Of a stretch of DNA of 61,912 bases, positions 1 to 61,912 are shown piece after piece. This stretch comes from Methanosarcinaceae archaeon. Its GTDB lineage: Archaea; Halobacteriota; Methanosarcinia; Methanosarcinales; Methanosarcinaceae. Within the stretch, counting starts at the first letter, position 1, and each line of letters begins with the position of its first letter. Position numbers and translations under genes: made by a program. Where the stretch lies: positions 1 through 61,912 of the forward strand of contig JAMJFS010000010.1 of NCBI GenBank assembly GCA_023544565.1, given 5' to 3'. The notes under the pieces are model-generated. The model was not told the DNA's origin, did not search any database, and saw only the letters and a list, made by a program, of their open reading frames with translations.

Positions 1-267
1 ATAGAGAACTCTATACAAAATTTAGTTTCATTACTTACCAGTTACTATTGTTAGTAAATCTACAGAATGGAATCAACCCTGTAAATTCATTTGAGAATTA
101 CGTATAATTCAGTGTAAGGAGATGGTTAATTGTAATGATGATAGCGTTAGCTATCGATTATTTTGAATCTTTTGTCTCGATTGAACATGTTTTGGCATGA
201 GTAGAATATTTTGTTTTGTAGATTTGAGAAAGTTAAGACAATTTTACTGTATTTTTGTTGAGGGGCG
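1..267. other. upstream intergenic region
   Basis: No gene is recognised here. The window opens with a short dyad (ATAGAG, two bases, CTCTAT, positions 1-14). A second stem, GATAGC-GTTA-GCTATC, lies at 140-155. The region presumably holds the promoter of the sensor kinase that follows. No function is assigned to either dyad. Confidence 0.4.
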
Positions 268-435
268 ATGCTTATCAAATTAGAAATGGAAGTTTTGAGG
301 GGTAATTGGATATTCTCAAATAAGGGTTTTTTTCACTCAATTCACAAGGTTTTGTTCTTATCATTATTGGTCTTACTTATATTACAATTCTCAATACAAT
401 CTGTTCTTGCACAGGAAGATCTTGGGGGGCGGTAG
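268..435 (+). pseudogene. detached signal-peptide leader of the sensor kinase
   Basis: An ATG opens a 55-codon frame that ends at TAG 433-435. It encodes a basic N-terminus, a long hydrophobic run (about residues 29-46) and a signal-peptidase-like end (SVLAQED). This is a typical exported-protein start with nothing behind it. The frame fails just after a run of six G (424-429). Adding one G would fuse it to the kinase frame through a short linker (AVGVPESYWSIEG) that contains no stop. I infer that this is the original N-terminus of the kinase at 480-1334, separated by a one-base loss or a sequencing error. Confidence 0.6.
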
Positions 436-479
436 GTGTACCTGAATCTTACTGGAGTATTGAAGGAGTAGAAATTATA

Positions 480-1334
480 ATGGGTATTGTTTTTGTTCTT
501 ATTCTGATTTTGTTATTTGGCTGGCATTTTTTATCAACGCTTCATATGAATAAGTTGCTGAAAATTTCCATAATTGAGCGTAAACGGGCTGAGAAAAAAC
601 TTATTATAAATGCTGAAGAACTTAAAACAATAAATGAAAAACTCGAATCTCTTGATAGAATGAAGGATGAGTTTTTATCCAACGTAAGTCATGAACTCAA
701 AACATCTCTTGTTTCAATTGTGGGATACAGTAATGTCTTAAGTGACGGTACATTAGGTGAGCTTAATGATCGACAGAAAAAAGATATGAATATTATTAAG
801 CGCAATTCTGTCAGACTTGAACATTTGATCGATTCGATCTTGTATTTGAGTATTGAAAAGTCTGGAAGGATGCAATATATATTCAAACCTCTTCAGATCA
901 CTGATGTGATCAATAAATCTATTTTGGATATGACTCCACAGATAAAGGGTAATTCTCTTAAAATTAATAAGGATTTTTCTGATAATTTACCTCTAATTCA
1001 GGCAGATGAAAATAGAATTATGCAGGTTATGATCAATCTGATAGGTAATGCAATTAAATTTACACCATCCGGTGGAATTATGATCTCGGTACATGATGAT
1101 GGTCATTACTTGCATGTTGCGGTGAGTGATACAGGTGTTGGGGTTCCTAAAAATATAATTAGTGATTTATTTGAGAGATTCTATCAGGGCGATGCTTCTA
1201 CCAAGCGCAGATATGGGGGGACAAGATTGAGTTTGCATATCAGCAAACTTATAGTTGAAGCACACAAAGGCAGTATATGGGCTGAGAGTGAAGAAGGTGT
1301 TGGGACAACGATCCATTTTACGTTGCCTAAGTGA
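480..1334 (+). CDS. membrane-anchored sensor histidine kinase
   Basis: The 284-residue product has one membrane helix (about residues 4-22), a coiled-coil linker (33-62), a HisKA domain with phospho-acceptor His71 in SNVSHELKTSL, and a HATPase domain. The N-box includes Asn190 and the G1 box is DTGVGVP (217-223). The G2 box is odd: GGTRLSLHIS replaces the usual GGTGLGL, which may weaken ATP-lid function. The open frame continues upstream without a stop to the G-run at 424-429, so the true start is probably 268 and the gene is frameshifted. No response regulator lies beside it, so its signal and partner are unknown. It is clearly a kinase by family; whether it is active is uncertain. Confidence 0.85.
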   Translation: MGIVFVLILILLFGWHFLSTLHMNKLLKISIIERKRAEKKLIINAEELKTINEKLESLDRMKDEFLSNVSHELKTSLVSIVGYSNVLSDGTLGELNDRQKKDMNIIKRNSVRLEHLIDSILYLSIEKSGRMQYIFKPLQITDVINKSILDMTPQIKGNSLKINKDFSDNLPLIQADENRIMQVMINLIGNAIKFTPSGGIMISVHDDGHYLHVAVSDTGVGVPKNIISDLFERFYQGDASTKRRYGGTRLSLHISKLIVEAHKGSIWAESEEGVGTTIHFTLPK

Positions 1335-1393
1335 GATTGAACTCATGCGTTTATGATCTTAATTTTGTGTGTTTATTTACATGCCACAGACAT

Positions 1394-1453
1394 TCGAGAA
1401 AATCTTCGCTAACGCTCAGATTGACTCGGACTATATGCTTATAAAACATATAC
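1394..1453 (-). repeat. dispersed repeat A, copy 1
   Basis: This is the reverse-strand copy of an approximately 60-bp element that recurs at 2816, 12015, 18757 and 24413. In element orientation it starts with an AT-rich inverted repeat (TATGTTTTATAAGCATA) and continues through CGAGTCAATCTGAGCG to GAAGATTTTCTCG. It lies between the convergent kinase gene and tRNA-Leu, just beyond the tRNA 3' end. It is non-coding, and its origin (MITE remnant, RNA or terminator) is unknown. Confidence 0.8.
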
Positions 1454-1464
1454 AAAAAGAAAAT

Positions 1465-1548
1465 GCGAAGGGAGGGATTCGAACCCTCGAAAACCTGCGT
1501 TACTGGATCTTAAGTCCAGCGCCTTTGACCTGGCTGGGCTACCCTCGC
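1465..1548 (-). tRNA. tRNA-Leu (anticodon UAA)
   Basis: The reverse strand folds into a complete class II tRNA of 84 nt. The acceptor stem is GCGAGGG pairing with CCTTCGC (one G-U). The anticodon stem CTGGA/TCCAG encloses loop CTTAAGA with anticodon TAA. There is a long variable arm, and a T-arm with GGTTCGAATCC. CCA is not encoded. The long variable arm and anticodon identify leucine. No intron is apparent. Confidence 0.95.
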
Positions 1549-1639
1549 GCCTATTGTAAAACGTATCATGCGCTGTTCGAGATTTCAAATTGAGCAGGAC
1601 ACCACATAATTAAATCTAACGTACTTAAGCTTTGTTCTT

Positions 1640-1740
1640 AATTCGGTGTCAGGGCACTTTCTATCCGGGTGGCTGGCGGTTTTTGTGACGCAGATATCTG
1701 CCGCCGAAGGTGGCAGTACTTCACCTATGCGGACAAGTTG
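1640..1740. other. GC-rich structured intergenic segment
   Basis: Between tRNA-Leu and the hydrolase gene lies a GC-rich patch in an AT-rich surround. It contains a strong hairpin (CTGCCGCC, GAA loop, GGTGGCAG, about 1698-1716) and a possible outer pairing of TCCG with CGGA (1664-1667 with 1730-1733). A short frame from GTG 1669 would encode about 31 residues, ending just before the next gene, but matches nothing I know. It could be a small RNA, a leader structure or a decayed repeat. Confidence 0.35.
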
Positions 1741-1776
1741 AAAAACTTAAATTACTATTGGGAATAATGGAATTTC

Positions 1777-2544
1777 ATGAAAATAACATTTCTCGGAACA
1801 GGTGTTGCAATTCCGCAACCTGAAAGGGTGCAGTCAGGTATGATAATTGAGATCGACTCAAAGCCGATCCTGTTCGACTGTGGCGGTGGCGTATTGAACC
1901 GCATATTCGAAAGCAGTTACAACCACACAGATATTGATACGATCGTGCTTTCTCATCTGCATCTCGACCATGTGGCAGATGTCCTATGCCTCATCAAAGC
2001 CAATTGGCTCTGTGACAGGACCGATGTTACAATATATGGGCTGAAAGGTACACAGCAGTGGATATCGAGTTTACTTGGAATATATGATTATATGCAGGGC
2101 AAAGTGAACATCAATGTAACAGAGGTCGCTGCCGGTGAAGTGTTCACGCCGGATGGTGTCAATTGTAGTATCACCTGCGCATCAGGTGTACACAGCGTAC
2201 CTTCACTTGGTTACAGGATCGAGTCTGGTGGCGCAACAGTGGTGTACTCCGGGGATACAGAACCATGCAATCCTATCATGGGTCTGTGCAGCTATGTTGA
2301 TGTCGATGTCTTGGTACATGAATGCTCATTCCCGATCGGGTTCGAGGTCACAAATCATACCACGCCTGATATGCTGGCTGGCTATATTGGAGAGCACTGT
2401 CGGGAGATTAATATTGACAGGCTTTATTTGACACATCTTTATCCTCATATGCAGGGGCATGAAAGGGAATCGGTTAAACTCCTTCAACAGTACTTCAAGG
2501 GGGGAGCGCGGCTCGCCTCTGATCTGCTGGAGATCGAAGTATAA
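1777..2544 (+). CDS. MBL-fold metallohydrolase, RNase Z-like
   Basis: The 255-residue protein belongs to the metallo-beta-lactamase fold. The zinc motif is HLHLDH (residues 60-65), and the family's conserved strand and later metal ligands appear at SGDTEP and LTHLYPH. The start matches the usual MKITFLGTG opening of the RNase Z/ElaC branch. Archaeal members of this branch include tRNA 3'-end endonucleases and other phosphodiesterases. Its position between two tRNA genes is suggestive, but it is shorter than canonical RNase Z (about 300 residues) and I see no clear exosite arm. I therefore call it an RNase Z-like hydrolase rather than a proven tRNase. Confidence 0.85.
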   Translation: MKITFLGTGVAIPQPERVQSGMIIEIDSKPILFDCGGGVLNRIFESSYNHTDIDTIVLSHLHLDHVADVLCLIKANWLCDRTDVTIYGLKGTQQWISSLLGIYDYMQGKVNINVTEVAAGEVFTPDGVNCSITCASGVHSVPSLGYRIESGGATVVYSGDTEPCNPIMGLCSYVDVDVLVHECSFPIGFEVTNHTTPDMLAGYIGEHCREINIDRLYLTHLYPHMQGHERESVKLLQQYFKGGARLASDLLEIEV

Positions 2545-2619
2545 AGTGAAAAATGGGAGTCGAATTGGTCAAGTTTACTCTAAGTAAATTGAGTATTGGT
2601 GGGGATTTAATTGGTGAGG

Positions 2620-2640
2620 GGAAGGCGCCGCTTGCAGCGG
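2620..2640 (+). repeat. palindromic repeat B
   Basis: This 21-bp GC-rich element (GGAAGGCGCCGCTTGCAGCGG) has an internal CCGCTTGCAGCGG palindrome and is followed by an ATTG...CTCGG tail. Related copies occur at 2979, 17666, 24522 and 29897 on the plus strand, and at 15708, 17552 and 29770 on the minus strand. Its function is unknown. Confidence 0.6.
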
Positions 2641-2815
2641 ATTGGTCACTCGGTGTTAAAGCAATTGCTTTTTTTTTAACTGGTGCAGCGTTGTTGTGCA
2701 GAATGTTTAATGGGTGTATGATAAAAACTATTCTACAACCCGCGCATGCGCGGCGTTGCCCTACATACACATAGAGTTTTCAATTGCTTCCAACGCATTC
2801 CACCGTTTTCTTGTA

Positions 2816-2935
2816 GTATATGTTTTATAAATATATAGTTCGAGTAAATCTGAGTGTAGCGAGGATTTTCTCGTTGTATATAATCTATAAGATTATGTAG
2901 TCCAGGTCAATGCGAACGAAGTGAACATTTTCTTG
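2816..2935 (+). repeat. dispersed repeat A, copy 2 plus degenerate tandem copy
   Basis: The first unit (2816-2873) closely matches the other A copies, with the AT-rich dyad followed by the CGAGTAAATCTGAG core and GATTTTCTCG end. A diverged second unit follows at about 2884-2935; it keeps the order TATAAGATTATGTAG, CAGGTCAATG and ATTTTCTTG. The downstream B copy at 2979 makes this a composite A-A-B arrangement, like the A-B pair at 24413-24551. Confidence 0.7.
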
Positions 2936-2978
2936 CACATTTTTGCTGACGATTTCGATTATTTAATATTGTATGTAT

Positions 2979-3000
2979 GGAACGTGCCGCTCGCGGGCGG
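2979..3000 (+). repeat. palindromic repeat B
   Basis: GGAACGTGCCGC followed by TCGCGGGCGG forms a GC-rich stem. With the copy at 17666 it forms a subtype that also shares a downstream GTTTTTAG tail, unlike the ATTGACTCGG tail of the copies at 24522 and 29897. Confidence 0.55.
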
Positions 3001-3120
3001 TCGCATTGTTTTTAGTTTCAAATCGAACTATTCCATTTGCACAGTCATTTTAAAATAGATATATAAATACAAGCAATTTAACAAATGTGGTTTAAAATAT
3101 ATCTTAAAAAATCATTTGGT

Positions 3121-3192
3121 AGCCCGGTACGGATTCGAACCGTAGTTGCAGGATCCAGAGTCCCGCATGATTGACCACTACACTACCGGGCT
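3121..3192 (-). tRNA. tRNA-Gln (anticodon CUG)
   Basis: The reverse strand forms a complete 72-nt cloverleaf. The acceptor stem AGCCCGG pairs with CCGGGCT. The anticodon loop is CTCTGGA, giving anticodon CTG. The T-arm reads CGGTTCGAATCCG. CCA is not encoded. The sequence closely resembles archaeal tRNA-Gln. A PF-type regulator gene lies upstream on the same strand. Confidence 0.95.
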
Positions 3193-3258
3193 GCTACGAA
3201 TGCATCACCTTAATTGAAAAAGTAGCATATTAATCCATCGGTTGATGCGTAATAATCG

Positions 3259-3660
3259 TTACAAGTTGTCAGGATTTTCTTCCAAAACAACTGACCACCA
3301 CCATTTTGCCATGTCTATGAGGTCTTTACTGAATTGGCCGGATAACCGGTATTCTCGGTTTTTGTTACTGATCAGTCCTGCGCCCAGAAGTTTATTTCGC
3401 ATTGAATAAAAAGATGCGCGTCCGATGTCGAGTTCTTCAAGGATTGACTCCCATTCATTTGTCTTGATCGGATTGCCTATTTTCTGTCGATCTTCAACCA
3501 TTGTAAGAAATTTCTGTCCACGTACGGCAGTTGTGTCTTCTTGGAACAATCGGCGCATAAAACTGTAAAAAGGGTCTTTAGAGTGCGTTATACGTGCATT
3601 TGAATCGGAACGTATTACAATAGTAGTAGCAGTTCTAGGTGCGTCCTTAACAAGTGCCAT
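3259..3660 (-). CDS. putative winged-helix DNA-binding protein
   Basis: The protein has 133 residues and no family I can name with certainty. Residues about 60-110 look like a winged-helix fold: the run around [22 protein letters not shown] resembles a recognition helix followed by a wing (NREYRLSG). The C-terminus is acidic after a tryptophan triplet (WWW). It lies 23 bp downstream of a DUF2551 gene on the same strand and may be co-transcribed with it. The basic N-terminus and HTH-like core suggest transcriptional regulation; this is inference only. Confidence 0.6.
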
Positions 3661-3683
3661 TTATCTCAAACTCGTAGCAATAA

Positions 3684-4007
3684 TCAGGTAGTAATGGCTG
3701 TGGGACTTGAATTAAGTACCGCTTTGATCATATCGACATAATCTTCTCTTATGGAATATACGATTGGTGTCTTGTATGATTCCTTATGTGCTCTTAGTAT
3801 TCCAAGTTTGGAATGTATATATCCAATCATGGATGCTACTGCACTTCGGCTAATGTCACGCTTTTTTGCAAGGGTTTCGTATATGGTGTCAACTGTAGCT
3901 TCTTTTAATTTCAAAAAAACAGATAGAATTTGGCTACGAACTCCATTTGCATCAAGTTCAATGAACTTTTCTAAACGTCGTTTTATTTTAGATCGGATTG
4001 AACTCAC
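3684..4007 (-). CDS. DUF2551 family protein
   Basis: This protein of about 107 residues matches the methanogen-specific DUF2551 pattern: a basic start (SKIKRRLEKF), a helical region, the AVASMIGYIHSKLGILRAHK core and YSIRED near the C-terminus. The core has a winged-helix look, so a regulatory role is plausible but unproven. I chose the GTG at 4007 because GGAGGT lies seven bases upstream; a frame extending to 4028 would place that ribosome site inside the gene. It heads a probable two-gene unit with the next minus-strand gene. Confidence 0.75.
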   Translation of the reverse strand: MSSIRSKIKRRLEKFIELDANGVRSQILSVFLKLKEATVDTIYETLAKKRDISRSAVASMIGYIHSKLGILRAHKESYKTPIVYSIREDYVDMIKAVLNSSPTAITT

Positions 4008-4194
4008 GAGTATACCTCCGTAATTCAATCTCTAATTTGTTCAAAGAAGTATATATAGATTTGTAAAATAATTATCGATGATGGTCTGAATTATATTATT
4101 TTATCTAATCCTCACTTTTCGACATCAATATAACCTATTACACAATTGTGGTATATTGGAAAGTATATTGTATGCAAACACATTGGTGAAATAT

Positions 4195-4692
4195 ATGAGT
4201 TATGGATATGATCCAGAAAATAACATTTTGTACATAGGTGCAGATCAGGTCCCTGCATATGATATTGAATCAAATGAAATGGGGGCTTGTAGTGCATGTG
4301 GTGCAAGTTTGTTAAGTATCAGTTATCACTCATTTGGTGACAAATTGATAATTGTTGATAAATGTCCTGGTTGTAATTCGATCTATGCAGATATTTATAA
4401 TAATGATTGGACCTGGTTGGATGGGATTGCTATCTCTCACTTTTTTTCTGAAAAAGATCAAGCGGGTAATGATAGCAGTGGCACTATGGAAGAAGGGTCG
4501 GATGTCAGTAAAAGTCTCAAATTATTAAACAGCATTCCTATGAATCAATTGCAAACAATATTCTCTCCTGCAGAGATCAATGCCATGTTTGCTCGTGCAA
4601 AAGGTGATGAATGTGTACGTCAGTATCTTTATAATGCTCGCAAAAAATATGGCTCATTTGATGATGTTTTTGGAATAACTATTGATGTGTGA
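4195..4692 (+). CDS. zinc-ribbon protein of unknown function
   Basis: The product has about 165 residues. An N-terminal segment (SYGYDPENN) is followed by two Cys pairs, CSACG and CPGCN, separated by about 30 residues, which is a zinc-ribbon arrangement. The C-terminal half is helical and polar, without a recognisable motif. I prefer ATG 4195, preceded by GGTGA, over an in-frame ATG at 4156. It is transcribed divergently from the DUF2551 gene. After it the sequence becomes extremely AT-rich for 1.4 kb. The two Cys pairs suggest nucleic-acid or metal binding; no function can be assigned. Confidence 0.6.
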   Translation: MSYGYDPENNILYIGADQVPAYDIESNEMGACSACGASLLSISYHSFGDKLIIVDKCPGCNSIYADIYNNDWTWLDGIAISHFFSEKDQAGNDSSGTMEEGSDVSKSLKLLNSIPMNQLQTIFSPAEINAMFARAKGDECVRQYLYNARKKYGSFDDVFGITIDV

Positions 4693-6100
4693 TTTTTTTT
4701 CAGATGGAATGGGAAATTTTCGCGATTACTCATTTATACAATTCTTATATTGTAAAATTAAACAATTTTCACACAGTTGCATCTATTCATCGCTGTTAAT
4801 ATATTGTATATTAAATTAAAATAATCGTATAATTTTTACTTTATATTATATATTAAATTAACATTTTATAATAAAATATACTTAATTAATTGTAATTATA
4901 TATTATTACATAAACATGATTGTAATTATATCGCGGATAGATTATAATTAGTAATTATATAAAATTACATGTAAATATGTTTAATTTTATATTACAAATT
5001 TAATATATATTAAATAAATAAAGTATGGTTTATAAAAATGCAACTGTGCACTTACGAAAATTAATACATAAGTACTATATATGTTATAAAATTATTTTAG
5101 AAGTATTGTGAATTATAGTGCTTTGGTCACAAACCAGAGGTATTTTAATGACAATGTTAATAAATAATTACTAGTAGTAATATATATGTGCAGAGTATGC
5201 TTCATTTTGGCAATTCTGATCACAAGTGGCAATCCAGCAATAGTATTCGCATAGTATATGTGTATAAATTGTACAATCTCGAATTTGCAGTGTTTGACTG
5301 GACTCATCAATTACAATGTATATAGGAATATGCATTTCATGACCTATAACCCCCTTATTATGTGTAAAAAACAGAGTCTAATGAGATACTCATAACACGT
5401 AACATAATGGTGCATATAGTTTATAAGAATATATTGTCAAAGAAATGGTCATAAATGTCAAAATTTACCTATGTGTCCTTTGTATAATTATGGATGCATA
5501 GTATAGACTAAACGTGTCAAATAAGTAAATATAAATATAGTCTTATATTAACAAACATTATATAAGTTTATACTCTTCCTCATAAAAAAACACGATATAT
5601 CAAATTTCATAATTTTATATTTATTGCATTATAATATTACTTTGCACTGCATTTTTATAACGTACAATTTACTTTAATTAAGTGTTTCTTTGCTAAATAC
5701 ATGTTGTATAATATATATATATTATATGAAAATAAACGTATATACTTTATAATATATGTTTTAAATTATGCTATACACTTTTATATATATTATATTATCT
5801 AATTCTACAATTGCATTTTTATAAACATGCTATTATATTCTGTGTATTATACAATTTGAAATTAATTCAACACACATTTAAAATAAAATAATAAATATTC
5901 GATAAAAAATAAATAATAAAATTTAATAATAATATCAAAAAAATATTGACAAAAAATATAGGAACTATTATTAAGCGTGTGATCAATTGGTGAAACCGAA
6001 CATGAGATTTTTATCTGATGTTTGTGCATATATTTATTTGACAATTTTGCCTTATAGGGTACAAAAACATCTATTACTTATTGAAAAAAAGGCGGTTTCT
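4693..6100. other. extremely AT-rich gene desert
   Basis: Almost 1.4 kb holds no convincing coding region. Composition is visibly over 75-80 % A+T, far above the flanking genes, with many short runs such as TTAATTAATTGTAATTATAT. Open frames are short, cysteine- and isoleucine-rich by composition, and unlike proteins. No tRNA, CRISPR or transposase is visible, and no clear origin-binding repeats were found. It may be a decayed insertion, a chromatin-related region or a long regulatory tract. Confidence 0.5.
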
Positions 6101-7222
6101 ATGGATACTGATAAGATATTATTATACTCATCTGTTTTTGTAATGATGGGTCTATCCGATGCAGCTATTCCAGTCTTGCCGGAGCTTGCAGCAGCTAACC
6201 ATGTATACTATGGTCCAATTGCATCGAGTTTACTTTTTTCCTCATATTTTTTAGGAGCACTTATCACAATGCTTCCTTTTGGGATATTAGCTGATAGGTA
6301 CGGTAACACTAGATTCATATTTTTAGGATTATTTCTGACTGTAATGTCGGGATTGCTGATAATGATATCAAATGACCTGTGGATACTTTCGATCGCACGA
6401 TTTATTGAGGGTTCGGCATGTGGCGCATTTTTTCCGGCAGCATTTTCAATGCTTTCCAATTTAAATAACAGAAACCGCTGCATGGGCGAGTTCACTTTTC
6501 TACTGAACGCTGGACTTGCATCAGGTGTGGCCATATCAGGATATCTGGCAAAGACCGACATCAAAAGTGGAATATTGATCTTCACGATCGCTTCAGGTAT
6601 TGTATTGATACTGGCTTTGCCTAAATTGATGCACTCAAAACCATTGATTACCAAAAAGCCTCACAAAAATATCATTGAAGATATCTCGATCGAAGTCAAA
6701 AAAACAATTTCAACATTGTTTGATAATCGTTTTATCAGTGTCTGGATACTTTCGTTTGTTCTATTCGGATCGACCGGTATCCTGGTAGCCTATTATCCGG
6801 ATTACAGCATGGGTGTATTGACAAAAGCAGAACTTGGTGCTGCTATAGCCGGCTTATACGTAACTGCAATGTTTGCATCCCTCATAGTGGGTAGAACATT
6901 GATAAGGTATGATACTATGATACGCGCCGGAATGATAATTTCCTCAATTGGAGCTTTACTTGCGATACATCATCCCATGTCAGGATTTATAATTCTTGGC
7001 GCAGGTTCAGGTATTGCAATGGTCGGATTGCCTATTGCAGCATCTCACATGGATACAGACCGTGGTCTTGCAATGGGTTTGTTTAATACCTGCACATATG
7101 GTGGTCTTGCACTTGCACCGCTTATTGCAGGCTTATTCATAGGTCGATTTAGTTTTGAATTGATCTTTTTTGTAAGCGCACTGATCTTGGGCGCATCAAT
7201 ATTATTACGAAAAAATGGATAA
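6101..7222 (+). CDS. MFS transporter
   Basis: About 373 residues with roughly 12 hydrophobic segments identify a major facilitator superfamily permease. The loop between helices 2 and 3 carries the family signature in GILADRYGNTRF, and a central hydrophilic loop follows helix 6. I chose ATG 6101 (MDTDKILLY) because the first membrane helix starts right after it and a purine-rich stretch (AAGGCGG) precedes it; a frame open back to 5987 would add a poorly conserved extension. The substrate is unknown. The gene stands alone downstream of the AT-rich region. Confidence 0.8.
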   Translation: MDTDKILLYSSVFVMMGLSDAAIPVLPELAAANHVYYGPIASSLLFSSYFLGALITMLPFGILADRYGNTRFIFLGLFLTVMSGLLIMISNDLWILSIARFIEGSACGAFFPAAFSMLSNLNNRNRCMGEFTFLLNAGLASGVAISGYLAKTDIKSGILIFTIASGIVLILALPKLMHSKPLITKKPHKNIIEDISIEVKKTISTLFDNRFISVWILSFVLFGSTGILVAYYPDYSMGVLTKAELGAAIAGLYVTAMFASLIVGRTLIRYDTMIRAGMIISSIGALLAIHHPMSGFIILGAGSGIAMVGLPIAASHMDTDRGLAMGLFNTCTYGGLALAPLIAGLFIGRFSFELIFFVSALILGASILLRKNG

Positions 7223-7298
7223 TATTTTGATTTGGTGCCACATCGATGGCTGATAATTTTTTTAGATATTCGAGTTTACATCCTATTTATGTACAAAT

Positions 7299-9212
7299 TC
7301 AATTGTCATGTTGATCCTTTATGGTTTCTAATATCATATTGATATATCCTGAATAATCAGTAGTCATATCTTTTACGATCACGCAATGTTTTTGTTTCCC
7401 ATTAAGCACAAAATTTCCTCGACTAACAAGTAAATTCCTTCTTGTGCCATCCTTTCTTAAGATGACAGTTTCATATGGCATACAGTCACCTGCTTGAGCT
7501 TCTTGCCATCTCTCCAGCATAAATTGAATGTAATCTTCAGGTATGAGCCCCATAAATGATTTACCGATATATTCATTTCTTGTATATCCGGAAATTTCTA
7601 GACATGCATCATTGCAATACTCAAATTTACCTTCGTCATCAATTACAAATATACCATCATAAGACATCGAAATTATCATCTCAAGATAGTTTTTCGTCTC
7701 TATAATTTGTTTCTCATACTCTATGCGCTTGATATGCTCCCACATGCCATTCATTAGTAATGTCAGCTGGCGTACATCCAAATCATTATAATCTTCTTCC
7801 TTGTTTGCTACAGATATTGTTGCAACAATTTTTCCTCTGTAGAACAAAGGTACACTTACAAATCGAACCAATGGGATATGGTTATCAGGGTAACCTTTTT
7901 TGCTGGGATGGTGAGCAGAATAATCATTAATTATGATCGATTTTCGCTGTCTTATAGGTTCTGCCCCCAGTCCCAGATCCTTGGTTATAAACTCAATTTG
8001 CTGACCAAGATTGCATTCTTCCATTACATTTTTTGAGTATGAAAGTACAGTTTGAATACTTTCATCTTCATTAAGAGAATTTATGTAGCCAATTTTGCTT
8101 CCTGTAAGTTTGATCCCTTCTTTAAGCACAAAATTCGCGATCTCATTGATCGTTGCATCTTTCATCTGGCTAATTTTTAACAAAGCTTCAAGACGTTCTT
8201 CATTAATACTTCTCTCTAATTCAGCCTTTTTGCGTTTTGTAACATCACGAATAACGGATACAAGATATTCTTTATCATCGTAAGTTACAATCTTTTGACT
8301 TACCTCTACCGGGAAAGTACTGCCATCTTTCCGTACATTTATGCCCTCAACTTGGGAATTATTATTGCCATTTTTCACATCGTCAATAAATTTTTTCCAT
8401 GAATCCATATCTGGAAAGATATTTTCAATATCCATTACTCTTGCGCCAATAAGTTCATCACGAGTGTATCCAAGACCACGAATTGCTTTTTCATTTGCAT
8501 CCAGTATAATGGCTGTTTCAGGATCTGTGACGAATATTGCATCATTTGACTGATCGATCTGATATCTAAACAAATTTAATTTTTTATTTGCTTCTAAAAG
8601 ATCAGCAGTTCTTTCTTTAATTTTGAGTTCAATTTCATCGTATAAATTTAGCAGATCACTTTCGACTTTCTTCCGCTCAGCAATTTCTATTTCGAGTTCT
8701 TTTGTTCTTCTGGTCAACTTGTCAAGGTATTGATTACTTATAATTGCGATTGAGATCATAACCCCTATCTGTTCAAGCATTGAAGCCCCTTCTTGGGACA
8801 ACTCCTTTTTATTTTCACTCTGATATGCACAGATACCAAATACCTTGCCATCTCTAAAAAGAGGCACCCAAATTATAGTTTCAATAGGACCTGTGAATAT
8901 TTCCATGCCTTTCCATGGTTCCAAACGTGGGTCTGAAAAAGGTTTCTGCACGACAACGATCTTGCCTGTTTCAAAGGCATCACCTGCAGGACCTGAAAGG
9001 ATTGATGCTTCTACTTTATTTACCATTTCAGGATAGTTTTCAGGCAAATTATAAGAAGTGACCATATGTGCTTCGCCCATATCATCGATCTCAATGACAG
9101 TGCCAAAAAGTAAATCGAGGTTATCGCATGTAACCTGCAATATCTTTTTTATGTATTTTTTTGGGGGCAACGTTACATCAATTTTGGTAAGCCCCTGATT
9201 CAAATTTTGCAT
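7299..9212 (-). CDS. multi-domain GAF-PAS-GAF-PAS sensory protein
   Basis: The protein has about 637 residues. Domains in order: GAF (about 10-165), coiled coil (170-215), PAS (220-330), GAF (340-495), coiled coil, then PAS (510-625). There is no transmembrane segment and no kinase, cyclase or HTH output domain, so it must act through a partner. Its first GAF is strikingly similar to that of the kinase at 10619-11911 (both contain SGPAG, DPRL.PW and WVPLF), indicating duplication. I start at 9212, after the stop of the upstream reductase at 9221, with AGGT just before; an upstream start would overlap that gene. A heme or flavin ligand is possible but not visible. Confidence 0.8.
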   Translation of the reverse strand: MQNLNQGLTKIDVTLPPKKYIKKILQVTCDNLDLLFGTVIEIDDMGEAHMVTSYNLPENYPEMVNKVEASILSGPAGDAFETGKIVVVQKPFSDPRLEPWKGMEIFTGPIETIIWVPLFRDGKVFGICAYQSENKKELSQEGASMLEQIGVMISIAIISNQYLDKLTRRTKELEIEIAERKKVESDLLNLYDEIELKIKERTADLLEANKKLNLFRYQIDQSNDAIFVTDPETAIILDANEKAIRGLGYTRDELIGARVMDIENIFPDMDSWKKFIDDVKNGNNNSQVEGINVRKDGSTFPVEVSQKIVTYDDKEYLVSVIRDVTKRKKAELERSINEERLEALLKISQMKDATINEIANFVLKEGIKLTGSKIGYINSLNEDESIQTVLSYSKNVMEECNLGQQIEFITKDLGLGAEPIRQRKSIIINDYSAHHPSKKGYPDNHIPLVRFVSVPLFYRGKIVATISVANKEEDYNDLDVRQLTLLMNGMWEHIKRIEYEKQIIETKNYLEMIISMSYDGIFVIDDEGKFEYCNDACLEISGYTRNEYIGKSFMGLIPEDYIQFMLERWQEAQAGDCMPYETVILRKDGTRRNLLVSRGNFVLNGKQKHCVIVKDMTTDYSGYINMILETIKDQHDN

Positions 9213-9220
9213 AGTAATAC

Positions 9221-10396
9221 CTATTTTGGAGGTTTTAATGATGGATTTACAACACAATACATTTCAGGATCGCCGGTATTTACAAAAATGCACTTTCCGC
9301 ATTGTGTACATTGTATTATTTCATTTTCCCGTCCTGCAAGTGACTTGTTCACCAGCTCATAATCCGCCACCTGTGCACGTCCTATCGCGACAAGGTCTGC
9401 TTTACCGGACAATAAAATAGATTCTGCTGCACTTAATGACAATATAGAACCGACTGTACAAACCGGTACGGTGGCATATTGTTTTAATTCTGCAGCAATA
9501 TCAACAAAAGGTTCCCTGCCCAGATCCGGTGCAGGTATGATCTTTTCCGCGGACTCGTAAACACCTACTGAAACATCCAACATGTCCATTCCGGCATGTT
9601 CGAGTATTGGAATGATCTCTTTGTAATCAGATGGTTGAAGTCCACCGTCAACAAATTCATCACCACTTACGCGCACACTTATCGCGATCTTAGAACCAAG
9701 TTTTGACCGGATACCTTCCAATATCTCTACAATAAGTCTTATGCGGTTTTCCAGACTGCCGCCGTAGTCGTCTTTCCTGTGGTTTGAATAAGGTGATAAG
9801 AATTCATTGAGCAGATAACCGTGTGCAGCATGGATCTCCACCACTTTAACTCCTGCATCTGCAGCCCGAACTGCAGCATCGATAAAATCATTACGTACAC
9901 GCTCGATATCGGCAAGTGTCATTTCACGTACATGGTAGTTTGGATCAAATTGTGACATCAAAGGACACGGTATGGCACTTGGTGCGATCAGGTCGTGACC
10001 GGTCATTGCTTTCAGTGCCTGCCGCCCGTAATGTATCAACTGAACTGCGGGAATTGCACCGCTTTTTTCGATCTCACTAAAAAGGCATGTAAGTCCGGAA
10101 ATGTAGCGGTCATCATCAATTCGCATCAAACGTTCAAATGCAACAGCATCTGATGATACTGCTGCTGTACCTGTGATTATTAAACCACAGCCGCCTTGTG
10201 CTATCGCTTTATAAAAATCAATAAGTTTATCCGATACCGTTCCATCTGCATTGGAATAATTTGAATGATATGCCGGAAAAACAATGCGGTTTTTTAGATT
10301 GATCTCTCCAACATCAATATTATCAATAACCAATGGATAATTGTTTTTTTCTTTCATTGCATCAATCTCTTTTAATAGATTTATTTTATTTTTCAT
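9221..10396 (-). CDS. NADH:flavin oxidoreductase, old yellow enzyme family
   Basis: The product of about 391 residues is an FMN TIM barrel of the OYE/2,4-dienoyl-CoA reductase group. Markers are KNRIVFPA near the N-terminus, QLIHYGRQA, AAHGYLLNEFLSP, NRIRLIVEI, SVRVSGDE and the phosphate-binding VAIGRA. The C-terminus has CTQCGKCIF plus a further Cys, the 4Fe-4S motif of the larger dienoyl-CoA reductases. The NAD(P)/FAD domain of those enzymes is absent, so electrons must come from another protein. ATG 10396 is chosen because it follows GAGATG; a TTG-led frame extends to 10438. The two flanking GAF sensors suggest a shared redox role. Confidence 0.85.
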   Translation of the reverse strand: MKNKINLLKEIDAMKEKNNYPLVIDNIDVGEINLKNRIVFPAYHSNYSNADGTVSDKLIDFYKAIAQGGCGLIITGTAAVSSDAVAFERLMRIDDDRYISGLTCLFSEIEKSGAIPAVQLIHYGRQALKAMTGHDLIAPSAIPCPLMSQFDPNYHVREMTLADIERVRNDFIDAAVRAADAGVKVVEIHAAHGYLLNEFLSPYSNHRKDDYGGSLENRIRLIVEILEGIRSKLGSKIAISVRVSGDEFVDGGLQPSDYKEIIPILEHAGMDMLDVSVGVYESAEKIIPAPDLGREPFVDIAAELKQYATVPVCTVGSILSLSAAESILLSGKADLVAIGRAQVADYELVNKSLAGRENEIIQCTQCGKCIFVNTGDPEMYCVVNPSLKPPK

Positions 10397-10513
10397 TAAA
10401 TAAACATCTCTTTCTTTAATAAGTTCGTAATTTGACAATAATTAGTATGATATTTGACATGTTTGAGTACAATTATGATGTAATATATTAATTTATATAT
10501 TTTCTGATGATTT

Positions 10514-10577
10514 TTAGATATGTTAGAATTTAGATATGTTAGAATTTAGATATGTTAGAATTTAGATATGTTGGAAT
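10514..10577. repeat. tandem repeat, 4 x 16 bp
   Basis: Four consecutive units of TTAGATATGTTAGAAT, with one substitution in the last, lie between the reductase and the GAF kinase. They sit in the promoter region of the reductase, so copy-number change could affect its expression. No protein-binding motif is recognised. Confidence 0.85.
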
Positions 10578-10618
10578 AAATCCAGAAGCATGAAATGCTT
10601 TTTCTGAAATACATAATT

Positions 10619-11911
10619 TCATGCTTTTTTGAGTGTAATCCAGAATACAGACCCTTGTCCATTTGGATTATTCTCTACACCAACATGACCCCCGTGTAGA
10701 TCAATTATTCTCTTAACAATTGCAAGCCCAAGCCCCATTCCTTTGATCCCGCGTCTATCTGTGCGTTTAAATCGTTCGAACAGGTGTGGCTTATCTTCAT
10801 CCGGGATTCCGATTCCAAAATCTGTTACTGTTATTATCCAATCTGTGTTATTATTTGATATGTCGATAATTATCCGACTTTTATCTTTGTCCCCTCCATA
10901 TTTGATGGCATTAGACAAAAGATTTACAAAAACCTCTTTGACCAGTGGATTCACATTTACAAAACAATCGAGTTTTGGTGTAAATTCAATTGTGATCTGT
11001 TCATTATCAAGTTCAGATTCAAAATCACTCATCGCATCTTTAATAATGTCGCACAGATCAATCTTCTGGAATTTGATATCATCAACAGATTCAAGTTTTG
11101 CAAGATGACTTACTGTTTCAACAAGTTTAATAATTACTTCAGTGTTGCGCTCAATTACTTTGAGTGATCTTATAGTCTTTTGGTTTTTTTCAGTACTCAA
11201 TAATACCTCTGTGTATCCTTTGATGATACCTGCGGGATTCAAAAGATCATGATGAAGCACATCTCCAAAAAGATTTTTTAGTTCATTGGAATGTTGCAGT
11301 TCTTTTGTATATTTTTGAAGTTCGGCAGTCCGCTCCTCAACCTTAATCTCAAGTTTATCGTAAGTTTTTTGCAATTCCTTTGTTTTTTGGGTTAATTTAT
11401 CAAGGTATTTGTTGCTTGCAATTGCAATAGATATCATTACTCCGATCGATTCGAGCGAAGATAGTTCATTTTGTGCTATGTCCCTTTCTTTCTCACCATA
11501 AAGAACACATATCCCAAATATCTTGCCATTTTTAAAAAGAGGCACCCAAACCATAATTTCAATTATGCCTGTAATTATCCTCAGATCACTCCATGGTTTC
11601 AACCGTGGGTCTGAATAAGGGTCATGCAGAACAACGATTTTGCCGGTTTTAAATGTTTCTCCTGCCGGACCTGAAAGTATTTTCCCCTTCACTTTGTTTA
11701 CCATTTCAGGATAACTTTCAGGCAAATTATATGAAACGAGCATATGTGCTTCGTCATTTTCATCCATTTCTATAACAGTGCCAAAAAGATAACCAAGGTT
11801 ATTGCAAGTGACCCCCAGTACATTCTTGATGTATTGTTTTGGAGGCAGTTGCACATCAATATCTGTAAGTGCATTATTTAATGATCTAATCCCATTCATT
11901 CGATTGTCCAT
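10619..11911 (-). CDS. soluble GAF-domain sensor histidine kinase
   Basis: The 430-residue protein consists of GAF (about 20-170), coiled coil (170-215), HisKA and HATPase. The phospho-acceptor is probably His221 in LHHDLLNP, the HxxNP variant. Nucleotide-binding boxes are VFVNLLSNAIKYG, DFGIGIP and GMGLGLAIVK, all intact. No membrane segment is present, so sensing is cytoplasmic through the GAF domain. That domain is a close paralogue of the one in the GAF-PAS protein at 7299-9212. No response regulator with a DNA-binding domain is nearby, which is common in methanogen signalling. Function is well supported; the ligand is unknown. Confidence 0.9.
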   Translation of the reverse strand: MDNRMNGIRSLNNALTDIDVQLPPKQYIKNVLGVTCNNLGYLFGTVIEMDENDEAHMLVSYNLPESYPEMVNKVKGKILSGPAGETFKTGKIVVLHDPYSDPRLKPWSDLRIITGIIEIMVWVPLFKNGKIFGICVLYGEKERDIAQNELSSLESIGVMISIAIASNKYLDKLTQKTKELQKTYDKLEIKVEERTAELQKYTKELQHSNELKNLFGDVLHHDLLNPAGIIKGYTEVLLSTEKNQKTIRSLKVIERNTEVIIKLVETVSHLAKLESVDDIKFQKIDLCDIIKDAMSDFESELDNEQITIEFTPKLDCFVNVNPLVKEVFVNLLSNAIKYGGDKDKSRIIIDISNNNTDWIITVTDFGIGIPDEDKPHLFERFKRTDRRGIKGMGLGLAIVKRIIDLHGGHVGVENNPNGQGSVFWITLKKA

Positions 11912-12014
11912 TTTTTAAAATTACGCGTTATAATTTTTCAATATAGCACACAATATTTATATGGAATATATTTGTTCTACACATATATAAGATTACTTTT
12001 AAATTTTAATTTTA

Positions 12015-12073
12015 GTACATGTTTTATAAGCATATAGTTCGAGTCAATCTGAGTGTCAGTGAGCATTTTCTTG
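12015..12073 (+). repeat. dispersed repeat A, copy 3
   Basis: This copy runs from GTACATGTTTTATAAGCATA through CGAGTCAATCTGAGTG to GCATTTTCTTG. It lies about 45 bp upstream of the hicA start and so overlaps the likely hicAB promoter. Confidence 0.8.
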
Positions 12074-12117
12074 AAATGATGCGAAAAGTTTTAATTTAAT
12101 GTTTGGGTTGTATTTAT

Positions 12118-12378
12118 ATGAAAAAGCGTCGTTTGTTTTAAGACTTAAATAATAATTCAAAAAACATTCGTTTTGAAAAATTATGTAAAATTGTAGAAGC
12201 TTTTGGTTTTAGATTTAAAGGTGGAAAAGGTAGTCATCGTATTTATGTTCAGGAAGAAATAGGGGAAATGCTGAATTTCCAAAATGTAGGTGGAAAAGCA
12301 AAACCCTATCAAGTAAAACAGTTTATAAAAATTGTTGAAAAATACAATCTCTTAGAGGAGTTTGAACACGATGTATAA
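12118..12378 (+). pseudogene. hicA: HicA-type mRNA interferase toxin, nonsense-interrupted
   Basis: From ATG 12118 the frame reads MKKRRLF, then TAA (12139-12141), then continues uninterrupted for about 78 codons with all HicA hallmarks: NNSKNIRF, FGFRFKGGKGSHRIY with the catalytic-type GSH, KPYQVKQF and EKYNLL. HicA proteins are double-stranded-RNA-binding-fold ribonucleases. There is no alternative ATG before the core, so the toxin is probably not made unless the stop is read through or is an error. The 3' end overlaps hicB by 8 bp, as expected for an operon. The antitoxin is intact. Confidence 0.85.
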
Positions 12379-12631
12379 ATATGCAATAGAAATCTTTTAC
12401 AGTGAAGATGATGAGGGCTATATAGCTGTGGTTCCTGAGCTATGTGGATGCTCTGCATTTGGGGATACTGAAGAAGAAGCGTTAGAAGAGGTCAAGATTG
12501 CCATGGAACTCTGGTTAGAAACTGCAACAAAAGCAGGAAAATATATCCCACAGCCCCAAGGAAAAGATCTTCTTAAGAAGGTCTTTGAAGACGGATTTAA
12601 CCTCAAACATCCTCAAAGAGCTGATGCATAA
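12371..12631 (+). CDS. hicB: HicB-type antitoxin
   Basis: The 86-residue product matches the HicB N-terminal partial RNase H fold: YKYAIEIFYSEDDEGYIAVVPELCGCSA..GDTEEEALEE is spread over residues 2-41. HicB neutralises HicA and usually autoregulates the operon. It lacks a clear C-terminal HTH/RHH domain, being at the short end for the family, so DNA binding is uncertain. ATG 12371 is preferred over an in-frame TTG at 12362. It remains open although its cognate toxin is interrupted. Confidence 0.85.
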   Translation: MYKYAIEIFYSEDDEGYIAVVPELCGCSAFGDTEEEALEEVKIAMELWLETATKAGKYIPQPQGKDLLKKVFEDGFNLKHPQRADA

Positions 12632-13040
12632 TATAATATAATATGTTTTGGGGTGCGGTCAATTGTCAATTGTCAATCATCAATCAGCATTTAAACTAAA
12701 ACTGCACATGCCTGCAAATTCAAGATACTCTTTTTCTGCTGGATCGGCAATCAAATTCATTTGATGTTGTTTTGACTGCCATGGAGAATTACCTCGGTAC
12801 AACTCCAAACATCCCAAGGGTTCAAAATATCGCCACCTTGAGATAAAGAGAAGAAGATATCAGATATATGATTTATATGCACTCCTATATGTGTGTCAGG
12901 TCGATATCAAAATTAGTAGATATCTCTATCATGTTAAAGATAATACGGGACAATCGCCAGAACGGGAGTGAGGAGATATTTCTCGTATCAAATTGTGTGC
13001 ATTTGGAAATACATATAACTTGATGTGACAATCCATTTAT
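12632..13040. other. intergenic region with possible gene remnants
   Basis: About 400 bp have no intact gene. Short tandem CAATTGTCAATTGTCAAT repeats lie near 12659. A 24-codon minus-strand piece (MNLIADPAEKEYLEFAGMC) lies around 12685-12760. A plus-strand piece (VLTAMENYLGTTPNIPRVQ) lies around 12768-12846. Both look more protein-like than random, but are too short to assign. They could be debris of a lost gene. The phosphodiesterase promoter must lie at the right end. Confidence 0.35.
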
Positions 13041-13901
13041 ATGAGAGATTTCAAGTCAAACTCTACTCAATGCAGCCTTGTTGATATTGCCCCTACGATC
13101 TCGGAACTACTTGAGATTCCCATGGTGCCGCCTGATGGTAAGGTTATTCAAGATGTGATCGAATATGCAAACATCTGTGGCTGTCAAAAAGTTGTACTGA
13201 TAATTGTTGACAGCCTTGGATATTCACTATACCGATATTTTAGCGAAAGCGGTAGCATATTTAACAATATACGACAACTTGCAGGTTCGGGCATGGTTTT
13301 ACGTTGTCAGTCAACAGCAGATCATACAACACCCGCAATTGCTTCTATCTTTACGGGATATTATCCAACGAAACATCACATTTATGCTACTGATGACATT
13401 TACAGGGAGAGGGCAAAAGATCCTGCAAATCCGAAGATCCAAACGATCCTTGAATGGGCATATGATGCCGGATGCAGATCGGCTGTAGTTATTGAATCAC
13501 TCGGTGCAGATACTTTCTTAGATCGAGTTGGTGAAGTATTCGGTGTTCCTGATTCAAAGGATATCATAGAATACGATAGCAAGATCACAGATGCAGCAGT
13601 TCAAGCACTCGAATCAAAACCTGATATTCTTGCAGTTCATCTACGGGCAATTGACAGGTATGCGCATAGGGCGCATACATGGGATGAATTAAAGTATGCT
13701 GCCGGTACGGTAGATGAGAACATCGGGCGGATCGTAATGGCTGCAGAGAAAGGTACGCTGTTTATGATATGCGGCGATCATCCAATACATGCAAGTGCAA
13801 AATGGATGAAGTCTGCTTCTAAGACGTGGGTTGGGGAATGTCAAGGTCAACTTGTGGCGTTGATTATAAGCATGCCACAAAATAAATGTTCTAAATTCTA
13901 A
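13041..13901 (+). CDS. alkaline phosphatase-superfamily protein (phosphodiesterase/sulfatase-like)
   Basis: The 286-residue protein has the alkaline-phosphatase-like metalloenzyme core. VVLIIVDSLGY (about 51-61) is the first metal-binding strand, STADHTTPAIASIFTGYYP carries the usual nucleophile region, and LAVHLRAIDRYAHRAH and MICGDHPIH supply further Asp/His metal ligands. There is no signal peptide, so it should be cytoplasmic. It is short for the phosphoglycerate-mutase-like branch and closer to the type I phosphodiesterase/nucleotide pyrophosphatase branch. The substrate is not predictable. It is a stand-alone gene between hicB and radC. Confidence 0.75.
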   Translation: MRDFKSNSTQCSLVDIAPTISELLEIPMVPPDGKVIQDVIEYANICGCQKVVLIIVDSLGYSLYRYFSESGSIFNNIRQLAGSGMVLRCQSTADHTTPAIASIFTGYYPTKHHIYATDDIYRERAKDPANPKIQTILEWAYDAGCRSAVVIESLGADTFLDRVGEVFGVPDSKDIIEYDSKITDAAVQALESKPDILAVHLRAIDRYAHRAHTWDELKYAAGTVDENIGRIVMAAEKGTLFMICGDHPIHASAKWMKSASKTWVGECQGQLVALIISMPQNKCSKF

Positions 13902-13959
13902 ACTTTTAATCATTTCAAACCGAATATATTATAATGTATGTATATTATTCACCTCGCTT

Positions 13960-14649
13960 ATGAGTGAATATAAGATAAAGATCCATGATATGCCGCAAGA
14001 AGAGCGCCCCCGTGAGAGGCTGATAAAATATGGTGCAGAAAATCTTTCAAACGCGGAACTTCTGGCGATCATCCTGCGTACAGGTTCAAGTAAAGAAAAC
14101 GTCGTGAACATGTCAAACCGTATCCTGTCTGAATACAATATCAAGCAGTTGAGTCAGGCAAATGTGGCAAAACTAACAGAGATACACGGAATAGGACCTG
14201 CAAAAGCCACCCAGATAGCTGCAATGTTCGAACTTGCAAGAAAACTTGAAACCTTTGCAGATGAACCTAAACGAAAGATCAGATCGCCTGCTGATGTACA
14301 TTCTCTTTTATATCCAAAGATGCGCGAGCAGAAAAAGGAAAAACTGACTGCACTCTTTCTGGATACCAAGAATCAGATCCTGCGTGAAGAAGTAATCTCA
14401 ATTGGAACACTGAATGCGAATATCGTTCACCCGCGCGAAGTATTCAAGTCCGCACTTCTCGAATCATCCGCATCCGTAATTCTTGCACACAATCATCCAT
14501 CCGGCGACCCGACACCAAGCAAAGAGGATATTGCAGTCACAGAAAAACTTATCGAAGGCGGCAAACTTCTTGGAATAGATGTACTTGACCATGTGATAAT
14601 AGGGGACGGACGATATGTCAGCTTAAAAGATGAAGGGCTGGTCAGGTAA
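13960..14649 (+). CDS. radC: RadC family JAMM/MPN+ protein
   Basis: The 229-residue protein has an N-terminal helix-hairpin-helix segment (about 15-85; HGIGPAKATQI) and a C-terminal JAB/MPN domain with the metalloprotease-type motif AHNHPSGDPTPSKED. RadC was named for DNA repair but its biochemical role is unsettled; the conserved metal site suggests hydrolase activity. Length and architecture match bacterial RadC, and archaeal copies occur mainly in methanogens and haloarchaea. No ribosome site is evident. A TATA-like tract about 25 bp upstream suggests leaderless expression. Confidence 0.9.
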   Translation: MSEYKIKIHDMPQEERPRERLIKYGAENLSNAELLAIILRTGSSKENVVNMSNRILSEYNIKQLSQANVAKLTEIHGIGPAKATQIAAMFELARKLETFADEPKRKIRSPADVHSLLYPKMREQKKEKLTALFLDTKNQILREEVISIGTLNANIVHPREVFKSALLESSASVILAHNHPSGDPTPSKEDIAVTEKLIEGGKLLGIDVLDHVIIGDGRYVSLKDEGLVR

Positions 14650-14650
14650 T

Positions 14651-14690
14651 ATGCAAAATTATGCAAAATTATGCAAAATTATGCAAAATA
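14651..14690. repeat. tandem repeat, 4 x 10 bp
   Basis: Four copies of ATGCAAAATT follow the radC stop immediately and precede the promoter of the marker 11 gene. Copy number may vary between strains. No function is known. Confidence 0.85.
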
Positions 14691-14738
14691 TCGCCGCTTA
14701 ACAAAACATTTAAACGGTTGCATATAGAATAGGAACAG

Positions 14739-15653
14739 ATGAGAGAAGTTACACTTAATGACCCTTATACGATATCGTATAAAGGAATATACGCTGTTTG
14801 TGATTCCAGGAACGAATATGCAGAGATAATAGAACACACGAATTGCTATAGCGGTGCTGCATGGTCGAGATACCATTATTCTCATGCACCACTTGTTCTA
14901 CAGACCAGAGCAGTTGGGGATATGCTCCGTTATCTTGTGAAAATCGGAACATCCGAATTAAAACTTGAAGCTTCCATCGCAGCAGCAGGTATAGAGTCTG
15001 TGCTTGTGGAAGGCGATGAGGTAAACATCACCTACGCAGGACTTGGCGGTGGCGGAGTGGGTGCTACAAAGTGCAGGGCAACAGCCAATGGTGTACTGTG
15101 TGCAGATATGACCGAATCCGGTGGTGGACGTGCAGCAAAAGGCACTATCACAGTACCAAGACGTGAGCGCGTGTTGATCGGTATTGATGATACCGATACC
15201 AAAGAAGAGGGCGCAACATGGTCATTAACTCATAATATCGCGAGCCAGCTTAGTTGTAATGATTCGATCTATTTGTCACATTCGCTTGTGCAACTTTTTC
15301 CAGTTGCTGCAAAAACACAGAACTGCGTATCCACAGTGCTTGAATTTGGTTGCGTGAACAGTGATGCTAAAGAGCAACTTTTGGATGAGTTTGCTGAGGC
15401 TCTCTTAAAGTATAGTGTTTCAGATGAGACTGGAATGGTCGTTCTTTCTGATTTTGAAGCAAACAACATTTACGAATACAGCAAAAAATGCAGGAATGGT
15501 GAACTCACTTATGATTTTGCCATGGAATATGCAGAAGAACATGGGGTTGAGATCTGGCTTGACGGTAATGGTGTAATTGGTGCTCTTGCCGCGCTCCCTT
15601 GGTTTGCACGACCTGATGAGTCTATCAGGCGAGATGCGGAATTGCTGTTATAG
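14739..15653 (+). CDS. methanogenesis marker protein 11
   Basis: The 304-residue protein matches the methanogenesis marker 11 family, which is confined to methanogens and their methane-oxidising relatives. Features include a N-terminal domain ending AAGIESVLVEGDEV, a glycine-rich segment GLGGGGVGATK, and a C-terminal domain with IGIDDTDTKEEGATWSL. The IDDTD motif is shared with TiaS, the agmatidine synthase that modifies tRNA-Ile, so a nucleotide-dependent RNA- or cofactor-modifying role is a reasonable guess. The biochemical role is not established as far as I know. The IorA-like gene 105 bp downstream on the same strand may be functionally linked. Confidence 0.9.
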   Translation: MREVTLNDPYTISYKGIYAVCDSRNEYAEIIEHTNCYSGAAWSRYHYSHAPLVLQTRAVGDMLRYLVKIGTSELKLEASIAAAGIESVLVEGDEVNITYAGLGGGGVGATKCRATANGVLCADMTESGGGRAAKGTITVPRRERVLIGIDDTDTKEEGATWSLTHNIASQLSCNDSIYLSHSLVQLFPVAAKTQNCVSTVLEFGCVNSDAKEQLLDEFAEALLKYSVSDETGMVVLSDFEANNIYEYSKKCRNGELTYDFAMEYAEEHGVEIWLDGNGVIGALAALPWFARPDESIRRDAELLL

Positions 15654-15707
15654 TTAATTCATATATTCGATTCATATTTGTTTAACCTAAATCAAAAAAC
15701 ATAAAAA

Positions 15708-15728
15708 CCGCCTTAGGCGGCGTATCTC
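15708..15728 (-). repeat. palindromic repeat B (reverse orientation)
   Basis: CCGCCTTAGGCGG is a perfect 13-bp palindrome followed by CGTATCTC. It matches the reverse complement of the B copies elsewhere. Located between two plus-strand genes, it could also act as a weak transcription stop, but no T-run follows. Confidence 0.55.
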
Positions 15729-15758
15729 ATAAATTAACAGTTTAAATACTTTGATCCA

Positions 15759-17336
15759 ATGACCATGCGAATGACACCGACAACAACGAGCACAACAGGA
15801 CTTGAAGCACTCTATCTTGCAGCTGTTGATAGCAATGTCTCATTTGTCACAGCAGTTGCCGGTTATCCCATCACCGTTGTGATGAATCGATTTTTGGAAA
15901 ATAACAAGGATGGGGTCGTGGGTGCGGACATGGATGCAAATACTACCATTGGTGCGAAATGGATGACAAATGAGAAGGTCGCACTAGAGGGTGCACTGGG
16001 TGCATCGGTATCGGGCAGGCGTGCGCTCGTACTAACCAAACATGTTGGCATGAATGTATTATCAGACCCTCTTGTAACATCTGCGACACATTCTATCGGT
16101 GCAGGCTTGGTAATTTTTGCAGGCGATGACCCCGGAGTAGCTGCGTCCCAGAATGAGCAAGATTCCAGATGGTACGGTGAGATCGCTGAGGTCGCGGTGT
16201 ATGATCCATCAACACCGCAGAACGCATATAGCGCGGTTGTAAGAGCATTTGAACTATCAGAGCAGGTAAGTGCACCTGTGATAGTCAGGATCACACACAG
16301 ACTGGAGATCAGTGAAGGTTTACTTGAAAGAACAAAGAAAGATCAACAAAATACCAAAGTGGTCTTTGATCGTTCGATATGGGCGATCACAATGCGTGGA
16401 AAGCACGAAAAATTACACCTTGAGTCTTACCCCAAACTTGTGAAAGAATCGGAACATTCGCCTCTGAACAGGCTCACAATGGGACTGGAGGGTGAGGTTG
16501 AAGATGGGAATATTGGCATTATCTCATCAGGCTATCCTTCCGCGCTTGTTGCCAATGTTCTGGACACGCGCACCAATGTTTCACATCTTGAACTTGGCAT
16601 GGTGAATCCAATTCCTTTCAATACAGTGCGCGAATTTGTGAAAGCACACAAGCGCGTTCTTATTGTAGAGGAAACCGAACCTTTTATTGAATCCCACTTG
16701 TGCATACTTGATAATGTATTAGGAAAAAAGACAGGACACCTTCCATATGGTCAGGTCGATGTCGAGCATATTGAATATGCACTTGACCACATCAATAACG
16801 ACACGGTGGTCAAGTACATAGACATCCAGACGATTGTCAGCAGGGGAAGCAGGAAAGCGCGCTCGATATGTGATGATTGTCCATATATGCCTTTATATCA
16901 TATCCTGCATGATCTTGACGTGATGATTGCAGGAGATCTCGGTTGTTCGGTACGCAGTGCTCCTGCGCCACTCGAAGCGGTGGACACAGGCTTTGCACTC
17001 GGGTCATCCATAGCGGTTGCGTGCGGGTTCGAGAAAAAAGGAATTGCGGTCATAGGTGATTTTGGTCTGGCGCATTCGGGTATTATTGGACTCATCAATG
17101 CTGTGCACTGCGAGTTTGATGTAGTGGTAATTGTGTTACAGAACAAGGTTGCTGCAATGACAGGCGGACAGGATGTTCCTGACCTGATTGATGTCGTGAA
17201 GGCAGAGGTTGCGGATGTTTCGAGCTTTGATATTGATGCGGGTGTGATTGGAACTCTGCTTGAATTGATAAATGAAAAACTGGATAAGCGTGGGGTTTCT
17301 GTTATTTTTGTTAAGGGTAAGTGCAGGAAGTATTGA
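15759..17336 (+). CDS. IorA-like thiamine-diphosphate oxidoreductase subunit lacking the ferredoxin domain
   Basis: The 525-residue protein aligns with the alpha subunit of indolepyruvate:ferredoxin oxidoreductase. It has a pyrimidine-binding domain at the N-terminus (AVAGYPITVVMNRF, DMDANTTIGAKW), a transketolase C-like segment (IGIISSGYPSALV), a CDDCPYM cysteine pair, and a thiamine-diphosphate domain (GDLGCS, GDFGLAHSGIIGLINAVHCEFDVV, AAMTGGQ in pieces). The C-terminal double 4Fe-4S domain of normal IorA (about 80 residues) is missing, and no iorB is adjacent. Electron transfer would need another protein. ATG codons stand at 15759, 15765 and 15771; a TATA box near 15745 favours leaderless use of 15771. 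The substrate is unknown. Confidence 0.8.
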   Translation: MTMRMTPTTTSTTGLEALYLAAVDSNVSFVTAVAGYPITVVMNRFLENNKDGVVGADMDANTTIGAKWMTNEKVALEGALGASVSGRRALVLTKHVGMNVLSDPLVTSATHSIGAGLVIFAGDDPGVAASQNEQDSRWYGEIAEVAVYDPSTPQNAYSAVVRAFELSEQVSAPVIVRITHRLEISEGLLERTKKDQQNTKVVFDRSIWAITMRGKHEKLHLESYPKLVKESEHSPLNRLTMGLEGEVEDGNIGIISSGYPSALVANVLDTRTNVSHLELGMVNPIPFNTVREFVKAHKRVLIVEETEPFIESHLCILDNVLGKKTGHLPYGQVDVEHIEYALDHINNDTVVKYIDIQTIVSRGSRKARSICDDCPYMPLYHILHDLDVMIAGDLGCSVRSAPAPLEAVDTGFALGSSIAVACGFEKKGIAVIGDFGLAHSGIIGLINAVHCEFDVVVIVLQNKVAAMTGGQDVPDLIDVVKAEVADVSSFDIDAGVIGTLLELINEKLDKRGVSVIFVKGKCRKY

Positions 17337-17342
17337 CGTATT

Positions 17343-17420
17343 GGATTATAATCGACATAAATCGTGTATTGTGTAGGATTGTAATCTTCATAAATCATAT
17401 ATTTAGTAGGATTATAATCC
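17343..17420. repeat. three 33-bp-spaced GGATTRTAATC palindromic repeats
   Basis: Three units start at 17343, 17376 and 17409, exactly 33 bp apart. Each opens with GGATTATAATC or a one-base variant; the third is the perfect palindrome GGATTATAATCC. A period of three helical turns would place a bound protein on one DNA face. They follow the IorA-like stop, between convergent genes, so they are not an obvious promoter. They might also be a decayed minisatellite. Confidence 0.75.
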
Positions 17421-17551
17421 AATGAAATCATGTTCAAACTACTGTTATGTCAACTTTCAAGTTCTGTGGTATGAAGGACATTGATCATATTATGTATTTT
17501 TCGAAATTTTAAAATGACTGATAGATTTTTCAAAAACCGTTGCATTAGTCC

Positions 17552-17687
17552 CCGCCGTCGCTTGGCGTATTTCATTATACCAAACCATAGCCCAAACATA
17601 TAATTCTCAGAACAGTAAATGCCCCATCGATTGAAAAATGTATTCTATTTCATGGTGGTGGTGCAGGAACGTGCCGCGCTGCGCGCG
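17552..17687. mobile_element. MITE-like element with inverted B termini
   Basis: A minus-orientation B repeat (CCGCCGTCGCTTGGCGTATT, from 17552) and a plus-orientation B repeat (GGAACGTGCCGCGCTGCGCG, to 17687) face each other across about 95 bp of non-coding DNA. A parallel unit occurs at 29770-29917. The size, lack of coding capacity and terminal inverted repeats resemble a miniature inverted-repeat element. No target-site duplication is clear and no partner transposase is in the window. Confidence 0.4.
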
Positions 17688-17757
17688 TGTGGTTGCGACG
17701 TTTTTAGCATCTGTCTTGATTATTTACACCTAGCAATATTGTATGGTTGACTTGACA

Positions 17758-18528
17758 CTACATTAGATACATAATCAAAAAACTAACAAATATCAACATT
17801 AATGAAATGTAGATCCTCAACCACTTAGCGTTTACATTTCTGATAACTTTTGGACCCAACTGTCCACCAATGAGGACTGAAGGTATCACGAATATCATAA
17901 CATCAAACAGTGTAGACCAGTTCTCGATCAGCGCTCCAACAAAAACGGGATTCATTCGGGTCAATGCTGCCACAATATCCACAATGAAAATTATCACTAC
18001 GGTTGAACCTATGACATCAGAAGGATGCTTTATCTTTTCATGATTCCAGATACAGGGTACTATCAATTTACCTAATCCCGTAGCAATTAATCCTTTGAGA
18101 AATCCGGCTGCAAAACCCAGTTCCCAGAATATCCGGCTGTGTTTTTGCGGCTCTTTCTTTGATGAAATAGCTGTGATAAGCAAGTAGGTTCCATAAACAA
18201 ACACAAAAAAGCCGAATATGAGTACAAGTATTTTTCCACCGATGTATGATGTCAGGATCGAACCTATGATCGCACCCGGAATTGTCGCTATCAGGTATTT
18301 TTTGACAATGTACCAGTTGACTGTATGCTGGTAGAGGTTTCTAATCACCCCGCTTCCAAATCCGAATACCATTGTCAGAAGTGCCAGCCAGAAACTGATA
18401 AGTGGGTCAAGTTTGAGTATGAAAAGGTAGACCGGTATCCAGAAGTTCGCACCTGAAATTCCGGCAGACATTGCCACTGCCGATATGATGATGCCAAGCG
18501 GGAAAAGGTACCAGTATGTGAGATCCAT
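17758..18528 (-). CDS. TauE/SafE (TSUP) family transporter
   Basis: The 256-residue protein has about eight membrane helices and the two-half organisation of the TSUP family. The first half contains AMSAGISGANFWIPV and FGFGSGVIRN; the second contains AAGFLKGLIATGLGKLIVP and GGQLGPKVI. Family members move sulfite, sulfoacetate, taurine-derived anions or other sulfur compounds across the membrane. No neighbouring sulfur gene defines the substrate. It is convergent with the IorA-like gene. The start at 18528 (MDLTYWYLFPLG) leads straight into the first helix. Confidence 0.85.
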   Translation of the reverse strand: MDLTYWYLFPLGIIISAVAMSAGISGANFWIPVYLFILKLDPLISFWLALLTMVFGFGSGVIRNLYQHTVNWYIVKKYLIATIPGAIIGSILTSYIGGKILVLIFGFFVFVYGTYLLITAISSKKEPQKHSRIFWELGFAAGFLKGLIATGLGKLIVPCIWNHEKIKHPSDVIGSTVVIIFIVDIVAALTRMNPVFVGALIENWSTLFDVMIFVIPSVLIGGQLGPKVIRNVNAKWLRIYISLMLIFVSFLIMYLM

Positions 18529-18633
18529 GGTCTTTTAAGAGAAGGTTTGGATATATAGTGGTTTTTATTTTGGGTCGTGTCATTTTGGCACTATTCCAAA
18601 ATACAGTTATTCCAGTTTAAATGGAATAAATTT

Positions 18634-18747
18634 TCACCACAGAGAACACTCATCTCATAGGAGTAGAGTGCCTGCTACGCCCACAAGGCATGTAGGTTAC
18701 CGAGAGCATAAAGTTGTTAATAAGTTTACAACTGCTCCTTGTGGTGA
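18634..18747. ncRNA. candidate structured RNA or small mobile remnant
   Basis: About 114 nt are bounded by TCACCAC (18634-18640) and its complement GTGGTGA (18741-18747). Inside lie hairpins CACTC/GAGTG (18647-18670, with an inner CTC/GAG and an ATAG tetraloop), GCCT/AGGC (18670-18689) and AGTTGT/ACAACT (18712-18733). Together they could form a multibranched RNA. Its 5' part also resembles the CACCGCAGAG sequence near 61570. Strand, transcription and identity are unknown. Confidence 0.35.
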
Positions 18748-18756
18748 TTTTTCATA

Positions 18757-18815
18757 GTATATTTTTTATAAACATATAGTTCGAGTCAATCTGAGCGTCA
18801 GCGAAGATTTTCTCG
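18757..18815 (+). repeat. dispersed repeat A, copy 4
   Basis: This is a well-conserved copy: GTATATTTTTTATAAACATA, then CGAGTCAATCTGAGCG, then GAAGATTTTCTCG. It lies directly behind the structured segment at 18634-18747 and just beyond the 3' end of the iron-sulfur flavoprotein gene. Confidence 0.8.
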
Positions 18816-18863
18816 TTCCTATTACTTGCCAATAAATTAAAAAGTAGCAAATTTTTTATGTAC

Positions 18864-19571
18864 TCACACGGATTGCAGCTTTTCCCTGATCAGCTTTCCA
18901 ATTCTTTCGGCTTCAGCCATCACATCAGGTTCGTCCTTTACAGACCTGTATTCCTTCAGGATCTTTGCAGAACCGTGTTCATATGGTTTGTTGTCTGGCA
19001 ACAGTTCAAGGTATCCTTCATAAGCCGCTTCAATCCCAAGGTCCATTCCGGTCATTTCTTTGGAGTATGCATTCCAGACTGGATAATGACAGCTCTCACC
19101 TACTCCACATACAAAACAGCAGGGCGTTCCTTTTGCTGTCATGCTACCAACAATTTCCATGCCGCCTGCGCGAAGTGCATTCCCCATCCATTCAGAAACC
19201 ATGGACTCAGCCGCAATGCCTAATGCCACTGTTGCAACCAGCTTGCCACCTGCCTGAAGTTTTACATGTCTCTTAGAATAAAGCCGTTCAATGAACGCTT
19301 TTGTAAAAGCACTTGCTGCACCGTAGTATGTCGGTGAGCCAATCACAATTGCATCGGCATCCATCACTTTTTTGGAAAGCCATTTGAAATCGTCATTTAG
19401 AACGCATTCATTGGTGTAGACGCATTTCATGCATGCGATGCAAGGTCCTACTTCAATATCCGAAAGTTTGACAAATTCGTTATCTGCACCTGTGGCATCA
19501 ACTATCGCTTTTATCAATGTATCTGTATTACTGTCCTCTGTTGGACTCCCGCTTATTCCTATTACTTTCAT
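18864..19571 (-). CDS. iron-sulfur flavoprotein (Isf-type)
   Basis: The product of about 235 residues has the flavodoxin-like fold of NADPH-dependent FMN reductases (MKVIGISGSP, then IVIGSPTYYGAAS). A compact cluster motif C44-x2-C47-x2-C50-x5-C56 is diagnostic of methanogen Isf. Isf binds FMN and 4Fe-4S and takes part in reduction of oxygen or peroxide with ferredoxin electrons. ATG 19571 follows GGGGT at a good distance; an open frame reaches 19706 but would overlap the AhpD-like gene. It is last in a four-gene redox operon running from 20597. Confidence 0.9.
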   Translation of the reverse strand: MKVIGISGSPTEDSNTDTLIKAIVDATGADNEFVKLSDIEVGPCIACMKCVYTNECVLNDDFKWLSKKVMDADAIVIGSPTYYGAASAFTKAFIERLYSKRHVKLQAGGKLVATVALGIAAESMVSEWMGNALRAGGMEIVGSMTAKGTPCCFVCGVGESCHYPVWNAYSKEMTGMDLGIEAAYEGYLELLPDNKPYEHGSAKILKEYRSVKDEPDVMAEAERIGKLIREKLQSV

Positions 19572-19641
19572 TTCATAAACCCCTTTTAAATATCTGAATT
19601 TGTGGTATAAATAACGTATGGAACATAATTTCTTATCTATG

Positions 19642-20172
19642 TTATAGTGGTACAGCAAGAGAATCAAGGAATTTATTGTAGCCGGTGAACAGCTCCATGA
19701 CCCCAAGCATTTCTACAATTTGGCTATCTGAAAGACCACGAGATTTCAGCTCATCGGTTTCATTGTCAGTGATCTTATGCGGGGTGAGTGTTGCTTTTCT
19801 GGCATATTCAAGGATTGTTTTATCTCTGGGTGTTATCTCAGAACTCTCAATGTTTTTTGTTAGATCATCGATTCGTTCCTGGCTAAATCCCATCATCTGA
19901 AGTGCCATCGAGTGTGCAGCCACGCAATAATTACAGACATTTGCTGCGGATACCACCACTGCAATACTTTCTTTGAGTTCCCGTGAGAGTTCGCCACCCA
20001 TAAGCAATACCTTGGTCTTATCCCAGTTCACCTGCAACAATGCAGGAAAATTGGCATATGTTTTGAAAAGGTTTGGAATCATTCCAAAAACTGTTTCTAT
20101 ATCTGCATAGATTGCCTTAACCTCATCACTTGCATCTTCTTTTTCGATCAGTTTTATTCTCGTTATAGTCAT
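19642..20172 (-). CDS. AhpD-like/carboxymuconolactone decarboxylase-family protein
   Basis: The 176-residue helical protein carries the AhpD-type active site C80-x2-C83 in NVCNYCVAAHSMAL, with His87 three residues later. Family members are thiol peroxidase or disulfide-relay proteins that deal with peroxides. The gene sits 24 bp after the MTH865 gene and 70 bp before Isf, in one minus-strand redox unit. Its presence supports oxidative-stress defence for the operon. The specific electron donor is unknown. Confidence 0.85.
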   Translation of the reverse strand: MTITRIKLIEKEDASDEVKAIYADIETVFGMIPNLFKTYANFPALLQVNWDKTKVLLMGGELSRELKESIAVVVSAANVCNYCVAAHSMALQMMGFSQERIDDLTKNIESSEITPRDKTILEYARKATLTPHKITDNETDELKSRGLSDSQIVEMLGVMELFTGYNKFLDSLAVPL

Positions 20173-20196
20173 ATTTATTCACCTAAAAAAAAGGGC

Positions 20197-20436
20197 TTAG
20201 AGCCCTGCTCTTTCAACAATCACATCAGCTACCTGTTTTGCATTCTTGAATGGGAAATCGCTTGCTTTTAGCAACTTTCCTGCATCTCCTGCACTAACTA
20301 CAAGGTCACCTGATTTGCAGGTGGTGGCTGCACCATCAGGGAACGCTGCAAAGAGTTCTTCAGGTGTGTTTACCGGAAAAGTTCCGTTTGCAAGTCCTCC
20401 AACGATCTGGCTGTGTATTTCATCTTTGACACTCAT
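20197..20436 (-). CDS. MTH865 family protein
   Basis: The protein of about 79 residues matches the small methanogen MTH865 family (an EF-hand-like helical fold solved from Methanothermobacter). Markers are the opening VKDEIHSQIVGGLANGTFPV, PEELFAAFPDGAATTCKSGD, and the C-terminal ADVIVERAGL. ATG 20436 follows a perfect GGAGG ribosome site at the end of the preceding gene. The function of the family is not known. It stands second in the redox operon and contains one Cys (TTCKSGD). Confidence 0.85.
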   Translation of the reverse strand: MSVKDEIHSQIVGGLANGTFPVNTPEELFAAFPDGAATTCKSGDLVVSAGDAGKLLKASDFPFKNAKQVADVIVERAGL

Positions 20437-20438
20437 AT

Positions 20439-20597
20439 TTATTCCTCCATTAATGCATTTATTTCGCCTGCTGTTTTGGCGATTGAACAATCACTGCTAT
20501 GTGTTTCGCATTTGAAACATGCGCTTTTTACGGCATCCAAAGACTCTTTTGCTTCTTCGTTTGTTATGCTTTTGTTTGTACATTTCCATAAAGGCAT
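20439..20597 (-). CDS. 52-residue four-cysteine protein heading the redox operon
   Basis: ATG 20597 is preceded by GAGGTG five bases upstream, an excellent ribosome site. The product is 52 residues, with Cys6, Cys27, Cys30 and Cys37; the second half reads SACFKCETHSSDC. This spacing suggests a small zinc or iron-sulfur knuckle. The stop lies two bases before the MTH865 start and overlaps that gene's Shine-Dalgarno, so translation is likely coupled. I do not recognise the family. The context (MTH865, AhpD-like, Isf) points to a redox or electron-carrier role, by inference. Confidence 0.75.
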   Translation of the reverse strand: MPLWKCTNKSITNEEAKESLDAVKSACFKCETHSSDCSIAKTAGEINALMEE

Positions 20598-20683
20598 TTT
20601 AGCACCTCAGACTCTAATTGTTTGGTCATGAATATATACTTGAGCGTTACTAATATATACTAAATACAGTTTTGTGCATAAAA

Positions 20684-20700
20684 ATGACTCTAGCAGTCAT
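20684..20700. promoter_or_regulatory. dyad operator in divergent redox promoter
   Basis: ATGACT (20684-20689), CTAGC, AGTCAT (20695-20700) form a perfect 6-5-6 inverted repeat between the redox operon (start 20597) and the divergent regulator (start 20742). Two TATA-like AATATATACT boxes at 20626 and 20652 serve the minus strand. The position suits binding by the adjacent winged-helix regulator. Confidence 0.5.
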
Positions 20701-20741
20701 GACAGAAATACTTTTATTTGTGCAGAATATAATACAGTATA

Positions 20742-21491
20742 ATGAACAAAAAAGAACAATCCATCCCCGATAATCTGACAATAAAAACTAAACTCGATGA
20801 GGTTCATGAAGACTTGAAGCGATTCATGGAACAATCAAGCCAGCAGCATCTCGAATCAGTTTTGGCAGGTTCGCGAAGGGATTTTTTGAATTCCATCATA
20901 GAACATGTTGTAGATGATATCGATGAAGGGCTTGACAATAATATGGTGAAAGAATGCCAGATGCAAAAAACGTGTAAATTAAATTTCACTAAATTCTTGA
21001 GGGAAAATTCAAATCTTCTGAAACATGATGGTGTTGCAGAAGATACTATTTTGGGAAAACAGTCTGAATTGGATGAAATGAGAAAAAATGCGCCTTATGA
21101 TCAATGTGGGAAATGTTTCCAGGAAGTTTCGAATCTCTCGGACAAACAAGTAAAATTGATGCGCTCGCTAAGGATCTATAATACGGGTAATGACCAGAAA
21201 AAGGATATTGTGGTACTTCCTGAGGATTCTATAGTCACCGATATTCTTGAGCCGTTATCCAACAGGCAGAGACTCCAGATTCTAAAAGCAGTGGCTATTG
21301 AGACAAAGACTTTTTCAGCGCTTTCAAAACTCACAGGACTTCGGGGGGGTAATTTGCTCTTCCATTTGCAAAAGTTGCTTGATACCGACATGATCCTGCA
21401 GCGTCACGAGCGTGGGGATTATATGATCACAGATAAGGGATTTAAGGTCTTAAAAGGTATCAGTGACGTGCATTCGATGTTGATGTCATAG
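20742..21491 (+). CDS. winged-helix regulator with cysteine pairs, possible redox sensor
   Basis: The protein has 249 residues. Its C-terminal part (about 170-245; LSNRQRLQILKAV, FSALSKLTGLRGGNLLFHL, GDYMITDKG) is an ArsR/MarR-like winged helix. The N-terminal part is helical and contains Cys72-x5-Cys78 and Cys122-x2-Cys125, which could bind metal or form disulfides. It is divergent from the redox operon, with a dyad in the shared promoter. The layout recalls the methanogen redox regulator MsvR, but I see no V4R domain, so it is a different family. Redox control is inferred from cysteines and context. Confidence 0.7.
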   Translation: MNKKEQSIPDNLTIKTKLDEVHEDLKRFMEQSSQQHLESVLAGSRRDFLNSIIEHVVDDIDEGLDNNMVKECQMQKTCKLNFTKFLRENSNLLKHDGVAEDTILGKQSELDEMRKNAPYDQCGKCFQEVSNLSDKQVKLMRSLRIYNTGNDQKKDIVVLPEDSIVTDILEPLSNRQRLQILKAVAIETKTFSALSKLTGLRGGNLLFHLQKLLDTDMILQRHERGDYMITDKGFKVLKGISDVHSMLMS

Positions 21492-21638
21492 GCAGATTGT
21501 GGCGGTTAAATAAAGGATTACAAGATTTAAGCATACTTTTATCTTTTGTATAATCCGAAATCTACAATTACACAAATGTTCAAGTTTCTTAAATCGTGTC
21601 ATATTTTTGCAATAAAATATTCCATGCATGCCATCATA

Positions 21639-21681
21639 GTAACTATATAGTTGCAACACGATTAGTATAATCATGTTGCAA
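21639..21681. promoter_or_regulatory. palindromic TATA box and dyad spanning the start codon
   Basis: A TATA-like AACTATATAGTT palindrome (21641-21652) sits 25 bp before the ATG of the DUF234 ATPase. Directly behind it, TTGCAACA (21651-21658) and TGTTGCAA (21674-21681) form the arms of a 31-bp near-palindrome (13 of 15 pairs) that covers the expected transcription start and the ATG at 21673. This is a strong candidate for autorepression. Confidence 0.6.
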
Positions 21682-23097
21682 CAATTTATCAATCGCGAAG
21701 CAGAACTTGCTTTCCTAAATGAACGTTTATTGGAATACAAGCCACAACTGCTTATTTTTTACGGTCGGCGCAGGGTTGGCAAGACGCATCTATTGGCAAA
21801 GTTCATGGACAGCAAACCGCAGACGCCATCTATCTACTTTCTTGCCGGAAAAAAACGATGGAATAACAATATCAAAGAACTTCAATCCAGGATGGCTGAA
21901 ATGGTGGATGAGCCATTGTTCTCAACAGCGGAATTTACCGATTATATTGAACTTTTCAGGGAATTTTCAAAAAGGTTCAAGGAACAAATAATTATTGTCA
22001 TTGATGAATTCCCATACCTCCATGATTCAAAAAGAGATATTGAATCAATGTTCCAGAAAATATATGATGAGATCATATCAGAATCTGAAATAACTCTGAT
22101 ACTGTGCGGTTCAAGTGTCTCAATGATGGAGTCACTGCTTGGATACAAGAGTCCGCTCTATAGCAGGCGTACAGGGCAGTGGCTGGTTGAACCACTTCGC
22201 TTCAAAGATGTATGTAAATTTGTTCCAAAATATGACATACAGAATTGTATTGAGACGTATGCCGTACTTGGGGGAATACCATTCTATCTTTCTATGTTCA
22301 ATGACAATAACAGTGTTTTGAAGAACATAGATAACATGCTGCTCAGTAAAGGTTCGGTACTGCAAAGAGAACCTGAATTCTTATTGATGGAAGAAATACG
22401 AGAGCCAAGGAACTATTTCCTTATATTGAAAGCGATAGCATTTGGAAATACAAGATCATCTGAGATAATCAATACAACCGGACTTGATAAGTCTGTAGTT
22501 TCAAGATACATAGATGTCCTGCATAACCTGAGAATTGTCAAAAAATCCACGCCGATTACAATAAAAAAAGAAAATGTACGCGATATTCGATATTATCTGA
22601 ATGATAATCTTTTCAATTTTTGGTTTAAATTTATCTATCCAAACGAATCACAGATAGAATATGGCAATACTGATGCCTTGATCCAAACTATAAAGTCGCA
22701 ACTGGATGTTCATACAAGTTTTGTCTTTGAAGATGTTTCGCAAGAATTCCTATATGAGATCATAGATGATCTGCCATTTAGATTTGAGAGAATTGGTAAG
22801 TGGTGGCACAAGGATAATGAGATCGACCTTCTAGCATTCAATGAAGAATCACGAGATATCATGTTTATTGAATGTAAATGGAAAAATAGAAAGATTGGTG
22901 TGGATGTTATCGAAAAATTGATGAACAAAACAAAACATGTTGAGTGGAAAAATAATAACCGACATGAACATTTCTGTATAATCTCAAAGAATGGATTGAC
23001 AAAAAATGCAGAGCAGTTTGCAAAAGAAAATGGCGTTTTAAGTTTTGATATACGGAATATGAAGAAGGTCTTTAACGTTGGTGACAGTAAAGTTTAA
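21673..23097 (+). CDS. archaeal ATPase with DUF234 nuclease-like domain
   Basis: The 474-residue protein has an AAA-type P-loop (GRRRVGKTHL, residues 31-40) and a Walker B (IIVIDEFPYL), both typical of the archaeal ATPase_2 family. A winged-helix segment (about 265-305; TGLDKSVVSRYIDVL) and a C-terminal DUF234 domain follow. DUF234 has a PD-(D/E)xK-like signature: EIDLLAF, then MFIECKWK. Such proteins are abundant in archaea, often in multiple copies, and are suspected to be defence or mobile-element related. Start ATG 21673 lies inside a dyad. It is isolated from its neighbours. Confidence 0.9.
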   Translation: MLQQFINREAELAFLNERLLEYKPQLLIFYGRRRVGKTHLLAKFMDSKPQTPSIYFLAGKKRWNNNIKELQSRMAEMVDEPLFSTAEFTDYIELFREFSKRFKEQIIIVIDEFPYLHDSKRDIESMFQKIYDEIISESEITLILCGSSVSMMESLLGYKSPLYSRRTGQWLVEPLRFKDVCKFVPKYDIQNCIETYAVLGGIPFYLSMFNDNNSVLKNIDNMLLSKGSVLQREPEFLLMEEIREPRNYFLILKAIAFGNTRSSEIINTTGLDKSVVSRYIDVLHNLRIVKKSTPITIKKENVRDIRYYLNDNLFNFWFKFIYPNESQIEYGNTDALIQTIKSQLDVHTSFVFEDVSQEFLYEIIDDLPFRFERIGKWWHKDNEIDLLAFNEESRDIMFIECKWKNRKIGVDVIEKLMNKTKHVEWKNNNRHEHFCIISKNGLTKNAEQFAKENGVLSFDIRNMKKVFNVGDSKV

Positions 23098-23121
23098 AGT
23101 TTAAAGTTTAAAGTTTAAAGT
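23090..23121. repeat. short tandem repeat (7-bp AAAGTTT unit)
   Basis: Four to five copies of AAAGTTT start at the last codons of the ATPase gene and run past its stop. This type of tract is prone to slippage. A similar phrase, AGTTAGAGTTAGGG, continues the tract. Confidence 0.75.
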
Positions 23122-23189
23122 TAGAGTTAGGGTTTAAGCCTGAGTTACACTTATATCGTAAAAAAACAACAATGATTGAGGAGAAAATC

Positions 23190-23372
23190 ATGGCTGACAA
23201 TGAACAAAAAGTGATCGATGCAATGAAGGAAGCAGGGGAACCACTAAGCAGCGGTGAAATTGCACAACGCACTGGTATTGACAAAAAAGATGTAGGTAAG
23301 ATCATAAATGCCCTGAAGAAGAAGGGAAAGATATCATCTCCAAAGAGATGCTGCTATTCACCGTCTGAATGA
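23190..23372 (+). CDS. small winged-helix protein
   Basis: The product has about 60 residues: EQKVIDAMKEAGEPLSSGEI, then AQRTGIDKKDVGKIINALKK, then KGKISSPKRCCYSP. It is essentially one helix-turn-helix with a short wing, of the type found in MarR/LexA-like domains. ATG 23190 follows GAGGAG. The C-terminal CC could bind metal. Its stop is followed closely by GAAGGT and the TfoX-like start codon, so the two genes are probably co-translated. Regulatory target unknown. Confidence 0.75.
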   Translation: MADNEQKVIDAMKEAGEPLSSGEIAQRTGIDKKDVGKIINALKKKGKISSPKRCCYSPSE

Positions 23373-23408
23373 AGGTCATCAATGGCATGAAAGAAGCCAA
23401 ACAAGGAA

Positions 23409-23744
23409 TTGACCGAGTTCCTTGAGGAAAAGATGACATCATTTGATTGCCAGAAAAAATTGATGTTCGGTTCAAAGGTCTATTTTGTGAATAACAACAT
23501 GATGTGCGGTGTACATCAGGACGATATATTTATCCGTCTTTTAGAGCAGGACAAAGAAGAAATACTGTCATTAAATGACGAAGTATCTCCATTTGAGCCA
23601 ATGAAAGGGCGCACTATGAAGCAGTATGTAGTGCTGCCGGAGTCATTGTATAATGAATTTGAAAAACTTGATGAGTGGCTCGAACGCTCATACAAGTACG
23701 TATCGTCTTTGCCGCTAAAAGAGCCAAAAAAGAAAAAGAGTTAA
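23409..23744 (+). CDS. TfoX N-terminal domain protein with in-frame TGA near its start
   Basis: The conserved part (about 111 residues) matches the TfoX/Sxy N-terminal domain: KLMFGSKVYFVNNNMMCGVH, then DIFIRL, PFEPMKGRTMKQYVVLP and WLERSYKYVSSLP. A good ribosome site (GAAGGT) and ATG stand at 23382, but that frame reads Met-Ala-TGA-Lys-Lys-Pro-Asn-Lys-Glu-Leu into the domain. Family members commonly have Trp here, so a TGG to TGA change is likely. Translation may restart at TTG 23409 or ATG 23433, losing little of the domain. The function of archaeal TfoX-domain proteins is unknown. Confidence 0.75.
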   Translation: MTEFLEEKMTSFDCQKKLMFGSKVYFVNNNMMCGVHQDDIFIRLLEQDKEEILSLNDEVSPFEPMKGRTMKQYVVLPESLYNEFEKLDEWLERSYKYVSSLPLKEPKKKKS

Positions 23745-23795
23745 AGTTAGTGTAAGTAGGTGTCTAATGGGCGCTTTAAATTTAAGGTGAACTAC

Positions 23796-24368
23796 ATGCA
23801 AGATATCGTAGAAATAATCAAATCAAGGCGTTGTGTGCGCCAATATCAGAAAGATGCTGTGTCAGATGAAGATATCGAATTTTTAATTAATTGTGGCATA
23901 CACGCCCCTTCCGGATTCAATGCACAACCATGGAAGTTCCTGGTTATCAAAGACAAGAAAATACAGGACAAAATATCTGAACATGGAAAAAGATCCCTCA
24001 TTCCCATGATCGAGCCAATGAAAGATACATCTCAAAAGATCGCAAATTTTTTGACATTTCTAAAAGCAGAAGAAACAAGTATTTTCTATGGCGCACCTGT
24101 TCTCATAATAATTCTTGGAAATGAGAACGTTATGACAGTTGATTATGATTGTGCAATGGCAGCACAGACAATGATGCTGGCAGCAAATTCCAAAGGCATC
24201 GGAAGTTGTTGGATTGGCGCTGCCACTACTGCACTTATGGACAAAGTAATCTTGAAAGAGTTAGGTGTTCCGGAAGGCTACAAAGCAATTGCACCATTGA
24301 TCTTTGGATACCCGGATGCTGAAACTGAAGTTCCTGAAAAAAATAAAACTGATATTATTTGGAAATAA
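23796..24368 (+). CDS. nitroreductase family protein
   Basis: The 190-residue product has the FMN-binding nitroreductase fold: IIKSRRCVRQYQ at the N-terminus (phosphate-binding Arg residues), HAPSGFNAQPWKFLVI, AAQTMMLAANSKGIGSCWIG and a C-terminal PLIFGYP. ATG 23796 follows AAGGTGA. These enzymes use NAD(P)H to reduce nitro groups, flavins or other acceptors. It completes a plus-strand cluster with the small HTH and TfoX-like genes, though 50 bp separates it from the latter. The physiological substrate is unknown. Confidence 0.9.
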   Translation: MQDIVEIIKSRRCVRQYQKDAVSDEDIEFLINCGIHAPSGFNAQPWKFLVIKDKKIQDKISEHGKRSLIPMIEPMKDTSQKIANFLTFLKAEETSIFYGAPVLIIILGNENVMTVDYDCAMAAQTMMLAANSKGIGSCWIGAATTALMDKVILKELGVPEGYKAIAPLIFGYPDAETEVPEKNKTDIIWK

Positions 24369-24412
24369 AGCCACAGTAGATGGCTTGTTTCTTCTTTTTT
24401 TGTTTTTTTATA

Positions 24413-24471
24413 GTATATGTTTTATAAACATATAGTTCGAGTAAATCTGAGCATCAGCGAAGATTTTCTTG
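24413..24471 (+). repeat. dispersed repeat A, copy 5
   Basis: GTATATGTTTTATAAACATA opens this copy; it includes the best form of the TATGTTTTATAAACATA dyad (7-3-7, perfect). CGAGTAAATCTGAGCATC and GAAGATTTTCTTG follow. A B copy starts 50 bp further on. It follows the nitroreductase gene. Confidence 0.8.
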
Positions 24472-24521
24472 GTTATGCATACTGAATTAATTTGAACGAT
24501 ATGGATATTTTTATAATGTGT

Positions 24522-24551
24522 GGAATATGCCGCCTACGTCGAATTGACTCG
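24522..24551 (+). repeat. palindromic repeat B
   Basis: GGAATATGCCGCCTACGTCG is followed by AATTGACTCGG. Together with its flanks it matches the copy at 29897-29927 over about 60 bp (shared ATGTGTGGAAT before and ATCTAAA after). The ATTGACTCGG tail is also the complement of the CGAGTCAAT core of repeat A. Confidence 0.65.
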
Positions 24552-24617
24552 GCATTAAAATGATCTAAACAAATACAATTTATTTGCAATAACTCTAAAT
24601 AACTTATTTAAAAAAAC

Positions 24618-25601
24618 CTATGTAGAAATCTTAAAATTAACATCAATTCCCAAAATGTCTTCTGCTCCCCCAAAAATGTCACGAGCAATTTCAGCACATC
24701 CGATAGCAGCACTCCACTTTCCAAGGACATGGCACTTCATACCAAGGTGGTCATTGACCTTATCCACCACATAATCAACTTCTCCGACTGAACCTGCAAG
24801 GAATATCTCTCCCCCGCAACCATAATCTTTGAGCAATATCTTGATGCTTACAATTTCCATTGCAGCGAACAGGGCAATCGTATCAAGTGCAAGCAGTGCA
24901 CTTTCTTCACATTTTGCCGCACCTTCAATAAGTTCCTTCCTATTTTTATACGGGGTATTTTTCAAAACCCCTGCGTGCATGAATGCCTCATTTGCAGTAC
25001 ATGAACCTGCATCAACATCCCGAATAGCCTGCAGGTCAAGTGGTCCATGATGTACTCCGGGCGCGAATATACATGCATCGATCGCACCGATCAATTTGCC
25101 ATCTGCAACTCCAACTGTCACAGTATTTGAACTGATATCTGACACTACAAGATCGTTATATCCATGACATAGCGCATGGTACGCGATACCGATCTTCTCG
25201 GGACTTGTTGAATGTGAAAATACATTCATGCGTGGGTCCGTGTTACTTCCTGCATGTATCCCCGGGATAAGCACAGCAGGTATGCCGGAATTTTTGATCG
25301 CATCAAAAACACGCGCACCTCCGCCGGTTTTCTCGCCGACACCCTCAATGCTCCTGACCCCTCTGGCATCAACTGAATTAATATCCTCGATCGTAGTGAT
25401 GTCATCCCCCATCGAATATGTAACTGCAATGAGTTCTATCTCACTTTCATCAACGTCAAAATGTTGCAGAATCGAATCAATGATCTCGGGTTCGGACATA
25501 GCGGCTGCATCGCTTCGAAGCAATTCGAATTTCTTAATCTCATTATCCGCAATGCCAACAAAGCGCATTGCAGTTGTCCCGTGATCGATACCCACAAACA
25601 T
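24618..25601 (-). CDS. methanogenesis marker protein 12
   Basis: The 327-residue protein belongs to the methanogenesis marker 12 family. It has an ASKHA-type nucleotide-binding fold: MFVGIDHGTTAMRFVGI (phosphate 1), VVSDISSNTVTVGVADG (phosphate 2), IFLAGSVGEVDYV (adenosine region). The fold is shared with acetate kinase and the BadF/BcrA activator ATPases. Its occurrence tracks methanogenesis and anaerobic methane oxidation. A role in activation or maturation of a methanogenesis enzyme is suspected but not shown. The stop lies 9 bp after the DUF2103 gene stop-start junction, so the two form one unit. Confidence 0.9.
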   Translation of the reverse strand: MFVGIDHGTTAMRFVGIADNEIKKFELLRSDAAAMSEPEIIDSILQHFDVDESEIELIAVTYSMGDDITTIEDINSVDARGVRSIEGVGEKTGGGARVFDAIKNSGIPAVLIPGIHAGSNTDPRMNVFSHSTSPEKIGIAYHALCHGYNDLVVSDISSNTVTVGVADGKLIGAIDACIFAPGVHHGPLDLQAIRDVDAGSCTANEAFMHAGVLKNTPYKNRKELIEGAAKCEESALLALDTIALFAAMEIVSIKILLKDYGCGGEIFLAGSVGEVDYVVDKVNDHLGMKCHVLGKWSAAIGCAEIARDIFGGAEDILGIDVNFKIST

Positions 25602-25610
25602 TAGTCACAC

Positions 25611-25946
25611 TCATTCCGAATCTTCAAAAAGCATTGCATTCAGTTCGTTCATCAAGCGTTCCCCTTCTGTATCATCCGCCACAGTAGTGATGACTCGTAT
25701 TTCCTGTACAGCAGTCCCATGAGTAATGATCATACGAAGATTGCCCCTCGTATCAGAACGTAGAACTTTTCCGGTGATTCCTCCGTGTGATGTTGTATTT
25801 CCTTTAACACTTATCACAGATGGCACAATTCGTTTGACCTCTGCGTGATCAAGGATCGTATCTATCAATTTCTTTCCATGGCGTCCACCAATAATAGTTG
25901 TGTGCACTCCGCCAATTTTTTCAGGTGTAGGGTGACTTTTGGTCAT
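25611..25946 (-). CDS. DUF2103 family protein
   Basis: The product of about 111 residues matches DUF2103, a small family annotated as putative metal-binding in methanogens. Conserved pieces include GGVHTTIIGGRHGKKLID, VKRIVPSVISVKGN and LRMIITHGTAVQEIRVIT. Several His and Gly residues could bind metal or nucleotide. I use ATG 25946 (MTKSHPTPEK); the frame remains open to 26039, but the extra residues look unconserved. It directly precedes the marker 12 gene (9 bp gap) and is probably co-transcribed with it. Confidence 0.8.
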   Translation of the reverse strand: MTKSHPTPEKIGGVHTTIIGGRHGKKLIDTILDHAEVKRIVPSVISVKGNTTSHGGITGKVLRSDTRGNLRMIITHGTAVQEIRVITTVADDTEGERLMNELNAMLFEDSE

Positions 25947-26125
25947 GTTATTACCGTATAATGTAAAGATTACACTGCATTTATTTAAGATGTATAAAAT
26001 AATAGTGGTTTTGGTCCATGCATGTTGTCTGGCAGTCATTTTAATGTAAAAGATCGAATGGATCTGCTATTTGATTATCATCGGATAAATTTTGTACTGC
26101 GAATGAGGCTTTGCCTGATAATCTA

Positions 26126-26563
26126 TCAGATTGCCTCAATATCACTCATACCAACAAGACTTATATTTGCATTAGACAAAACTTTCAAAGCGGACTTGAT
26201 ATCATCGACCCGAACGATCAGCAATGCCACATCTGACTTTGTGACAAAAGCATATGCATAATCGATGTTGATATTGTGCTCGCCCAAAACATCCGCAATG
26301 ACAGATAAACTACCAGGTACATCAGCCATTTCAATACCAAGCACACTTGTTTCAGACACTGTAAAACCTGCATTATGCAGCACACTGTGTGCTACATCAG
26401 GTTTATCTACAACCATTCTCACGATCCCAAAATCGCCTGCTTCTGCAATCGTGAATGCACGTATGTTCACATTTGCACTCGTAAGATTGGAAGCAATACT
26501 CGCAAGTTTACCGGATTTATTCTCTGAGAACAATGATATCTGCTTTATGATCTTATCTTCCAT
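26126..26563 (-). CDS. tandem ACT-domain protein
   Basis: The 145-residue protein consists of two ACT domains: residues about 5-70 (KQISLFSENKSGKLASIASN, then LTSANVNIRAF) and 72-140 (VLGIEMADVPGSLSVIADVL, then GEHNINIDYAYAF). ACT domains bind amino acids and often regulate metabolic enzymes. In methanogens such proteins commonly accompany phenylacetate-CoA ligase genes, as here (134 bp downstream of paaK, same strand). It may sense an aromatic or branched-chain amino acid. The specific ligand is not predictable. Confidence 0.9.
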   Translation of the reverse strand: MEDKIIKQISLFSENKSGKLASIASNLTSANVNIRAFTIAEAGDFGIVRMVVDKPDVAHSVLHNAGFTVSETSVLGIEMADVPGSLSVIADVLGEHNINIDYAYAFVTKSDVALLIVRVDDIKSALKVLSNANISLVGMSDIEAI

Positions 26564-26594
26564 TTTACTACCCCATGTTTATTTGTTTAGATAT

Positions 26595-26695
26595 AAGTTC
26601 AACTTTAGGTTTAAGTTTGATTTTTTTAGTGTCTAAACTTGATTTTAATGTCTAAGTTTGATTTTAAGTTTAATTTTAATGTCTGAGTTTATCCT
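26595..26695. repeat. imperfect tandem GTCTAAGTTTGATTTTAA repeats
   Basis: The gap between the ligase and ACT genes holds several degenerate copies of a unit resembling GTCTAARYTTGATTTTAAT. It is AT-rich and non-coding. The tract is likely slippage-generated. Confidence 0.55.
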
Positions 26696-26697
26696 GA

Positions 26698-28002
26698 TTA
26701 TCTCTTTCTATTGTCAATGACCTTCTTTGATTTGCCCATTGACCTTGGCAGAGACCCGTTCTCAACCAGTTCTACCTTAACTGCAAGGTTCAACACACTT
26801 TTAAGCGATGATGCCACCCTTTTCTCAAGTGATATAATGTCATTTACCTTATCGCTGAATGCAGCGTCTGTCATTTCGATCTGAACTTTCATAGTATCCA
26901 GTTCATTTACACGATCAACAATGATCATGAAGTGCTCTCCAACCTCGGGTATGTTCATAAGAACAGACTCTATCTGTCCGGGGAATACATTGATGCCCCT
27001 TATGATCAGCATATCGTCAACACGTCCCAGTACACGCATGATACGTGGATGCGTGCGTCCGCACTTGCATACTTCACTGGTCTTTACGGTAAGGTCTCCG
27101 ATCTTATACCTGACAAGTGGCAGAGCCTCTTTTGCAAGGGTTGTGATAACAAGTTCTCCCTGTTCTCCATCAGATACTGACTCACCTGTCTTTGGATCAA
27201 TTATCTCGACTAAGAATTGATCTGCCCAGATATGTATCCCATCTTGATATGTGCATTCTGTGAACAATGGTCCGCTAAGTTCGGAAGTCCCGAATATGTC
27301 ATAAGCCTTAATACCGGTTAAATCTTCAATCCTTGTACGCATCTCTTCTGACCATGGCTCGGCACCAAGTACACCTATGCGTAACTTTGTATCATTTTTG
27401 AGACTAATACCTGCCTGTTTTGCAGCCTCGTTCATGAACAACATATATGATGGTGTACACGCAAGCACAGTCGTACCAAGATCCTGCATCAGTTCAAGTT
27501 GCTTTTCGGTATTACCTGCACTTGTTGGCAGTACTGTAGAGCCTACCTCTTCTGCCCCATAATGCATTCCAAGACCGCCTGTGAAAAGACCGTATCCATA
27601 ACTTATCTGCATAACATCACTGCGTCCTACGCCAATTGATGTCAGCGCTCGTGCAAGAGATAATGACCATTGGTAAATATCGTTTTTCGTATATCCAACG
27701 ATCGTAGGTTTGCCTGTTGTACCGGACGATACATGAAAACGTACAAGCTGTTCATTGGGCACACAGAACATACCTGTCGGGTATGTATCCCTCAGATCCT
27801 TTTTGTATGTGAAAGGCAGTTTTTTGATATCATCAAGTGTCTTGATATCTTCCGGTTTGACGCTTGCATCATCAAACTTCTTTCTATAAAATGGTGAATG
27901 CTGGTAAACATAATGTACAAGTTCCTTTAACTTTTGTTCCTGCAATTCTTGCAATTCATCAACATGCATTCGTTCGATCTGTGGATTCCAGTACTCTATC
28001 AT
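26698..28002 (-). CDS. paaK: phenylacetate-CoA ligase family protein
   Basis: The product of about 434 residues is an adenylate-forming CoA ligase of the PaaK branch. AMP-binding signatures are FHVSSGTTGKPTIVGYT (about 90-106), ILGAEPWS and YDIFGTSEL; the C-terminal hinge region is GRVDDMLIIRGINVFP. Archaeal homologues activate aryl acids, such as phenylacetate or indoleacetate, made from or destined for aromatic amino acids with 2-oxoacid:ferredoxin oxidoreductases. The ACT protein behind it supports a regulated amino-acid link. I prefer ATG 28002, which follows GAGATGA; an ATG at 28011 is also possible. Confidence 0.9.
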   Translation of the reverse strand: MIEYWNPQIERMHVDELQELQEQKLKELVHYVYQHSPFYRKKFDDASVKPEDIKTLDDIKKLPFTYKKDLRDTYPTGMFCVPNEQLVRFHVSSGTTGKPTIVGYTKNDIYQWSLSLARALTSIGVGRSDVMQISYGYGLFTGGLGMHYGAEEVGSTVLPTSAGNTEKQLELMQDLGTTVLACTPSYMLFMNEAAKQAGISLKNDTKLRIGVLGAEPWSEEMRTRIEDLTGIKAYDIFGTSELSGPLFTECTYQDGIHIWADQFLVEIIDPKTGESVSDGEQGELVITTLAKEALPLVRYKIGDLTVKTSEVCKCGRTHPRIMRVLGRVDDMLIIRGINVFPGQIESVLMNIPEVGEHFMIIVDRVNELDTMKVQIEMTDAAFSDKVNDIISLEKRVASSLKSVLNLAVKVELVENGSLPRSMGKSKKVIDNRKR

Positions 28003-28019
28003 GTAATTCATCTCTTAAT

Positions 28020-28070
28020 TGTAATTTGAGTTGTAATTGTAATTGTAATTGTAATTATAATCATAATTGT
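28020..28070. repeat. TTGTAA hexanucleotide tract
   Basis: Several tandem copies of TTGTAA (or TTATAA) precede the phenylacetate-CoA ligase gene, in its promoter region. Copy number is likely variable. Confidence 0.7.
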
Positions 28071-28148
28071 AAATTTGCAATTAGGATTCAGATGTTCATT
28101 GTGGTAATGGCACAAATGGTTGACACACATAAAAATAATCATCAAGAC

Positions 28149-29114
28149 TTATAAAATAGACGGATTTGTCTTGTTTTTTAAGATGTCACATACACGTGTC
28201 TTACATTCTAAAAGAATAGTGTCCATATCCGCAACAACATCAATTCCGGCAGCTCCCGCATGTCCGCCGCCTGTGCCCTGATAGTTTTGGCTGATATCTT
28301 CCATGATCTGTCCAAGATTTATTCCTGCACTCACAGCATCACGTTTTGCACGTCCGCTTACTCGTATGGTGCCATCACGAGATGATCCGACAAGTGCAAC
28401 ATCTGCACCAATGTTAATGAGCATTGATGATGCCGACCCTCCAAAAGAACTGATATTGGATGATGCTATCAACCAATTATTAACGCGCTCTATTTGTGCG
28501 CGTGTGGCAGATTTTAGCATTGCTATACGCATTGAGATATCTTGTGGGGTAGCAGCCATCAGTTCCAATACTTCAGTATATTCAACACCACTCACCTCTA
28601 TGATCTCTCCCATCGTCCTGAAAGTTGAAGGATTTGCATGTTTAAAGTGTCCGGTATCGGTTATGATGCCTGTCATAAGACCAAGTGCTATCCGCCGCAT
28701 AATTGGCGCTTCCATGTGTCGTAATACATCAAATACGATCTCAGCTGTAGATGCTGCATCACAATGTAGGAAAAAATCCGCATTTTCTATCAGTGCTGTA
28801 GTTGTATGATGGTCAATTACACAATAATTTGATAATTGTATGTCATTTAATTGTGCGCTTGTAGAAGTGTCTACTACGACAGTAAATCCATAATCAGAAG
28901 GATCGGGAGAATCTACTACGTTAATTTCCAATCTGTCGATCAAAAGAGATGCAACTCTATTGCTTCCATCGACAAGACCTACAGTACCGCCAATAGCTTC
29001 AGATAATGCAAATGCACTACTAACAGCATCCGGATCAGCGTTACGATGACACAAAAATAAAATGTTGTGATAATCCAGAAGTCTGTTATAAAATTCAACT
29101 TCATCAACTTGCAT
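28149..29114 (-). CDS. DHH/DHHA1 family phosphoesterase
   Basis: The 321-residue protein belongs to the DHH superfamily. Motifs are LCHRNADPDAV (I), VVVDTSTS (II), VIDHHTTT (III, the DHH), a later Asp in GIITDTGHF, and DHHA1 signature GTGGGHAGAAG near the C-terminus. The closest functional group is NrnA-like oligoribonuclease/pAp phosphatase; the DHHA1 ending distinguishes it from DHHA2 pyrophosphatases. It lies behind prefoldin beta at the end of the information-processing run and could handle RNA degradation products. Cyclic-dinucleotide hydrolysis is an alternative. Confidence 0.85.
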   Translation of the reverse strand: MQVDEVEFYNRLLDYHNILFLCHRNADPDAVSSAFALSEAIGGTVGLVDGSNRVASLLIDRLEINVVDSPDPSDYGFTVVVDTSTSAQLNDIQLSNYCVIDHHTTTALIENADFFLHCDAASTAEIVFDVLRHMEAPIMRRIALGLMTGIITDTGHFKHANPSTFRTMGEIIEVSGVEYTEVLELMAATPQDISMRIAMLKSATRAQIERVNNWLIASSNISSFGGSASSMLINIGADVALVGSSRDGTIRVSGRAKRDAVSAGINLGQIMEDISQNYQGTGGGHAGAAGIDVVADMDTILLECKTRVCDILKNKTNPSIL

Positions 29115-29197
29115 TGATACCTCTGAACATCAAAAAAGCAGCAGCAATAATAAGTTAGTTTGCTTCAATTGATGTTCATAGTATGGATGCCAGGCAA

Positions 29198-29551
29198 CTA
29201 TTGTGCTTGAGTACCCATTGACTGCTCAAGTTGTTCTTGAAGTTGTGTAAAACGTTTTGCGATACGCTCTTCCTGTTTGCTGATGGATTGAAGTCTCAAT
29301 GTCAAAGTTTCGTTCTTTTCATTTAACTTTGCAATTGTTTCCTCTTTGCTGGATTGTATTTGTAATTCTCCAACAGCTCTGTAAATTATAGCATCGTCTG
29401 GAAGTTGTCCAAGTTCTTCAAGTGCCATTTCGGACTCTTTTTTAATACTGTCCATCTGACCTTTCTGCGCTGCAAGAGCCTGTGCTTGCTGCTGAACTTG
29501 CTGCAGTTGTGCCAATTGGTTCTGTATCTGTGGGGGTAATTCGTTACTCAT
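29198..29551 (-). CDS. pfdB: prefoldin subunit beta
   Basis: The 117-residue protein is a long coiled-coil hairpin: N-terminal helix (QNQLAQLQQVQQQAQALAAQ), central turn with YRAVGELQIQ, and C-terminal helix (RLQSISKQEERIAKRF). This is the beta prefoldin pattern. With PfdA it forms a hexameric jellyfish that holds unfolded proteins for the thermosome. The gene follows the superoperon on the same strand, as in many archaea, after a repeat-containing gap. The C-terminal tail is Gln-rich. Confidence 0.95.
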   Translation of the reverse strand: MSNELPPQIQNQLAQLQQVQQQAQALAAQKGQMDSIKKESEMALEELGQLPDDAIIYRAVGELQIQSSKEETIAKLNEKNETLTLRLQSISKQEERIAKRFTQLQEQLEQSMGTQAQ

Positions 29552-29978
29552 GTGGTTTCACCTAGAGCCCCAATAATCACTAAAGGGATTTTAATGTTTC
29601 TATGAATTACCGGAAAAATCCTTCCTCACGGTCGGATTTACTCGATGTATATAATTTTATAAATTATGTGCAAACATAAAAATGTAAGACCACTTATTTT
29701 TGTATTTGTATAGATGTGTTAATATTGGTTCGTAAATGAGATTGTTCTATCAAACTAAAACCAATACAACCGCCGCAGGCGGCATATTTCCAGCTCACTG
29801 ACACAAACGAGATGAGCATTTTAGCGGCAAATCTGATTTGTGAAAATATGCACAAAGAATTAATCCGACCGATAGAAATATTTATTCCTGATGTGTGGAA
29901 TGTGCCGCTTGCGGCGGATTGACTCGGAATCAAAACTATCTAAATAAGTACTCATTTTTTATCCGAAACAGCCGCATT
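29552..29978. other. intergenic gap with MITE-like element
   Basis: The 430 bp between pcc1 and pfdB contain no gene. The main content is a 148-bp repeat unit at 29770-29917 and the extra copy of the pcc1 3' end at 29979. A DnaA-like or terminator structure is not evident. The pfdB promoter should lie at its left end, near 29575-29650. Confidence 0.55.
29770..29917. mobile_element. MITE-like element with inverted B termini
   Basis: The left end (CCGCCGCAGGCGGCATATTT, from 29770) is the near-exact inverted complement of the right end (GGAATGTGCCGCTTGCGGCG, to 29917). Each terminus is itself a palindrome. The 148-bp interior is non-coding and contains a CTCACTGACAC phrase also found in repeat A (reverse strand). 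It splits the superoperon from pfdB. Mobility is inferred only from structure and recurrence. Confidence 0.5.
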
Positions 29979-30025
29979 ATCTGTGGTTTTAGAGACCTCA
30001 TTTATCTGTGGTTTTAGAGACCTCA
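29979..30025. repeat. pcc1: 25-bp tandem duplication at the pcc1 3' end
   Basis: ATCTGTGGTTTTAGAGACCT, plus CA, occurs at 29979-30000 and again at 30004-30025, a 25-bp tandem duplication. Because 25 is not a multiple of three it shifts the frame and creates the present stop of pcc1. Without it, the frame would read on for seven further residues to a TGA. Confidence 0.85.
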
Positions 30026-30237
30026 TATGCGACCTGTATAAGACGTAACCATGTATTCAAAGATGAACGCATGGACACTACATCTTCTGTCTCAATAGAT
30101 AGAATGAGACTTGGATCAATGTATGACATTTCAATAATTGATCTGTCAGATACAGGAGTCTCGATTTCCGGTAAAATTGCTTCGTAGATAGAACATGCAT
30201 TATCTGTTTCAAAAACAAATTCTGCCTTGAACTTCAT
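29998..30237 (-). CDS. pcc1: KEOPS complex subunit Pcc1
   Basis: The product of about 79 residues matches Pcc1, the small dimerising subunit of KEOPS, which makes the universal t6A37 modification of ANN-decoding tRNAs. Typical pieces are AEFVFETDNACSIYEAILPE and LILSIETEDVVSMRSSLNTW followed by RLIQVA. ATG 30237 lies behind GGAGTGA, which overlaps the stop of the Brix gene; translation is coupled. The extreme C-terminus was altered by a 25-bp duplication (EVSKTTDK then stop), which should not affect the fold. Other KEOPS genes are not in this window. Confidence 0.9.
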   Translation of the reverse strand: MKFKAEFVFETDNACSIYEAILPEIETPVSDRSIIEMSYIDPSLILSIETEDVVSMRSSLNTWLRLIQVAYEVSKTTDK

Positions 30238-30242
30238 TCCAC

Positions 30243-30713
30243 TCACTCCACAAAATCCTGTTTAAGACTTTTTACCTTTAGTTTGAATAGAAGAGTATTC
30301 GAATCAATGAAATCTATTATTTCATCATTTATAATAACGCAACGCGGATTTGATGGATCATCTACACTCAATAATGAAAGACTACTGGCTATTGTGCCGG
30401 CAAGTTTAGACTTACCCGTTCCTACAATAACAGGTTCAACTAACTTTAGTTTTGAGAATTTTAAATTTTCAGGATCGAGAACTGTCATGTGAATTGATAG
30501 CAAACAAAGACCATTGCCGTCATATATCGCAAGACTCCCTGGATTTCCGTGGAATTCCCCAATAATAAAAAGGGAATCGTCATGTGCAAGGTGTAATACC
30601 TCGCTCATGCCCATCTTTCCTCGATTAACGTACTCGCAATTAAAAAATGTAGATAAGCATTTGCACAAAGTGCGAGTTCTGTTTGATGGTTTGCGAGAAG
30701 AAGTAATTAACAT
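30243..30713 (-). CDS. Brix domain-containing ribosome biogenesis protein (archaeal Imp4-like)
   Basis: The 156-residue protein opens with MLITSSRKPSNRTRTLCKCL, the typical start of archaeal Brix-domain proteins. The rest keeps the pattern of a duplicated alpha/beta RNA-binding domain (LAHDDSLFIIGEFHGNPGS, VIINDEIIDFID). Eukaryotic relatives (Imp4, Brx1, Rpf1) act in rRNA processing, and the archaeal one is thought to assist pre-rRNA maturation. It sits between rpo12 and pcc1, a widely conserved order, and overlaps the ribosome site of pcc1. Confidence 0.9.
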   Translation of the reverse strand: MLITSSRKPSNRTRTLCKCLSTFFNCEYVNRGKMGMSEVLHLAHDDSLFIIGEFHGNPGSLAIYDGNGLCLLSIHMTVLDPENLKFSKLKLVEPVIVGTGKSKLAGTIASSLSLLSVDDPSNPRCVIINDEIIDFIDSNTLLFKLKVKSLKQDFVE

Positions 30714-30718
30714 ACTTC

Positions 30719-30856
30719 TTACTCTGCCTTGACAGTTTTAATAGTGGTCGGACGTTCTTTAACGATGATACGATGTCCACAATATGGACATCGAACTCCG
30801 GTGTACTGATAATCTATCTCGACATTTCGCTTGCATCGAGTGCATTTGTAACCCAT
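30719..30856 (-). CDS. rpo12: DNA-directed RNA polymerase subunit Rpo12 (RpoP)
   Basis: This 45-residue gene is easily missed because of its size. It encodes [20 protein letters not shown], then [16 protein letters not shown]. The CxxC...CPYCG zinc ribbon and the closing IIVKERP are diagnostic of archaeal RpoP, the counterpart of eukaryotic Rpb12, which helps assemble the Rpo3/Rpo10/Rpo11 platform. It lies 13 bp after rpl37ae and 5 bp before the Brix gene, in the classical order. ATG 30856 gives the family's usual length. Confidence 0.95.
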
Positions 30857-30869
30857 GATTACCTACTGC

Positions 30870-31160
30870 CTAATCTACTACCTGTTCTGTGGCTTTCTTA
30901 ACGGTACGCATGACTGTCTGGCCAACTGATGTATGTGGTAAATATGTTCCACCTGCAAAGGTGTGACCACATTTGGTACAACTCCATATTCCAGTACCCA
31001 CTCTCTTCACATTTGGACGTGCACAATTTGAACAAGTGTGCGGCATTTTCATGCGATCTTCAAGATCTGCGATCAATTTTCGATCTCTTCTACCGTAACG
31101 TACACCAAACCGTCCTGCTGATCTGGATACGCGTCCCTTTCGTGTAAATTTTTTTGCCAT
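30870..31160 (-). CDS. rpl37ae: 50S ribosomal protein L37Ae (eL43)
   Basis: The protein of about 96 residues starts [20 protein letters not shown] and has the zinc ribbon [11 protein letters not shown]...CTKCG, followed by FAGGTYLP. These are fixed features of eL43. ATG 31160 follows AAAGGAGAT, so the frame's extension to 31190 is not used. It sits between rrp42 and rpo12 in the conserved superoperon. eL43 binds 23S rRNA near the E site. Confidence 0.95.
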
Positions 31161-31194
31161 GAATAATATCTCCTTTAATTGTGAATTCAATTAA

Positions 31195-31974
31195 TTATAT
31201 TTTCAAGAGGTGGTTCTCTCGTACCTCTGCAGCTTTTTCACATGCAAGAGTGACTGCTTTTAGCACCTGTTCTTCTGACAACGCACCTTCACCACTTTTT
31301 TGCATAGCGCATATCGAACCGTCTTGATTTGATGTGATCGTGATCTTTGTATCGCAGGTAGTCTCTTCATTGCGTCCTGGGTCAACCATTAGCTCTCCGC
31401 CTATGTTAACCACTGAAATACCTATTGGCATTTCACGAACAGGCACCATGAAATCTTCGCCTAAACCTTCACGTTCAGCTGGAACTGTTGCAGTCATAAG
31501 TGCGGCAATTGCACCAAGAGATGCAGCATCAAGAATATTGCCCTCATCATTTAGTACATGCACATCTATGAATACCATCCAGACTTTCTCTCCCTTCGTA
31601 ATACACAACTTAGTTAAATCAATTGCGCCTGATTCCCTGATACCACGGTCCGTTACACGAGCCATCTCTATAGCATTTTCTCGTGGTGGTCCTGCTTCAA
31701 AGGAAGGTGATGCAATTGGATTCAACTCAAGACTGGTCATAATTACACCAACATTCGGTGAATCCGGGAACGGGGTGCCAAGTTGAAATTTCACACCAAC
31801 TAAAACCTGTGTATTGCCGTATTGTACTCTGGCAGATCCTTCCGCTTTATCGATAACATTGGCCTCAACTGTAATTTTTCGAATCTCGTTAAATGCGCGA
31901 CCATCTTCGCGCTGACCTTTGAGCATCAGATTATATACATAATCTTTCTTGAGGTTTGATAGAACTTCACTCAT
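31195..31974 (-). CDS. rrp42: exosome complex subunit Rrp42
   Basis: The 259-residue protein is the non-catalytic RNase PH-like subunit that alternates with Rrp41 in the archaeal exosome hexamer. Recognisable stretches are [52 protein letters not shown] and [16 protein letters not shown]. The active-site aspartates of Rrp41 are absent from the corresponding segment, as usual. Its start overlaps the rrp41 stop by four bases. The exosome degrades and polyadenylates RNA 3' ends. Confidence 0.97.
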
Positions 31975-32885
31975 TTGTCTTCACCTTCCTCTACATCTTC
32001 ATAATCAGCATTTTCGTCAGGTTTCTCGTTGTTCTCATCATTTGAAACGATATCTTCCTCGACGTCTTCAACCTCTTCTTCGGTCCCGGTATCATCAGTT
32101 TCAACCGCCTCATCGATCTCAACTTCAGATTCCGATACTCCGGCCACTATTTTTGGTTCGATCTCTTCAGTATCGAACTGACTGAATTTACCTTTTAGTG
32201 CTTCACGCTGGATCTCAAGGATCTGTTTGCATCCTACCTTTACCAGTTCCATTGCTTCTTTGAACTCATCTTGTGTAAGATTTCCATCCATCTGGATCAA
32301 TGTTATATCTCCATCCTGTGTCATTGCAACAGGAAGATCTGCATCACCATAATTATCCTCATCCTTGCTCAAGTCAAGTACAAGTTTGCCATCAACTTTA
32401 CCGACTGCACATGCCGAAATAAGTCCTTTCATTGGAATTCCTGCATCTGCAAGCGCAATAGTTGCTGCATTGATCGCAGCAGTTCTTGTTCCGGCATCTG
32501 CCTGAAGTATTTCAGCAAATACATCGATAACAGCACCCGGGTATAAGTGTGTAAGAACAACAGGTTCAAACGCCTCTCGACTCACCTTTGAGATCTCAGT
32601 AGCTCGCCTGTTTTGACCAGGACGGATCCGGTCTTCAACTGAGAACGCAGCCATATTATATCTGTATCTTACAATTGCAGTATCAGGACGCTGCATTCGG
32701 CGAGGGTGCAATTCCCTTGGTCCAAATACGCCTGCTAATACCTTATTGTTACCCCATTCAAGATAACAGGAACCATCAGCCCTTGAAAGAACTCCTATCT
32801 CTATCTTCATTGGTCTGATCTCATCGACACGTCTCCCATCAAGACGCAAACCGTTTTCGTCGAAAAATTTCTCAGGTTTACTCAT
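31971..32885 (-). CDS. rrp41: exosome complex catalytic subunit Rrp41
   Basis: The first 235 residues are a normal Rrp41: [55 protein letters not shown] and the catalytic [12 protein letters not shown], with metal-binding aspartates. This subunit carries phosphorolytic exonuclease activity. Unusually, residues about 236-304 form an acidic tail ([18 protein letters not shown] and similar), lengthening the protein well beyond the family norm of about 240-250. The Rrp4 and PsmA products of the same operon have similar tails. Confidence 0.97.
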
Positions 32886-32963
32886 AATCTATTCTCCAAA
32901 TTTAATTTAACTAATATTCTATCTCTCATTCTTTTCTCTATCTTCTGACCCTGGTGGGATCAA

Positions 32964-33752
32964 TTATTTATCTTCAGGGTCTAGCAACATGTCGACTTTT
33001 CTAGATGTATCTTCAGACACTTTCTCTTCTGTATCATCTGCCTGTGTTTCTTTAATATCTTCTGAAACTGTGTTCGTATCCACATCATCTTCGACATCGC
33101 TTTCATTTCTTAAAAACTTATAAACCATATCAGTTAATCCGGAAGCGTTTGAATTGCGTGATATAAAATCAATCGCCTTACCAAGGCAATCCATGTCATT
33201 GTCTTTTCCATTGATCCAGACCCTGCCATTTTGTCCTACAGATATTTCGCAATTAGTTTCTTTCTTTAACATTGATATCATGGAACCACTGTGCCCGATA
33301 AGTCTTGGCACTTTTGTTGGCATGATCTCGATTATCCTACCTTCTTTTATGACTCGCAGTGATCTATCACGCATAGTAATTTCAACTTTCATTGCTGGGT
33401 TTACATCTTTTATGCCAATGATAGCGGAGTCACCTACATCCATTATCCCCTTCATTTGTGATGATTCTATACGTCTTGGGAATTCAGACACATGGAGCAA
33501 TCCATCATATGCGGAACCGAGTTCAAATATCCAGTTCGAAGGAGTTACCATTATTACAGTTCCTATAACAAGATCGTTTCGGGAAGGAATGTATTTTCCG
33601 GAAAAAGGCAGAACATTGATCCTATTCTTGTCATTCAATATTCCATATAAAAGTGAATATACTTTTCCATCGTCAATGTATGTTCCCGACCCTGCATTTT
33701 TCACATTACTTGATAAAAATTGACCGGGGATAACTAATTTTTTATTCATCAT
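32964..33752 (-). CDS. rrp4: exosome RNA-binding subunit Rrp4
   Basis: The 262-residue protein has the Rrp4 order: an N-terminal domain (KLVIPGQFLSSN), an S1 domain (RNDLVIGTVIMVTPSNWIFE, then GLLHVSEFPR), and a KH domain (IGHSGSMISMLKKETNCEIS). It caps the Rrp41/42 ring and selects RNA substrates. A 45-residue acidic tail (NTVSEDIKETQADDTEE) extends beyond the KH domain. It lies between SBDS and rrp41, with a 78-bp gap before rrp41. Confidence 0.96.
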   Translation of the reverse strand: MMNKKLVIPGQFLSSNVKNAGSGTYIDDGKVYSLLYGILNDKNRINVLPFSGKYIPSRNDLVIGTVIMVTPSNWIFELGSAYDGLLHVSEFPRRIESSQMKGIMDVGDSAIIGIKDVNPAMKVEITMRDRSLRVIKEGRIIEIMPTKVPRLIGHSGSMISMLKKETNCEISVGQNGRVWINGKDNDMDCLGKAIDFISRNSNASGLTDMVYKFLRNESDVEDDVDTNTVSEDIKETQADDTEEKVSEDTSRKVDMLLDPEDK

Positions 33753-33760
33753 TTGGCCTC

Positions 33761-34462
33761 TTATAAGAGCTTGGTTTCAGCATCACCTTTTGTCAGGTGA
33801 TTGATAAGACCATAAAAGTCATTTTGCATTCCTGCAGGGATCTTCACAACTGCAACCCAAGAACCATCATTCAACCATTCCTGTTTCACTAGTGTACCAA
33901 AACTTGCGATATCGCCGTATGCTTTCGCTGCATAATCTGCAGGTATTTTGACAGCAACATCCACTTCTTCAAAGCGGATAGGTATGATTGGTCGAATCGC
34001 TTTCATTACGATCTTGACCTGCTCATCCACACTTTTTAACGGGTCGATATGTATTTTTGCTTCTTCCATTGCCTTTGCAATTCGTGCCGGTGGATGTGGT
34101 GTTCTTGTTTGTGGATTGATCGCATTCTGTGCAATAATATTTATAACTTGTTTTGTTTTCTCATCAAGAATGTGTTTTCGTTGTTCTTTTGTAAGTTGTA
34201 ATTCACCGTGTTGGATGATAATGGTTGCAATCTCAAATATGTCACCTGTATCAAACGCTTTAACAAGGTCGGATTCTGCAATGTGATCGCCCGTGCTCAC
34301 ATTTTCAAATATGGATTCAACAGCAAGGATATCTTGGATTTTGACATCATCGCCTCTCTTGAACGCAAATGCCCCATCCGGATCGACAGCAATTTCAAAA
34401 TGCTTACCACCTTTCTTAAGTCTTGCAGTTACAGAATTATCGAGAGATACCATTCTTTCCAC
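33761..34462 (-). CDS. ribosome maturation protein SDO1 (SBDS homologue)
   Basis: The 233-residue protein has the three SBDS domains. Family pieces are VTARLKKGGKHFEIAVDPD, HILDEKTKQVINIIAQNAIN, PQTRTPHPPARIAKAMEEA and RFEEVDVAVKIPADYAAKAY. SBDS works with EF-2-like GTPases to release aIF6 from the nascent large ribosomal subunit. The gene sits between psmA and rrp4, the standard archaeal arrangement. Nothing unusual is seen. Confidence 0.96.
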   Translation of the reverse strand: MERMVSLDNSVTARLKKGGKHFEIAVDPDGAFAFKRGDDVKIQDILAVESIFENVSTGDHIAESDLVKAFDTGDIFEIATIIIQHGELQLTKEQRKHILDEKTKQVINIIAQNAINPQTRTPHPPARIAKAMEEAKIHIDPLKSVDEQVKIVMKAIRPIIPIRFEEVDVAVKIPADYAAKAYGDIASFGTLVKQEWLNDGSWVAVVKIPAGMQNDFYGLINHLTKGDAETKLL

Positions 34463-34546
34463 CTTTCTTACAATTAAAATACAATTTGATAGTTTAGATA
34501 TTTATTTCATTATATGTTAACGTTGACGTTAACTTTAACATCAACA

Positions 34547-35344
34547 TTACTCTTCATTTTCATCTTTGGATTCATCATCATTCTTTTCATCAGTTTCTTC
34601 TGCTTTTTCAGATTCTTTGTGCTTTTCAACGATCTGTGATACATAAGATTCCACTTCATCGGAGGTAAGTTTCCTAAACTGCTTGTGTTCAAGTGTAACT
34701 GTACCAACTTCAAGAGTTGCAGAATCAAGTTTTCCTTCTGCAGCATTGTAAAGTGCATCCAGACCAAGTATGATAGCAGCTTCAATATCCATGTCACTAT
34801 TATAATCTTTTTCAAACACTTCAACGACTGCATTCCTGCCAGCACCTATTGCTGTTGCCTTATATTCTAAAAGTGCTCCGCTTGGATCGGTTTCAAACAG
34901 TCTTGGGCTGTGGTCGTCAACACCTGCTATAAGGAGTGCTGTTCCGTAAGGGCGAACACCGCCGTATTGTGTATATGTTTGCTTATGATCGCATATCTTC
35001 TTTGCAAGGACCTCAACACCAATAGGCTCATCGTATGATACCTTATTGACCTGTGATTCAACCCTTGACCTGTCAACAAGTGCCCGTGCATCAGCAACAA
35101 GACCTGATGTAGCAGCACCGATATGATCATCTATCTGGAAGATCTTTTCAATGGATTCAGCTTCGATCAGCCTGCTTGTAATTCTTTTATCAACCAGCAG
35201 TACTACTCCATCTTTCGCTTTTACTCCAACTGCTGTTGTGCCTCGCTTTACCGCTTCTCTGGCGTATTCTACTTGGAAAAGCCTGCCATCAGGACTAAAA
35301 ACAGTAATTGCTCTGTCATATCCCATTTGTGGTGCCATTTGCAT
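34547..35344 (-). CDS. psmA: 20S proteasome alpha subunit
   Basis: The 265-residue protein starts [20 protein letters not shown] followed by [20 protein letters not shown], the alpha-subunit signature that forms the gated outer rings. Core strands include [20 protein letters not shown] and [19 protein letters not shown]. It does not carry the catalytic N-terminal Thr, which belongs to the beta subunit encoded elsewhere. The C-terminus ends in a run of about 27 mostly acidic residues ([20 protein letters not shown]), longer than usual, which could affect interaction with regulators. Confidence 0.97.
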
Positions 35345-35492
35345 GCTAAATTCATCTCCTATAAATGTTAACTTAAATAAATCTATATGTAATCTTGACT
35401 GGAACTATATGATATGTAACGTACAGTATAGTCTTTCCTCATTTATATGTGATTGCTATGTTGATCTCACTAATATTTACAAATTCATATCT

Positions 35493-35843
35493 TCAAAGGG
35501 TAAATACTTCGATTCCTTCTAAATACTTTTTTGTTGCACCCGCAACAGTACCTGATATTCCGAGTATGTGCACAATAACCCTTTTGCCGCCTATGTGTGT
35601 AATAGTGGCAACAGTAGCGCGTGTCTGCTCAGTTTTGTTATGCGCACATCGTATTATGCCTTTTGAATCTTCAAATGTAAGGATACGTATGCCGCATTCA
35701 CTTGAACCGACATCTCCAATAAGTGAACCAACACATGAGAACATCTCGCGCAACAGTTCTTCTCTTGTTACATCATGCTCACAGATAAGTTCAAAAGCAA
35801 GATAGCGTTTTTTATCGCGCAATGTAGGTGGAAGTATCTTCAA
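35493..35843 (-). CDS. rnp2: RNase P protein component 2 (Pop5)
   Basis: The 116-residue protein starts MKILPPTLRDKKRYLAFELI and keeps the Rnp2 pattern: DVGSSECGIRILTFEDSKGI, IIRCAHNKTEQTRATVATI, and the C-terminal ILGISGTVAGATKKYL. It pairs with Rnp3 to promote pre-tRNA 5' cleavage by RNase P RNA. Its start overlaps the rnp3 stop by four bases. Length and motif order are typical. Confidence 0.96.
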   Translation of the reverse strand: MKILPPTLRDKKRYLAFELICEHDVTREELLREMFSCVGSLIGDVGSSECGIRILTFEDSKGIIRCAHNKTEQTRATVATITHIGGKRVIVHILGISGTVAGATKKYLEGIEVFTL

Positions 35844-36607
35844 TTTGATCCACCTGCCTCTTTTGGTTCACTGCCTGATCCATTAATTTTGACTTTAATT
35901 GTGTCCTCGACATCTATTATTTCCACTCCTTCCCGAATAAATCCTGATCCCTGTCTGTTCCTTGATATAATCCCTGCCGGAACAGTTGATATGGCTGCTA
36001 CAGCTTCATCTTTATCCATTCCGAATAGCCCTGCAAGTGCAATCATTTCTCTTGGTGCGCGGAGATCGAAATATGATACTGCATTGCTTGTAAGTACCAT
36101 TGGCACGTCAAATTTTCTTGCAATTTCAACATTTTTCCTGAAATAAGAAAGTGCATGCACTCTCCTGCCGCCGCGTCCTATGAAAATTGCATCAAGATTG
36201 AATTCAATTGCGACATTATTATCACTTGCCGATTTTGCAAGAACATGGTTCAATCCACTGTCTTTTGGTGTTATAGGGTGTGCCAATATGTCTACATTCT
36301 TATTTTCTACAGCAGCACGATTGATATCCTCATCTCCACCATGGACGATAAGGACATCTACATTATTGCGATATTTTCCAATAAGTCCATGAAGTTTAGA
36401 AGGATTGTTGGATACGACCTCAATACCCCTGAACATCTCTAAATTGTTCGCTTCAAATCCTGATGGTTTGGATTCAGTATTGGAATGGTTAGTTATTGCA
36501 ATTCCAGAATAGCCTAAATGTTTTGCAAGAGCAGCCATTTCTGATGATGTATTTTTACCATCAGGTATGGAATGGACATTCAGGTCATAGAATTTTGGTT
36601 TAACCAA
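35840..36607 (-). CDS. rnp3: RNase P protein component 3 (Rpp30)
   Basis: The 255-residue protein has the TIM-barrel PHP-like fold of Rpp30: KFYDLNVHSIPDGKNTSSEM, LGYSGIAITNHSN, VDVLIVHGGDEDINRAAVEN, VDILAHP and VEIARKFDVPMVLTSNA. It associates with Rnp2 as an RNase P subcomplex. Overlaps with both neighbours (7 bp with the upstream RNA-binding gene, 4 bp with rnp2) indicate coupled translation. Confidence 0.96.
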   Translation of the reverse strand: MVKPKFYDLNVHSIPDGKNTSSEMAALAKHLGYSGIAITNHSNTESKPSGFEANNLEMFRGIEVVSNNPSKLHGLIGKYRNNVDVLIVHGGDEDINRAAVENKNVDILAHPITPKDSGLNHVLAKSASDNNVAIEFNLDAIFIGRGGRRVHALSYFRKNVEIARKFDVPMVLTSNAVSYFDLRAPREMIALAGLFGMDKDEAVAAISTVPAGIISRNRQGSGFIREGVEIIDVEDTIKVKINGSGSEPKEAGGSN

Positions 36608-37061
36608 ATAATTCCTCCACGATATTTCCGGCTTGTTCCCGGTTCTTTGGATATGTGGCGATCTTGACTTTTACTGCGATCGCATCTGATGAAGAAGAAA
36701 GTTTAACTTTGTTCAGGTAAGCTGCCTGTTTATCGAGTCTGAAATGAAACATTTGGTCATCATCCAGACGATCCGGCATCTCACTGCGAAGTAATTCGAC
36801 ATCCTCCGGATGCATATTCTGCCGAACAAACTTTACAAATGCAAGGCAATCCTGCTTACGTGTGATATTAGCACTTAATATTGAGATCGGATTTTTATAA
36901 TACCCATCAATATTTGTGATCTCAACGATATCGTCAGTATTTCCGTCACTGATGTTATATTTAAAGATCGAATTCAGTAAAAAAAAATCCAGGGCACTTC
37001 TGACCCTAGACTTATCTTCGGTTGAGTGTGCGTTTACACGTAAAATTATATGGTGTATCAC
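36600..37061 (-). CDS. RNA-binding protein of the archaeal exosome-operon family (PF01877)
   Basis: The 153-residue protein belongs to the PF01877 family (formerly DUF54), almost always encoded between rpl15e and rnp3. It has two alpha/beta halves: [19 protein letters not shown] and, later, [19 protein letters not shown]. The consistent linkage suggests a part in RNA processing with exosome or RNase P. It overlaps rpl15e by 4 bp and rnp3 by 8 bp. No catalytic site is recognisable. Confidence 0.9.
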
Positions 37062-37648
37062 TTGCCTCTATTCTGGTTTGATCTGAGACTTGGTCGGGTC
37101 TTTTCAGTACCTTTTCCACGTTTCAACATACCTCTGCCCTTCTTACCTGCACTGGTCTTTCCACGGAATGCACGTCCCTTTTCTGTTTTTGCACAGATCC
37201 AGTTAAGGTTCTTGTCGCTCTTGATCACAGGATGACTTGGGTCTACAAGAATTACTTCATACCATCTGGATTTACCATCTTCGGCTACCCAGTATGAATT
37301 CAGAACTTCCATGTTAGGATATTTTCTGGATGCGCGTTCTTCAGACATTCTCTGGATGCTCATTCCAGTGGTCATCTTGTTCTTACCCATACGCTGGGTA
37401 CGTCGTCCACGGATGTATCTTGATTTTCTCATTCCACCGCGGCGAACTTTTGTACGCACGACAATGATGCCCTGCTTTGCCTTGTATCCAAGTGTTCGTG
37501 CACGGTCAATACGCGTTGGGCGTCTTATACGTGTGACGGAGCCTTCTTTTCTCCATTCCTGAAGTCTTTCCCATCTAAGGTCACGCACGTAAGTCTCATC
37601 CGGCTTTTTCCATGCGTCTCTAACATATCCATAAAAAGATTTAGACAA
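37058..37648 (-). CDS. rpl15e: 50S ribosomal protein L15e (eL15)
   Basis: The 196-residue basic protein is unmistakably eL15: [80 protein letters not shown]. It is the first gene of the superoperon that runs to pcc1, so its promoter near 37660-37740 probably drives some 13 genes. It binds 23S rRNA. Nothing unusual. Confidence 0.98.
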
Positions 37649-37715
37649 TTTGTTTCACCTATGTTTCATTTTAGTTTCACGGTTCAGCTTTTTGATATTA
37701 AAAGCCACATTCCTA

Positions 37716-37731
37716 CGGGATTTTATCCCGA
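37716..37731. promoter_or_regulatory. hairpin upstream of rpl15e
   Basis: CGGGAT-TTT-ATCCCG forms a perfect 6-bp stem between the divergent rpl15e operon and the small-protein/SAMP genes. It could be an operator or leader element controlling the superoperon. No trans factor is known. Confidence 0.4.
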
Positions 37732-37861
37732 TAATGAAACTTGGCATCTCAACCACTTGATATAACTTAAAGGTTTGTATGGATTCTATTATAATCGATC
37801 AAAGATCAATCCCGAAAACGTTAATAATCATAGTGACTGATAAATTAATGAGGTGAATCAA

Positions 37862-37987
37862 ATGTCAAAGTTTCATAAGCGAGATACTGAGCGAAAAGGA
37901 GCCAAAAAACATGAGGGATTGGAAGATAAACTGATTAAAGATAACCTCGAGGACTTAAAAGGAAAAGGCGGTGAAATTTCAGATTGA
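37862..37987 (+). CDS. 41-residue charged protein coupled to SAMP
   Basis: ATG 37862 follows GAGGTGA, a strong ribosome site. The product is 41 residues: MSKFHKRDTERKGAKKHEGL, then EDKLIKDNLEDLKGKGGEISD-like charged sequence. It is rich in Lys, Glu and Asp and has no cysteine or hydrophobic core, so may be disordered or helical. Its TGA overlaps the TTG start of the ubiquitin-like gene (TTGA), implying translational coupling. I do not recognise a family. A role with the modifier (partner, substrate or regulator) is inference from coupling alone. Confidence 0.7.
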   Translation: MSKFHKRDTERKGAKKHEGLEDKLIKDNLEDLKGKGGEISD

Positions 37988-38196
37988 GCATCAAGGTGAA
38001 TTTAAAAGTACTCGCAGGTGGTACTTCTGAACAAACAATTGAAGTTGAGGAAAATACTACCTACGAATGTTTACTGGACGATCTAGAAATAAATCAAGAA
38101 ACTGTAATTGTATTGAAAGATGGACAAGCCGTTCCACTCGATGGAACGGTTACTTCCAGCGATTTAACGATTCTAAAAATAGTATCGGGTGGATAA
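37984..38196 (+). CDS. small archaeal ubiquitin-like modifier (SAMP/MoaD/ThiS type)
   Basis: The 70-residue protein has the beta-grasp pattern of ThiS/MoaD and ends in the diagnostic Gly-Gly (ILKIVSGG) that E1-like enzymes adenylate. Pieces: SIKVNLKVLAGGTSEQTIEV, ECLLDDLEINQETVIVLKDG. It may act in protein conjugation, in sulfur delivery for tRNA thiolation, or both. The start is TTG 37984, with GGCGGTGA upstream. No E1-like gene is in the window. It is co-translated with the 41-residue protein. Confidence 0.85.
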   Translation: MSIKVNLKVLAGGTSEQTIEVEENTTYECLLDDLEINQETVIVLKDGQAVPLDGTVTSSDLTILKIVSGG

Positions 38197-38255
38197 ATTA
38201 TATATTAACATATTCACCCCATATTGTATGAAAACCTGTTATTTAGTCAGATTGT

Positions 38256-38636
38256 CTAAACTAATTTGCTGATGTTTTTTAGTTTATCAATTGCTTTCAT
38301 TGTTATCTGTGTTTCTTCAAGGATCTTATTCTCATAATGTTGTACGATCTTATCAACAGGTGCTGACAATGAATATATCTTTGTGGGTCTTCCCTTACCA
38401 GCTGTTTTCTTATCATGTACATCAACCCAGGTATTCTTAGACATGTATCGCATAGCAACACTTACTTCTGGTTGCCGCAAGCCCGTACTCATTTCAATTT
38501 CCTGCGATGATGCCTCCTGGACATTTGTGAGATATGTTAATGTAGTTGCAACATTTCGTGACATTCCCAAATCTTTCAGCGCGTCTATGAATTGCTTATC
38601 GTACTCATCTAATATTTTTAGTTCAAATCCTTTCAT
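38256..38636 (-). CDS. predicted transcriptional regulator, TrmB/MarR-like winged helix
   Basis: The 126-residue protein has a winged-helix domain at about 20-100: MSRNVATTLTYLTNVQEASS, QEIEMSTGLRQPEVSVAMRY, then a wing AGKGRPTKIYSLS and a C-terminal helix (YENKILEETQITMKAIDKL) likely for dimerisation. The GRPxKxYxL wing is typical of archaeal TrmB-like regulators. ATG 38636 follows GGGGT. It is convergent with the SAMP genes and upstream of nothing on the same strand, so the target is unknown. Confidence 0.8.
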   Translation of the reverse strand: MKGFELKILDEYDKQFIDALKDLGMSRNVATTLTYLTNVQEASSQEIEMSTGLRQPEVSVAMRYMSKNTWVDVHDKKTAGKGRPTKIYSLSAPVDKIVQHYENKILEETQITMKAIDKLKNISKLV

Positions 38637-38782
38637 AATAACCCCTTTTCAATATTTGATTCTTATTAGGTTCCCCCAAATTGACCCTAACCTGTTACGT
38701 TTTAGTCTATTATATTATTTAAATATATCTATTGTATATATATTTTTTTTTAATTGTTATTTAATTATAAATTGATATAATG

Positions 38783-39919
38783 TCAATAATGTACAAACGA
38801 TATGATCGAATCATCTGCAATTTTAATTATTTTTCTCTTCAGTGTTTCGAAACGATCGAATGAGACGGTATTCTTTCCACCAAACAGTTCCTCAATGATA
38901 CGCCTGCCTACAATATCATCATGTCCTGACCTAAGACGCAGGATAATAGAACTGGGGTAGATATGCGTATTCTGTGATAAGCCATCAAAGTCGCCATCAG
39001 TGATGCCAATAATAGGAATACCAAGTCTGTAGAGAATATCGCCTGCAATTGATGTGGTATCGTCACCAATAGTAATTGCAAGTTGCGCCCCATCAGCCAG
39101 TTCAAAGCAATGTTCTGCCGCATGGTCAATCATAACTACTTTGCCACCCGAGCCTGAGCCCATGTCGCTTTCAATATTTTTTCCAATACGTGGCGTATAA
39201 TCACTTCTGCGTAATGAACCACTTTTGACCCAGGCAGATTTTATGTCTATTGGAACTTTGTTCTCATAATCATGAAGTTTTTCGATCCCGTGTTCTTTTA
39301 CGGTGCCGCCTTCAATTGACATCACAAACCCGTTTTCAACCACGATCCCAATGTTTTCCGTCTCTGCGCTGCCAATAACAACACCATTTACAAGTATATT
39401 CTCACCTACATGCACACCAGATATTTTTCGTATGGTGCGGTGCCCATCAGTTTTGATCTGCATTGGTTTGATAATGGACATAGATCGTTCGAACATTTTC
39501 ATATCTAATACAGATGACATTTTAATGGCATGTCTGGATGCACTTGTATTCCATGAAATTATCTCACCATCCGGGCATCCGGGTCTTTCTATATGTATAA
39601 GCGGTTTGTCATCCATATCCTGAAGATTAGATATTACAATATTTCCAAATGCACGTCCTGTTTCAGTAGTCTTGCCATGATTTAGCAGAAAAACCACATC
39701 ACTTGTCGCGGATAGTGTGCCAATACTCTCACTTGGTTTTAAGCGTTGATTTGTGTCTATTATATTTTCCAGACCAGCATCAATAACTGCCGTTCTTCCC
39801 ATGGTGCCACCAAGTCTGGCGCAGACTTCACCTTCAGCGGACAAAATGTCTATAATTGCCTTTGCCTGTCCTGAATCGATCACTTCAGGTCCATGTATAA
39901 CTACACCTATTTTCATCAA
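38783..39919 (-). CDS. DUF2117 family protein
   Basis: The 378-residue protein matches DUF2117, found mainly in methanogens. The N-terminal region has a nucleotide-binding look (MKIGVVIHGPEVIDSGQAKA, VCARLGGTMGRTAVIDAGLE). The C-terminal half contains GSGSGGKVVMIDHAAEHC, LAITIGDDTTSIAGDILYRL and GIPIIGITDGDFDGL, a TOPRIM-like pattern of acidic residues. The family has no assigned activity to my knowledge. It is divergent from larA. The motif layout suggests a nucleic-acid or nucleotide enzyme, which remains speculation. Confidence 0.8.
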   Translation of the reverse strand: MMKIGVVIHGPEVIDSGQAKAIIDILSAEGEVCARLGGTMGRTAVIDAGLENIIDTNQRLKPSESIGTLSATSDVVFLLNHGKTTETGRAFGNIVISNLQDMDDKPLIHIERPGCPDGEIISWNTSASRHAIKMSSVLDMKMFERSMSIIKPMQIKTDGHRTIRKISGVHVGENILVNGVVIGSAETENIGIVVENGFVMSIEGGTVKEHGIEKLHDYENKVPIDIKSAWVKSGSLRRSDYTPRIGKNIESDMGSGSGGKVVMIDHAAEHCFELADGAQLAITIGDDTTSIAGDILYRLGIPIIGITDGDFDGLSQNTHIYPSSIILRLRSGHDDIVGRRIIEELFGGKNTVSFDRFETLKRKIIKIADDSIISFVHY

Positions 39920-40243
39920 GTTCTATTTTTATATACGAGTCATTATATAATGCTTTTGGAGCAAATGCTAATATAATGGATAGTAAACAATTATCTATCT
40001 ATAAAAATATAAATTGCAGTGGAAACTGGAATCAAATATGTAATATGATTAGGTTTATATCCTATGATGTCGAATTATATATCTGGCAAAAGTCGAATTA
40101 TCATTTATTTATTATCCCCTCTATATGCTCGTCATACGGCTTTTGCCTAATCATACATTTTTCAAACAATATTCATTTTTACTTAATATATTCGTAAGAA
40201 TGTTTCAACAACATTTTATAGAATTAAATACTTTTGATGTCGC
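39920..40243. other. divergent promoter region, DUF2117 / larA
   Basis: The 324-bp gap between divergent genes holds no coding sequence. A TATA-like ATTAAATACTTTT lies about 20 bp before the larA ATG, suggesting leaderless expression. GGCAAAAG (40085-40092) and CTTTTGCC (40140-40147) are inverted with a 47-nt loop, of uncertain meaning. An AT-rich tract near 39925-39950 may serve DUF2117. Confidence 0.5.
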
Positions 40244-41485
40244 ATGAGTGCGATAAATCTACCTTTTGGTTATGGTAGTATGACTGTGGAAGTGCCGGAT
40301 GAAAATCTCGCAAGCACCATAATGTCTTTTGAACCTGAAATTATAGAAGATGGGATCTCGCTGATCAGGGCAGCATTGAAAGATCCAGTCAACTGTGAAC
40401 GTTTGAGTGAGATAGTAACTCCTGATGCATCTGTTGTCATTATTGTGAGCGATACAACCCGACCGACCCCTACTGCACAGATGTTGCCTCTTATATTTGA
40501 AGAACTACATCGCGGCGGCGTAAGTGATGAGAACATCACTATTATTTTTGCACTCGGAATACACAGGAACCAGACTAACGAGGAAATGGAAAAAATCGTT
40601 GGGAAAGATATTTACAAAAAGATACGATGTATCGAACATGATAGCACACGATGCAAAAATGTTGGTATAACAAGCCGTGGTACTCCCATAGAGATATTTG
40701 AGGAAGTACTGGATGCTGATGTTGTTATCTGTATGGGGAATATTGAATTCCATTACTATGCCGGATACAGTGGAGGTGCAAAAGCGATCCTGCCTGGTGT
40801 GAGTTCAAAAGAGTCCATCATTACCAACCATAAGATGATGATCGATGATAATGCATCAACCGGACGAGTAGATAGCCCTGTGCGTCAGGACATGGAGGAG
40901 GCTGCAGAGCATGTTGGTGTTGATTTCCTGTTGAATGTTGTTCTAAACAGCAAAAAAGAGATCGTATATGCTACTGCGGGTCACGTAGTAGATGCTCATC
41001 GGATGGGGGTTATGCAGGTAGATAAAATGTACAAGATCAATATTGAACCTGCCGATGTTGTCATAGTCTCGCCAGGCGGTCACCCAAAGGACATAAACAT
41101 ATTTCAGGCCCACAAAGCGCTTGACAATGCAAAGAATACGGTTGTAGAAGGCGGTACAATAATACTTGTTGCACAGTGCTTTGAGGGACTTGGTAATGCG
41201 GTGTATGAGCACTGGAACAATGAATCGAAAACACCTGATGATGCAATAATGAAATTCAAACACAAATTTGAGTTTGGCGGTCACAAGACTGCACTTATAG
41301 CACAACTTGCAAAGAAATATGATCTATATCTTGTATCGGATCTTCCTGATGCCGATGCCATAAATGCGTTTTTTAAACCTGCAGAAAACATTCAGGAAGT
41401 GCTTGACAGGGTTTTGAATAAAAAACCTGATGCTAAAGTGTGCATCATGCCCTATGGCGGGTTGACACTTCCAGTTAGTTGTTGA
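40244..41485 (+). CDS. larA: LarA-type nickel-pincer racemase/epimerase
   Basis: The 413-residue protein is a LarA homologue. The catalytic and cofactor ligands can be placed by spacing: His107 (ALGIHRNQ), His170 (GNIEFHYYAGYSGGAK), Lys180 and His196 (ITNHKMM), matching H174-K184-H200 of Lactiplantibacillus LarA exactly in relative distance. LarA enzymes racemise lactate or other 2-hydroxyacids with a nickel-pincer nucleotide made by LarB, LarC and LarE. None of these is nearby, so maturation genes must lie elsewhere. The substrate in this organism is unknown. Confidence 0.9.
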   Translation: MSAINLPFGYGSMTVEVPDENLASTIMSFEPEIIEDGISLIRAALKDPVNCERLSEIVTPDASVVIIVSDTTRPTPTAQMLPLIFEELHRGGVSDENITIIFALGIHRNQTNEEMEKIVGKDIYKKIRCIEHDSTRCKNVGITSRGTPIEIFEEVLDADVVICMGNIEFHYYAGYSGGAKAILPGVSSKESIITNHKMMIDDNASTGRVDSPVRQDMEEAAEHVGVDFLLNVVLNSKKEIVYATAGHVVDAHRMGVMQVDKMYKINIEPADVVIVSPGGHPKDINIFQAHKALDNAKNTVVEGGTIILVAQCFEGLGNAVYEHWNNESKTPDDAIMKFKHKFEFGGHKTALIAQLAKKYDLYLVSDLPDADAINAFFKPAENIQEVLDRVLNKKPDAKVCIMPYGGLTLPVSC

Positions 41486-41600
41486 GCAGTCAGATCTAAA
41501 AAAAGAAAAGTGTCGTGGATTTTTTAGCCAGAAAATATCTATATTCTATTTGGAAAAGTCTATATTATATAGTATCATGGATGCTTAAAAATAACAAAGA

Positions 41601-42338
41601 GTGATATTTTTGCTGGAGACAAAAAATCTTACAAAAAAATTTGGTGGCCTTGTAGCCGTTTCAGATATAGATTTTCATGTGGAAAAAGGGGAGATCGTAG
41701 GTCTGGTTGGACCAAACGGTGCAGGAAAATCTACGCTTTTGAATCTTATAAGTGGAGTATATAAACCGGATTCAGGTTCCATTACTTTCAATGGTAAAGA
41801 CATAACCAAAATGCCTCCATTCAAGGTTTGTAAACTGGGCATCACCAAAACATTCCAGTTGATACATTCGTTCCCTGAAATGACAGCAATGGAAAATGTA
41901 ATGGTGGGGGCGCTGTTTGGTGATGTAGATAATGGGAGCATGAAAGGTGCAAAGGACAAAGCAACTGAACTGCTTGAGTTTATAGGATTTCCGCAAAATA
42001 AGATCCATCTGCCTGTTAAGAACCTAAACCTGATGGAACTCAAATATATTCAACTGGCTCGTGCCCTGTCAACAAATCCAAAACTTATATTACTGGATGA
42101 AGTGACTACGGGTCTCAACCCCAAAGAAAGTCTACAGTCTATTGAACTCATAAAAAAAATGCGTGATAACGGCACATCGGTACTAATGGTGGAGCACATA
42201 ATGCGTATCATTATGGGTGTATCCGATCGCATAGTCGTATTGGATTACGGTAAAAAGATTGCCGATGGCACACCTGAAGAGATTGCAAATAACGAGACGG
42301 TAATTGACTCATATCTGGGTGAAAAGTACATCTTTTAA
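41601..42338 (+). CDS. livG: branched-chain amino acid ABC transporter ATP-binding protein LivG
   Basis: The 245-residue ABC ATPase has Walker A GPNGAGKSTL (about 36-45), a Q-loop TKTFQLIH, Walker B LILLDEV and an H-loop VEHIMRIIM. The signature is LNLMELKYIQLARAL, the LivG-type variant. The family energises uptake of leucine, isoleucine and valine, or related amides, with LivF. The start may be GTG 41601 or TTG 41610. It is 12 bp upstream of livF. The permease and binding-protein genes are on the opposite strand, converging on livF. Confidence 0.92.
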   Translation: MIFLLETKNLTKKFGGLVAVSDIDFHVEKGEIVGLVGPNGAGKSTLLNLISGVYKPDSGSITFNGKDITKMPPFKVCKLGITKTFQLIHSFPEMTAMENVMVGALFGDVDNGSMKGAKDKATELLEFIGFPQNKIHLPVKNLNLMELKYIQLARALSTNPKLILLDEVTTGLNPKESLQSIELIKKMRDNGTSVLMVEHIMRIIMGVSDRIVVLDYGKKIADGTPEEIANNETVIDSYLGEKYIF

Positions 42339-42349
42339 GAGGTTATTGA

Positions 42350-43045
42350 ATGCTCAAATTTGAAAATGTTAATGTTTCCTATGGTGCAGTTCAAATTCTG
42401 TGGGATGTGAATTTCGAAATTGATGATGGAGAGATTATTACTATCATAGGTCCCAACGGTGCAGGTAAAACCACCATTGCCAAGACCATAATGGGATTGT
42501 TTAAGCCCACATCGGGAACAATTGAATTTGATGGAAAACAAATTCACATTGCACCAACACACCAGATTGTAAAAGATGGTATCGCATTGGTGCCTGAAGG
42601 AAGAGACCTATTTCCCAGAATGACGATCATGGAAAATCTCCAGATGGGTGCACACACATCTAATGAAAAAAAAGAGACACTTAAATGGGTGTTCGAACTA
42701 TTTCCACGACTGGAAGAAAGACAAAAACAGTTTGCAGGCACAATGAGCGGAGGCGAACAGCAAATGCTTGCTATTGCAAGAGGTCTTATGTCACGTCCGA
42801 AATTGTTGATATTGGATGAACCGTCTCTTGGTCTTTCACCCATAATGGTCAATAAAGTTTTTGAGATCGTTAAGATCCTGAAAAGTCAGGGTGTGACTGT
42901 CCTGCTGGTGGAACAGAATATCCATCATGCTCTAGAAGTCTCAAACAGAGGATATGTACTTGAAACCGGCCGAATCACCCTTGAGGGTGCAAGCAGCGAA
43001 CTGCTTGACAATAAACACGTCAAAGAGGCATATCTCGGGATGTAA
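42350..43045 (+). CDS. livF: branched-chain amino acid ABC transporter ATP-binding protein LivF
   Basis: The 231-residue ABC ATPase has Walker A GPNGAGKTTI, signature TMSGGEQQMLAIARGL, Walker B LLILDEPS and H-loop EQNIHHALE; all are canonical. With LivG it forms the nucleotide-binding pair. Its 3' end overlaps the livM 3' end on the other strand by 26 bp (43020-43045), an unusual convergent arrangement that may cause transcriptional interference or antisense effects. Confidence 0.93.
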   Translation: MLKFENVNVSYGAVQILWDVNFEIDDGEIITIIGPNGAGKTTIAKTIMGLFKPTSGTIEFDGKQIHIAPTHQIVKDGIALVPEGRDLFPRMTIMENLQMGAHTSNEKKETLKWVFELFPRLEERQKQFAGTMSGGEQQMLAIARGLMSRPKLLILDEPSLGLSPIMVNKVFEIVKILKSQGVTVLLVEQNIHHALEVSNRGYVLETGRITLEGASSELLDNKHVKEAYLGM

Positions 43046-44075
43046 GTCCCATAACCTTTGAGATCCTATTTATCACTTTTTTTATCAGTGGCATCAAGCC
43101 TTTGGGCAAGAATAATATTTCGAGTACCAGTATCACTCCTAAGATCAGCAATCTATCAATACTCATACCCCAAAGTCCCATCTGTTCCCAGATCAGATTT
43201 ATAGTCAATGCACCTATGACGGGCCCTCCAATAGTACCTATACCTCCGCTTATTGTCATGATAATAGGCATAAAGGAATTGTGTACGCTAAACATCTCAG
43301 GATTAATGAAATAATTGTATGGGGCGAACAATGCACCGGCAAACCCTGCGATAAAAGTACTGATTATAAATGCTATCAGTTTATATTTTGTGATGTCCAC
43401 ACCCATCATAGCAGCTTCTATCTGGTTTTCCCTGATAGCCGCAAAAGCGAAACCTATCTTTGATTTGATAATCAGATGGGTTGCCAGTATTGTTGCCATC
43501 ATGGCAAAGAAGAATAAGTAATAATATTGATCTCGCGGCACAAGGTCCGGTGAAAAAATTCCCAGACTGCCACCGAATATATGCGGGTCTATGCTGCCGG
43601 ATAAACCTATAAAACCAAGTGCACCGTTTAAAGCCTCAATAAAAACTGATGACTCGTTTACTATTGCGACCATTATGATGGCAAAGCCAAATGTGACAAG
43701 TCCCAAGAACCATTCTTTTAACCTGACACATATTATACCTAAGAATAAACCAACAAGGGATGCAGTTAGTGCACCGGTTAATACGCCAACCACGGGCGAA
43801 GCACCGTTTATGATAAGGATGGTGGATGCAAAACCTCCGATTCCCAAAAAAGCGGCATGTCCAAGAGATGCCTGGCCGGAATATGCCAGAAGGTTCCAGC
43901 TTGATGAATACATAATGTAAAAAAACGTGAGAACTATTATCCTGATAAAAAAATCATCAGTTATTGCCAGAGGCAGTATTAGTCCAATTATAACTAGTGG
44001 TATGTAAGCCAAAAAAGGAGAAACTGCATATTTGCGAACTAGTTCTTTTACACCCATCTTAATGTTCCTCCCCAA
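43020..44075 (-). CDS. livM: branched-chain amino acid ABC transporter permease LivM
   Basis: The 351-residue protein has about ten hydrophobic segments and the LivM signatures SGQASLGHAAFLGIGGFAST and ENQIEAAMMGVDITKYKLIA (the EAA-like cytoplasmic loop). It follows livH with a 17-bp overlap (44059-44075), indicating coupled translation. It converges on livF. Together with LivH it forms the membrane channel. Confidence 0.93.
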   Translation of the reverse strand: MGRNIKMGVKELVRKYAVSPFLAYIPLVIIGLILPLAITDDFFIRIIVLTFFYIMYSSSWNLLAYSGQASLGHAAFLGIGGFASTILIINGASPVVGVLTGALTASLVGLFLGIICVRLKEWFLGLVTFGFAIIMVAIVNESSVFIEALNGALGFIGLSGSIDPHIFGGSLGIFSPDLVPRDQYYYLFFFAMMATILATHLIIKSKIGFAFAAIRENQIEAAMMGVDITKYKLIAFIISTFIAGFAGALFAPYNYFINPEMFSVHNSFMPIIMTISGGIGTIGGPVIGALTINLIWEQMGLWGMSIDRLLILGVILVLEILFLPKGLMPLIKKVINRISKVMGLTSRDMPL

Positions 44076-44931
44076 AAAGGCCGGTCGGTTTTATGATAAG
44101 CACTATGATCAGAAGTACAAATGCTACTGCGTCCTTCCATGCTCCCCCGAAATAGAATATCGTGAAATTTTGCACAAGTCCAAGCATTAGTCCTGCAATG
44201 ATGGCACCCGGAATACTGCCAAGACCGCCTATGATGATCACTGTGAATGCCATTATGCCTGAAATGGTTCCCATATATGGATTGAATGGAGTAAGAATAG
44301 CGGCAATTGTACCCGCTGCTGCTGCAAGGGCTGACCCTATGCCGAAACTGAGCATATACATATGATTCACATTCACACCCATCAACATGGCTGCCTCATG
44401 GTTCTGGCTAGTGGCCCTTAGTGCCCGACCCACATCTGTTTTTGTAAGGAATAAGTATAAGCTGATCAGTATCAATGCCGTAAAGCCAATAGCTATAAGC
44501 CGATCATAGGTTATGTTCAACATTCCCAGATCCAGAGTCATTGAACTAAATGGACTATTGATCTTCCTGATATCATCTGTCCATAATTTTACAGATAAGT
44601 TTTGAATAATATAAATTAACCCCAGACTTAAGAATATCTCGTTAAGTTTTCCAGTGCCCAGTACCTTCCTGAAACCATAACGTTCTATTATAACTCCAAA
44701 AATACCTACCACTATCATTGATATAAACATAATAAAATATGGATTAATTCCTGTGTAATTATACACCCAAAAACTTGTAAAAGCGCCCAGCATCATGATC
44801 TCACCGTGGGCAAAGTTTACCACTTTCATAACACCGAATATCATGTTCAGCCCCACTGCCATGAGCACATAGATACACCCTGCAGTCAAGCCCCAAATAA
44901 AAATTTGTATTAATGTAGTTATTTCAGCCAT
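44059..44931 (-). CDS. livH: branched-chain amino acid ABC transporter permease LivH
   Basis: The 290-residue protein is the LivH permease: AVGLNMIFGVMKVVNFAHGE near the N-terminus, RALRATSQNHEAAMLMGVNV (cytoplasmic coupling loop), and GGLGSIPGAIIAGLMLG near the C-terminus, typical of the family. About eight membrane helices are visible. It lies between livK and livM on the minus strand. Confidence 0.94.
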   Translation of the reverse strand: MAEITTLIQIFIWGLTAGCIYVLMAVGLNMIFGVMKVVNFAHGEIMMLGAFTSFWVYNYTGINPYFIMFISMIVVGIFGVIIERYGFRKVLGTGKLNEIFLSLGLIYIIQNLSVKLWTDDIRKINSPFSSMTLDLGMLNITYDRLIAIGFTALILISLYLFLTKTDVGRALRATSQNHEAAMLMGVNVNHMYMLSFGIGSALAAAAGTIAAILTPFNPYMGTISGIMAFTVIIIGGLGSIPGAIIAGLMLGLVQNFTIFYFGGAWKDAVAFVLLIIVLIIKPTGLFGEEH

Positions 44932-44984
44932 GTATTACCAGGTGTTAATAAATGCTCTAAATATAAAAAAAAAGGGTGGATTAT

Positions 44985-46286
44985 TCATCCACCAATTTCA
45001 TATTTGTCAGGCAGTACAAAGTCCTGACTCTTTAGATCTTCGGGAAGAACCAGGACAGGTATAAGTTCTTCTGTCTCATTGTTCCAGAACATCTGTTCAA
45101 TGAATATGCGGGGTGATATCTCATTGTATTCATCAAAAGCGATATTTCCGCCTTCCATCAAAATGAGCTTCTCCGGTTCATTGGTCTGTTTGATGGCATT
45201 GTTGACATCAGATCTATCCAGAGTGCCTGCACGTTCAATTGCAGAAGCTACCAGATATATGCCGTCATAGGTATCAGCGCCCATCATACCAGGCATTACG
45301 CCCCACTTGGCAAGATATGCGTCTTTATACGGTTTCATCATTTCAGTATATTCAGGAGCATAAGGTGCAAATTTACTCTCAAGCAACTGACCATCGCCCC
45401 ATTCACCAAGGAGATCGTAGAACGCCGGATCCTCGTTACATTCTACAGCCATGTAGACTGTATTGAGACCTACATCTCTCTGTCCCTGTATGTAGATACT
45501 TGCAGTGTCCTGCACAAAACCAACTGTGTACACAGCGTCAGGTTTTGCATCTGCTATTTTGGTAAGATATGCGTGGAAATCAGTTTCAGCTCCAGGATAT
45601 TTCTCCTGTGCTACTAATTCTATTGGCAGATCATTATCTTCGATGTATGCTATACTGGATTCGATAACACCTTTTCCATAGGCATCGTCACGGTATATCA
45701 ATGCAAGTTTTAAGTCCCTGTCTGCGGCAACCAATGGTTTAAGTTCGTCTACAAAGAACTGCAGGATTGGCTGCGAATAGTCATCAGTGGTTGAGCAGTA
45801 ATGGTAGAAATAACTGGTATTGATATCTGTTCTTCTGGTCACCTGTGAACTGGATGCACCGGTTATCACGTATGGCACTTTTCCAACAGCAGGCACCTGA
45901 TTGGCCAGTGTGACTCCGCTTGAGAATCCTCCCACCAATACTACAACATTATCTCTAGAGATCAACCTCTCTACTGCAGTTACACCTTCAGTCGGTGAGG
46001 TCTGGGTATCTCCTTCCACTAGTTCCAATGGTATTTTTGCATCATATTTTTTGACAAATACACCGCCATTTGCGTTGATCTCTTCAACTGCAAGTATGGC
46101 AGCCTGTTTCATGTCATTGCCTGTGCTTGAAGCACCACCTGATAACGGTGCTACCAATCCGATTTTGATCGAATTTGGCACTACTATTTTGTCAGAAACC
46201 TCATCAGAGGGGGCAGTACAACCTGCAGAAATTATGGCTGCAAGTATCAGTAATATAATTAATATATTTCCTTTTACATTCTTCAT
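44985..46286 (-). CDS. livK: branched-chain amino acid ABC transporter substrate-binding lipoprotein LivK
   Basis: The 433-residue protein has a lipoprotein signal sequence (ILIILLILAAIISAGC; Cys23) followed by a type I periplasmic-binding-protein fold: IKIGLVAPLSGGASSTGNDM, AILAVEEINANGGV and VAVLVGGFSSGVTLA-like segments. It should be lipid-anchored outside the cytoplasmic membrane, capturing amino acids or related amides. It heads the livKHM minus-strand operon. Substrate specificity is not readable from sequence; urea or amide binding is an alternative within this superfamily. Confidence 0.93.
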   Translation of the reverse strand: MKNVKGNILIILLILAAIISAGCTAPSDEVSDKIVVPNSIKIGLVAPLSGGASSTGNDMKQAAILAVEEINANGGVFVKKYDAKIPLELVEGDTQTSPTEGVTAVERLISRDNVVVLVGGFSSGVTLANQVPAVGKVPYVITGASSSQVTRRTDINTSYFYHYCSTTDDYSQPILQFFVDELKPLVAADRDLKLALIYRDDAYGKGVIESSIAYIEDNDLPIELVAQEKYPGAETDFHAYLTKIADAKPDAVYTVGFVQDTASIYIQGQRDVGLNTVYMAVECNEDPAFYDLLGEWGDGQLLESKFAPYAPEYTEMMKPYKDAYLAKWGVMPGMMGADTYDGIYLVASAIERAGTLDRSDVNNAIKQTNEPEKLILMEGGNIAFDEYNEISPRIFIEQMFWNNETEELIPVLVLPEDLKSQDFVLPDKYEIGG

Positions 46287-46425
46287 TATTCATAGTCCTC
46301 CTGACTGAATTAATATAAATAAAACTATACTATCTGCAAACAAATTGATATATAAGTTTTTCGAGATATTACGAAGATATTGTTATTACCAACACTTTTT
46401 TATAATAAAAATACATCTTTTCTTT

Positions 46426-46459
46426 TAAGTGTTACGAATATTAATATTAATAACACTTA
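46426..46459. promoter_or_regulatory. NikR-like operator upstream of cbiM
   Basis: TAAGTGTTA (46426-46434) and TAACACTTA (46451-46459) are perfect 9-bp inverted half-sites. The inner GTGTTA and TAACAC are separated by exactly 16 bp, the spacing of NikR operators (GTATGA-N16-TCATAC in Escherichia coli). A third GTGTTACTTA occurs at 46481. The cbiM TATA (near 46473) and ribosome site follow. Nickel-dependent repression is inferred. Confidence 0.65.
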
Positions 46460-46514
46460 TTAACTAAATAAAATATTTATGTGTTACTTAAAATGGAAAT
46501 ATAGGAGGACAAAA

Positions 46515-47162
46515 ATGCACATACCTGATGCATTCATACCATTGGATCAAGCAATTGTATATTGGATAATAGTTATTCCATTCATCGCATTGTCCATTAG
46601 ATGGGCACGTCAAGAGATGGACGATATGAAAATACCACTACTCGCAGCACTTGCTGCCGGCATATTTGCCATACAGGCAATGAACATACCCGTAGGAATG
46701 GGTACAAGCGGTCACATGGTTGGTGCCGTATTGGCAGCGATCATACTTGGAAGTCCCTGGGCCGGGGTATTGCTGCTCACACTTGTATTATTCGTACAGG
46801 CACTCGGCTTTGCCGATGGCGGTGTGACTACACTCGGGGCAAACATACTGAACATGGGATTAATTAGCGGTTTTGTCGGTTATTATACTTTTATCGGACT
46901 CAAAAAGATCAAACTCAGCATGCCGATTGCCGCATTCGGTGGGGCATGGCTTGGCTTATTTATTTCTTCGATCGCATGTTTACTTGAAATGACACTTGCA
47001 GGAACATTCCCTCTCGTGCCGGGACTTATTGCAATGGGAACGTACCATGCGATAATCGGAGTGATAGGTGAAGGCGCAATTACGGCAGTAGCAGTTTCAG
47101 CGATTGCACAGGCGCGTCCTGATCTGTTGTCTCAGTTTTCCGATGAGGCGGTGACAACATGA
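46515..47162 (+). CDS. cbiM: nickel/cobalt ECF transporter substrate component CbiM/NikM
   Basis: The 215-residue membrane protein starts MHIPDAFIPL. Met1-His2 and His67 (GTSGHMVG) are the metal ligands known from NikM/CbiM structures. About six to seven helices follow. ATG 46515 is placed behind TAGGAGG; using any earlier start would destroy the functional N-terminus. It captures Ni2+ or Co2+ for cobamide, F430 or hydrogenase synthesis. cbiN-like follows with a 4-bp overlap. CbiQ and CbiO are not encoded downstream. Confidence 0.93.
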   Translation: MHIPDAFIPLDQAIVYWIIVIPFIALSIRWARQEMDDMKIPLLAALAAGIFAIQAMNIPVGMGTSGHMVGAVLAAIILGSPWAGVLLLTLVLFVQALGFADGGVTTLGANILNMGLISGFVGYYTFIGLKKIKLSMPIAAFGGAWLGLFISSIACLLEMTLAGTFPLVPGLIAMGTYHAIIGVIGEGAITAVAVSAIAQARPDLLSQFSDEAVTT

Positions 47163-47473
47163 CAGAGAATAAAAGTAATGATCTCAAAACGATCTTATTG
47201 GCAGGTTTGGCTGTAGCCATCCTATTATCAGTGCTCGCTCCATTTTTGGCATCTTCCAACCCCGATGGATTGGAAAGTGCAGCAGAGGATGTCATCGATG
47301 AACACACATTTGCAGAAATGGAGGAAAATGAGCCTATCATAGGAGCACTAATGCCTGACTATGCAATAGCAGGCTTCGGAAAAGCCGGTGAAGTTGGAGC
47401 CATTTTCATAGGGTCAATATTCATGCTCGGACTCGGTTTGGGCGTAGGTAAATTATTTGAAAAGAAAATTTGA
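47159..47473 (+). CDS. CbiN-like/PDGLE-domain component of the nickel/cobalt transporter
   Basis: The 104-residue protein has two membrane helices with an outer loop. It contains the PDGLESAAED motif typical of PDGLE-domain (NikN/CbiN-like) accessory subunits: ILLAGLAVAILLSVLAPFLA, SSNPDGLESAAED, PDYAIAGFGKAGEVGAIFIG. It is essential for metal loading with CbiM in characterised systems. The start overlaps the cbiM stop by four bases. The operon ends here at a strong hairpin. Confidence 0.85.
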   Translation: MTENKSNDLKTILLAGLAVAILLSVLAPFLASSNPDGLESAAEDVIDEHTFAEMEENEPIIGALMPDYAIAGFGKAGEVGAIFIGSIFMLGLGLGVGKLFEKKI

Positions 47474-47509
47474 AACTAAAACATCAGACACGTGAAAAAA
47501 TGAAAAATT

Positions 47510-47533
47510 GGGGGGCATCTTTCTCTTGCCCCC
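47510..47533 (+). terminator. hairpin behind the cbiMN genes
   Basis: GGGGGCA and TGCCCCC form a GC-rich stem around TCTTTCTCT. T-rich sequence (including three 14-bp repeats) follows. In archaea T-runs rather than hairpins terminate, so both parts may contribute. It separates cbiMN from the convergent methyltransferase gene. Confidence 0.55.
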
Positions 47534-47545
47534 TTACTTATTTTT

Positions 47546-47587
47546 ATTCTACTATTTTTATTCTACTATTTTTATTCTACTATTTTT
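47546..47587. repeat. tandem repeat, 3 x 14 bp (ATTCTACTATTTTT)
   Basis: Three perfect copies of the 14-bp T-rich unit lie between the convergent cbiN-like and methyltransferase genes. The poly-T segments make it a candidate multi-site transcription terminator for both strands. Confidence 0.8.
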
Positions 47588-47608
47588 ATTTATTAGTGTT
47601 AATTGCAA

Positions 47609-48487
47609 TTAGATTTTATTTTTTAACAGGATTGCAGATGACACAACTGCGCCAGCAATAATCTTGACATCAACCGAATATCCTGCTTCTTCAAACAATT
47701 TTTGCCACTCGGATGCAGCCATGTCTGGACCGTGGTGATGCCCGATAGGATCAACCGCTTTTATTTTTCCACCCTCACGCAGCATACGTTTTACCTCTGC
47801 AAGCGCGCGTGGAATGTCGTCCAGATGGTGCAGCATGAAAAAACACGTAGCAGTATCGACAGAATTATCCCCAAACGGCAGGTCGTAGATATTTCCGGTT
47901 TTGAATTTTACGTTTGTTGTTTGAAACAGTTTACTATTCATTTCACATTGTTTTGTCAATCCATCATTGATCTCGATCCCGTAGACCTCAGAATCAAGAT
48001 TCCGGCGCGCAATATCAATAGTAATGATGCCGATACCACATCCGATATCAACGATAGTCTTGCCCTTGATCTGTGGTAGGACTTTCTCCATCACCGCATT
48101 CCTTACATTTTCCATTTCAGCGGCAGGGAAACGCGCATCTTTTGAATCAAATGCAGTGTATGGAACAATTCCATAGACCATAGAACCATTCAGTGCAAAA
48201 AGCCCCCTGACGTAGATGGTATTCCATTCTGATTTTATGAATTCAACAACAGATACACCGGCGTCTTTTGTAAAACGCTTGTTCCATTCATTCCGCTTTT
48301 CAGGAAATTCGATATCAATTGGGTCATGAACTACTATATAATGTGAATATTCATCGTAAAATAAGGATGAAGCCGATATGGGCTGTGATAATTTTATTGC
48401 ACTTATGCTCTCTTTCCACAGGGCAAGTATCTTCAGTGATTCTTCATCTGCGTAGTTTGAAACTGTTCCGATCTGTTTTAACGACAT
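47609..48487 (-). CDS. SAM-dependent methyltransferase
   Basis: The product of about 292 residues has a C-terminal class I methyltransferase domain: IVDIGCGIGIITIDIA (motif I), YGIEINDGLTKQC, CFFMLHHLDDIPRAL and MLREGGKIKAVDPIG. The N-terminal 100 residues lack a clear HTH or cysteine motif. An open frame extends to a TTG at 48574, but that would run over two operator-like palindromes. ATG 48487, about 25 bp downstream of a TTTTTAT box, fits leaderless expression. Its divergence from an ArsP-like permease suggests metalloid methylation, but the Cys residues of ArsM are missing. Confidence 0.75.
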   Translation of the reverse strand: MSLKQIGTVSNYADEESLKILALWKESISAIKLSQPISASSLFYDEYSHYIVVHDPIDIEFPEKRNEWNKRFTKDAGVSVVEFIKSEWNTIYVRGLFALNGSMVYGIVPYTAFDSKDARFPAAEMENVRNAVMEKVLPQIKGKTIVDIGCGIGIITIDIARRNLDSEVYGIEINDGLTKQCEMNSKLFQTTNVKFKTGNIYDLPFGDNSVDTATCFFMLHHLDDIPRALAEVKRMLREGGKIKAVDPIGHHHGPDMAASEWQKLFEEAGYSVDVKIIAGAVVSSAILLKNKI

Positions 48488-48527
48488 GATGTCTGCATTT
48501 GTTGCAAATGATAAAAAGGTATTGATT

Positions 48528-48587
48528 GTTTCAAATACATTTGAAACCACAAACCTTATATCTGATAATTTCAATACATTTTGAAAT
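48528..48587. promoter_or_regulatory. twin dyads in the methyltransferase/permease divergent promoter
   Basis: GTTTCAAA-TACA-TTTGAAAC (48528-48547, perfect) and ATTTCAA-TACATT-TTGAAAT (48568-48587) are two 18-20-bp palindromes of near-identical sequence, centred exactly 40 bp apart. A TATA box (CCTTATATCT, about 48553-48562) lies between them, and the permease ATG 48586 overlaps the second. This is a strong repressor-site arrangement; ArsR-like control is plausible. Confidence 0.7.
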
Positions 48588-49629
48588 GATGACCACAGAT
48601 TATCTAATTTACCTCTTTACGATCGGCATAGCATCAGTTCAGGAATACCTTGCACTTCATGTCTTGATGTGTTTAGTACCTGCCTTCTTTTTGGCAGGTG
48701 CGATAGCATCGTTGTTCTCAAAAGAATCCGTATTGAAGTTCTTTGGCGCAGATGCACCAAAATACATCTCATACTCAGTAGCTGCGATATCAGGAACTAT
48801 ACTCGCAGTATGCAGTTGTACGGTATTGCCGCTTTTTGCCGGAATATACAAACGCGGTGCAGGTATCGGACCTGCAACGACATTCCTGTTCTCGGCACCA
48901 GCAATCAATATACTCGCAATTGTTTATACTGCAAAGATATTGGGCTATGATATTGGAGCTGCCCGTGCTGTCATAGCAGTTTTGCTCTCCATTGTTATCG
49001 GACTGTCAATGGCAATTGCATTTGAGCAGGGAAAAATTGAGCGCAAAAAGATTGTCACATTCGGAGAAGAAAAGCATAAACACAGCGTTGTATTATTTTT
49101 ACTTCTTTTGGCAATTCTCCTTGTAGGTGAAATATTTTCAACGTGGACAATGCAAGTTGTTGTGCTGGTTCCATTGATTGCAATTACAATATATACATCA
49201 CTTAAATGGTTTAGTCAGGAGGAACTTTCAAGCTGGATGAGTGAGACATGGTTTTTAGTAAAACAGATCACTCCACTTCTTTTGATTGGTGTGTTCTTTG
49301 CAGGCATAATTGTAGAGATTTTACCTGCTAAATATGTAATAGCATATGTTGGAGGCAATTCCATATCATCGAATCTTGTTTCATCAGTCGCAGGTGCGCT
49401 CATGTACTTCTCGACATTAACTGAAGTGCCGATAATCAGTGCCCTCACACTTCTTGGCATGGGCAGGGGTCCATCACTTGCAATGCTTCTCGCAGGACCG
49501 GCATTGAGTCTTCCGAATATGATAGTGATAAGCAGGATAATGGGTACAAAGCGTGCTTCTGTTTATATTTCTCTTGTCGTTGTTATTGCGACGATAGCAG
49601 GACTTTTGTTTGGTTACTTTATAGGATGA
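48586..49629 (+). CDS. permease of the ArsP/DUF318 family
   Basis: The product of about 347 residues is a PF03773-type permease with roughly ten helices. The cysteine-containing membrane motif AVCSCTVLPLFAGIYKRGAG matches ArsP-like organoarsenical and metal efflux proteins. I use ATG 48586 (MMTTDYLIYL), which coincides with a TATA-dictated transcription start; an upstream in-frame ATG at 48526 would overlap the divergent operator region. The neighbouring acr3 gene strengthens an arsenic assignment. Substrate specificity cannot be settled from sequence. Confidence 0.8.
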   Translation: MMTTDYLIYLFTIGIASVQEYLALHVLMCLVPAFFLAGAIASLFSKESVLKFFGADAPKYISYSVAAISGTILAVCSCTVLPLFAGIYKRGAGIGPATTFLFSAPAINILAIVYTAKILGYDIGAARAVIAVLLSIVIGLSMAIAFEQGKIERKKIVTFGEEKHKHSVVLFLLLLAILLVGEIFSTWTMQVVVLVPLIAITIYTSLKWFSQEELSSWMSETWFLVKQITPLLLIGVFFAGIIVEILPAKYVIAYVGGNSISSNLVSSVAGALMYFSTLTEVPIISALTLLGMGRGPSLAMLLAGPALSLPNMIVISRIMGTKRASVYISLVVVIATIAGLLFGYFIG

Positions 49630-49718
49630 TGTTAAAAGATGGGATACTATAAATTGTAAAAGAATGCAATAAATGATACATGGTAGTTACAGTAAATGGT
49701 AGTAAATAGGTGGTCTCG

Positions 49719-50756
49719 ATGAGTAATGAAAAGAATCTAGGATTTTTTGAGAAATATTTAACGTTATGGATATTCCTTTGCATTGGAATTGGTATTGCGC
49801 TTGGTGAAGTGTTCCCAAAAATTGCAGTCCGGATTGATTCAATGCAGGTGTATCACGTATCCATCCCAATTGCGATTCTCCTGTTCTTTATGATATATCC
49901 TATCATGGTCCAGATCGATTTTAAACAGGTTGTGAAAGCAGGAAAAACGTCAAAACCGGTTCTTACCACACTATTTGTTAACTGGGCTGTCAAGCCTTTT
50001 ACTATGCTGTTCTTTGCCTGGCTGTTCATGAGTCACGTTTTTGCCCCCTATCTGACAGAAACACAGGCATCACAATATATCGCAGGCATGATCCTTCTTG
50101 GTGTTGCCCCATGTACGGCAATGGTACTTGTGTGGGGTTATCTTGCAAAAGGTAATCAAGGTCATACGCTGGTGATGGTTGCAATAAATTCTTTGGTCAT
50201 GCTTTTCCTATACGCACCGCTTGCACGCTTATTGCTTAGTATGAGCGACATCATCGTGCCGTGGGAAACAATATTGTTGTCTGTCAGTTTATATGTCGGA
50301 GTACCGCTTGTAGTGGGGTATTTTTCGCGAATTTTTCTTTTTAGGAATAAAGGGCAAGATTGGTTTGAAAATAAGTTTTCGCCATTGATGCATAATATTG
50401 CAATCACTGCTCTACTTATTACATTGATAGCCCTTTTCTCACTTCAGGGCAAAGTTATTCTGGATAATCCGCTTGTAATCGCAATGATTGCGGTTCCACT
50501 ATTAGTCCAAGTATTTTTTATTTTCTTCCTTGGATACGGCATATCAAAAGTCATAGGACTATCTTATGAAGATGCTGCACCAACTGCACTCATCGGCGCA
50601 TCCAACCATTTTGAAGTTGCAATTGCTGTTGCAGCCATGCTTTTTGGCATCAATTCCGGTGCAGCACTCGCAACAGTTGTTGGAGTGTTGATCGAGGTGC
50701 CTGTAATGCTTGGATTGGTAAGAATTAGTATACGAACACGCAATTTTTTCAAATAA
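49719..50756 (+). CDS. arsB: arsenite efflux transporter, ACR3 family
   Basis: The product of about 345 residues matches ACR3: EKYLTLWIFLCIGIGIALGE at the N-terminus, IYPIMVQIDFKQV, GMILLGVAPCTAMVLVWGYL with the essential Cys in GVAPCTAMV, and ALIGASNHFEVAIAVAAMLF. About ten membrane helices. ACR3 proteins expel arsenite. ATG 49719 follows AGGTGGT. A metallophosphoesterase gene starts 14 bp downstream. No arsR or arsC was identified in this window. Confidence 0.92.
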   Translation: MSNEKNLGFFEKYLTLWIFLCIGIGIALGEVFPKIAVRIDSMQVYHVSIPIAILLFFMIYPIMVQIDFKQVVKAGKTSKPVLTTLFVNWAVKPFTMLFFAWLFMSHVFAPYLTETQASQYIAGMILLGVAPCTAMVLVWGYLAKGNQGHTLVMVAINSLVMLFLYAPLARLLLSMSDIIVPWETILLSVSLYVGVPLVVGYFSRIFLFRNKGQDWFENKFSPLMHNIAITALLITLIALFSLQGKVILDNPLVIAMIAVPLLVQVFFIFFLGYGISKVIGLSYEDAAPTALIGASNHFEVAIAVAAMLFGINSGAALATVVGVLIEVPVMLGLVRISIRTRNFFK

Positions 50757-50769
50757 TTGTTGATAATTC

Positions 50770-51459
50770 ATGAAACTGTTAATAATATCTGATATACACG
50801 GCAACAAGGAAGCACTTGATGCAGTACTTGAGGTTGAACACGATGCGATTGTGTGTCTTGGCGACCTTGTGGACTACGGTCCAGCACCGGCCGAATGCAT
50901 AGACCTCCTAAGACGATCAGGTATTCGCACAATCATGGGAAACCACGATAATGCAGTTGCGTTCAAGGTAGATTGTGAATGTGGAGATACGTATAAGCAT
51001 CTCTCGATCGCAACCCGCGAGTATACCTGGGAGCAACTTGATGATTCTCACATTGATTACCTAAAGGGTTTACGCGCGAATATGGATATGACATTTAAGG
51101 ATGTGATAGTACATTTCACCCACGGAAGCCCACGGTCTATGTATGAGTATATTCTACCGAAAACACCGAATAATGAAATATTGGAAATGATACAAAACAT
51201 GCACGCGGATGTTATTGTCGTCGGGCATTCACATGTCCCGTTTGTCAGGGATGTCGGTGGTGTGACAATTGTAAATCCGGGGTCTGTGGGGCAATCTCGT
51301 GATGGCGATGCGCGCGCGAGTTGTGCGGTGTTCAATACAGAAACGCAGGCTGTGGATATTATTAGGTGCGAATATGATATTGATTCGGTCTGCGCACAAA
51401 TTCGGGAAAGTATGCCGCATGCGGATGAGTTGATTCAGATATTAGAACGAGGTCATTAA
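50770..51459 (+). CDS. calcineurin-like metallophosphoesterase
   Basis: The 229-residue protein has the metallophosphoesterase motifs ISDIHGNKEAL, LGDLVDYGP, GNHDNAV, HGSP and VGHSHVPF, closest to the PrpE/diadenosine-tetraphosphatase-like PF12850 group. It resembles the phosphoesterase at 53092 in fold but is longer. It follows acr3 with a 13-bp gap and may be co-transcribed. The substrate is unknown; nucleotide or phosphodiester hydrolysis is likely. Confidence 0.88.
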   Translation: MKLLIISDIHGNKEALDAVLEVEHDAIVCLGDLVDYGPAPAECIDLLRRSGIRTIMGNHDNAVAFKVDCECGDTYKHLSIATREYTWEQLDDSHIDYLKGLRANMDMTFKDVIVHFTHGSPRSMYEYILPKTPNNEILEMIQNMHADVIVVGHSHVPFVRDVGGVTIVNPGSVGQSRDGDARASCAVFNTETQAVDIIRCEYDIDSVCAQIRESMPHADELIQILERGH

Positions 51460-51478
51460 TTTTTGGAGCAATGCAAAA

Positions 51479-51661
51479 ATGGTGACAATTACAGTTGATG
51501 TGAATAAATGCAATGGCTCCGGCGCGTGTGTTGATTCTTGTCACCGTAGAGTATTGGAAATATAAAATAGTTTATGTATTGTAGCGAAACTTGAGATGTG
51601 CCGCTTTTGTATGCTTTGTGTGCCAGCATGCAAACCAAAGGCAATAAGCGTAAATGTTTAG
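51479..51661 (+). pseudogene. 2[4Fe-4S]-type ferredoxin interrupted by an in-frame TAA
   Basis: ATG 51479 opens 28 codons: VTITVDVNKCNGSGACVDSC, then HRRVLEI and TAA (51563-51565). The same frame continues as NSLCIVAKLEMCRFCMLCVP, then ACKPKAISVNV and TAG at 51659. Together this is a complete small ferredoxin. The second cluster (CxxCxxCxxxC) is intact; the first lacks one Cys (Ser14). The TAA stands where the family has a charged residue, so a single-base AAA/GAA change is likely. As it stands, only half is translated. Confidence 0.8.
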
Positions 51662-51693
51662 ATAATTCAGAGATTGTTTTTGGGAGTTTATCG

Positions 51694-52131
51694 ATGGCAA
51701 ATTGTTCATGTTTCAGTCCGGAACTTGCACAGCAGGTACTTAAAAATAAAAAAAGTGATCTGCACAAGGTTCGATGTCCGGTATGTGGAAAGGAGTACAC
51801 AACTAATCGTGAAGGGAACGAAGTTGTTTGCTTTGATTGTGAAAGATCCGGCAATCATGTTTCTTTTAGAGGTAATGGGGTGAAAAATATGGAAAAGATG
51901 AAAATTGAAATACTTGGGACGGGTTGTGCAAAATGCAATAAGACAAAAGGGATTGTGGAGAAGGCTATTTCACAATGCGGAGTTGAAGCAGAGGTTGTCA
52001 AGGTCGAGGATTTTGACAAAATAATCTCATACGGAGTTATGATAACACCTGCCGTTGTAATTGACGGTGAGGTCAAGGTTGCAGGAAGGGTGCCGAGTGT
52101 GGATGATGTTGTTGGATGGATCACTCAATAA
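51694..52131 (+). CDS. zinc-ribbon and small-thioredoxin fusion protein
   Basis: The product of about 145 residues joins two parts. The N-terminal part (MANCSCFSPELAQQ, then CPVCGKEYTTNREGNEVVCF, DCERS) carries a four-Cys zinc ribbon plus an N-terminal CSC. The C-terminal part (from residue 66, MEKMKIEILGTGCAKCNKTK, later MITPAVVIDGEVKVAGRVPS) is a TM0996/MTH895-type small thioredoxin with active site CAKC. ATG 51694 has GGGAG upstream. ATG 51890 has a strong GGGGTGA of its own and could yield a free 79-residue thioredoxin. Such thioredoxins accompany ArsP-like permeases. Confidence 0.8.
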   Translation: MANCSCFSPELAQQVLKNKKSDLHKVRCPVCGKEYTTNREGNEVVCFDCERSGNHVSFRGNGVKNMEKMKIEILGTGCAKCNKTKGIVEKAISQCGVEAEVVKVEDFDKIISYGVMITPAVVIDGEVKVAGRVPSVDDVVGWITQ

Positions 52132-52165
52132 TTAGCAATTTTTGGAATATAAAGGAGAAATTGAT

Positions 52166-52585
52166 ATGGGATTTGATTATCAAAATGAATTGGAGTGGAG
52201 CGGAGAGCAGAAAGGCGTTCTTTCACTTGGCGGTGGGAAAGACGACATTAAAATTGCAGTTCCGCCGGAATTTGGTGGACATGAAGGTTTTGTAAGTCCT
52301 GAGGATATGTTTGTCGGGTCAATGAATGCATGTTTTATGACTACGTTTTTGGTGTTTGCCAAAAAATCAAGTATTGATCTTGTTTCATATAAATCAAGTG
52401 CTGTTGGCTATCTGGAAAAAGTGGATGGCAAGAATGTTTTTACAAAAATTGTTGTGAAACCTCAGATAAAAGCAAATGCCAGTAGCGATGAGATCATGGC
52501 AGTTGTTGAGCATGTCAAGGAGTATTCGATCGTTTTAAACTCCATGAGAACCGATGTAGAGATTGAAGTAATGATTGTAAGTTAA
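52166..52585 (+). CDS. OsmC family protein
   Basis: The product of about 139 residues has the OsmC/Ohr fold: VPPEFGGHEGFVSPEDMFVG, SMNACFMTTFLVFAKKSSID and a C-terminal VEIEVMIVS. Only the second of the two peroxidatic cysteines of OsmC (NACF) is obvious; the downstream Cys is not seen, so peroxidase activity is doubtful. ATG 52166 follows AAAGGAG. It belongs to the redox/metal cluster after the thioredoxin fusion. Confidence 0.85.
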   Translation: MGFDYQNELEWSGEQKGVLSLGGGKDDIKIAVPPEFGGHEGFVSPEDMFVGSMNACFMTTFLVFAKKSSIDLVSYKSSAVGYLEKVDGKNVFTKIVVKPQIKANASSDEIMAVVEHVKEYSIVLNSMRTDVEIEVMIVS

Positions 52586-52628
52586 GATAAATTTAAGTTG
52601 AATTATTCAAAAGTAGAGTGTGTGTATA

Positions 52629-53021
52629 ATGATAGAAAATTTGGTAATGGCAAGTAAAGTGAAATGTTCATGCGAATCTGATAATGTGGGAATATTCCCA
52701 TGTGCCGGCGCATCGAATACGGGTCAGATCAGTAACATGATCGGAGTAGAACTTGCAAAGAGCGGCGTAGGCACAATGATGTGTACGGTTGGGATTGGCG
52801 GGCACCGCCCGGGAATTGTAAAATCAGCTGAAGGATGCGACCGCATAATTGCCATTGACGGTTGTCCTGTAAACTGCGCAAAGGAGACACTTGAGCACGC
52901 AGGGATTGCTGTGGACACGCATATAGTGGTCACAGAACTTGGTGTCAAGAAAAATCATGACCTTGAAATCCCGCCTGCGCAGATTGAAGAAGTGATGAAG
53001 AAGGTTTTAGATATATTGTAA
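52629..53021 (+). CDS. DGC-domain putative zinc-binding protein
   Basis: The product of about 130 residues matches the DGC-motif family (putative zinc-binding, PF08859): IFPCAGASNTGQISNMIGVE, MMCTVGIGGHRPGIV, and IIAIDGCPVNCAKETLEHAG, the D-G-C motif being IDGCPVNCA. Several conserved cysteines suggest metal or metalloid binding. These proteins often neighbour thioredoxins and ArsP-like permeases, as here. ATG 52629 is preferred over the GTG at 52620. Function unproven. Confidence 0.85.
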   Translation: MIENLVMASKVKCSCESDNVGIFPCAGASNTGQISNMIGVELAKSGVGTMMCTVGIGGHRPGIVKSAEGCDRIIAIDGCPVNCAKETLEHAGIAVDTHIVVTELGVKKNHDLEIPPAQIEEVMKKVLDIL

Positions 53022-53091
53022 CAAATATCCATTACAACCGATCTTTACGATCTAAGCATTGATATCAGGTGAACTATGAATTACTAAGTAA

Positions 53092-53583
53092 TTAAAGTTC
53101 AACAATCTCAACATCCAATGTAGCAACATCAAGAAGTGCAACTGTTCGCTTTCCTGTAAGCACGCCCGATGTCTCACCCGGATTTATTACCGGCGTGTCC
53201 TTGATGTCCTCAATTCCGGCATCATGGGTGTGTCCCCGAACAACTACATCGAAATTGCCTGATGCTGCAATTGCTTTCACCGCCGTTTCATTTGTTCCAT
53301 GAAGCAATGCTATGTGCCTGCCATCGATCGTGATGTCACCAAATTCACCACAAACCTCTGCACCGAACTCCTCGAACCACGCTTTAAGGGTGATCTTGTC
53401 TCCATCATTGTTACCGAAAACAAAATATAATTTTGCGTCAAGGTTCTTGAAAGCACGTGCCGTAAAAGGAGATACAATATCTCCGGCGTGAAGCACGGCT
53501 GTTACTTTCTTTTCATTGAAAAACGCTACTGCATCCTCTATTGACTGCAGGTTATCGTGTGAATCGCTCATTAACCCTATCAT
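53092..53583 (-). CDS. YfcE/MJ0936-type phosphodiesterase
   Basis: The 163-residue protein has the compact metallophosphoesterase motif set: MSDSHDNLQSIEDA, HAGDIVSP, GNNDGD, LLHGT and VRGHTHDAG. It matches the archaeal MJ0936 group, metal-dependent phosphodiesterases active on artificial phosphodiesters with unknown natural substrate. It is on the opposite strand from the plus-strand detoxification genes and ends the cluster. Start ATG 53583. Confidence 0.93.
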   Translation of the reverse strand: MIGLMSDSHDNLQSIEDAVAFFNEKKVTAVLHAGDIVSPFTARAFKNLDAKLYFVFGNNDGDKITLKAWFEEFGAEVCGEFGDITIDGRHIALLHGTNETAVKAIAASGNFDVVVRGHTHDAGIEDIKDTPVINPGETSGVLTGKRTVALLDVATLDVEIVEL

Positions 53584-53681
53584 TTGTATACCTCATTTTG
53601 GAAATGGTATCATCATATGATAATATGAATGGAAAACATAATATTTATCAAACATGATATCCTTTTCAATTTGTGATTCAA

Positions 53682-54236
53682 ATGAATAAATTTACGTTGT
53701 TCTTGTTTATTATTGGTATTGTTTTGGTCAGTGGATGCACAGGCTCAAACTCAAATACAGGTGATGCTATGGAAAATATTGTGAAAGAAGGCGATTACGT
53801 CAAAGTTGATTATATTGGAGAACTTAAAGATGGTACAATTTTTGATACATCCATAAAAGATGCTGCCGTAGAAGGTGAAGTTTACAATCCAAATAGGGAA
53901 TACGAACCTCTGGGGTTCACAGTCGGTGCAGGTCAAATGATAGCAGGATTTGACAAAGGTGTTATTGGTATGGCTGTGGGTGAAGAAAAGACCCTTACTT
54001 TGACTCCTGAAGAAGCGTATGGTGAATATAGTGAGGAACGTATTCAAACGGTCAGTCTTGAAGAGCTTGAAAGTGTGGGTATTTTTCCGACAGTCGGAGA
54101 TAAGCTGAGCACACCTCAAGGATTTGTTACTGTGGTAGATGTCACTGATACGGAAGTCAAGATCGACTACAATCATGAACTTGCAGGAAAGACGCTTATC
54201 TTTAAGGTTACTCTTGTCTCCATTGGACAGGAGTAA
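53682..54236 (+). CDS. FKBP-type peptidyl-prolyl isomerase, lipoprotein
   Basis: The product of about 184 residues has a lipoprotein signal (FTLFLFIIGIVLVSGC), then an FKBP domain: GDYVKVDYIGELKDGTIFDT, GQMIAGFDKGVIGMAVGEEK, and the SlyD-like insert domain with QTVSLEELESVGIFPTVGDK. It should be anchored outside the membrane, assisting folding of secreted proteins. A GTG at 53673 is also in frame, but ATG 53682 gives the correct signal peptide. It is followed by an OB-fold membrane protein. Confidence 0.92.
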   Translation: MNKFTLFLFIIGIVLVSGCTGSNSNTGDAMENIVKEGDYVKVDYIGELKDGTIFDTSIKDAAVEGEVYNPNREYEPLGFTVGAGQMIAGFDKGVIGMAVGEEKTLTLTPEEAYGEYSEERIQTVSLEELESVGIFPTVGDKLSTPQGFVTVVDVTDTEVKIDYNHELAGKTLIFKVTLVSIGQE

Positions 54237-54267
54237 TTGAATTATAATTTTTTTTCAAAAAACAACA

Positions 54268-54657
54268 ATGGAAAAAGAAGAAAAGATCGTGGCTGTGCTG
54301 TTTGCAATGGCAATTTTGTCACTTGGAGTAGCCTATGTCACTTTTTTCCAGAGCGACGATGGTAGCATCAGCAATGATGCCCTGCAATTGACTGAACGAT
54401 CAGCTATCGGTGACTTTGTATATTTAGAAGGAACGATCCTGAACAAAAAATTCACATTCACGGGTGACCATTTACTCCTGAGTGTTGACTATGATGAAAA
54501 TATTGTGAAGGTGTTTATACCAAATAACAAAGGTGCAGAGTACGTTGATAGTATTGTCAATGAAAATGATATTGTTCGCATACAGGGAATTGTGGATGAG
54601 TATCAGGATGAGCTGGAAGTTGTGGTCCATAAAAAGAACGATGTTACTTTATTGTAA
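54268..54657 (+). CDS. membrane-anchored OB-fold protein
   Basis: The 129-residue protein has one N-terminal helix (IVAVLFAMAILSLGVAYVTF) and an OB-fold-like domain: SAIGDFVYLEGTILNKKFTF, HLLLSVDYDENIVKVFIPNN and IVRIQGIVDEYQDELEVVVH. This is the tRNA_anti-type OB pattern, found in archaeal membrane-anchored nucleic-acid-binding or nutrient-sensing proteins. No partner is obvious except the FKBP 31 bp upstream. Function unknown. Confidence 0.75.
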   Translation: MEKEEKIVAVLFAMAILSLGVAYVTFFQSDDGSISNDALQLTERSAIGDFVYLEGTILNKKFTFTGDHLLLSVDYDENIVKVFIPNNKGAEYVDSIVNENDIVRIQGIVDEYQDELEVVVHKKNDVTLL

Positions 54658-54745
54658 ATATTACAATTGTTTATCCTTTTTTCATTCCATATCTACATGA
54701 TCAAGAATCGGCAGTAATATAAGTAAAAACCACATCCTATAAAAT

Positions 54746-55924
54746 ATGAGAGCATGTATAATGTGTGGCGGGGAAGGCACACGACTTCGCCCATTAACAT
54801 TTGAACGTCCAAAACCTAGTATTCCTATTTTGAATAAACCTTCTGTTGTACATCTTATCGAACATATAGCAAAAGAAGGATTCAACGAGATCGTGGTTAC
54901 ACTTGGGTATATGGCTGAAAAAATCGAGGAAGATCTTGGCGATGGAAGTATGTTTGGCGTACATATCGATTACGTTTACGAACATGAGAAACTCGGCACG
55001 GCAGGCGGCATAAAGAACGCTGAAAAATACTTGCGTGGTGAACCTTTCATAATTTTGGGCGGAGATCATGTATTGAACCTGAATCTCCGCGAGATGTATA
55101 GGTTCCATGAAAAAACTAACGCAATCCTGACAATCGGTCTGCTTTCTATCGATGACCCCCGGGAATTTGGTATTGCAGATATGAATGTCAAAAACAGGAT
55201 ACATCGCTTTTCAGAAAAACCGGGTTCAGGTGAGATTTTCAGTAATCTGGCAAGTACGGGTATCTACATGTGCGATCCGGAAATACTTGATTGGATACCA
55301 AAAGATACAAAATACGATTTTGCTCAAGATGTTTTTCCTGCGATGCTTGCTAAAGGTGAAAAGATCAATGGTTTGCTTGTTAGTGGAGATTGGACCGATG
55401 TTGGAAGTGCGGCAGCATATAGGCAGGCACAACGCTGGATGCTCGCAGCCCTGCCCGGAACTACGATCGCAGGACATTTTAGCACGAAAGATGCTCGCAT
55501 AAAAGGGCCATTAGAAGTCGGGCACAATGTATCCATTGGTTCAAATTCAGCATTAGTAGGACCAATTGTGATAGGCGAGAATACAACGATTGGGGACCGT
55601 GTATTGATCGGACCTTATACGGTCATAGGTGCAAATTGCGTGATCAAGGATGATTCCAGAATTCTGTCAGCATACATTTTCAACAATATTGTTATTGGTA
55701 ATAATTCAAATGTATCAGGTTCAACGATCGACAACGGAACTATCGTAGGCCAAAACTGTAGTCTGGAGAATGGCACAGTAATTGGTCCCAGAGTTGTCAT
55801 TGGTGACAATGCGACAATACATTCAAATGTTAGGATCTGGCCTGAAACTGTTATCAAATCCGGTATGCGTGTGAAAACCGATATTATTGATCCGGAATAT
55901 CATTCATCAAACAATGTTTCCTGA
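54746..55924 (+). CDS. sugar-1-phosphate nucleotidyltransferase with left-handed beta-helix
   Basis: The 392-residue protein has an N-terminal nucleotidyltransferase domain (MRACIMCGGEGTRLRPLTFE, RPKPSIPILNKP; metal-binding FIILGGDHVLNL) and a C-terminal hexapeptide left-handed helix (VIGENTTIGDRVLIGPYTVI and repeats to about 370). It resembles archaeal mannose-1-phosphate guanylyltransferase or glucose-1-phosphate thymidylyl-/uridylyltransferases. It could supply NDP-sugars for S-layer glycans or lipids, fitting the flippase-like gene 30 bp downstream. Exact nucleotide and sugar are not determined. Confidence 0.9.
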   Translation: MRACIMCGGEGTRLRPLTFERPKPSIPILNKPSVVHLIEHIAKEGFNEIVVTLGYMAEKIEEDLGDGSMFGVHIDYVYEHEKLGTAGGIKNAEKYLRGEPFIILGGDHVLNLNLREMYRFHEKTNAILTIGLLSIDDPREFGIADMNVKNRIHRFSEKPGSGEIFSNLASTGIYMCDPEILDWIPKDTKYDFAQDVFPAMLAKGEKINGLLVSGDWTDVGSAAAYRQAQRWMLAALPGTTIAGHFSTKDARIKGPLEVGHNVSIGSNSALVGPIVIGENTTIGDRVLIGPYTVIGANCVIKDDSRILSAYIFNNIVIGNNSNVSGSTIDNGTIVGQNCSLENGTVIGPRVVIGDNATIHSNVRIWPETVIKSGMRVKTDIIDPEYHSSNNVS

Positions 55925-55953
55925 TCAGGAACCTGTGGTTTGGACGGCTGCTT

Positions 55954-56994
55954 ATGAATAAATTCAAAAAACTATTGAATGCATCCCTTTTAATAAGTGC
56001 ATTTTCGTTAATGGTGGTTCTTGTACTTACTGTAGATTCAAATACGATCGATGCGATCATGGGGGTCAAGTACGAATATATCATTTTAGCAGCTGCTTTG
56101 CATGTGTTTTCATACATAATATGGGGCATGCGTACAAAATTCATGTGTCAGGCTCTTGGTCATAACATCGATATTTCAAAATCTACGAAGATCGTAATAT
56201 CCAGTACACTTGCAGCAGCAGTCACTCCTTCATCTGCAGGTGGTGAACCCTTAAGGATTCACCTTTTGCACAGGAACAAAATGCCAGTTGGGCGTGCTAC
56301 TGCAGTAGTGATCGGTGAACGGCTTATGGATGCAATATTGTTACTATCCATGGTACCGTTTGCCTTGTTCATTTTTAGTGATATGCTGTCAAATTATGGA
56401 CTGGATGCAGTATTCATAATTGCAGAAGTACTTGTGATTTTGGTGTTTGCATTAATAATATATGGGATGTGGAAACCTGAACAAGCAAAACGACCTGTTC
56501 ATTTTATTGTTCATCGGGTCGCACATATATTTGGCAAAAAAACAGAGGTTGCACTTTCCCCTATACTAGCTCGTGTAGATATAGAGATGGATCATTTTCA
56601 TAATAGTGTATGGATGTTTTTGACAGAGGGTAGGAAGGGTTTACTATACGGCGCAATATGTACTATATTTTTCTGGATAGTGGAATATTCGATGTTGCCG
56701 GTAATTTTGATGGGACTCGATCAATATCCCTCACTTATTGTAGTTTTTGCAGCACAGGTATTGCTTTCTATAATAATAGTAGTGCCTGCAACACCAGGTG
56801 CAAGTGGCCTTGCAGAGTTTGGAGCAACGTCATTGTTCTTGGTCTTTGTATCCCCATCCCTGCTCGGTATTACAGTTATAGCATGGCGTGCTCTTACTTT
56901 TTACATGAATATATTAGTTGGCAGTTTTGTGAGTATCAAGATACTAAAGGACACTGACGCGATAAGAAAATTGCTTGATGAATCAAATATATGA
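55954..56994 (+). CDS. lysylphosphatidylglycerol synthase-type TM protein (AglD/YbhN-like)
   Basis: The 346-residue protein has about eight membrane helices with the UPF0104/LPG-synthase-TM pattern: TLAAAVTPSSAGGEPLRIHL and ATPGASGLAEFGATSLFLVF. Archaeal members are associated with glycosyltransferases and lipid-linked sugar processing. Its co-orientation with the nucleotidyltransferase supports a cell-surface glycan role. It lacks the cytosolic synthase domain of MprF. ATG 55954 precedes helix 1. Confidence 0.85.
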   Translation: MNKFKKLLNASLLISAFSLMVVLVLTVDSNTIDAIMGVKYEYIILAAALHVFSYIIWGMRTKFMCQALGHNIDISKSTKIVISSTLAAAVTPSSAGGEPLRIHLLHRNKMPVGRATAVVIGERLMDAILLLSMVPFALFIFSDMLSNYGLDAVFIIAEVLVILVFALIIYGMWKPEQAKRPVHFIVHRVAHIFGKKTEVALSPILARVDIEMDHFHNSVWMFLTEGRKGLLYGAICTIFFWIVEYSMLPVILMGLDQYPSLIVVFAAQVLLSIIIVVPATPGASGLAEFGATSLFLVFVSPSLLGITVIAWRALTFYMNILVGSFVSIKILKDTDAIRKLLDESNI

Positions 56995-57045
56995 TTGACA
57001 TATATTTGTGCAACTGACATCCAATAAGGCAATACGACAATAATC

Positions 57046-58731
57046 TCAAGATATCGTGATATATTTAAGCAGATCTTCTCCCATTATATTCTTGTCCAAA
57101 AGATCTTGTTCACTTTTATACGGCATGCCACTTATAATCCCTGCAGCCTGTTTTTTACCAATACCTGGAAGTTCCCGGATCAGTTTTATTGAAGCCTGAT
57201 TGATCTTGAGAGGATAAGGAATACCTGTAATCGAGCGGTGTCCATGTCCGGTGACTGTCACATCAATGAACTTGCCGATCGGAAGGTTTTCAGGAATTCC
57301 TACAAGTAGTGGATATGATCCAAGTTGTCGTCCAAAGGTCATGTGGTCACTGACCTCGCACATAACATCACGAAGGATAGTTCCTGTAGGCACAACTTTT
57401 CGTAGCATCGGAAGGTCAATTTCTTTTCGTACCTTTTCCTTATACTTTAAAAACAAATTTTTGTGCTTTTTGACAAGCACATCCTTGCCAAACATGGGAG
57501 TGCCGGGAAATGACATGACCTGCCTGATATTTATTCGCCGGACAAGAAGATCTGCATCAAGGACCTTTTTCATGAAATCATAGTTCATCTCAAAGGTATT
57601 TTTTGTCTCACCCTGCAATCCATGAACAAAGTTCAAACCCGGCAAGAGTTCAGGAAGCCCATTTTCCCCTCGTTTACCTCCCACGTCATTTATCAGTTCG
57701 ATCGCTTCGAATACGTCTTCCGGCATTGCTTTCAGATCATTTGCAGCCACAACCTTCGGATCTGCACTTTCCATACCAAGCGCAGCTACATCACCTGATG
57801 TATGATATTGTATGATCGTTTTCATGATCGCGCGTGATTCATCAGGATATGCTGCTATTGTTGCCGGATTTACATTATCAAGATGCAATACGCGCAACTC
57901 CGGTGCAACATTGCGGATGCCACGGTAGAGTGATTCTATGATATGGGGATTTGGTTTTGGAATATCTCCACCTGTATCGGTTGCATGATATGTGAACAGG
58001 TCAGGTTGTCGACCTATGCGGAAGTATCTTGCACCAACGTTATAGAGTGCACTGACCTCATCCACAACATCAGAAACGGCACGATAATCAGACTCACCAT
58101 AGAGGGCTTCTGTGCAAAAAGAACAATGTTTCTTACGCCCGCATCCGCGATATGTTTCCAGTTCACACATGAGGTGGGGATAATCAGGATGCTGTTTGAT
58201 GATGAACGCACCATTTATACTCCATCTTGCGATCTCATCAACGGTCCTGAAACGATGCACAACGTTTTCAGGGTCACGGATATTTGTTTCATTTTGCAAT
58301 ATATCATAGACGAATGATTCAATGTCAGCATGTGCAAGGTATACATCTTCTACATCGATACCCAATATTTGCGCTACCTTTCCGCCTTCCTTGCTAAAAC
58401 CCAGACGTATTGGTCCGCCAAGTATCTTTGTTCCGGATACGGTGTTGAATATGCTTTCGATCTCACCGGGCGTTATCGGGGATGCACGCAGGTATTTTCC
58501 CGGCACGGTCATACCGGCAATAATAATTGTAAGGTCTGCGCTTATTATTTTGTTCTTTGCGATCTCCGGTGATGTGCGCAGCTGGTCGATCGTGAAATAA
58601 TAGATGTCCTGTTGTGGTATTTTGTGCTCACGCAATGCGCCTGCGATGTATCTTGGATATGGGGACATGTAAGGAGGCACACCAAGACATGCGGGTTCAT
58701 CCACATATCCATCTATTATTACAACTTTCAT
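57046..58731 (-). CDS. radical SAM protein with TRAM-like and helix-hairpin-helix domains
   Basis: The 561-residue protein has an N-terminal B12-binding-like alpha/beta region (MKVVIIDGYV, IIIAGMTVPG), a radical SAM core, a segment resembling TRAM (LPIGKFIDVTVTGHGHRSI) and a C-terminal helix-hairpin-helix (LPGIGKKQAAGIISGMPYKS). The cluster cysteines are spaced C197-x5-C203-x2-C206 in RGCGRKKHCSFC, not the canonical Cx3Cx2C. It resembles a widespread archaeal family of uncharacterised radical SAM enzymes related to methylthiotransferases. A nucleic-acid substrate is plausible from the HhH/TRAM parts. Confidence 0.85.
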   Translation of the reverse strand: MKVVIIDGYVDEPACLGVPPYMSPYPRYIAGALREHKIPQQDIYYFTIDQLRTSPEIAKNKIISADLTIIIAGMTVPGKYLRASPITPGEIESIFNTVSGTKILGGPIRLGFSKEGGKVAQILGIDVEDVYLAHADIESFVYDILQNETNIRDPENVVHRFRTVDEIARWSINGAFIIKQHPDYPHLMCELETYRGCGRKKHCSFCTEALYGESDYRAVSDVVDEVSALYNVGARYFRIGRQPDLFTYHATDTGGDIPKPNPHIIESLYRGIRNVAPELRVLHLDNVNPATIAAYPDESRAIMKTIIQYHTSGDVAALGMESADPKVVAANDLKAMPEDVFEAIELINDVGGKRGENGLPELLPGLNFVHGLQGETKNTFEMNYDFMKKVLDADLLVRRINIRQVMSFPGTPMFGKDVLVKKHKNLFLKYKEKVRKEIDLPMLRKVVPTGTILRDVMCEVSDHMTFGRQLGSYPLLVGIPENLPIGKFIDVTVTGHGHRSITGIPYPLKINQASIKLIRELPGIGKKQAAGIISGMPYKSEQDLLDKNIMGEDLLKYITIS

Positions 58732-58906
58732 CAGATCACAACAACACTTTTTAATAATATATAATAAAATATCGATAATATACTATAGATTTAATACACT
58801 ATGTGCAAACATTTTATATTCAACTATTTTGAATTGATTTTCTTTATGAAAGTGTACTTATATCTTTACCTATAATAGATGCTTCACAAATAAACATGGT
58901 GATTTA

Positions 58907-60571
58907 ATGAGAAGTGACAATATCAAAATAGGAGTTGAGCGCGCACCACATCGCTCTCTTTTGAAGGCTACCGGAGTGACGGATTCTGAGATGGATAAGC
59001 CATTCATTGCGGTTGTCAACTCATGGAATGAGATAATTCCAGGACACATACACCTTGATAAATTGGCTGAGGCTGTAAAAGCAGGAATTCGGAATGCCGG
59101 TGGTATTCCATTCGAGTTCAATACAATTGGTGTATGCGACGGTATTGCAATGGGTCATAAGGGTATGAAATACTCGCTTCCAAGCCGGGAGGCGATAGAG
59201 GATACCATTGAAATTATGGTGCAGGCACACCAATTTGACGGAATGGTATTGATCCCTACATGTGACAAGATCGTGCCGGGCCATATTATGGCTGCAGGAA
59301 GGCTTGATATTCCTGCAATATTAGTTACAGGCGGTCCAATGCTGCCGGGTTTTGCTGGTGATGAGAATCGTGATCTTGTATCCGTTTTTGAAGGCGTTGG
59401 TGCGCATCAGAATGGATTGATCTCGGATTCTGAATTAAAGATATTGGAAGACCTCTCATGCAGTGGTGCAGGTTCATGTGCCGGATTGTTTACTGCCAAT
59501 ACGATGGCGTGTGTTACTGAAGCACTTGGATTGAGTTTGTCCGGATGCGGAACTGCACATGCGGTTGATGCAAAGAAAACACGTATTGCAAAAGAGTCCG
59601 GTGAGCGCATCGTTGCCATGGTAAAAGAAGGACTGACTGCTCGCAAGATCGTAACACAAAAATCGATCGAGAATGCGATAAAGGTTGACATGGCAATTGG
59701 CGGAAGTACGAACACGACTCTGCATTTGCCTGCCATTGCACACGAATTCGGGCTTGAACTTCCAATTGAACTATTTGACGAGTTGAGTAAGACGACTCCC
59801 CATATAGTTTCTCTACGACCCGGTGGTGGCGATTTTATTTTGGATCTTGACAGGGCAGGCGGAGTACAGGCGATCATTGAGCGTCTTGGGCCCATGCTTG
59901 CACTGGATGCAAGAACTGTTACCGGAAAGACCATTGGTGAAGATCTTAACGATTTTGTGATCGTTAATCCAAAGACAAATAAAAAGGTCATATCAACACT
60001 TGAAAATCCTGTGCATCCTGAAGGAGGCATTGCCATACTTAAAGGAACACTTGCGCCGGAGGGTTCGGTAGTGAAACAATCAGCAGTTAATAAGAAAATG
60101 CTTGTACACAAAGGACCTGCTCGCGTTTATGAAAGTGAAGAGGATGCCATGAAAGGCATAATGGCAGGAGATATTGTATCAGGAGATGTTGTATTTATTA
60201 GATATGAGGGTCCAAAGGGAGGTCCTGGCATGAGGGAAATGTTATCCCCAACATCTGCGATCGCAGGCATGGGTCTGATCGATTCGGTAGCATTGATCAC
60301 TGATGGACGCTTTTCCGGTGGCACTCGCGGGCCTTGCATAGGTCATGTATGTCCTGAGGCCATCGAAGGCGGACCTATTGCACTTGTTCAAAATGGGGAT
60401 GAGATCGAGATCGATATGCCAAAGAGGATCCTGAACCTGAATGTTCCAAAGGAAGAACTTGATAAGAGGCGTGCGTCACTGGTACATCCTAAAAAAGATG
60501 CAGAATCAGGTTATCTGTCTCGATATCAAAAAGTGGTAGGTTCTGCAAGTAAGGGCGGAATTTTGGAATGA
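58907..60571 (+). CDS. ilvD: dihydroxyacid dehydratase
   Basis: The 554-residue protein is IlvD, converting 2,3-dihydroxy-isovalerate/-methylvalerate to the 2-oxoacids of valine, leucine and isoleucine synthesis. Markers: [16 protein letters not shown], iron-sulfur cysteines in [30 protein letters not shown] and [16 protein letters not shown], and the C-terminal [20 protein letters not shown]. Length is typical. ATG 58907 follows GGTGAT. No other ilv gene is adjacent. Confidence 0.97.
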
Positions 60572-60600
60572 TCTGATGGGGATGCACCCATCAATTTTTT

Positions 60601-60870
60601 TTATTTTTTTGTTGCTCTTGCAATAAGGGACATATACAAGCGCAGAGTTGTGAAACGGCATGTAAGCTGCCCCCTGATGTATTCGACCACAAGCCCGCTC
60701 CGATCCCATATTGTTACTGTCCCTGCGCCGCAGTGCTCCTGTGGTATCTCGCCCTCGAAGTCTTTCGTATTCGAGCGCGTGGTCTTCTGTCTGGATCGCG
60801 AGTTGCTTGATGCTATAAACATTCTTTGTTTCACAATCTCTGTGACCATCGACACGTTTATGTAGTTTTC
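60601..60870 (-). pseudogene. LigD 3'-phosphoesterase-domain remnant, copy 1
   Basis: On the minus strand one frame reads KQLAIQTEDHALEYE and the next frame continues DFEGEIPQEHCGAGTVTIWD. Together they are the core of the LigD-type 3'-phosphoesterase domain (RLAVQTEDHPLEY..FEG.IPEG.YGAG.V.IWD). A one-base frameshift lies between them, near 60757. Flanking sequence before and after is not recognisable. This is a decayed fragment. The 116-bp piece 60682-60797 is repeated at 61797-61912 with the same frameshift. Confidence 0.75.
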
Positions 60871-60876
60871 TTACTT

Positions 60877-60892
60877 TTCTTACATATAAGAA
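60877..60892. promoter_or_regulatory. dyad over the toxin-antitoxin promoter
   Basis: TTCTTA-CATA-TAAGAA is a perfect palindrome covering a TATA-like CATATAAG, 17 bp before the antitoxin ATG. AbrB-type antitoxins commonly autorepress, and this is the natural site. The ribosome site AGAGAGGT follows at about 60896. Confidence 0.5.
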
Positions 60893-60908
60893 TACAGAGA
60901 GGTAGTCG

Positions 60909-61157
60909 ATGCCATTACTTGAAATGAAAAGCGGAACAATAACAAGAAAAGGACAGATCTCTATTCCAAAACGTATCAGGGATATTGAGGGGTTTAAAGA
61001 AGGAGATAAGATTGCTATTATTGCATATGATGACAGGATAGAACTGAGGTCTATGAAACAGGTAGAAGAAAGTATGCAGACTGCGTTTGCAAGTGAGAGA
61101 GTCCTTGCAAAAGACTGGAATAGCAAAGAGGAAGATGAAGCATGGAAAGATTTGTAA
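60909..61157 (+). CDS. AbrB/MazE-type antitoxin
   Basis: The 82-residue protein starts with a SpoVT/AbrB swapped-hairpin domain (SGTITRKGQISIPKRIRDIE, then GDKIAIIAYDDRIELR) followed by a helical C-terminus that should bind the toxin (QVEESMQTAFASERVLAKDW). It overlaps the toxin gene by 16 bp. AbrB-like antitoxins neutralise MazF ribonucleases and repress their own promoter, where a dyad is present. Confidence 0.92.
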   Translation: MPLLEMKSGTITRKGQISIPKRIRDIEGFKEGDKIAIIAYDDRIELRSMKQVEESMQTAFASERVLAKDWNSKEEDEAWKDL

Positions 61158-61474
61158 AAGGTGATATCGTTGTCATTCCTTTCCCCTTCTCTGATCTTAG
61201 TGCTTCTAAAAGAAGACCGGCATTAGTTGTTGCGAACTTAGATGGTAACGATGTTATCCTTTGTCAGATAACGAGTGTGGCGAGAAATGACAGATTTTCC
61301 ATACCTCTTGACAGAAGTGATTTTTATGAAGGAAAATTGAAGGTGGAAAGCAGGATCCGACCAAATAGGCTTTTCACAGCTGATAGATCAATAGTTGAAT
61401 ACAAAGCAGGAACATTGACGAACGAAAAGGTAAAAGTGATCGAACAGACACTTATTGGCATATTTACCAAATGA
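61142..61474 (+). CDS. MazF/PemK-type mRNA interferase toxin
   Basis: The 110-residue protein is a MazF-family endoribonuclease: FVKGDIVVIPFPFSDLSASK, RRPALVVAN, ILCQITSVARND and SRIRPNRLFTADRSIVEYKA. The Arg in RRPALVV and the Thr/Ser in QITS correspond to usual active-site positions. Start ATG 61142 overlaps the antitoxin, giving strict coupling. The pair lies between two 116-bp repeats of a LigD phosphoesterase remnant, suggesting insertion or recombination. Confidence 0.93.
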   Translation: MERFVKGDIVVIPFPFSDLSASKRRPALVVANLDGNDVILCQITSVARNDRFSIPLDRSDFYEGKLKVESRIRPNRLFTADRSIVEYKAGTLTNEKVKVIEQTLIGIFTK

Positions 61475-61796
61475 TTGTAATTTGCTGTTGTATGATTTTA
61501 TCTTGTTTGTTGCCTGACGGCGCTTTCTAAAATTCGTTTAGTCCAATGAATATGGAATATAATTTCACCGCAGAGCACGCTGAGGACGCAGAGTTGCAAA
61601 AAGACATGCATCCGCCACTGTGAATAAACAAAAACGACGCGGAGCGTATCTGCGTCCATCCGCGTGCATCTGCGGTTAATATTTAAATTTTCCAGACACA
61701 GATTTCGCTGATTTACGCAGATTTGTGGTTGCGAGAGGGTGGTTAGCTTGTTTGTCTGGCCAGTTCGAACAGTATCTCTTAGTTCTCCCTTAGTTC
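61475..61796. other. intergenic debris behind the toxin
   Basis: No intact gene is seen. The stretch contains CACCGCAGAGCACGCTGAGG near 61566, and ATCTGCGTCCATCCGCGTGC with ACGCAGATTT repeats at about 61645-61720. These phrases are typical of the short dispersed sequences flanking GxxExxY-type nuclease genes in many genomes. The gene itself is absent. The area looks like recombination debris. Confidence 0.45.
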
Positions 61797-61912
61797 TTCG
61801 ACCACAAGCCCGCCCCGATCCCATGTCATCACTGTCCCTGCGCCGCAGTGCTCCTGGGGTATCTCGCCCTCGAAGTCTTTCGTATTCGAGCGCGTGGTCT
61901 TCTGTCTGGATC
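61797..61912 (-). pseudogene. LigD 3'-phosphoesterase-domain remnant, copy 2 (cut by window end)
   Basis: This 116-bp piece matches 60682-60797 at about 95 % identity and carries the same frameshift between HALEYE and DFEGEIP. The minus-strand frame reads FEGEIPQEHCGAGTVMTWDR, then GGLVVEELREN and a stop. The copy continues beyond the window, where an intact gene start could lie. Shared frameshift implies duplication after decay, or a common error. Confidence 0.75.

Follow-up and report, generated by a model that had tools for sequence, protein, structure and literature searches.

The window, the whole stretch of 61,912 nucleotides that was analysed, lies in a 1.8-Mb archaeal genome. It contains a regulator gene, REG, which diverges from an operon headed by the gene for a small protein, SMALL (Table 1). 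A first-pass annotation of this DNA had described a 52-residue reading frame in front of MTH865, AhpD-like and Isf genes, and all of them were found where it had placed them. The ribosome site of SMALL is also where it was described (GAGGTG just ahead of the ATG), and the divergent winged-helix protein does contain one Cx5C pair (C72, C78) and one CxxC pair (C122, C125). The next gene in line, for a TauE/SafE transporter, lies 335 bp downstream of the Isf gene. In several relatives TauE comes close behind Isf (linked in L023, L026 and L152). Between them, at 18631-18780, is a MITE-like stretch (TTTTCACCACAGAG ... CTCCTTGTGGTGATTTTT) with an imperfect terminal inverted repeat, the start of which has a match with three mismatches at 11490; the operon may have been divided at this point by it. 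Further out, 15759-17336 encodes a TPP enzyme resembling IorA, with a score under the family cut-off, and 23760-24368 a nitroreductase-like protein, neither of which showed linkage to the unit among the relatives examined.

Table 1. Genes and promoter features of the REG-SMALL locus (positions in the window).
Feature	Position	Strand	Remarks
REG, 249-aa winged-helix regulator	20742..21491	+	N-terminal four-Cys region, C-terminal winged helix
SMALL, 52-aa protein	20439..20597	-	conserved CxxCx6C; operon head
MTH865-family protein, 79 aa	20197..20436	-	PF07747; near-invariant C40
AhpD-like (CMD) peroxidase-related protein, 176 aa	19642..20172	-	PF02627, TIGR01926; CxxC and downstream His
Isf-like iron-sulphur flavoprotein	18864..19571	-	PF03358 (FMN_red); CX2CX2CX5C and second Cys group
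TauE/SafE transporter	17758..18528	-	PF01925; unit membership tentative
Element A, 6-5-6 dyad ATGACTCTAGCAGTCAT	20684..20700	.	just upstream of presumed REG BRE/TATA
Element B GTATATATTAGTAACGCTCAAGTATATATTC	20630..20660, core 20635-20650	-	overlaps presumed BRE/TATA of SMALL
Presumed BRE/TATA of REG AGAAATACTTTTATTT	20704..20719	+	presumed from its place and from AGAAACCTTTTTA of relatives

The C-terminal domain of REG matches HTH_45 (PF14947) at residues 178-246 with 26.0 bits, just above the cut-off of 25.5. All 60 distinct relatives that were collected retain the four cysteines, down to about 35% sequence identity, and this includes paralogs that face pncB genes. Of the 186 genomes of the order, 106 have relatives of REG, and paralogs are frequent. 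The structure model of REG is too poor (pLDDT 57) to place the four cysteines or to compare folds; a structure search with it gave no match at E ≤ 0.001, with SqrR and BigR among the non-significant matches. The C-terminal domain bears a weak resemblance to ArsR/SmtB regulators (PF01022, NF033788), scoring below both curated cut-offs (HTH_5, 21.4 versus 22 bits; NF033788, 20.8 versus 55 bits), and the long N-terminal region with its two cysteine pairs is absent from classic ArsR.

SMALL had been described as a four-cysteine protein. Three of the cysteines, C27, C30 and C37, are conserved and form the CxxCx6C motif, whereas C6 is found only in this species and is Tyr or Phe elsewhere. No Pfam family reached its cut-off on SMALL, and there was no NCBIfam match. 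Across the order 22 of 186 genomes have a homologue, as do 21 of 295 genomes of a phylum sample; METP1, ANME-2 and Methanocalculus are among them. Given this conservation and a third-codon-position excess relative to most of the homologues, SMALL is a real coding gene. The copy in one congener (G005) is decaying, with a GTG start, a C30Y substitution and no codon bias; the CMD gene is missing there. SMALL is fused to MTH865 in Methanocalculus and other distant genomes; the resulting protein of 133 residues is still divergent from REG and retains both CxxCx6C and C40. By the classical gene-fusion argument, the two proteins should work together. In the structure model of the fused protein only the MTH865 half was recognised (1IIO, E = 5.7e-5). 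Homology of SMALL to a 66-residue cysteine protein, described below, was considered and found no support (hhalign probability, 0.4%). A search of viral contigs revealed neither SMALL nor REG relatives, and a plasmid collection contained none of SMALL.

The second gene of the operon encodes a clear member of the MTH865 family (PF07747, 99.3 bits against a cut-off of 25, E = 9.9e-29, profile positions 1-70 of 70), the structural relative being PDB 1IIO. Its C40 is present in 63 of 64 sequences. What sets it apart here is the 52-residue partner, to which it is fused elsewhere, and the redox gene context. A PF07747 match was also obtained in the M. acetivorans control genome. The AhpD-like protein scores 117.9 bits with TIGR01926 (cut-off, 81.8) and is also above the cut-off of PF02627; C80 and C83 are present in 13 of 13 sequences and H87 in 12 of 13, and its structural relatives in the PDB are AhpD-like. 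It is a member of the peroxidase-related family by sequence, and its activity is predicted. The Isf-like protein matches PF03358 with 81.6 bits (cut-off, 24). We take the Isf family to be defined by an FMN_red domain and a compact CX2CX2CX4-7C motif, which the window protein has as C44-C47-C50-C56. These four residues are present in 36 of 36 close orthologues, as are C152, C155 and C161, a second group in this set that is additional to the compact motif. In a reference given in PMC4338226, the Isf family is cited for its reaction with O2 and H2O2. On a Methanoperedens plasmid, MTH865 and its neighbours are the most highly expressed genes (PMC9674854).

The arrangement is widely conserved. REG with a divergent row of SMALL, MTH865, CMD (not always present) and Isf recurs in METP1, in ANME-2 and across many genomes of the order; other families and orders, too, have REG divergent from SMALL. 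REG and SMALL are commonly separated by about 140-180 bp; then come MTH865, the AhpD-like gene, one or two Isf genes and sometimes TauE. Most SMALL homologues have REG divergent and MTH865 next to them. Among 101 MTH865 genes (order sample, with the distant copies of family f3 left out), 54 are divergent to a REG gene within 1.5 kb and a further eight have a linked one that runs the same way. In the tree, the closest partner of the window's REG is a copy from family f2 (100/99 support), apart from the other copies in its own family, and five other genomes of its genus, three of them less than 90% complete, are without REG and SMALL. The unit was likely acquired horizontally.

The shared promoter was said to contain a 6-5-6 dyad, and it does: ATGACT and AGTCAT flank CTAGC, and the motif occurs once in the window. 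The dyad alone is not significant, as 7.7% of shuffles of the 144-bp spacer contain one. The evidence for it comes from conservation of its position in other genomes. Related genomes have ATRACCTTnAAGGTYRT, compared with ATGACTCTAGCAGTCAT in the window and ATAACTCTTACAGTTAT in a congener, and this element A lies just before the presumed BRE/TATA of REG in genera that share little other spacer sequence. It is also retained upstream of SMALL genes from which REG has been lost. The claimed dyad holds as to position, but in most relatives it is not perfectly symmetric, and covariation of the two arms was not significant (335 of 2000 shuffles). We also considered element A as part of a leader peptide (ATGACCTTTAAGGTT..., MTFKVVIET), and rejected this reading, since many genomes have ATA in place of the ATG. 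At one locus (L077/L146, contig C6 of G087), REG and SMALL are about 5 kb apart and element A is found at both ends.

Element B was searched with the pattern RTRMCGNYYAAGTATA, using the reversed pattern as a control. There were 121 matches versus 26 for the control in the 106 genomes with REG, and nine versus 23 in the 80 genomes without it. On genome presence the Fisher p value is 7e-18, a figure that ignores phylogeny and is partly circular because the pattern was derived from REG loci. The less circular part of the evidence is the set of genes preceded by element B elsewhere. Away from the REG-SMALL locus it precedes unlinked genes for MTH865 (one of them in M. acetivorans), Isf, flavodoxin, the 66-residue cysteine protein, DUF1638 and a QueG-like protein. 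About a dozen off-locus matches that we read looked like chance, several of them from genomes without REG. The genome containing the window has element B once only, at the REG-SMALL locus, so control would be local there. To that extent the description of the unit as self-contained applies to this genome; it does not extend to the relatives, where element B stands at several unlinked promoters.

Taken together, these comparisons make the unit a probable control system of methane-cycling archaea for redox or oxygen stress, one not described before. Its predicted wiring, with REG acting on the redox operon, is well supported by comparative genomics: gene linkage, the SMALL-MTH865 fusion, the invariant cysteines, the operator-like elements and element B at redox genes elsewhere. 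The most economical model, in which we infer DNA binding, the sign of control and the signal, is an autoregulated repressor that would act on both promoters until its cysteines are oxidised. REG would be a redox-sensing transcription regulator using thiols, or cysteines that bind Zn or an Fe-S cluster, and from the shared promoter it would control its own gene and the divergent operon. Binding to element A, next to the BRE/TATA of REG, and to element B, which overlaps that of the operon, would repress both. Oxidation of the four cysteines by O2, reactive oxygen species (ROS) or a related oxidant would then release REG from the DNA, and the Isf and AhpD-like proteins would remove the oxidant. 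SMALL and MTH865 may act jointly as a cysteine-containing redox or metal unit, using CxxCx6C and C40. That REG is a cysteine-based redox sensor controlling its own gene and the SMALL-MTH865-AhpD-Isf operon in this manner is, in our judgement, somewhat more probable than not.

An oxygen or peroxide signal, as originally proposed, is plausible from the company that these genes keep. In family f3 MTH865 is present and no REG was found; here all nine loci examined (L149, L153-L160) have flavodoxin and ferritin genes next to MTH865, with two flavodoxins in the cluster. Where the contig permits, the cluster also includes PNPOx-type, rubrerythrin, desulfoferrodoxin and rhodanese-rubrerythrin-fusion genes. 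Some off-locus targets of element B or REG paralogs, DUF1638 and pncB, have no evident redox role.

Among rival signals a reactive sulphur species is the strongest, on account of the TauE linkage. With the same wiring, REG would sense persulphide, polysulphide or sulphite and TauE would export a toxic anion. The position of TauE after Isf and the rhodanese domain in the f3 cluster fit this reading, and some ArsR-type sensors respond to persulphides. Many copies of the unit lack TauE, however, and O2 or ROS is the signal suggested by the genes for AhpD-like protein, Isf, rubrerythrin and desulfoferrodoxin, so we regard a sulphur signal as unlikely. We give even less credence to REG as a metal sensor of the ArsR kind, with the four cysteines as ligands of Zn, Cd, As or an Fe-S cluster, and with metal or iron status as what the operon responds to. 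Four invariant cysteines in two pairs and the ArsR-like C-terminal domain (HTH_5 and HTH_metalloreg, below cut-off) would suit such a sensor, but neither the operon nor the off-locus targets include a metal transporter, chaperone or arsenic gene. Finally, element B overlaps the presumed TATA box and might be nothing but a strong core promoter of highly expressed genes, independent of REG; this is improbable, as the element is rare, is enriched only in genomes with REG, and is accompanied by a conserved GTAYA at -10 to -6, beyond the searched pattern.

As to how oxidants are sensed and survived by methanogens, which are strict anaerobes, and by ANME archaea, the regulator described best is MsvR. 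Known from Methanothermobacter and Methanosarcina, it is, like REG, a methanogen DNA-binding protein with conserved cysteines; it is autoregulated, as is predicted for REG, and in Methanothermobacter it is divergent from an oxidative-stress operon, much as REG is from its redox operon (PMC3729527). MsvR of M. acetivorans did not bind the predicted oxidative-stress operon tested (PMC3729527). In MsvR the HTH is N-terminal, a V4R domain with three conserved cysteines forms the C-terminal part, and the operator is a TTCGN7-9CGAA box (PMC3729527), whereas REG has its four-cysteine region at the N-terminus, its winged helix at the C-terminus and a different predicted operator. The Pfam matches of REG up to E 0.1 include no V4R, and 20401-20900 contains no TTCGN7-9CGAA. 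MsvR membership was rejected on these grounds, and REG is a distinct regulator, as the first-pass annotation had it. A TrmB-family thiol regulator of Haloferax resembles REG in being an archaeal winged-helix, cysteine-based oxidative-stress regulator, but it is a single winged-helix domain (PMC9426492); REG is 249 residues long with a separate four-cysteine region, and no TrmB match exceeded the cut-off. SMALL may be compared with MtrI of Methanosarcina mazei, another unannotated small cysteine protein of Methanosarcinales, which has been linked to oxygen exposure (PMC12774963). MtrI has 68 residues with an N-terminal four-cysteine zinc ribbon, is encoded by a stand-alone gene and is bound to Mtr (PMC12774963). 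By this description SMALL is set apart, having 52 residues with three conserved cysteines in the C-terminal half.

In the literature searched, which includes few subscription papers, a single paper names MTH865 and none describes the REG regulator, its operator or the unit. Beside MsvR, the locus offers another regulator defined by sequence, whose predicted operators and targets can be studied in Methanosarcina, a genus amenable to genetics. It also adds a new family of small proteins and gives the MTH865 family, whose structure is solved, its first functional lead. A wider proposal is a redox regulon spread through the phylum, run by a four-cysteine winged-helix family with its own operator and with SMALL and MTH865 as core effector, their four conserved cysteines (three plus one) forming a shared metal or redox site. 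We put this forward tentatively, considering it possible rather than probable; such a site, if real, would be the first function for PF07747.

Other REG paralogs face MTH865 alone, a 39-residue CxxC protein in Methanosarcina, or the 66-residue cysteine protein. The 39-residue protein (CxxC...CxxC, MVKCGICGGEAPKQPCITEEGNCNLCGKKVVLAEEKEKK) faces its REG paralog at L059 in G158, a same-family genome that we take to be Methanosarcina acetivorans C2A, and has no Pfam match. In G158 the REG ortholog occupies 869955-870662, and an MTH865 promoter lies at about 2732591. The 66-residue protein, also without a Pfam match, has a conserved CxCx3Cx3C motif and is found behind element B at L179, L182, L184 and L227, often near a REG paralog. 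At L071, L073 and L074, the gene divergent from the REG paralog was judged by eye to encode nicotinate phosphoribosyltransferase (pncB), a hint that members of the REG family control NAD salvage.
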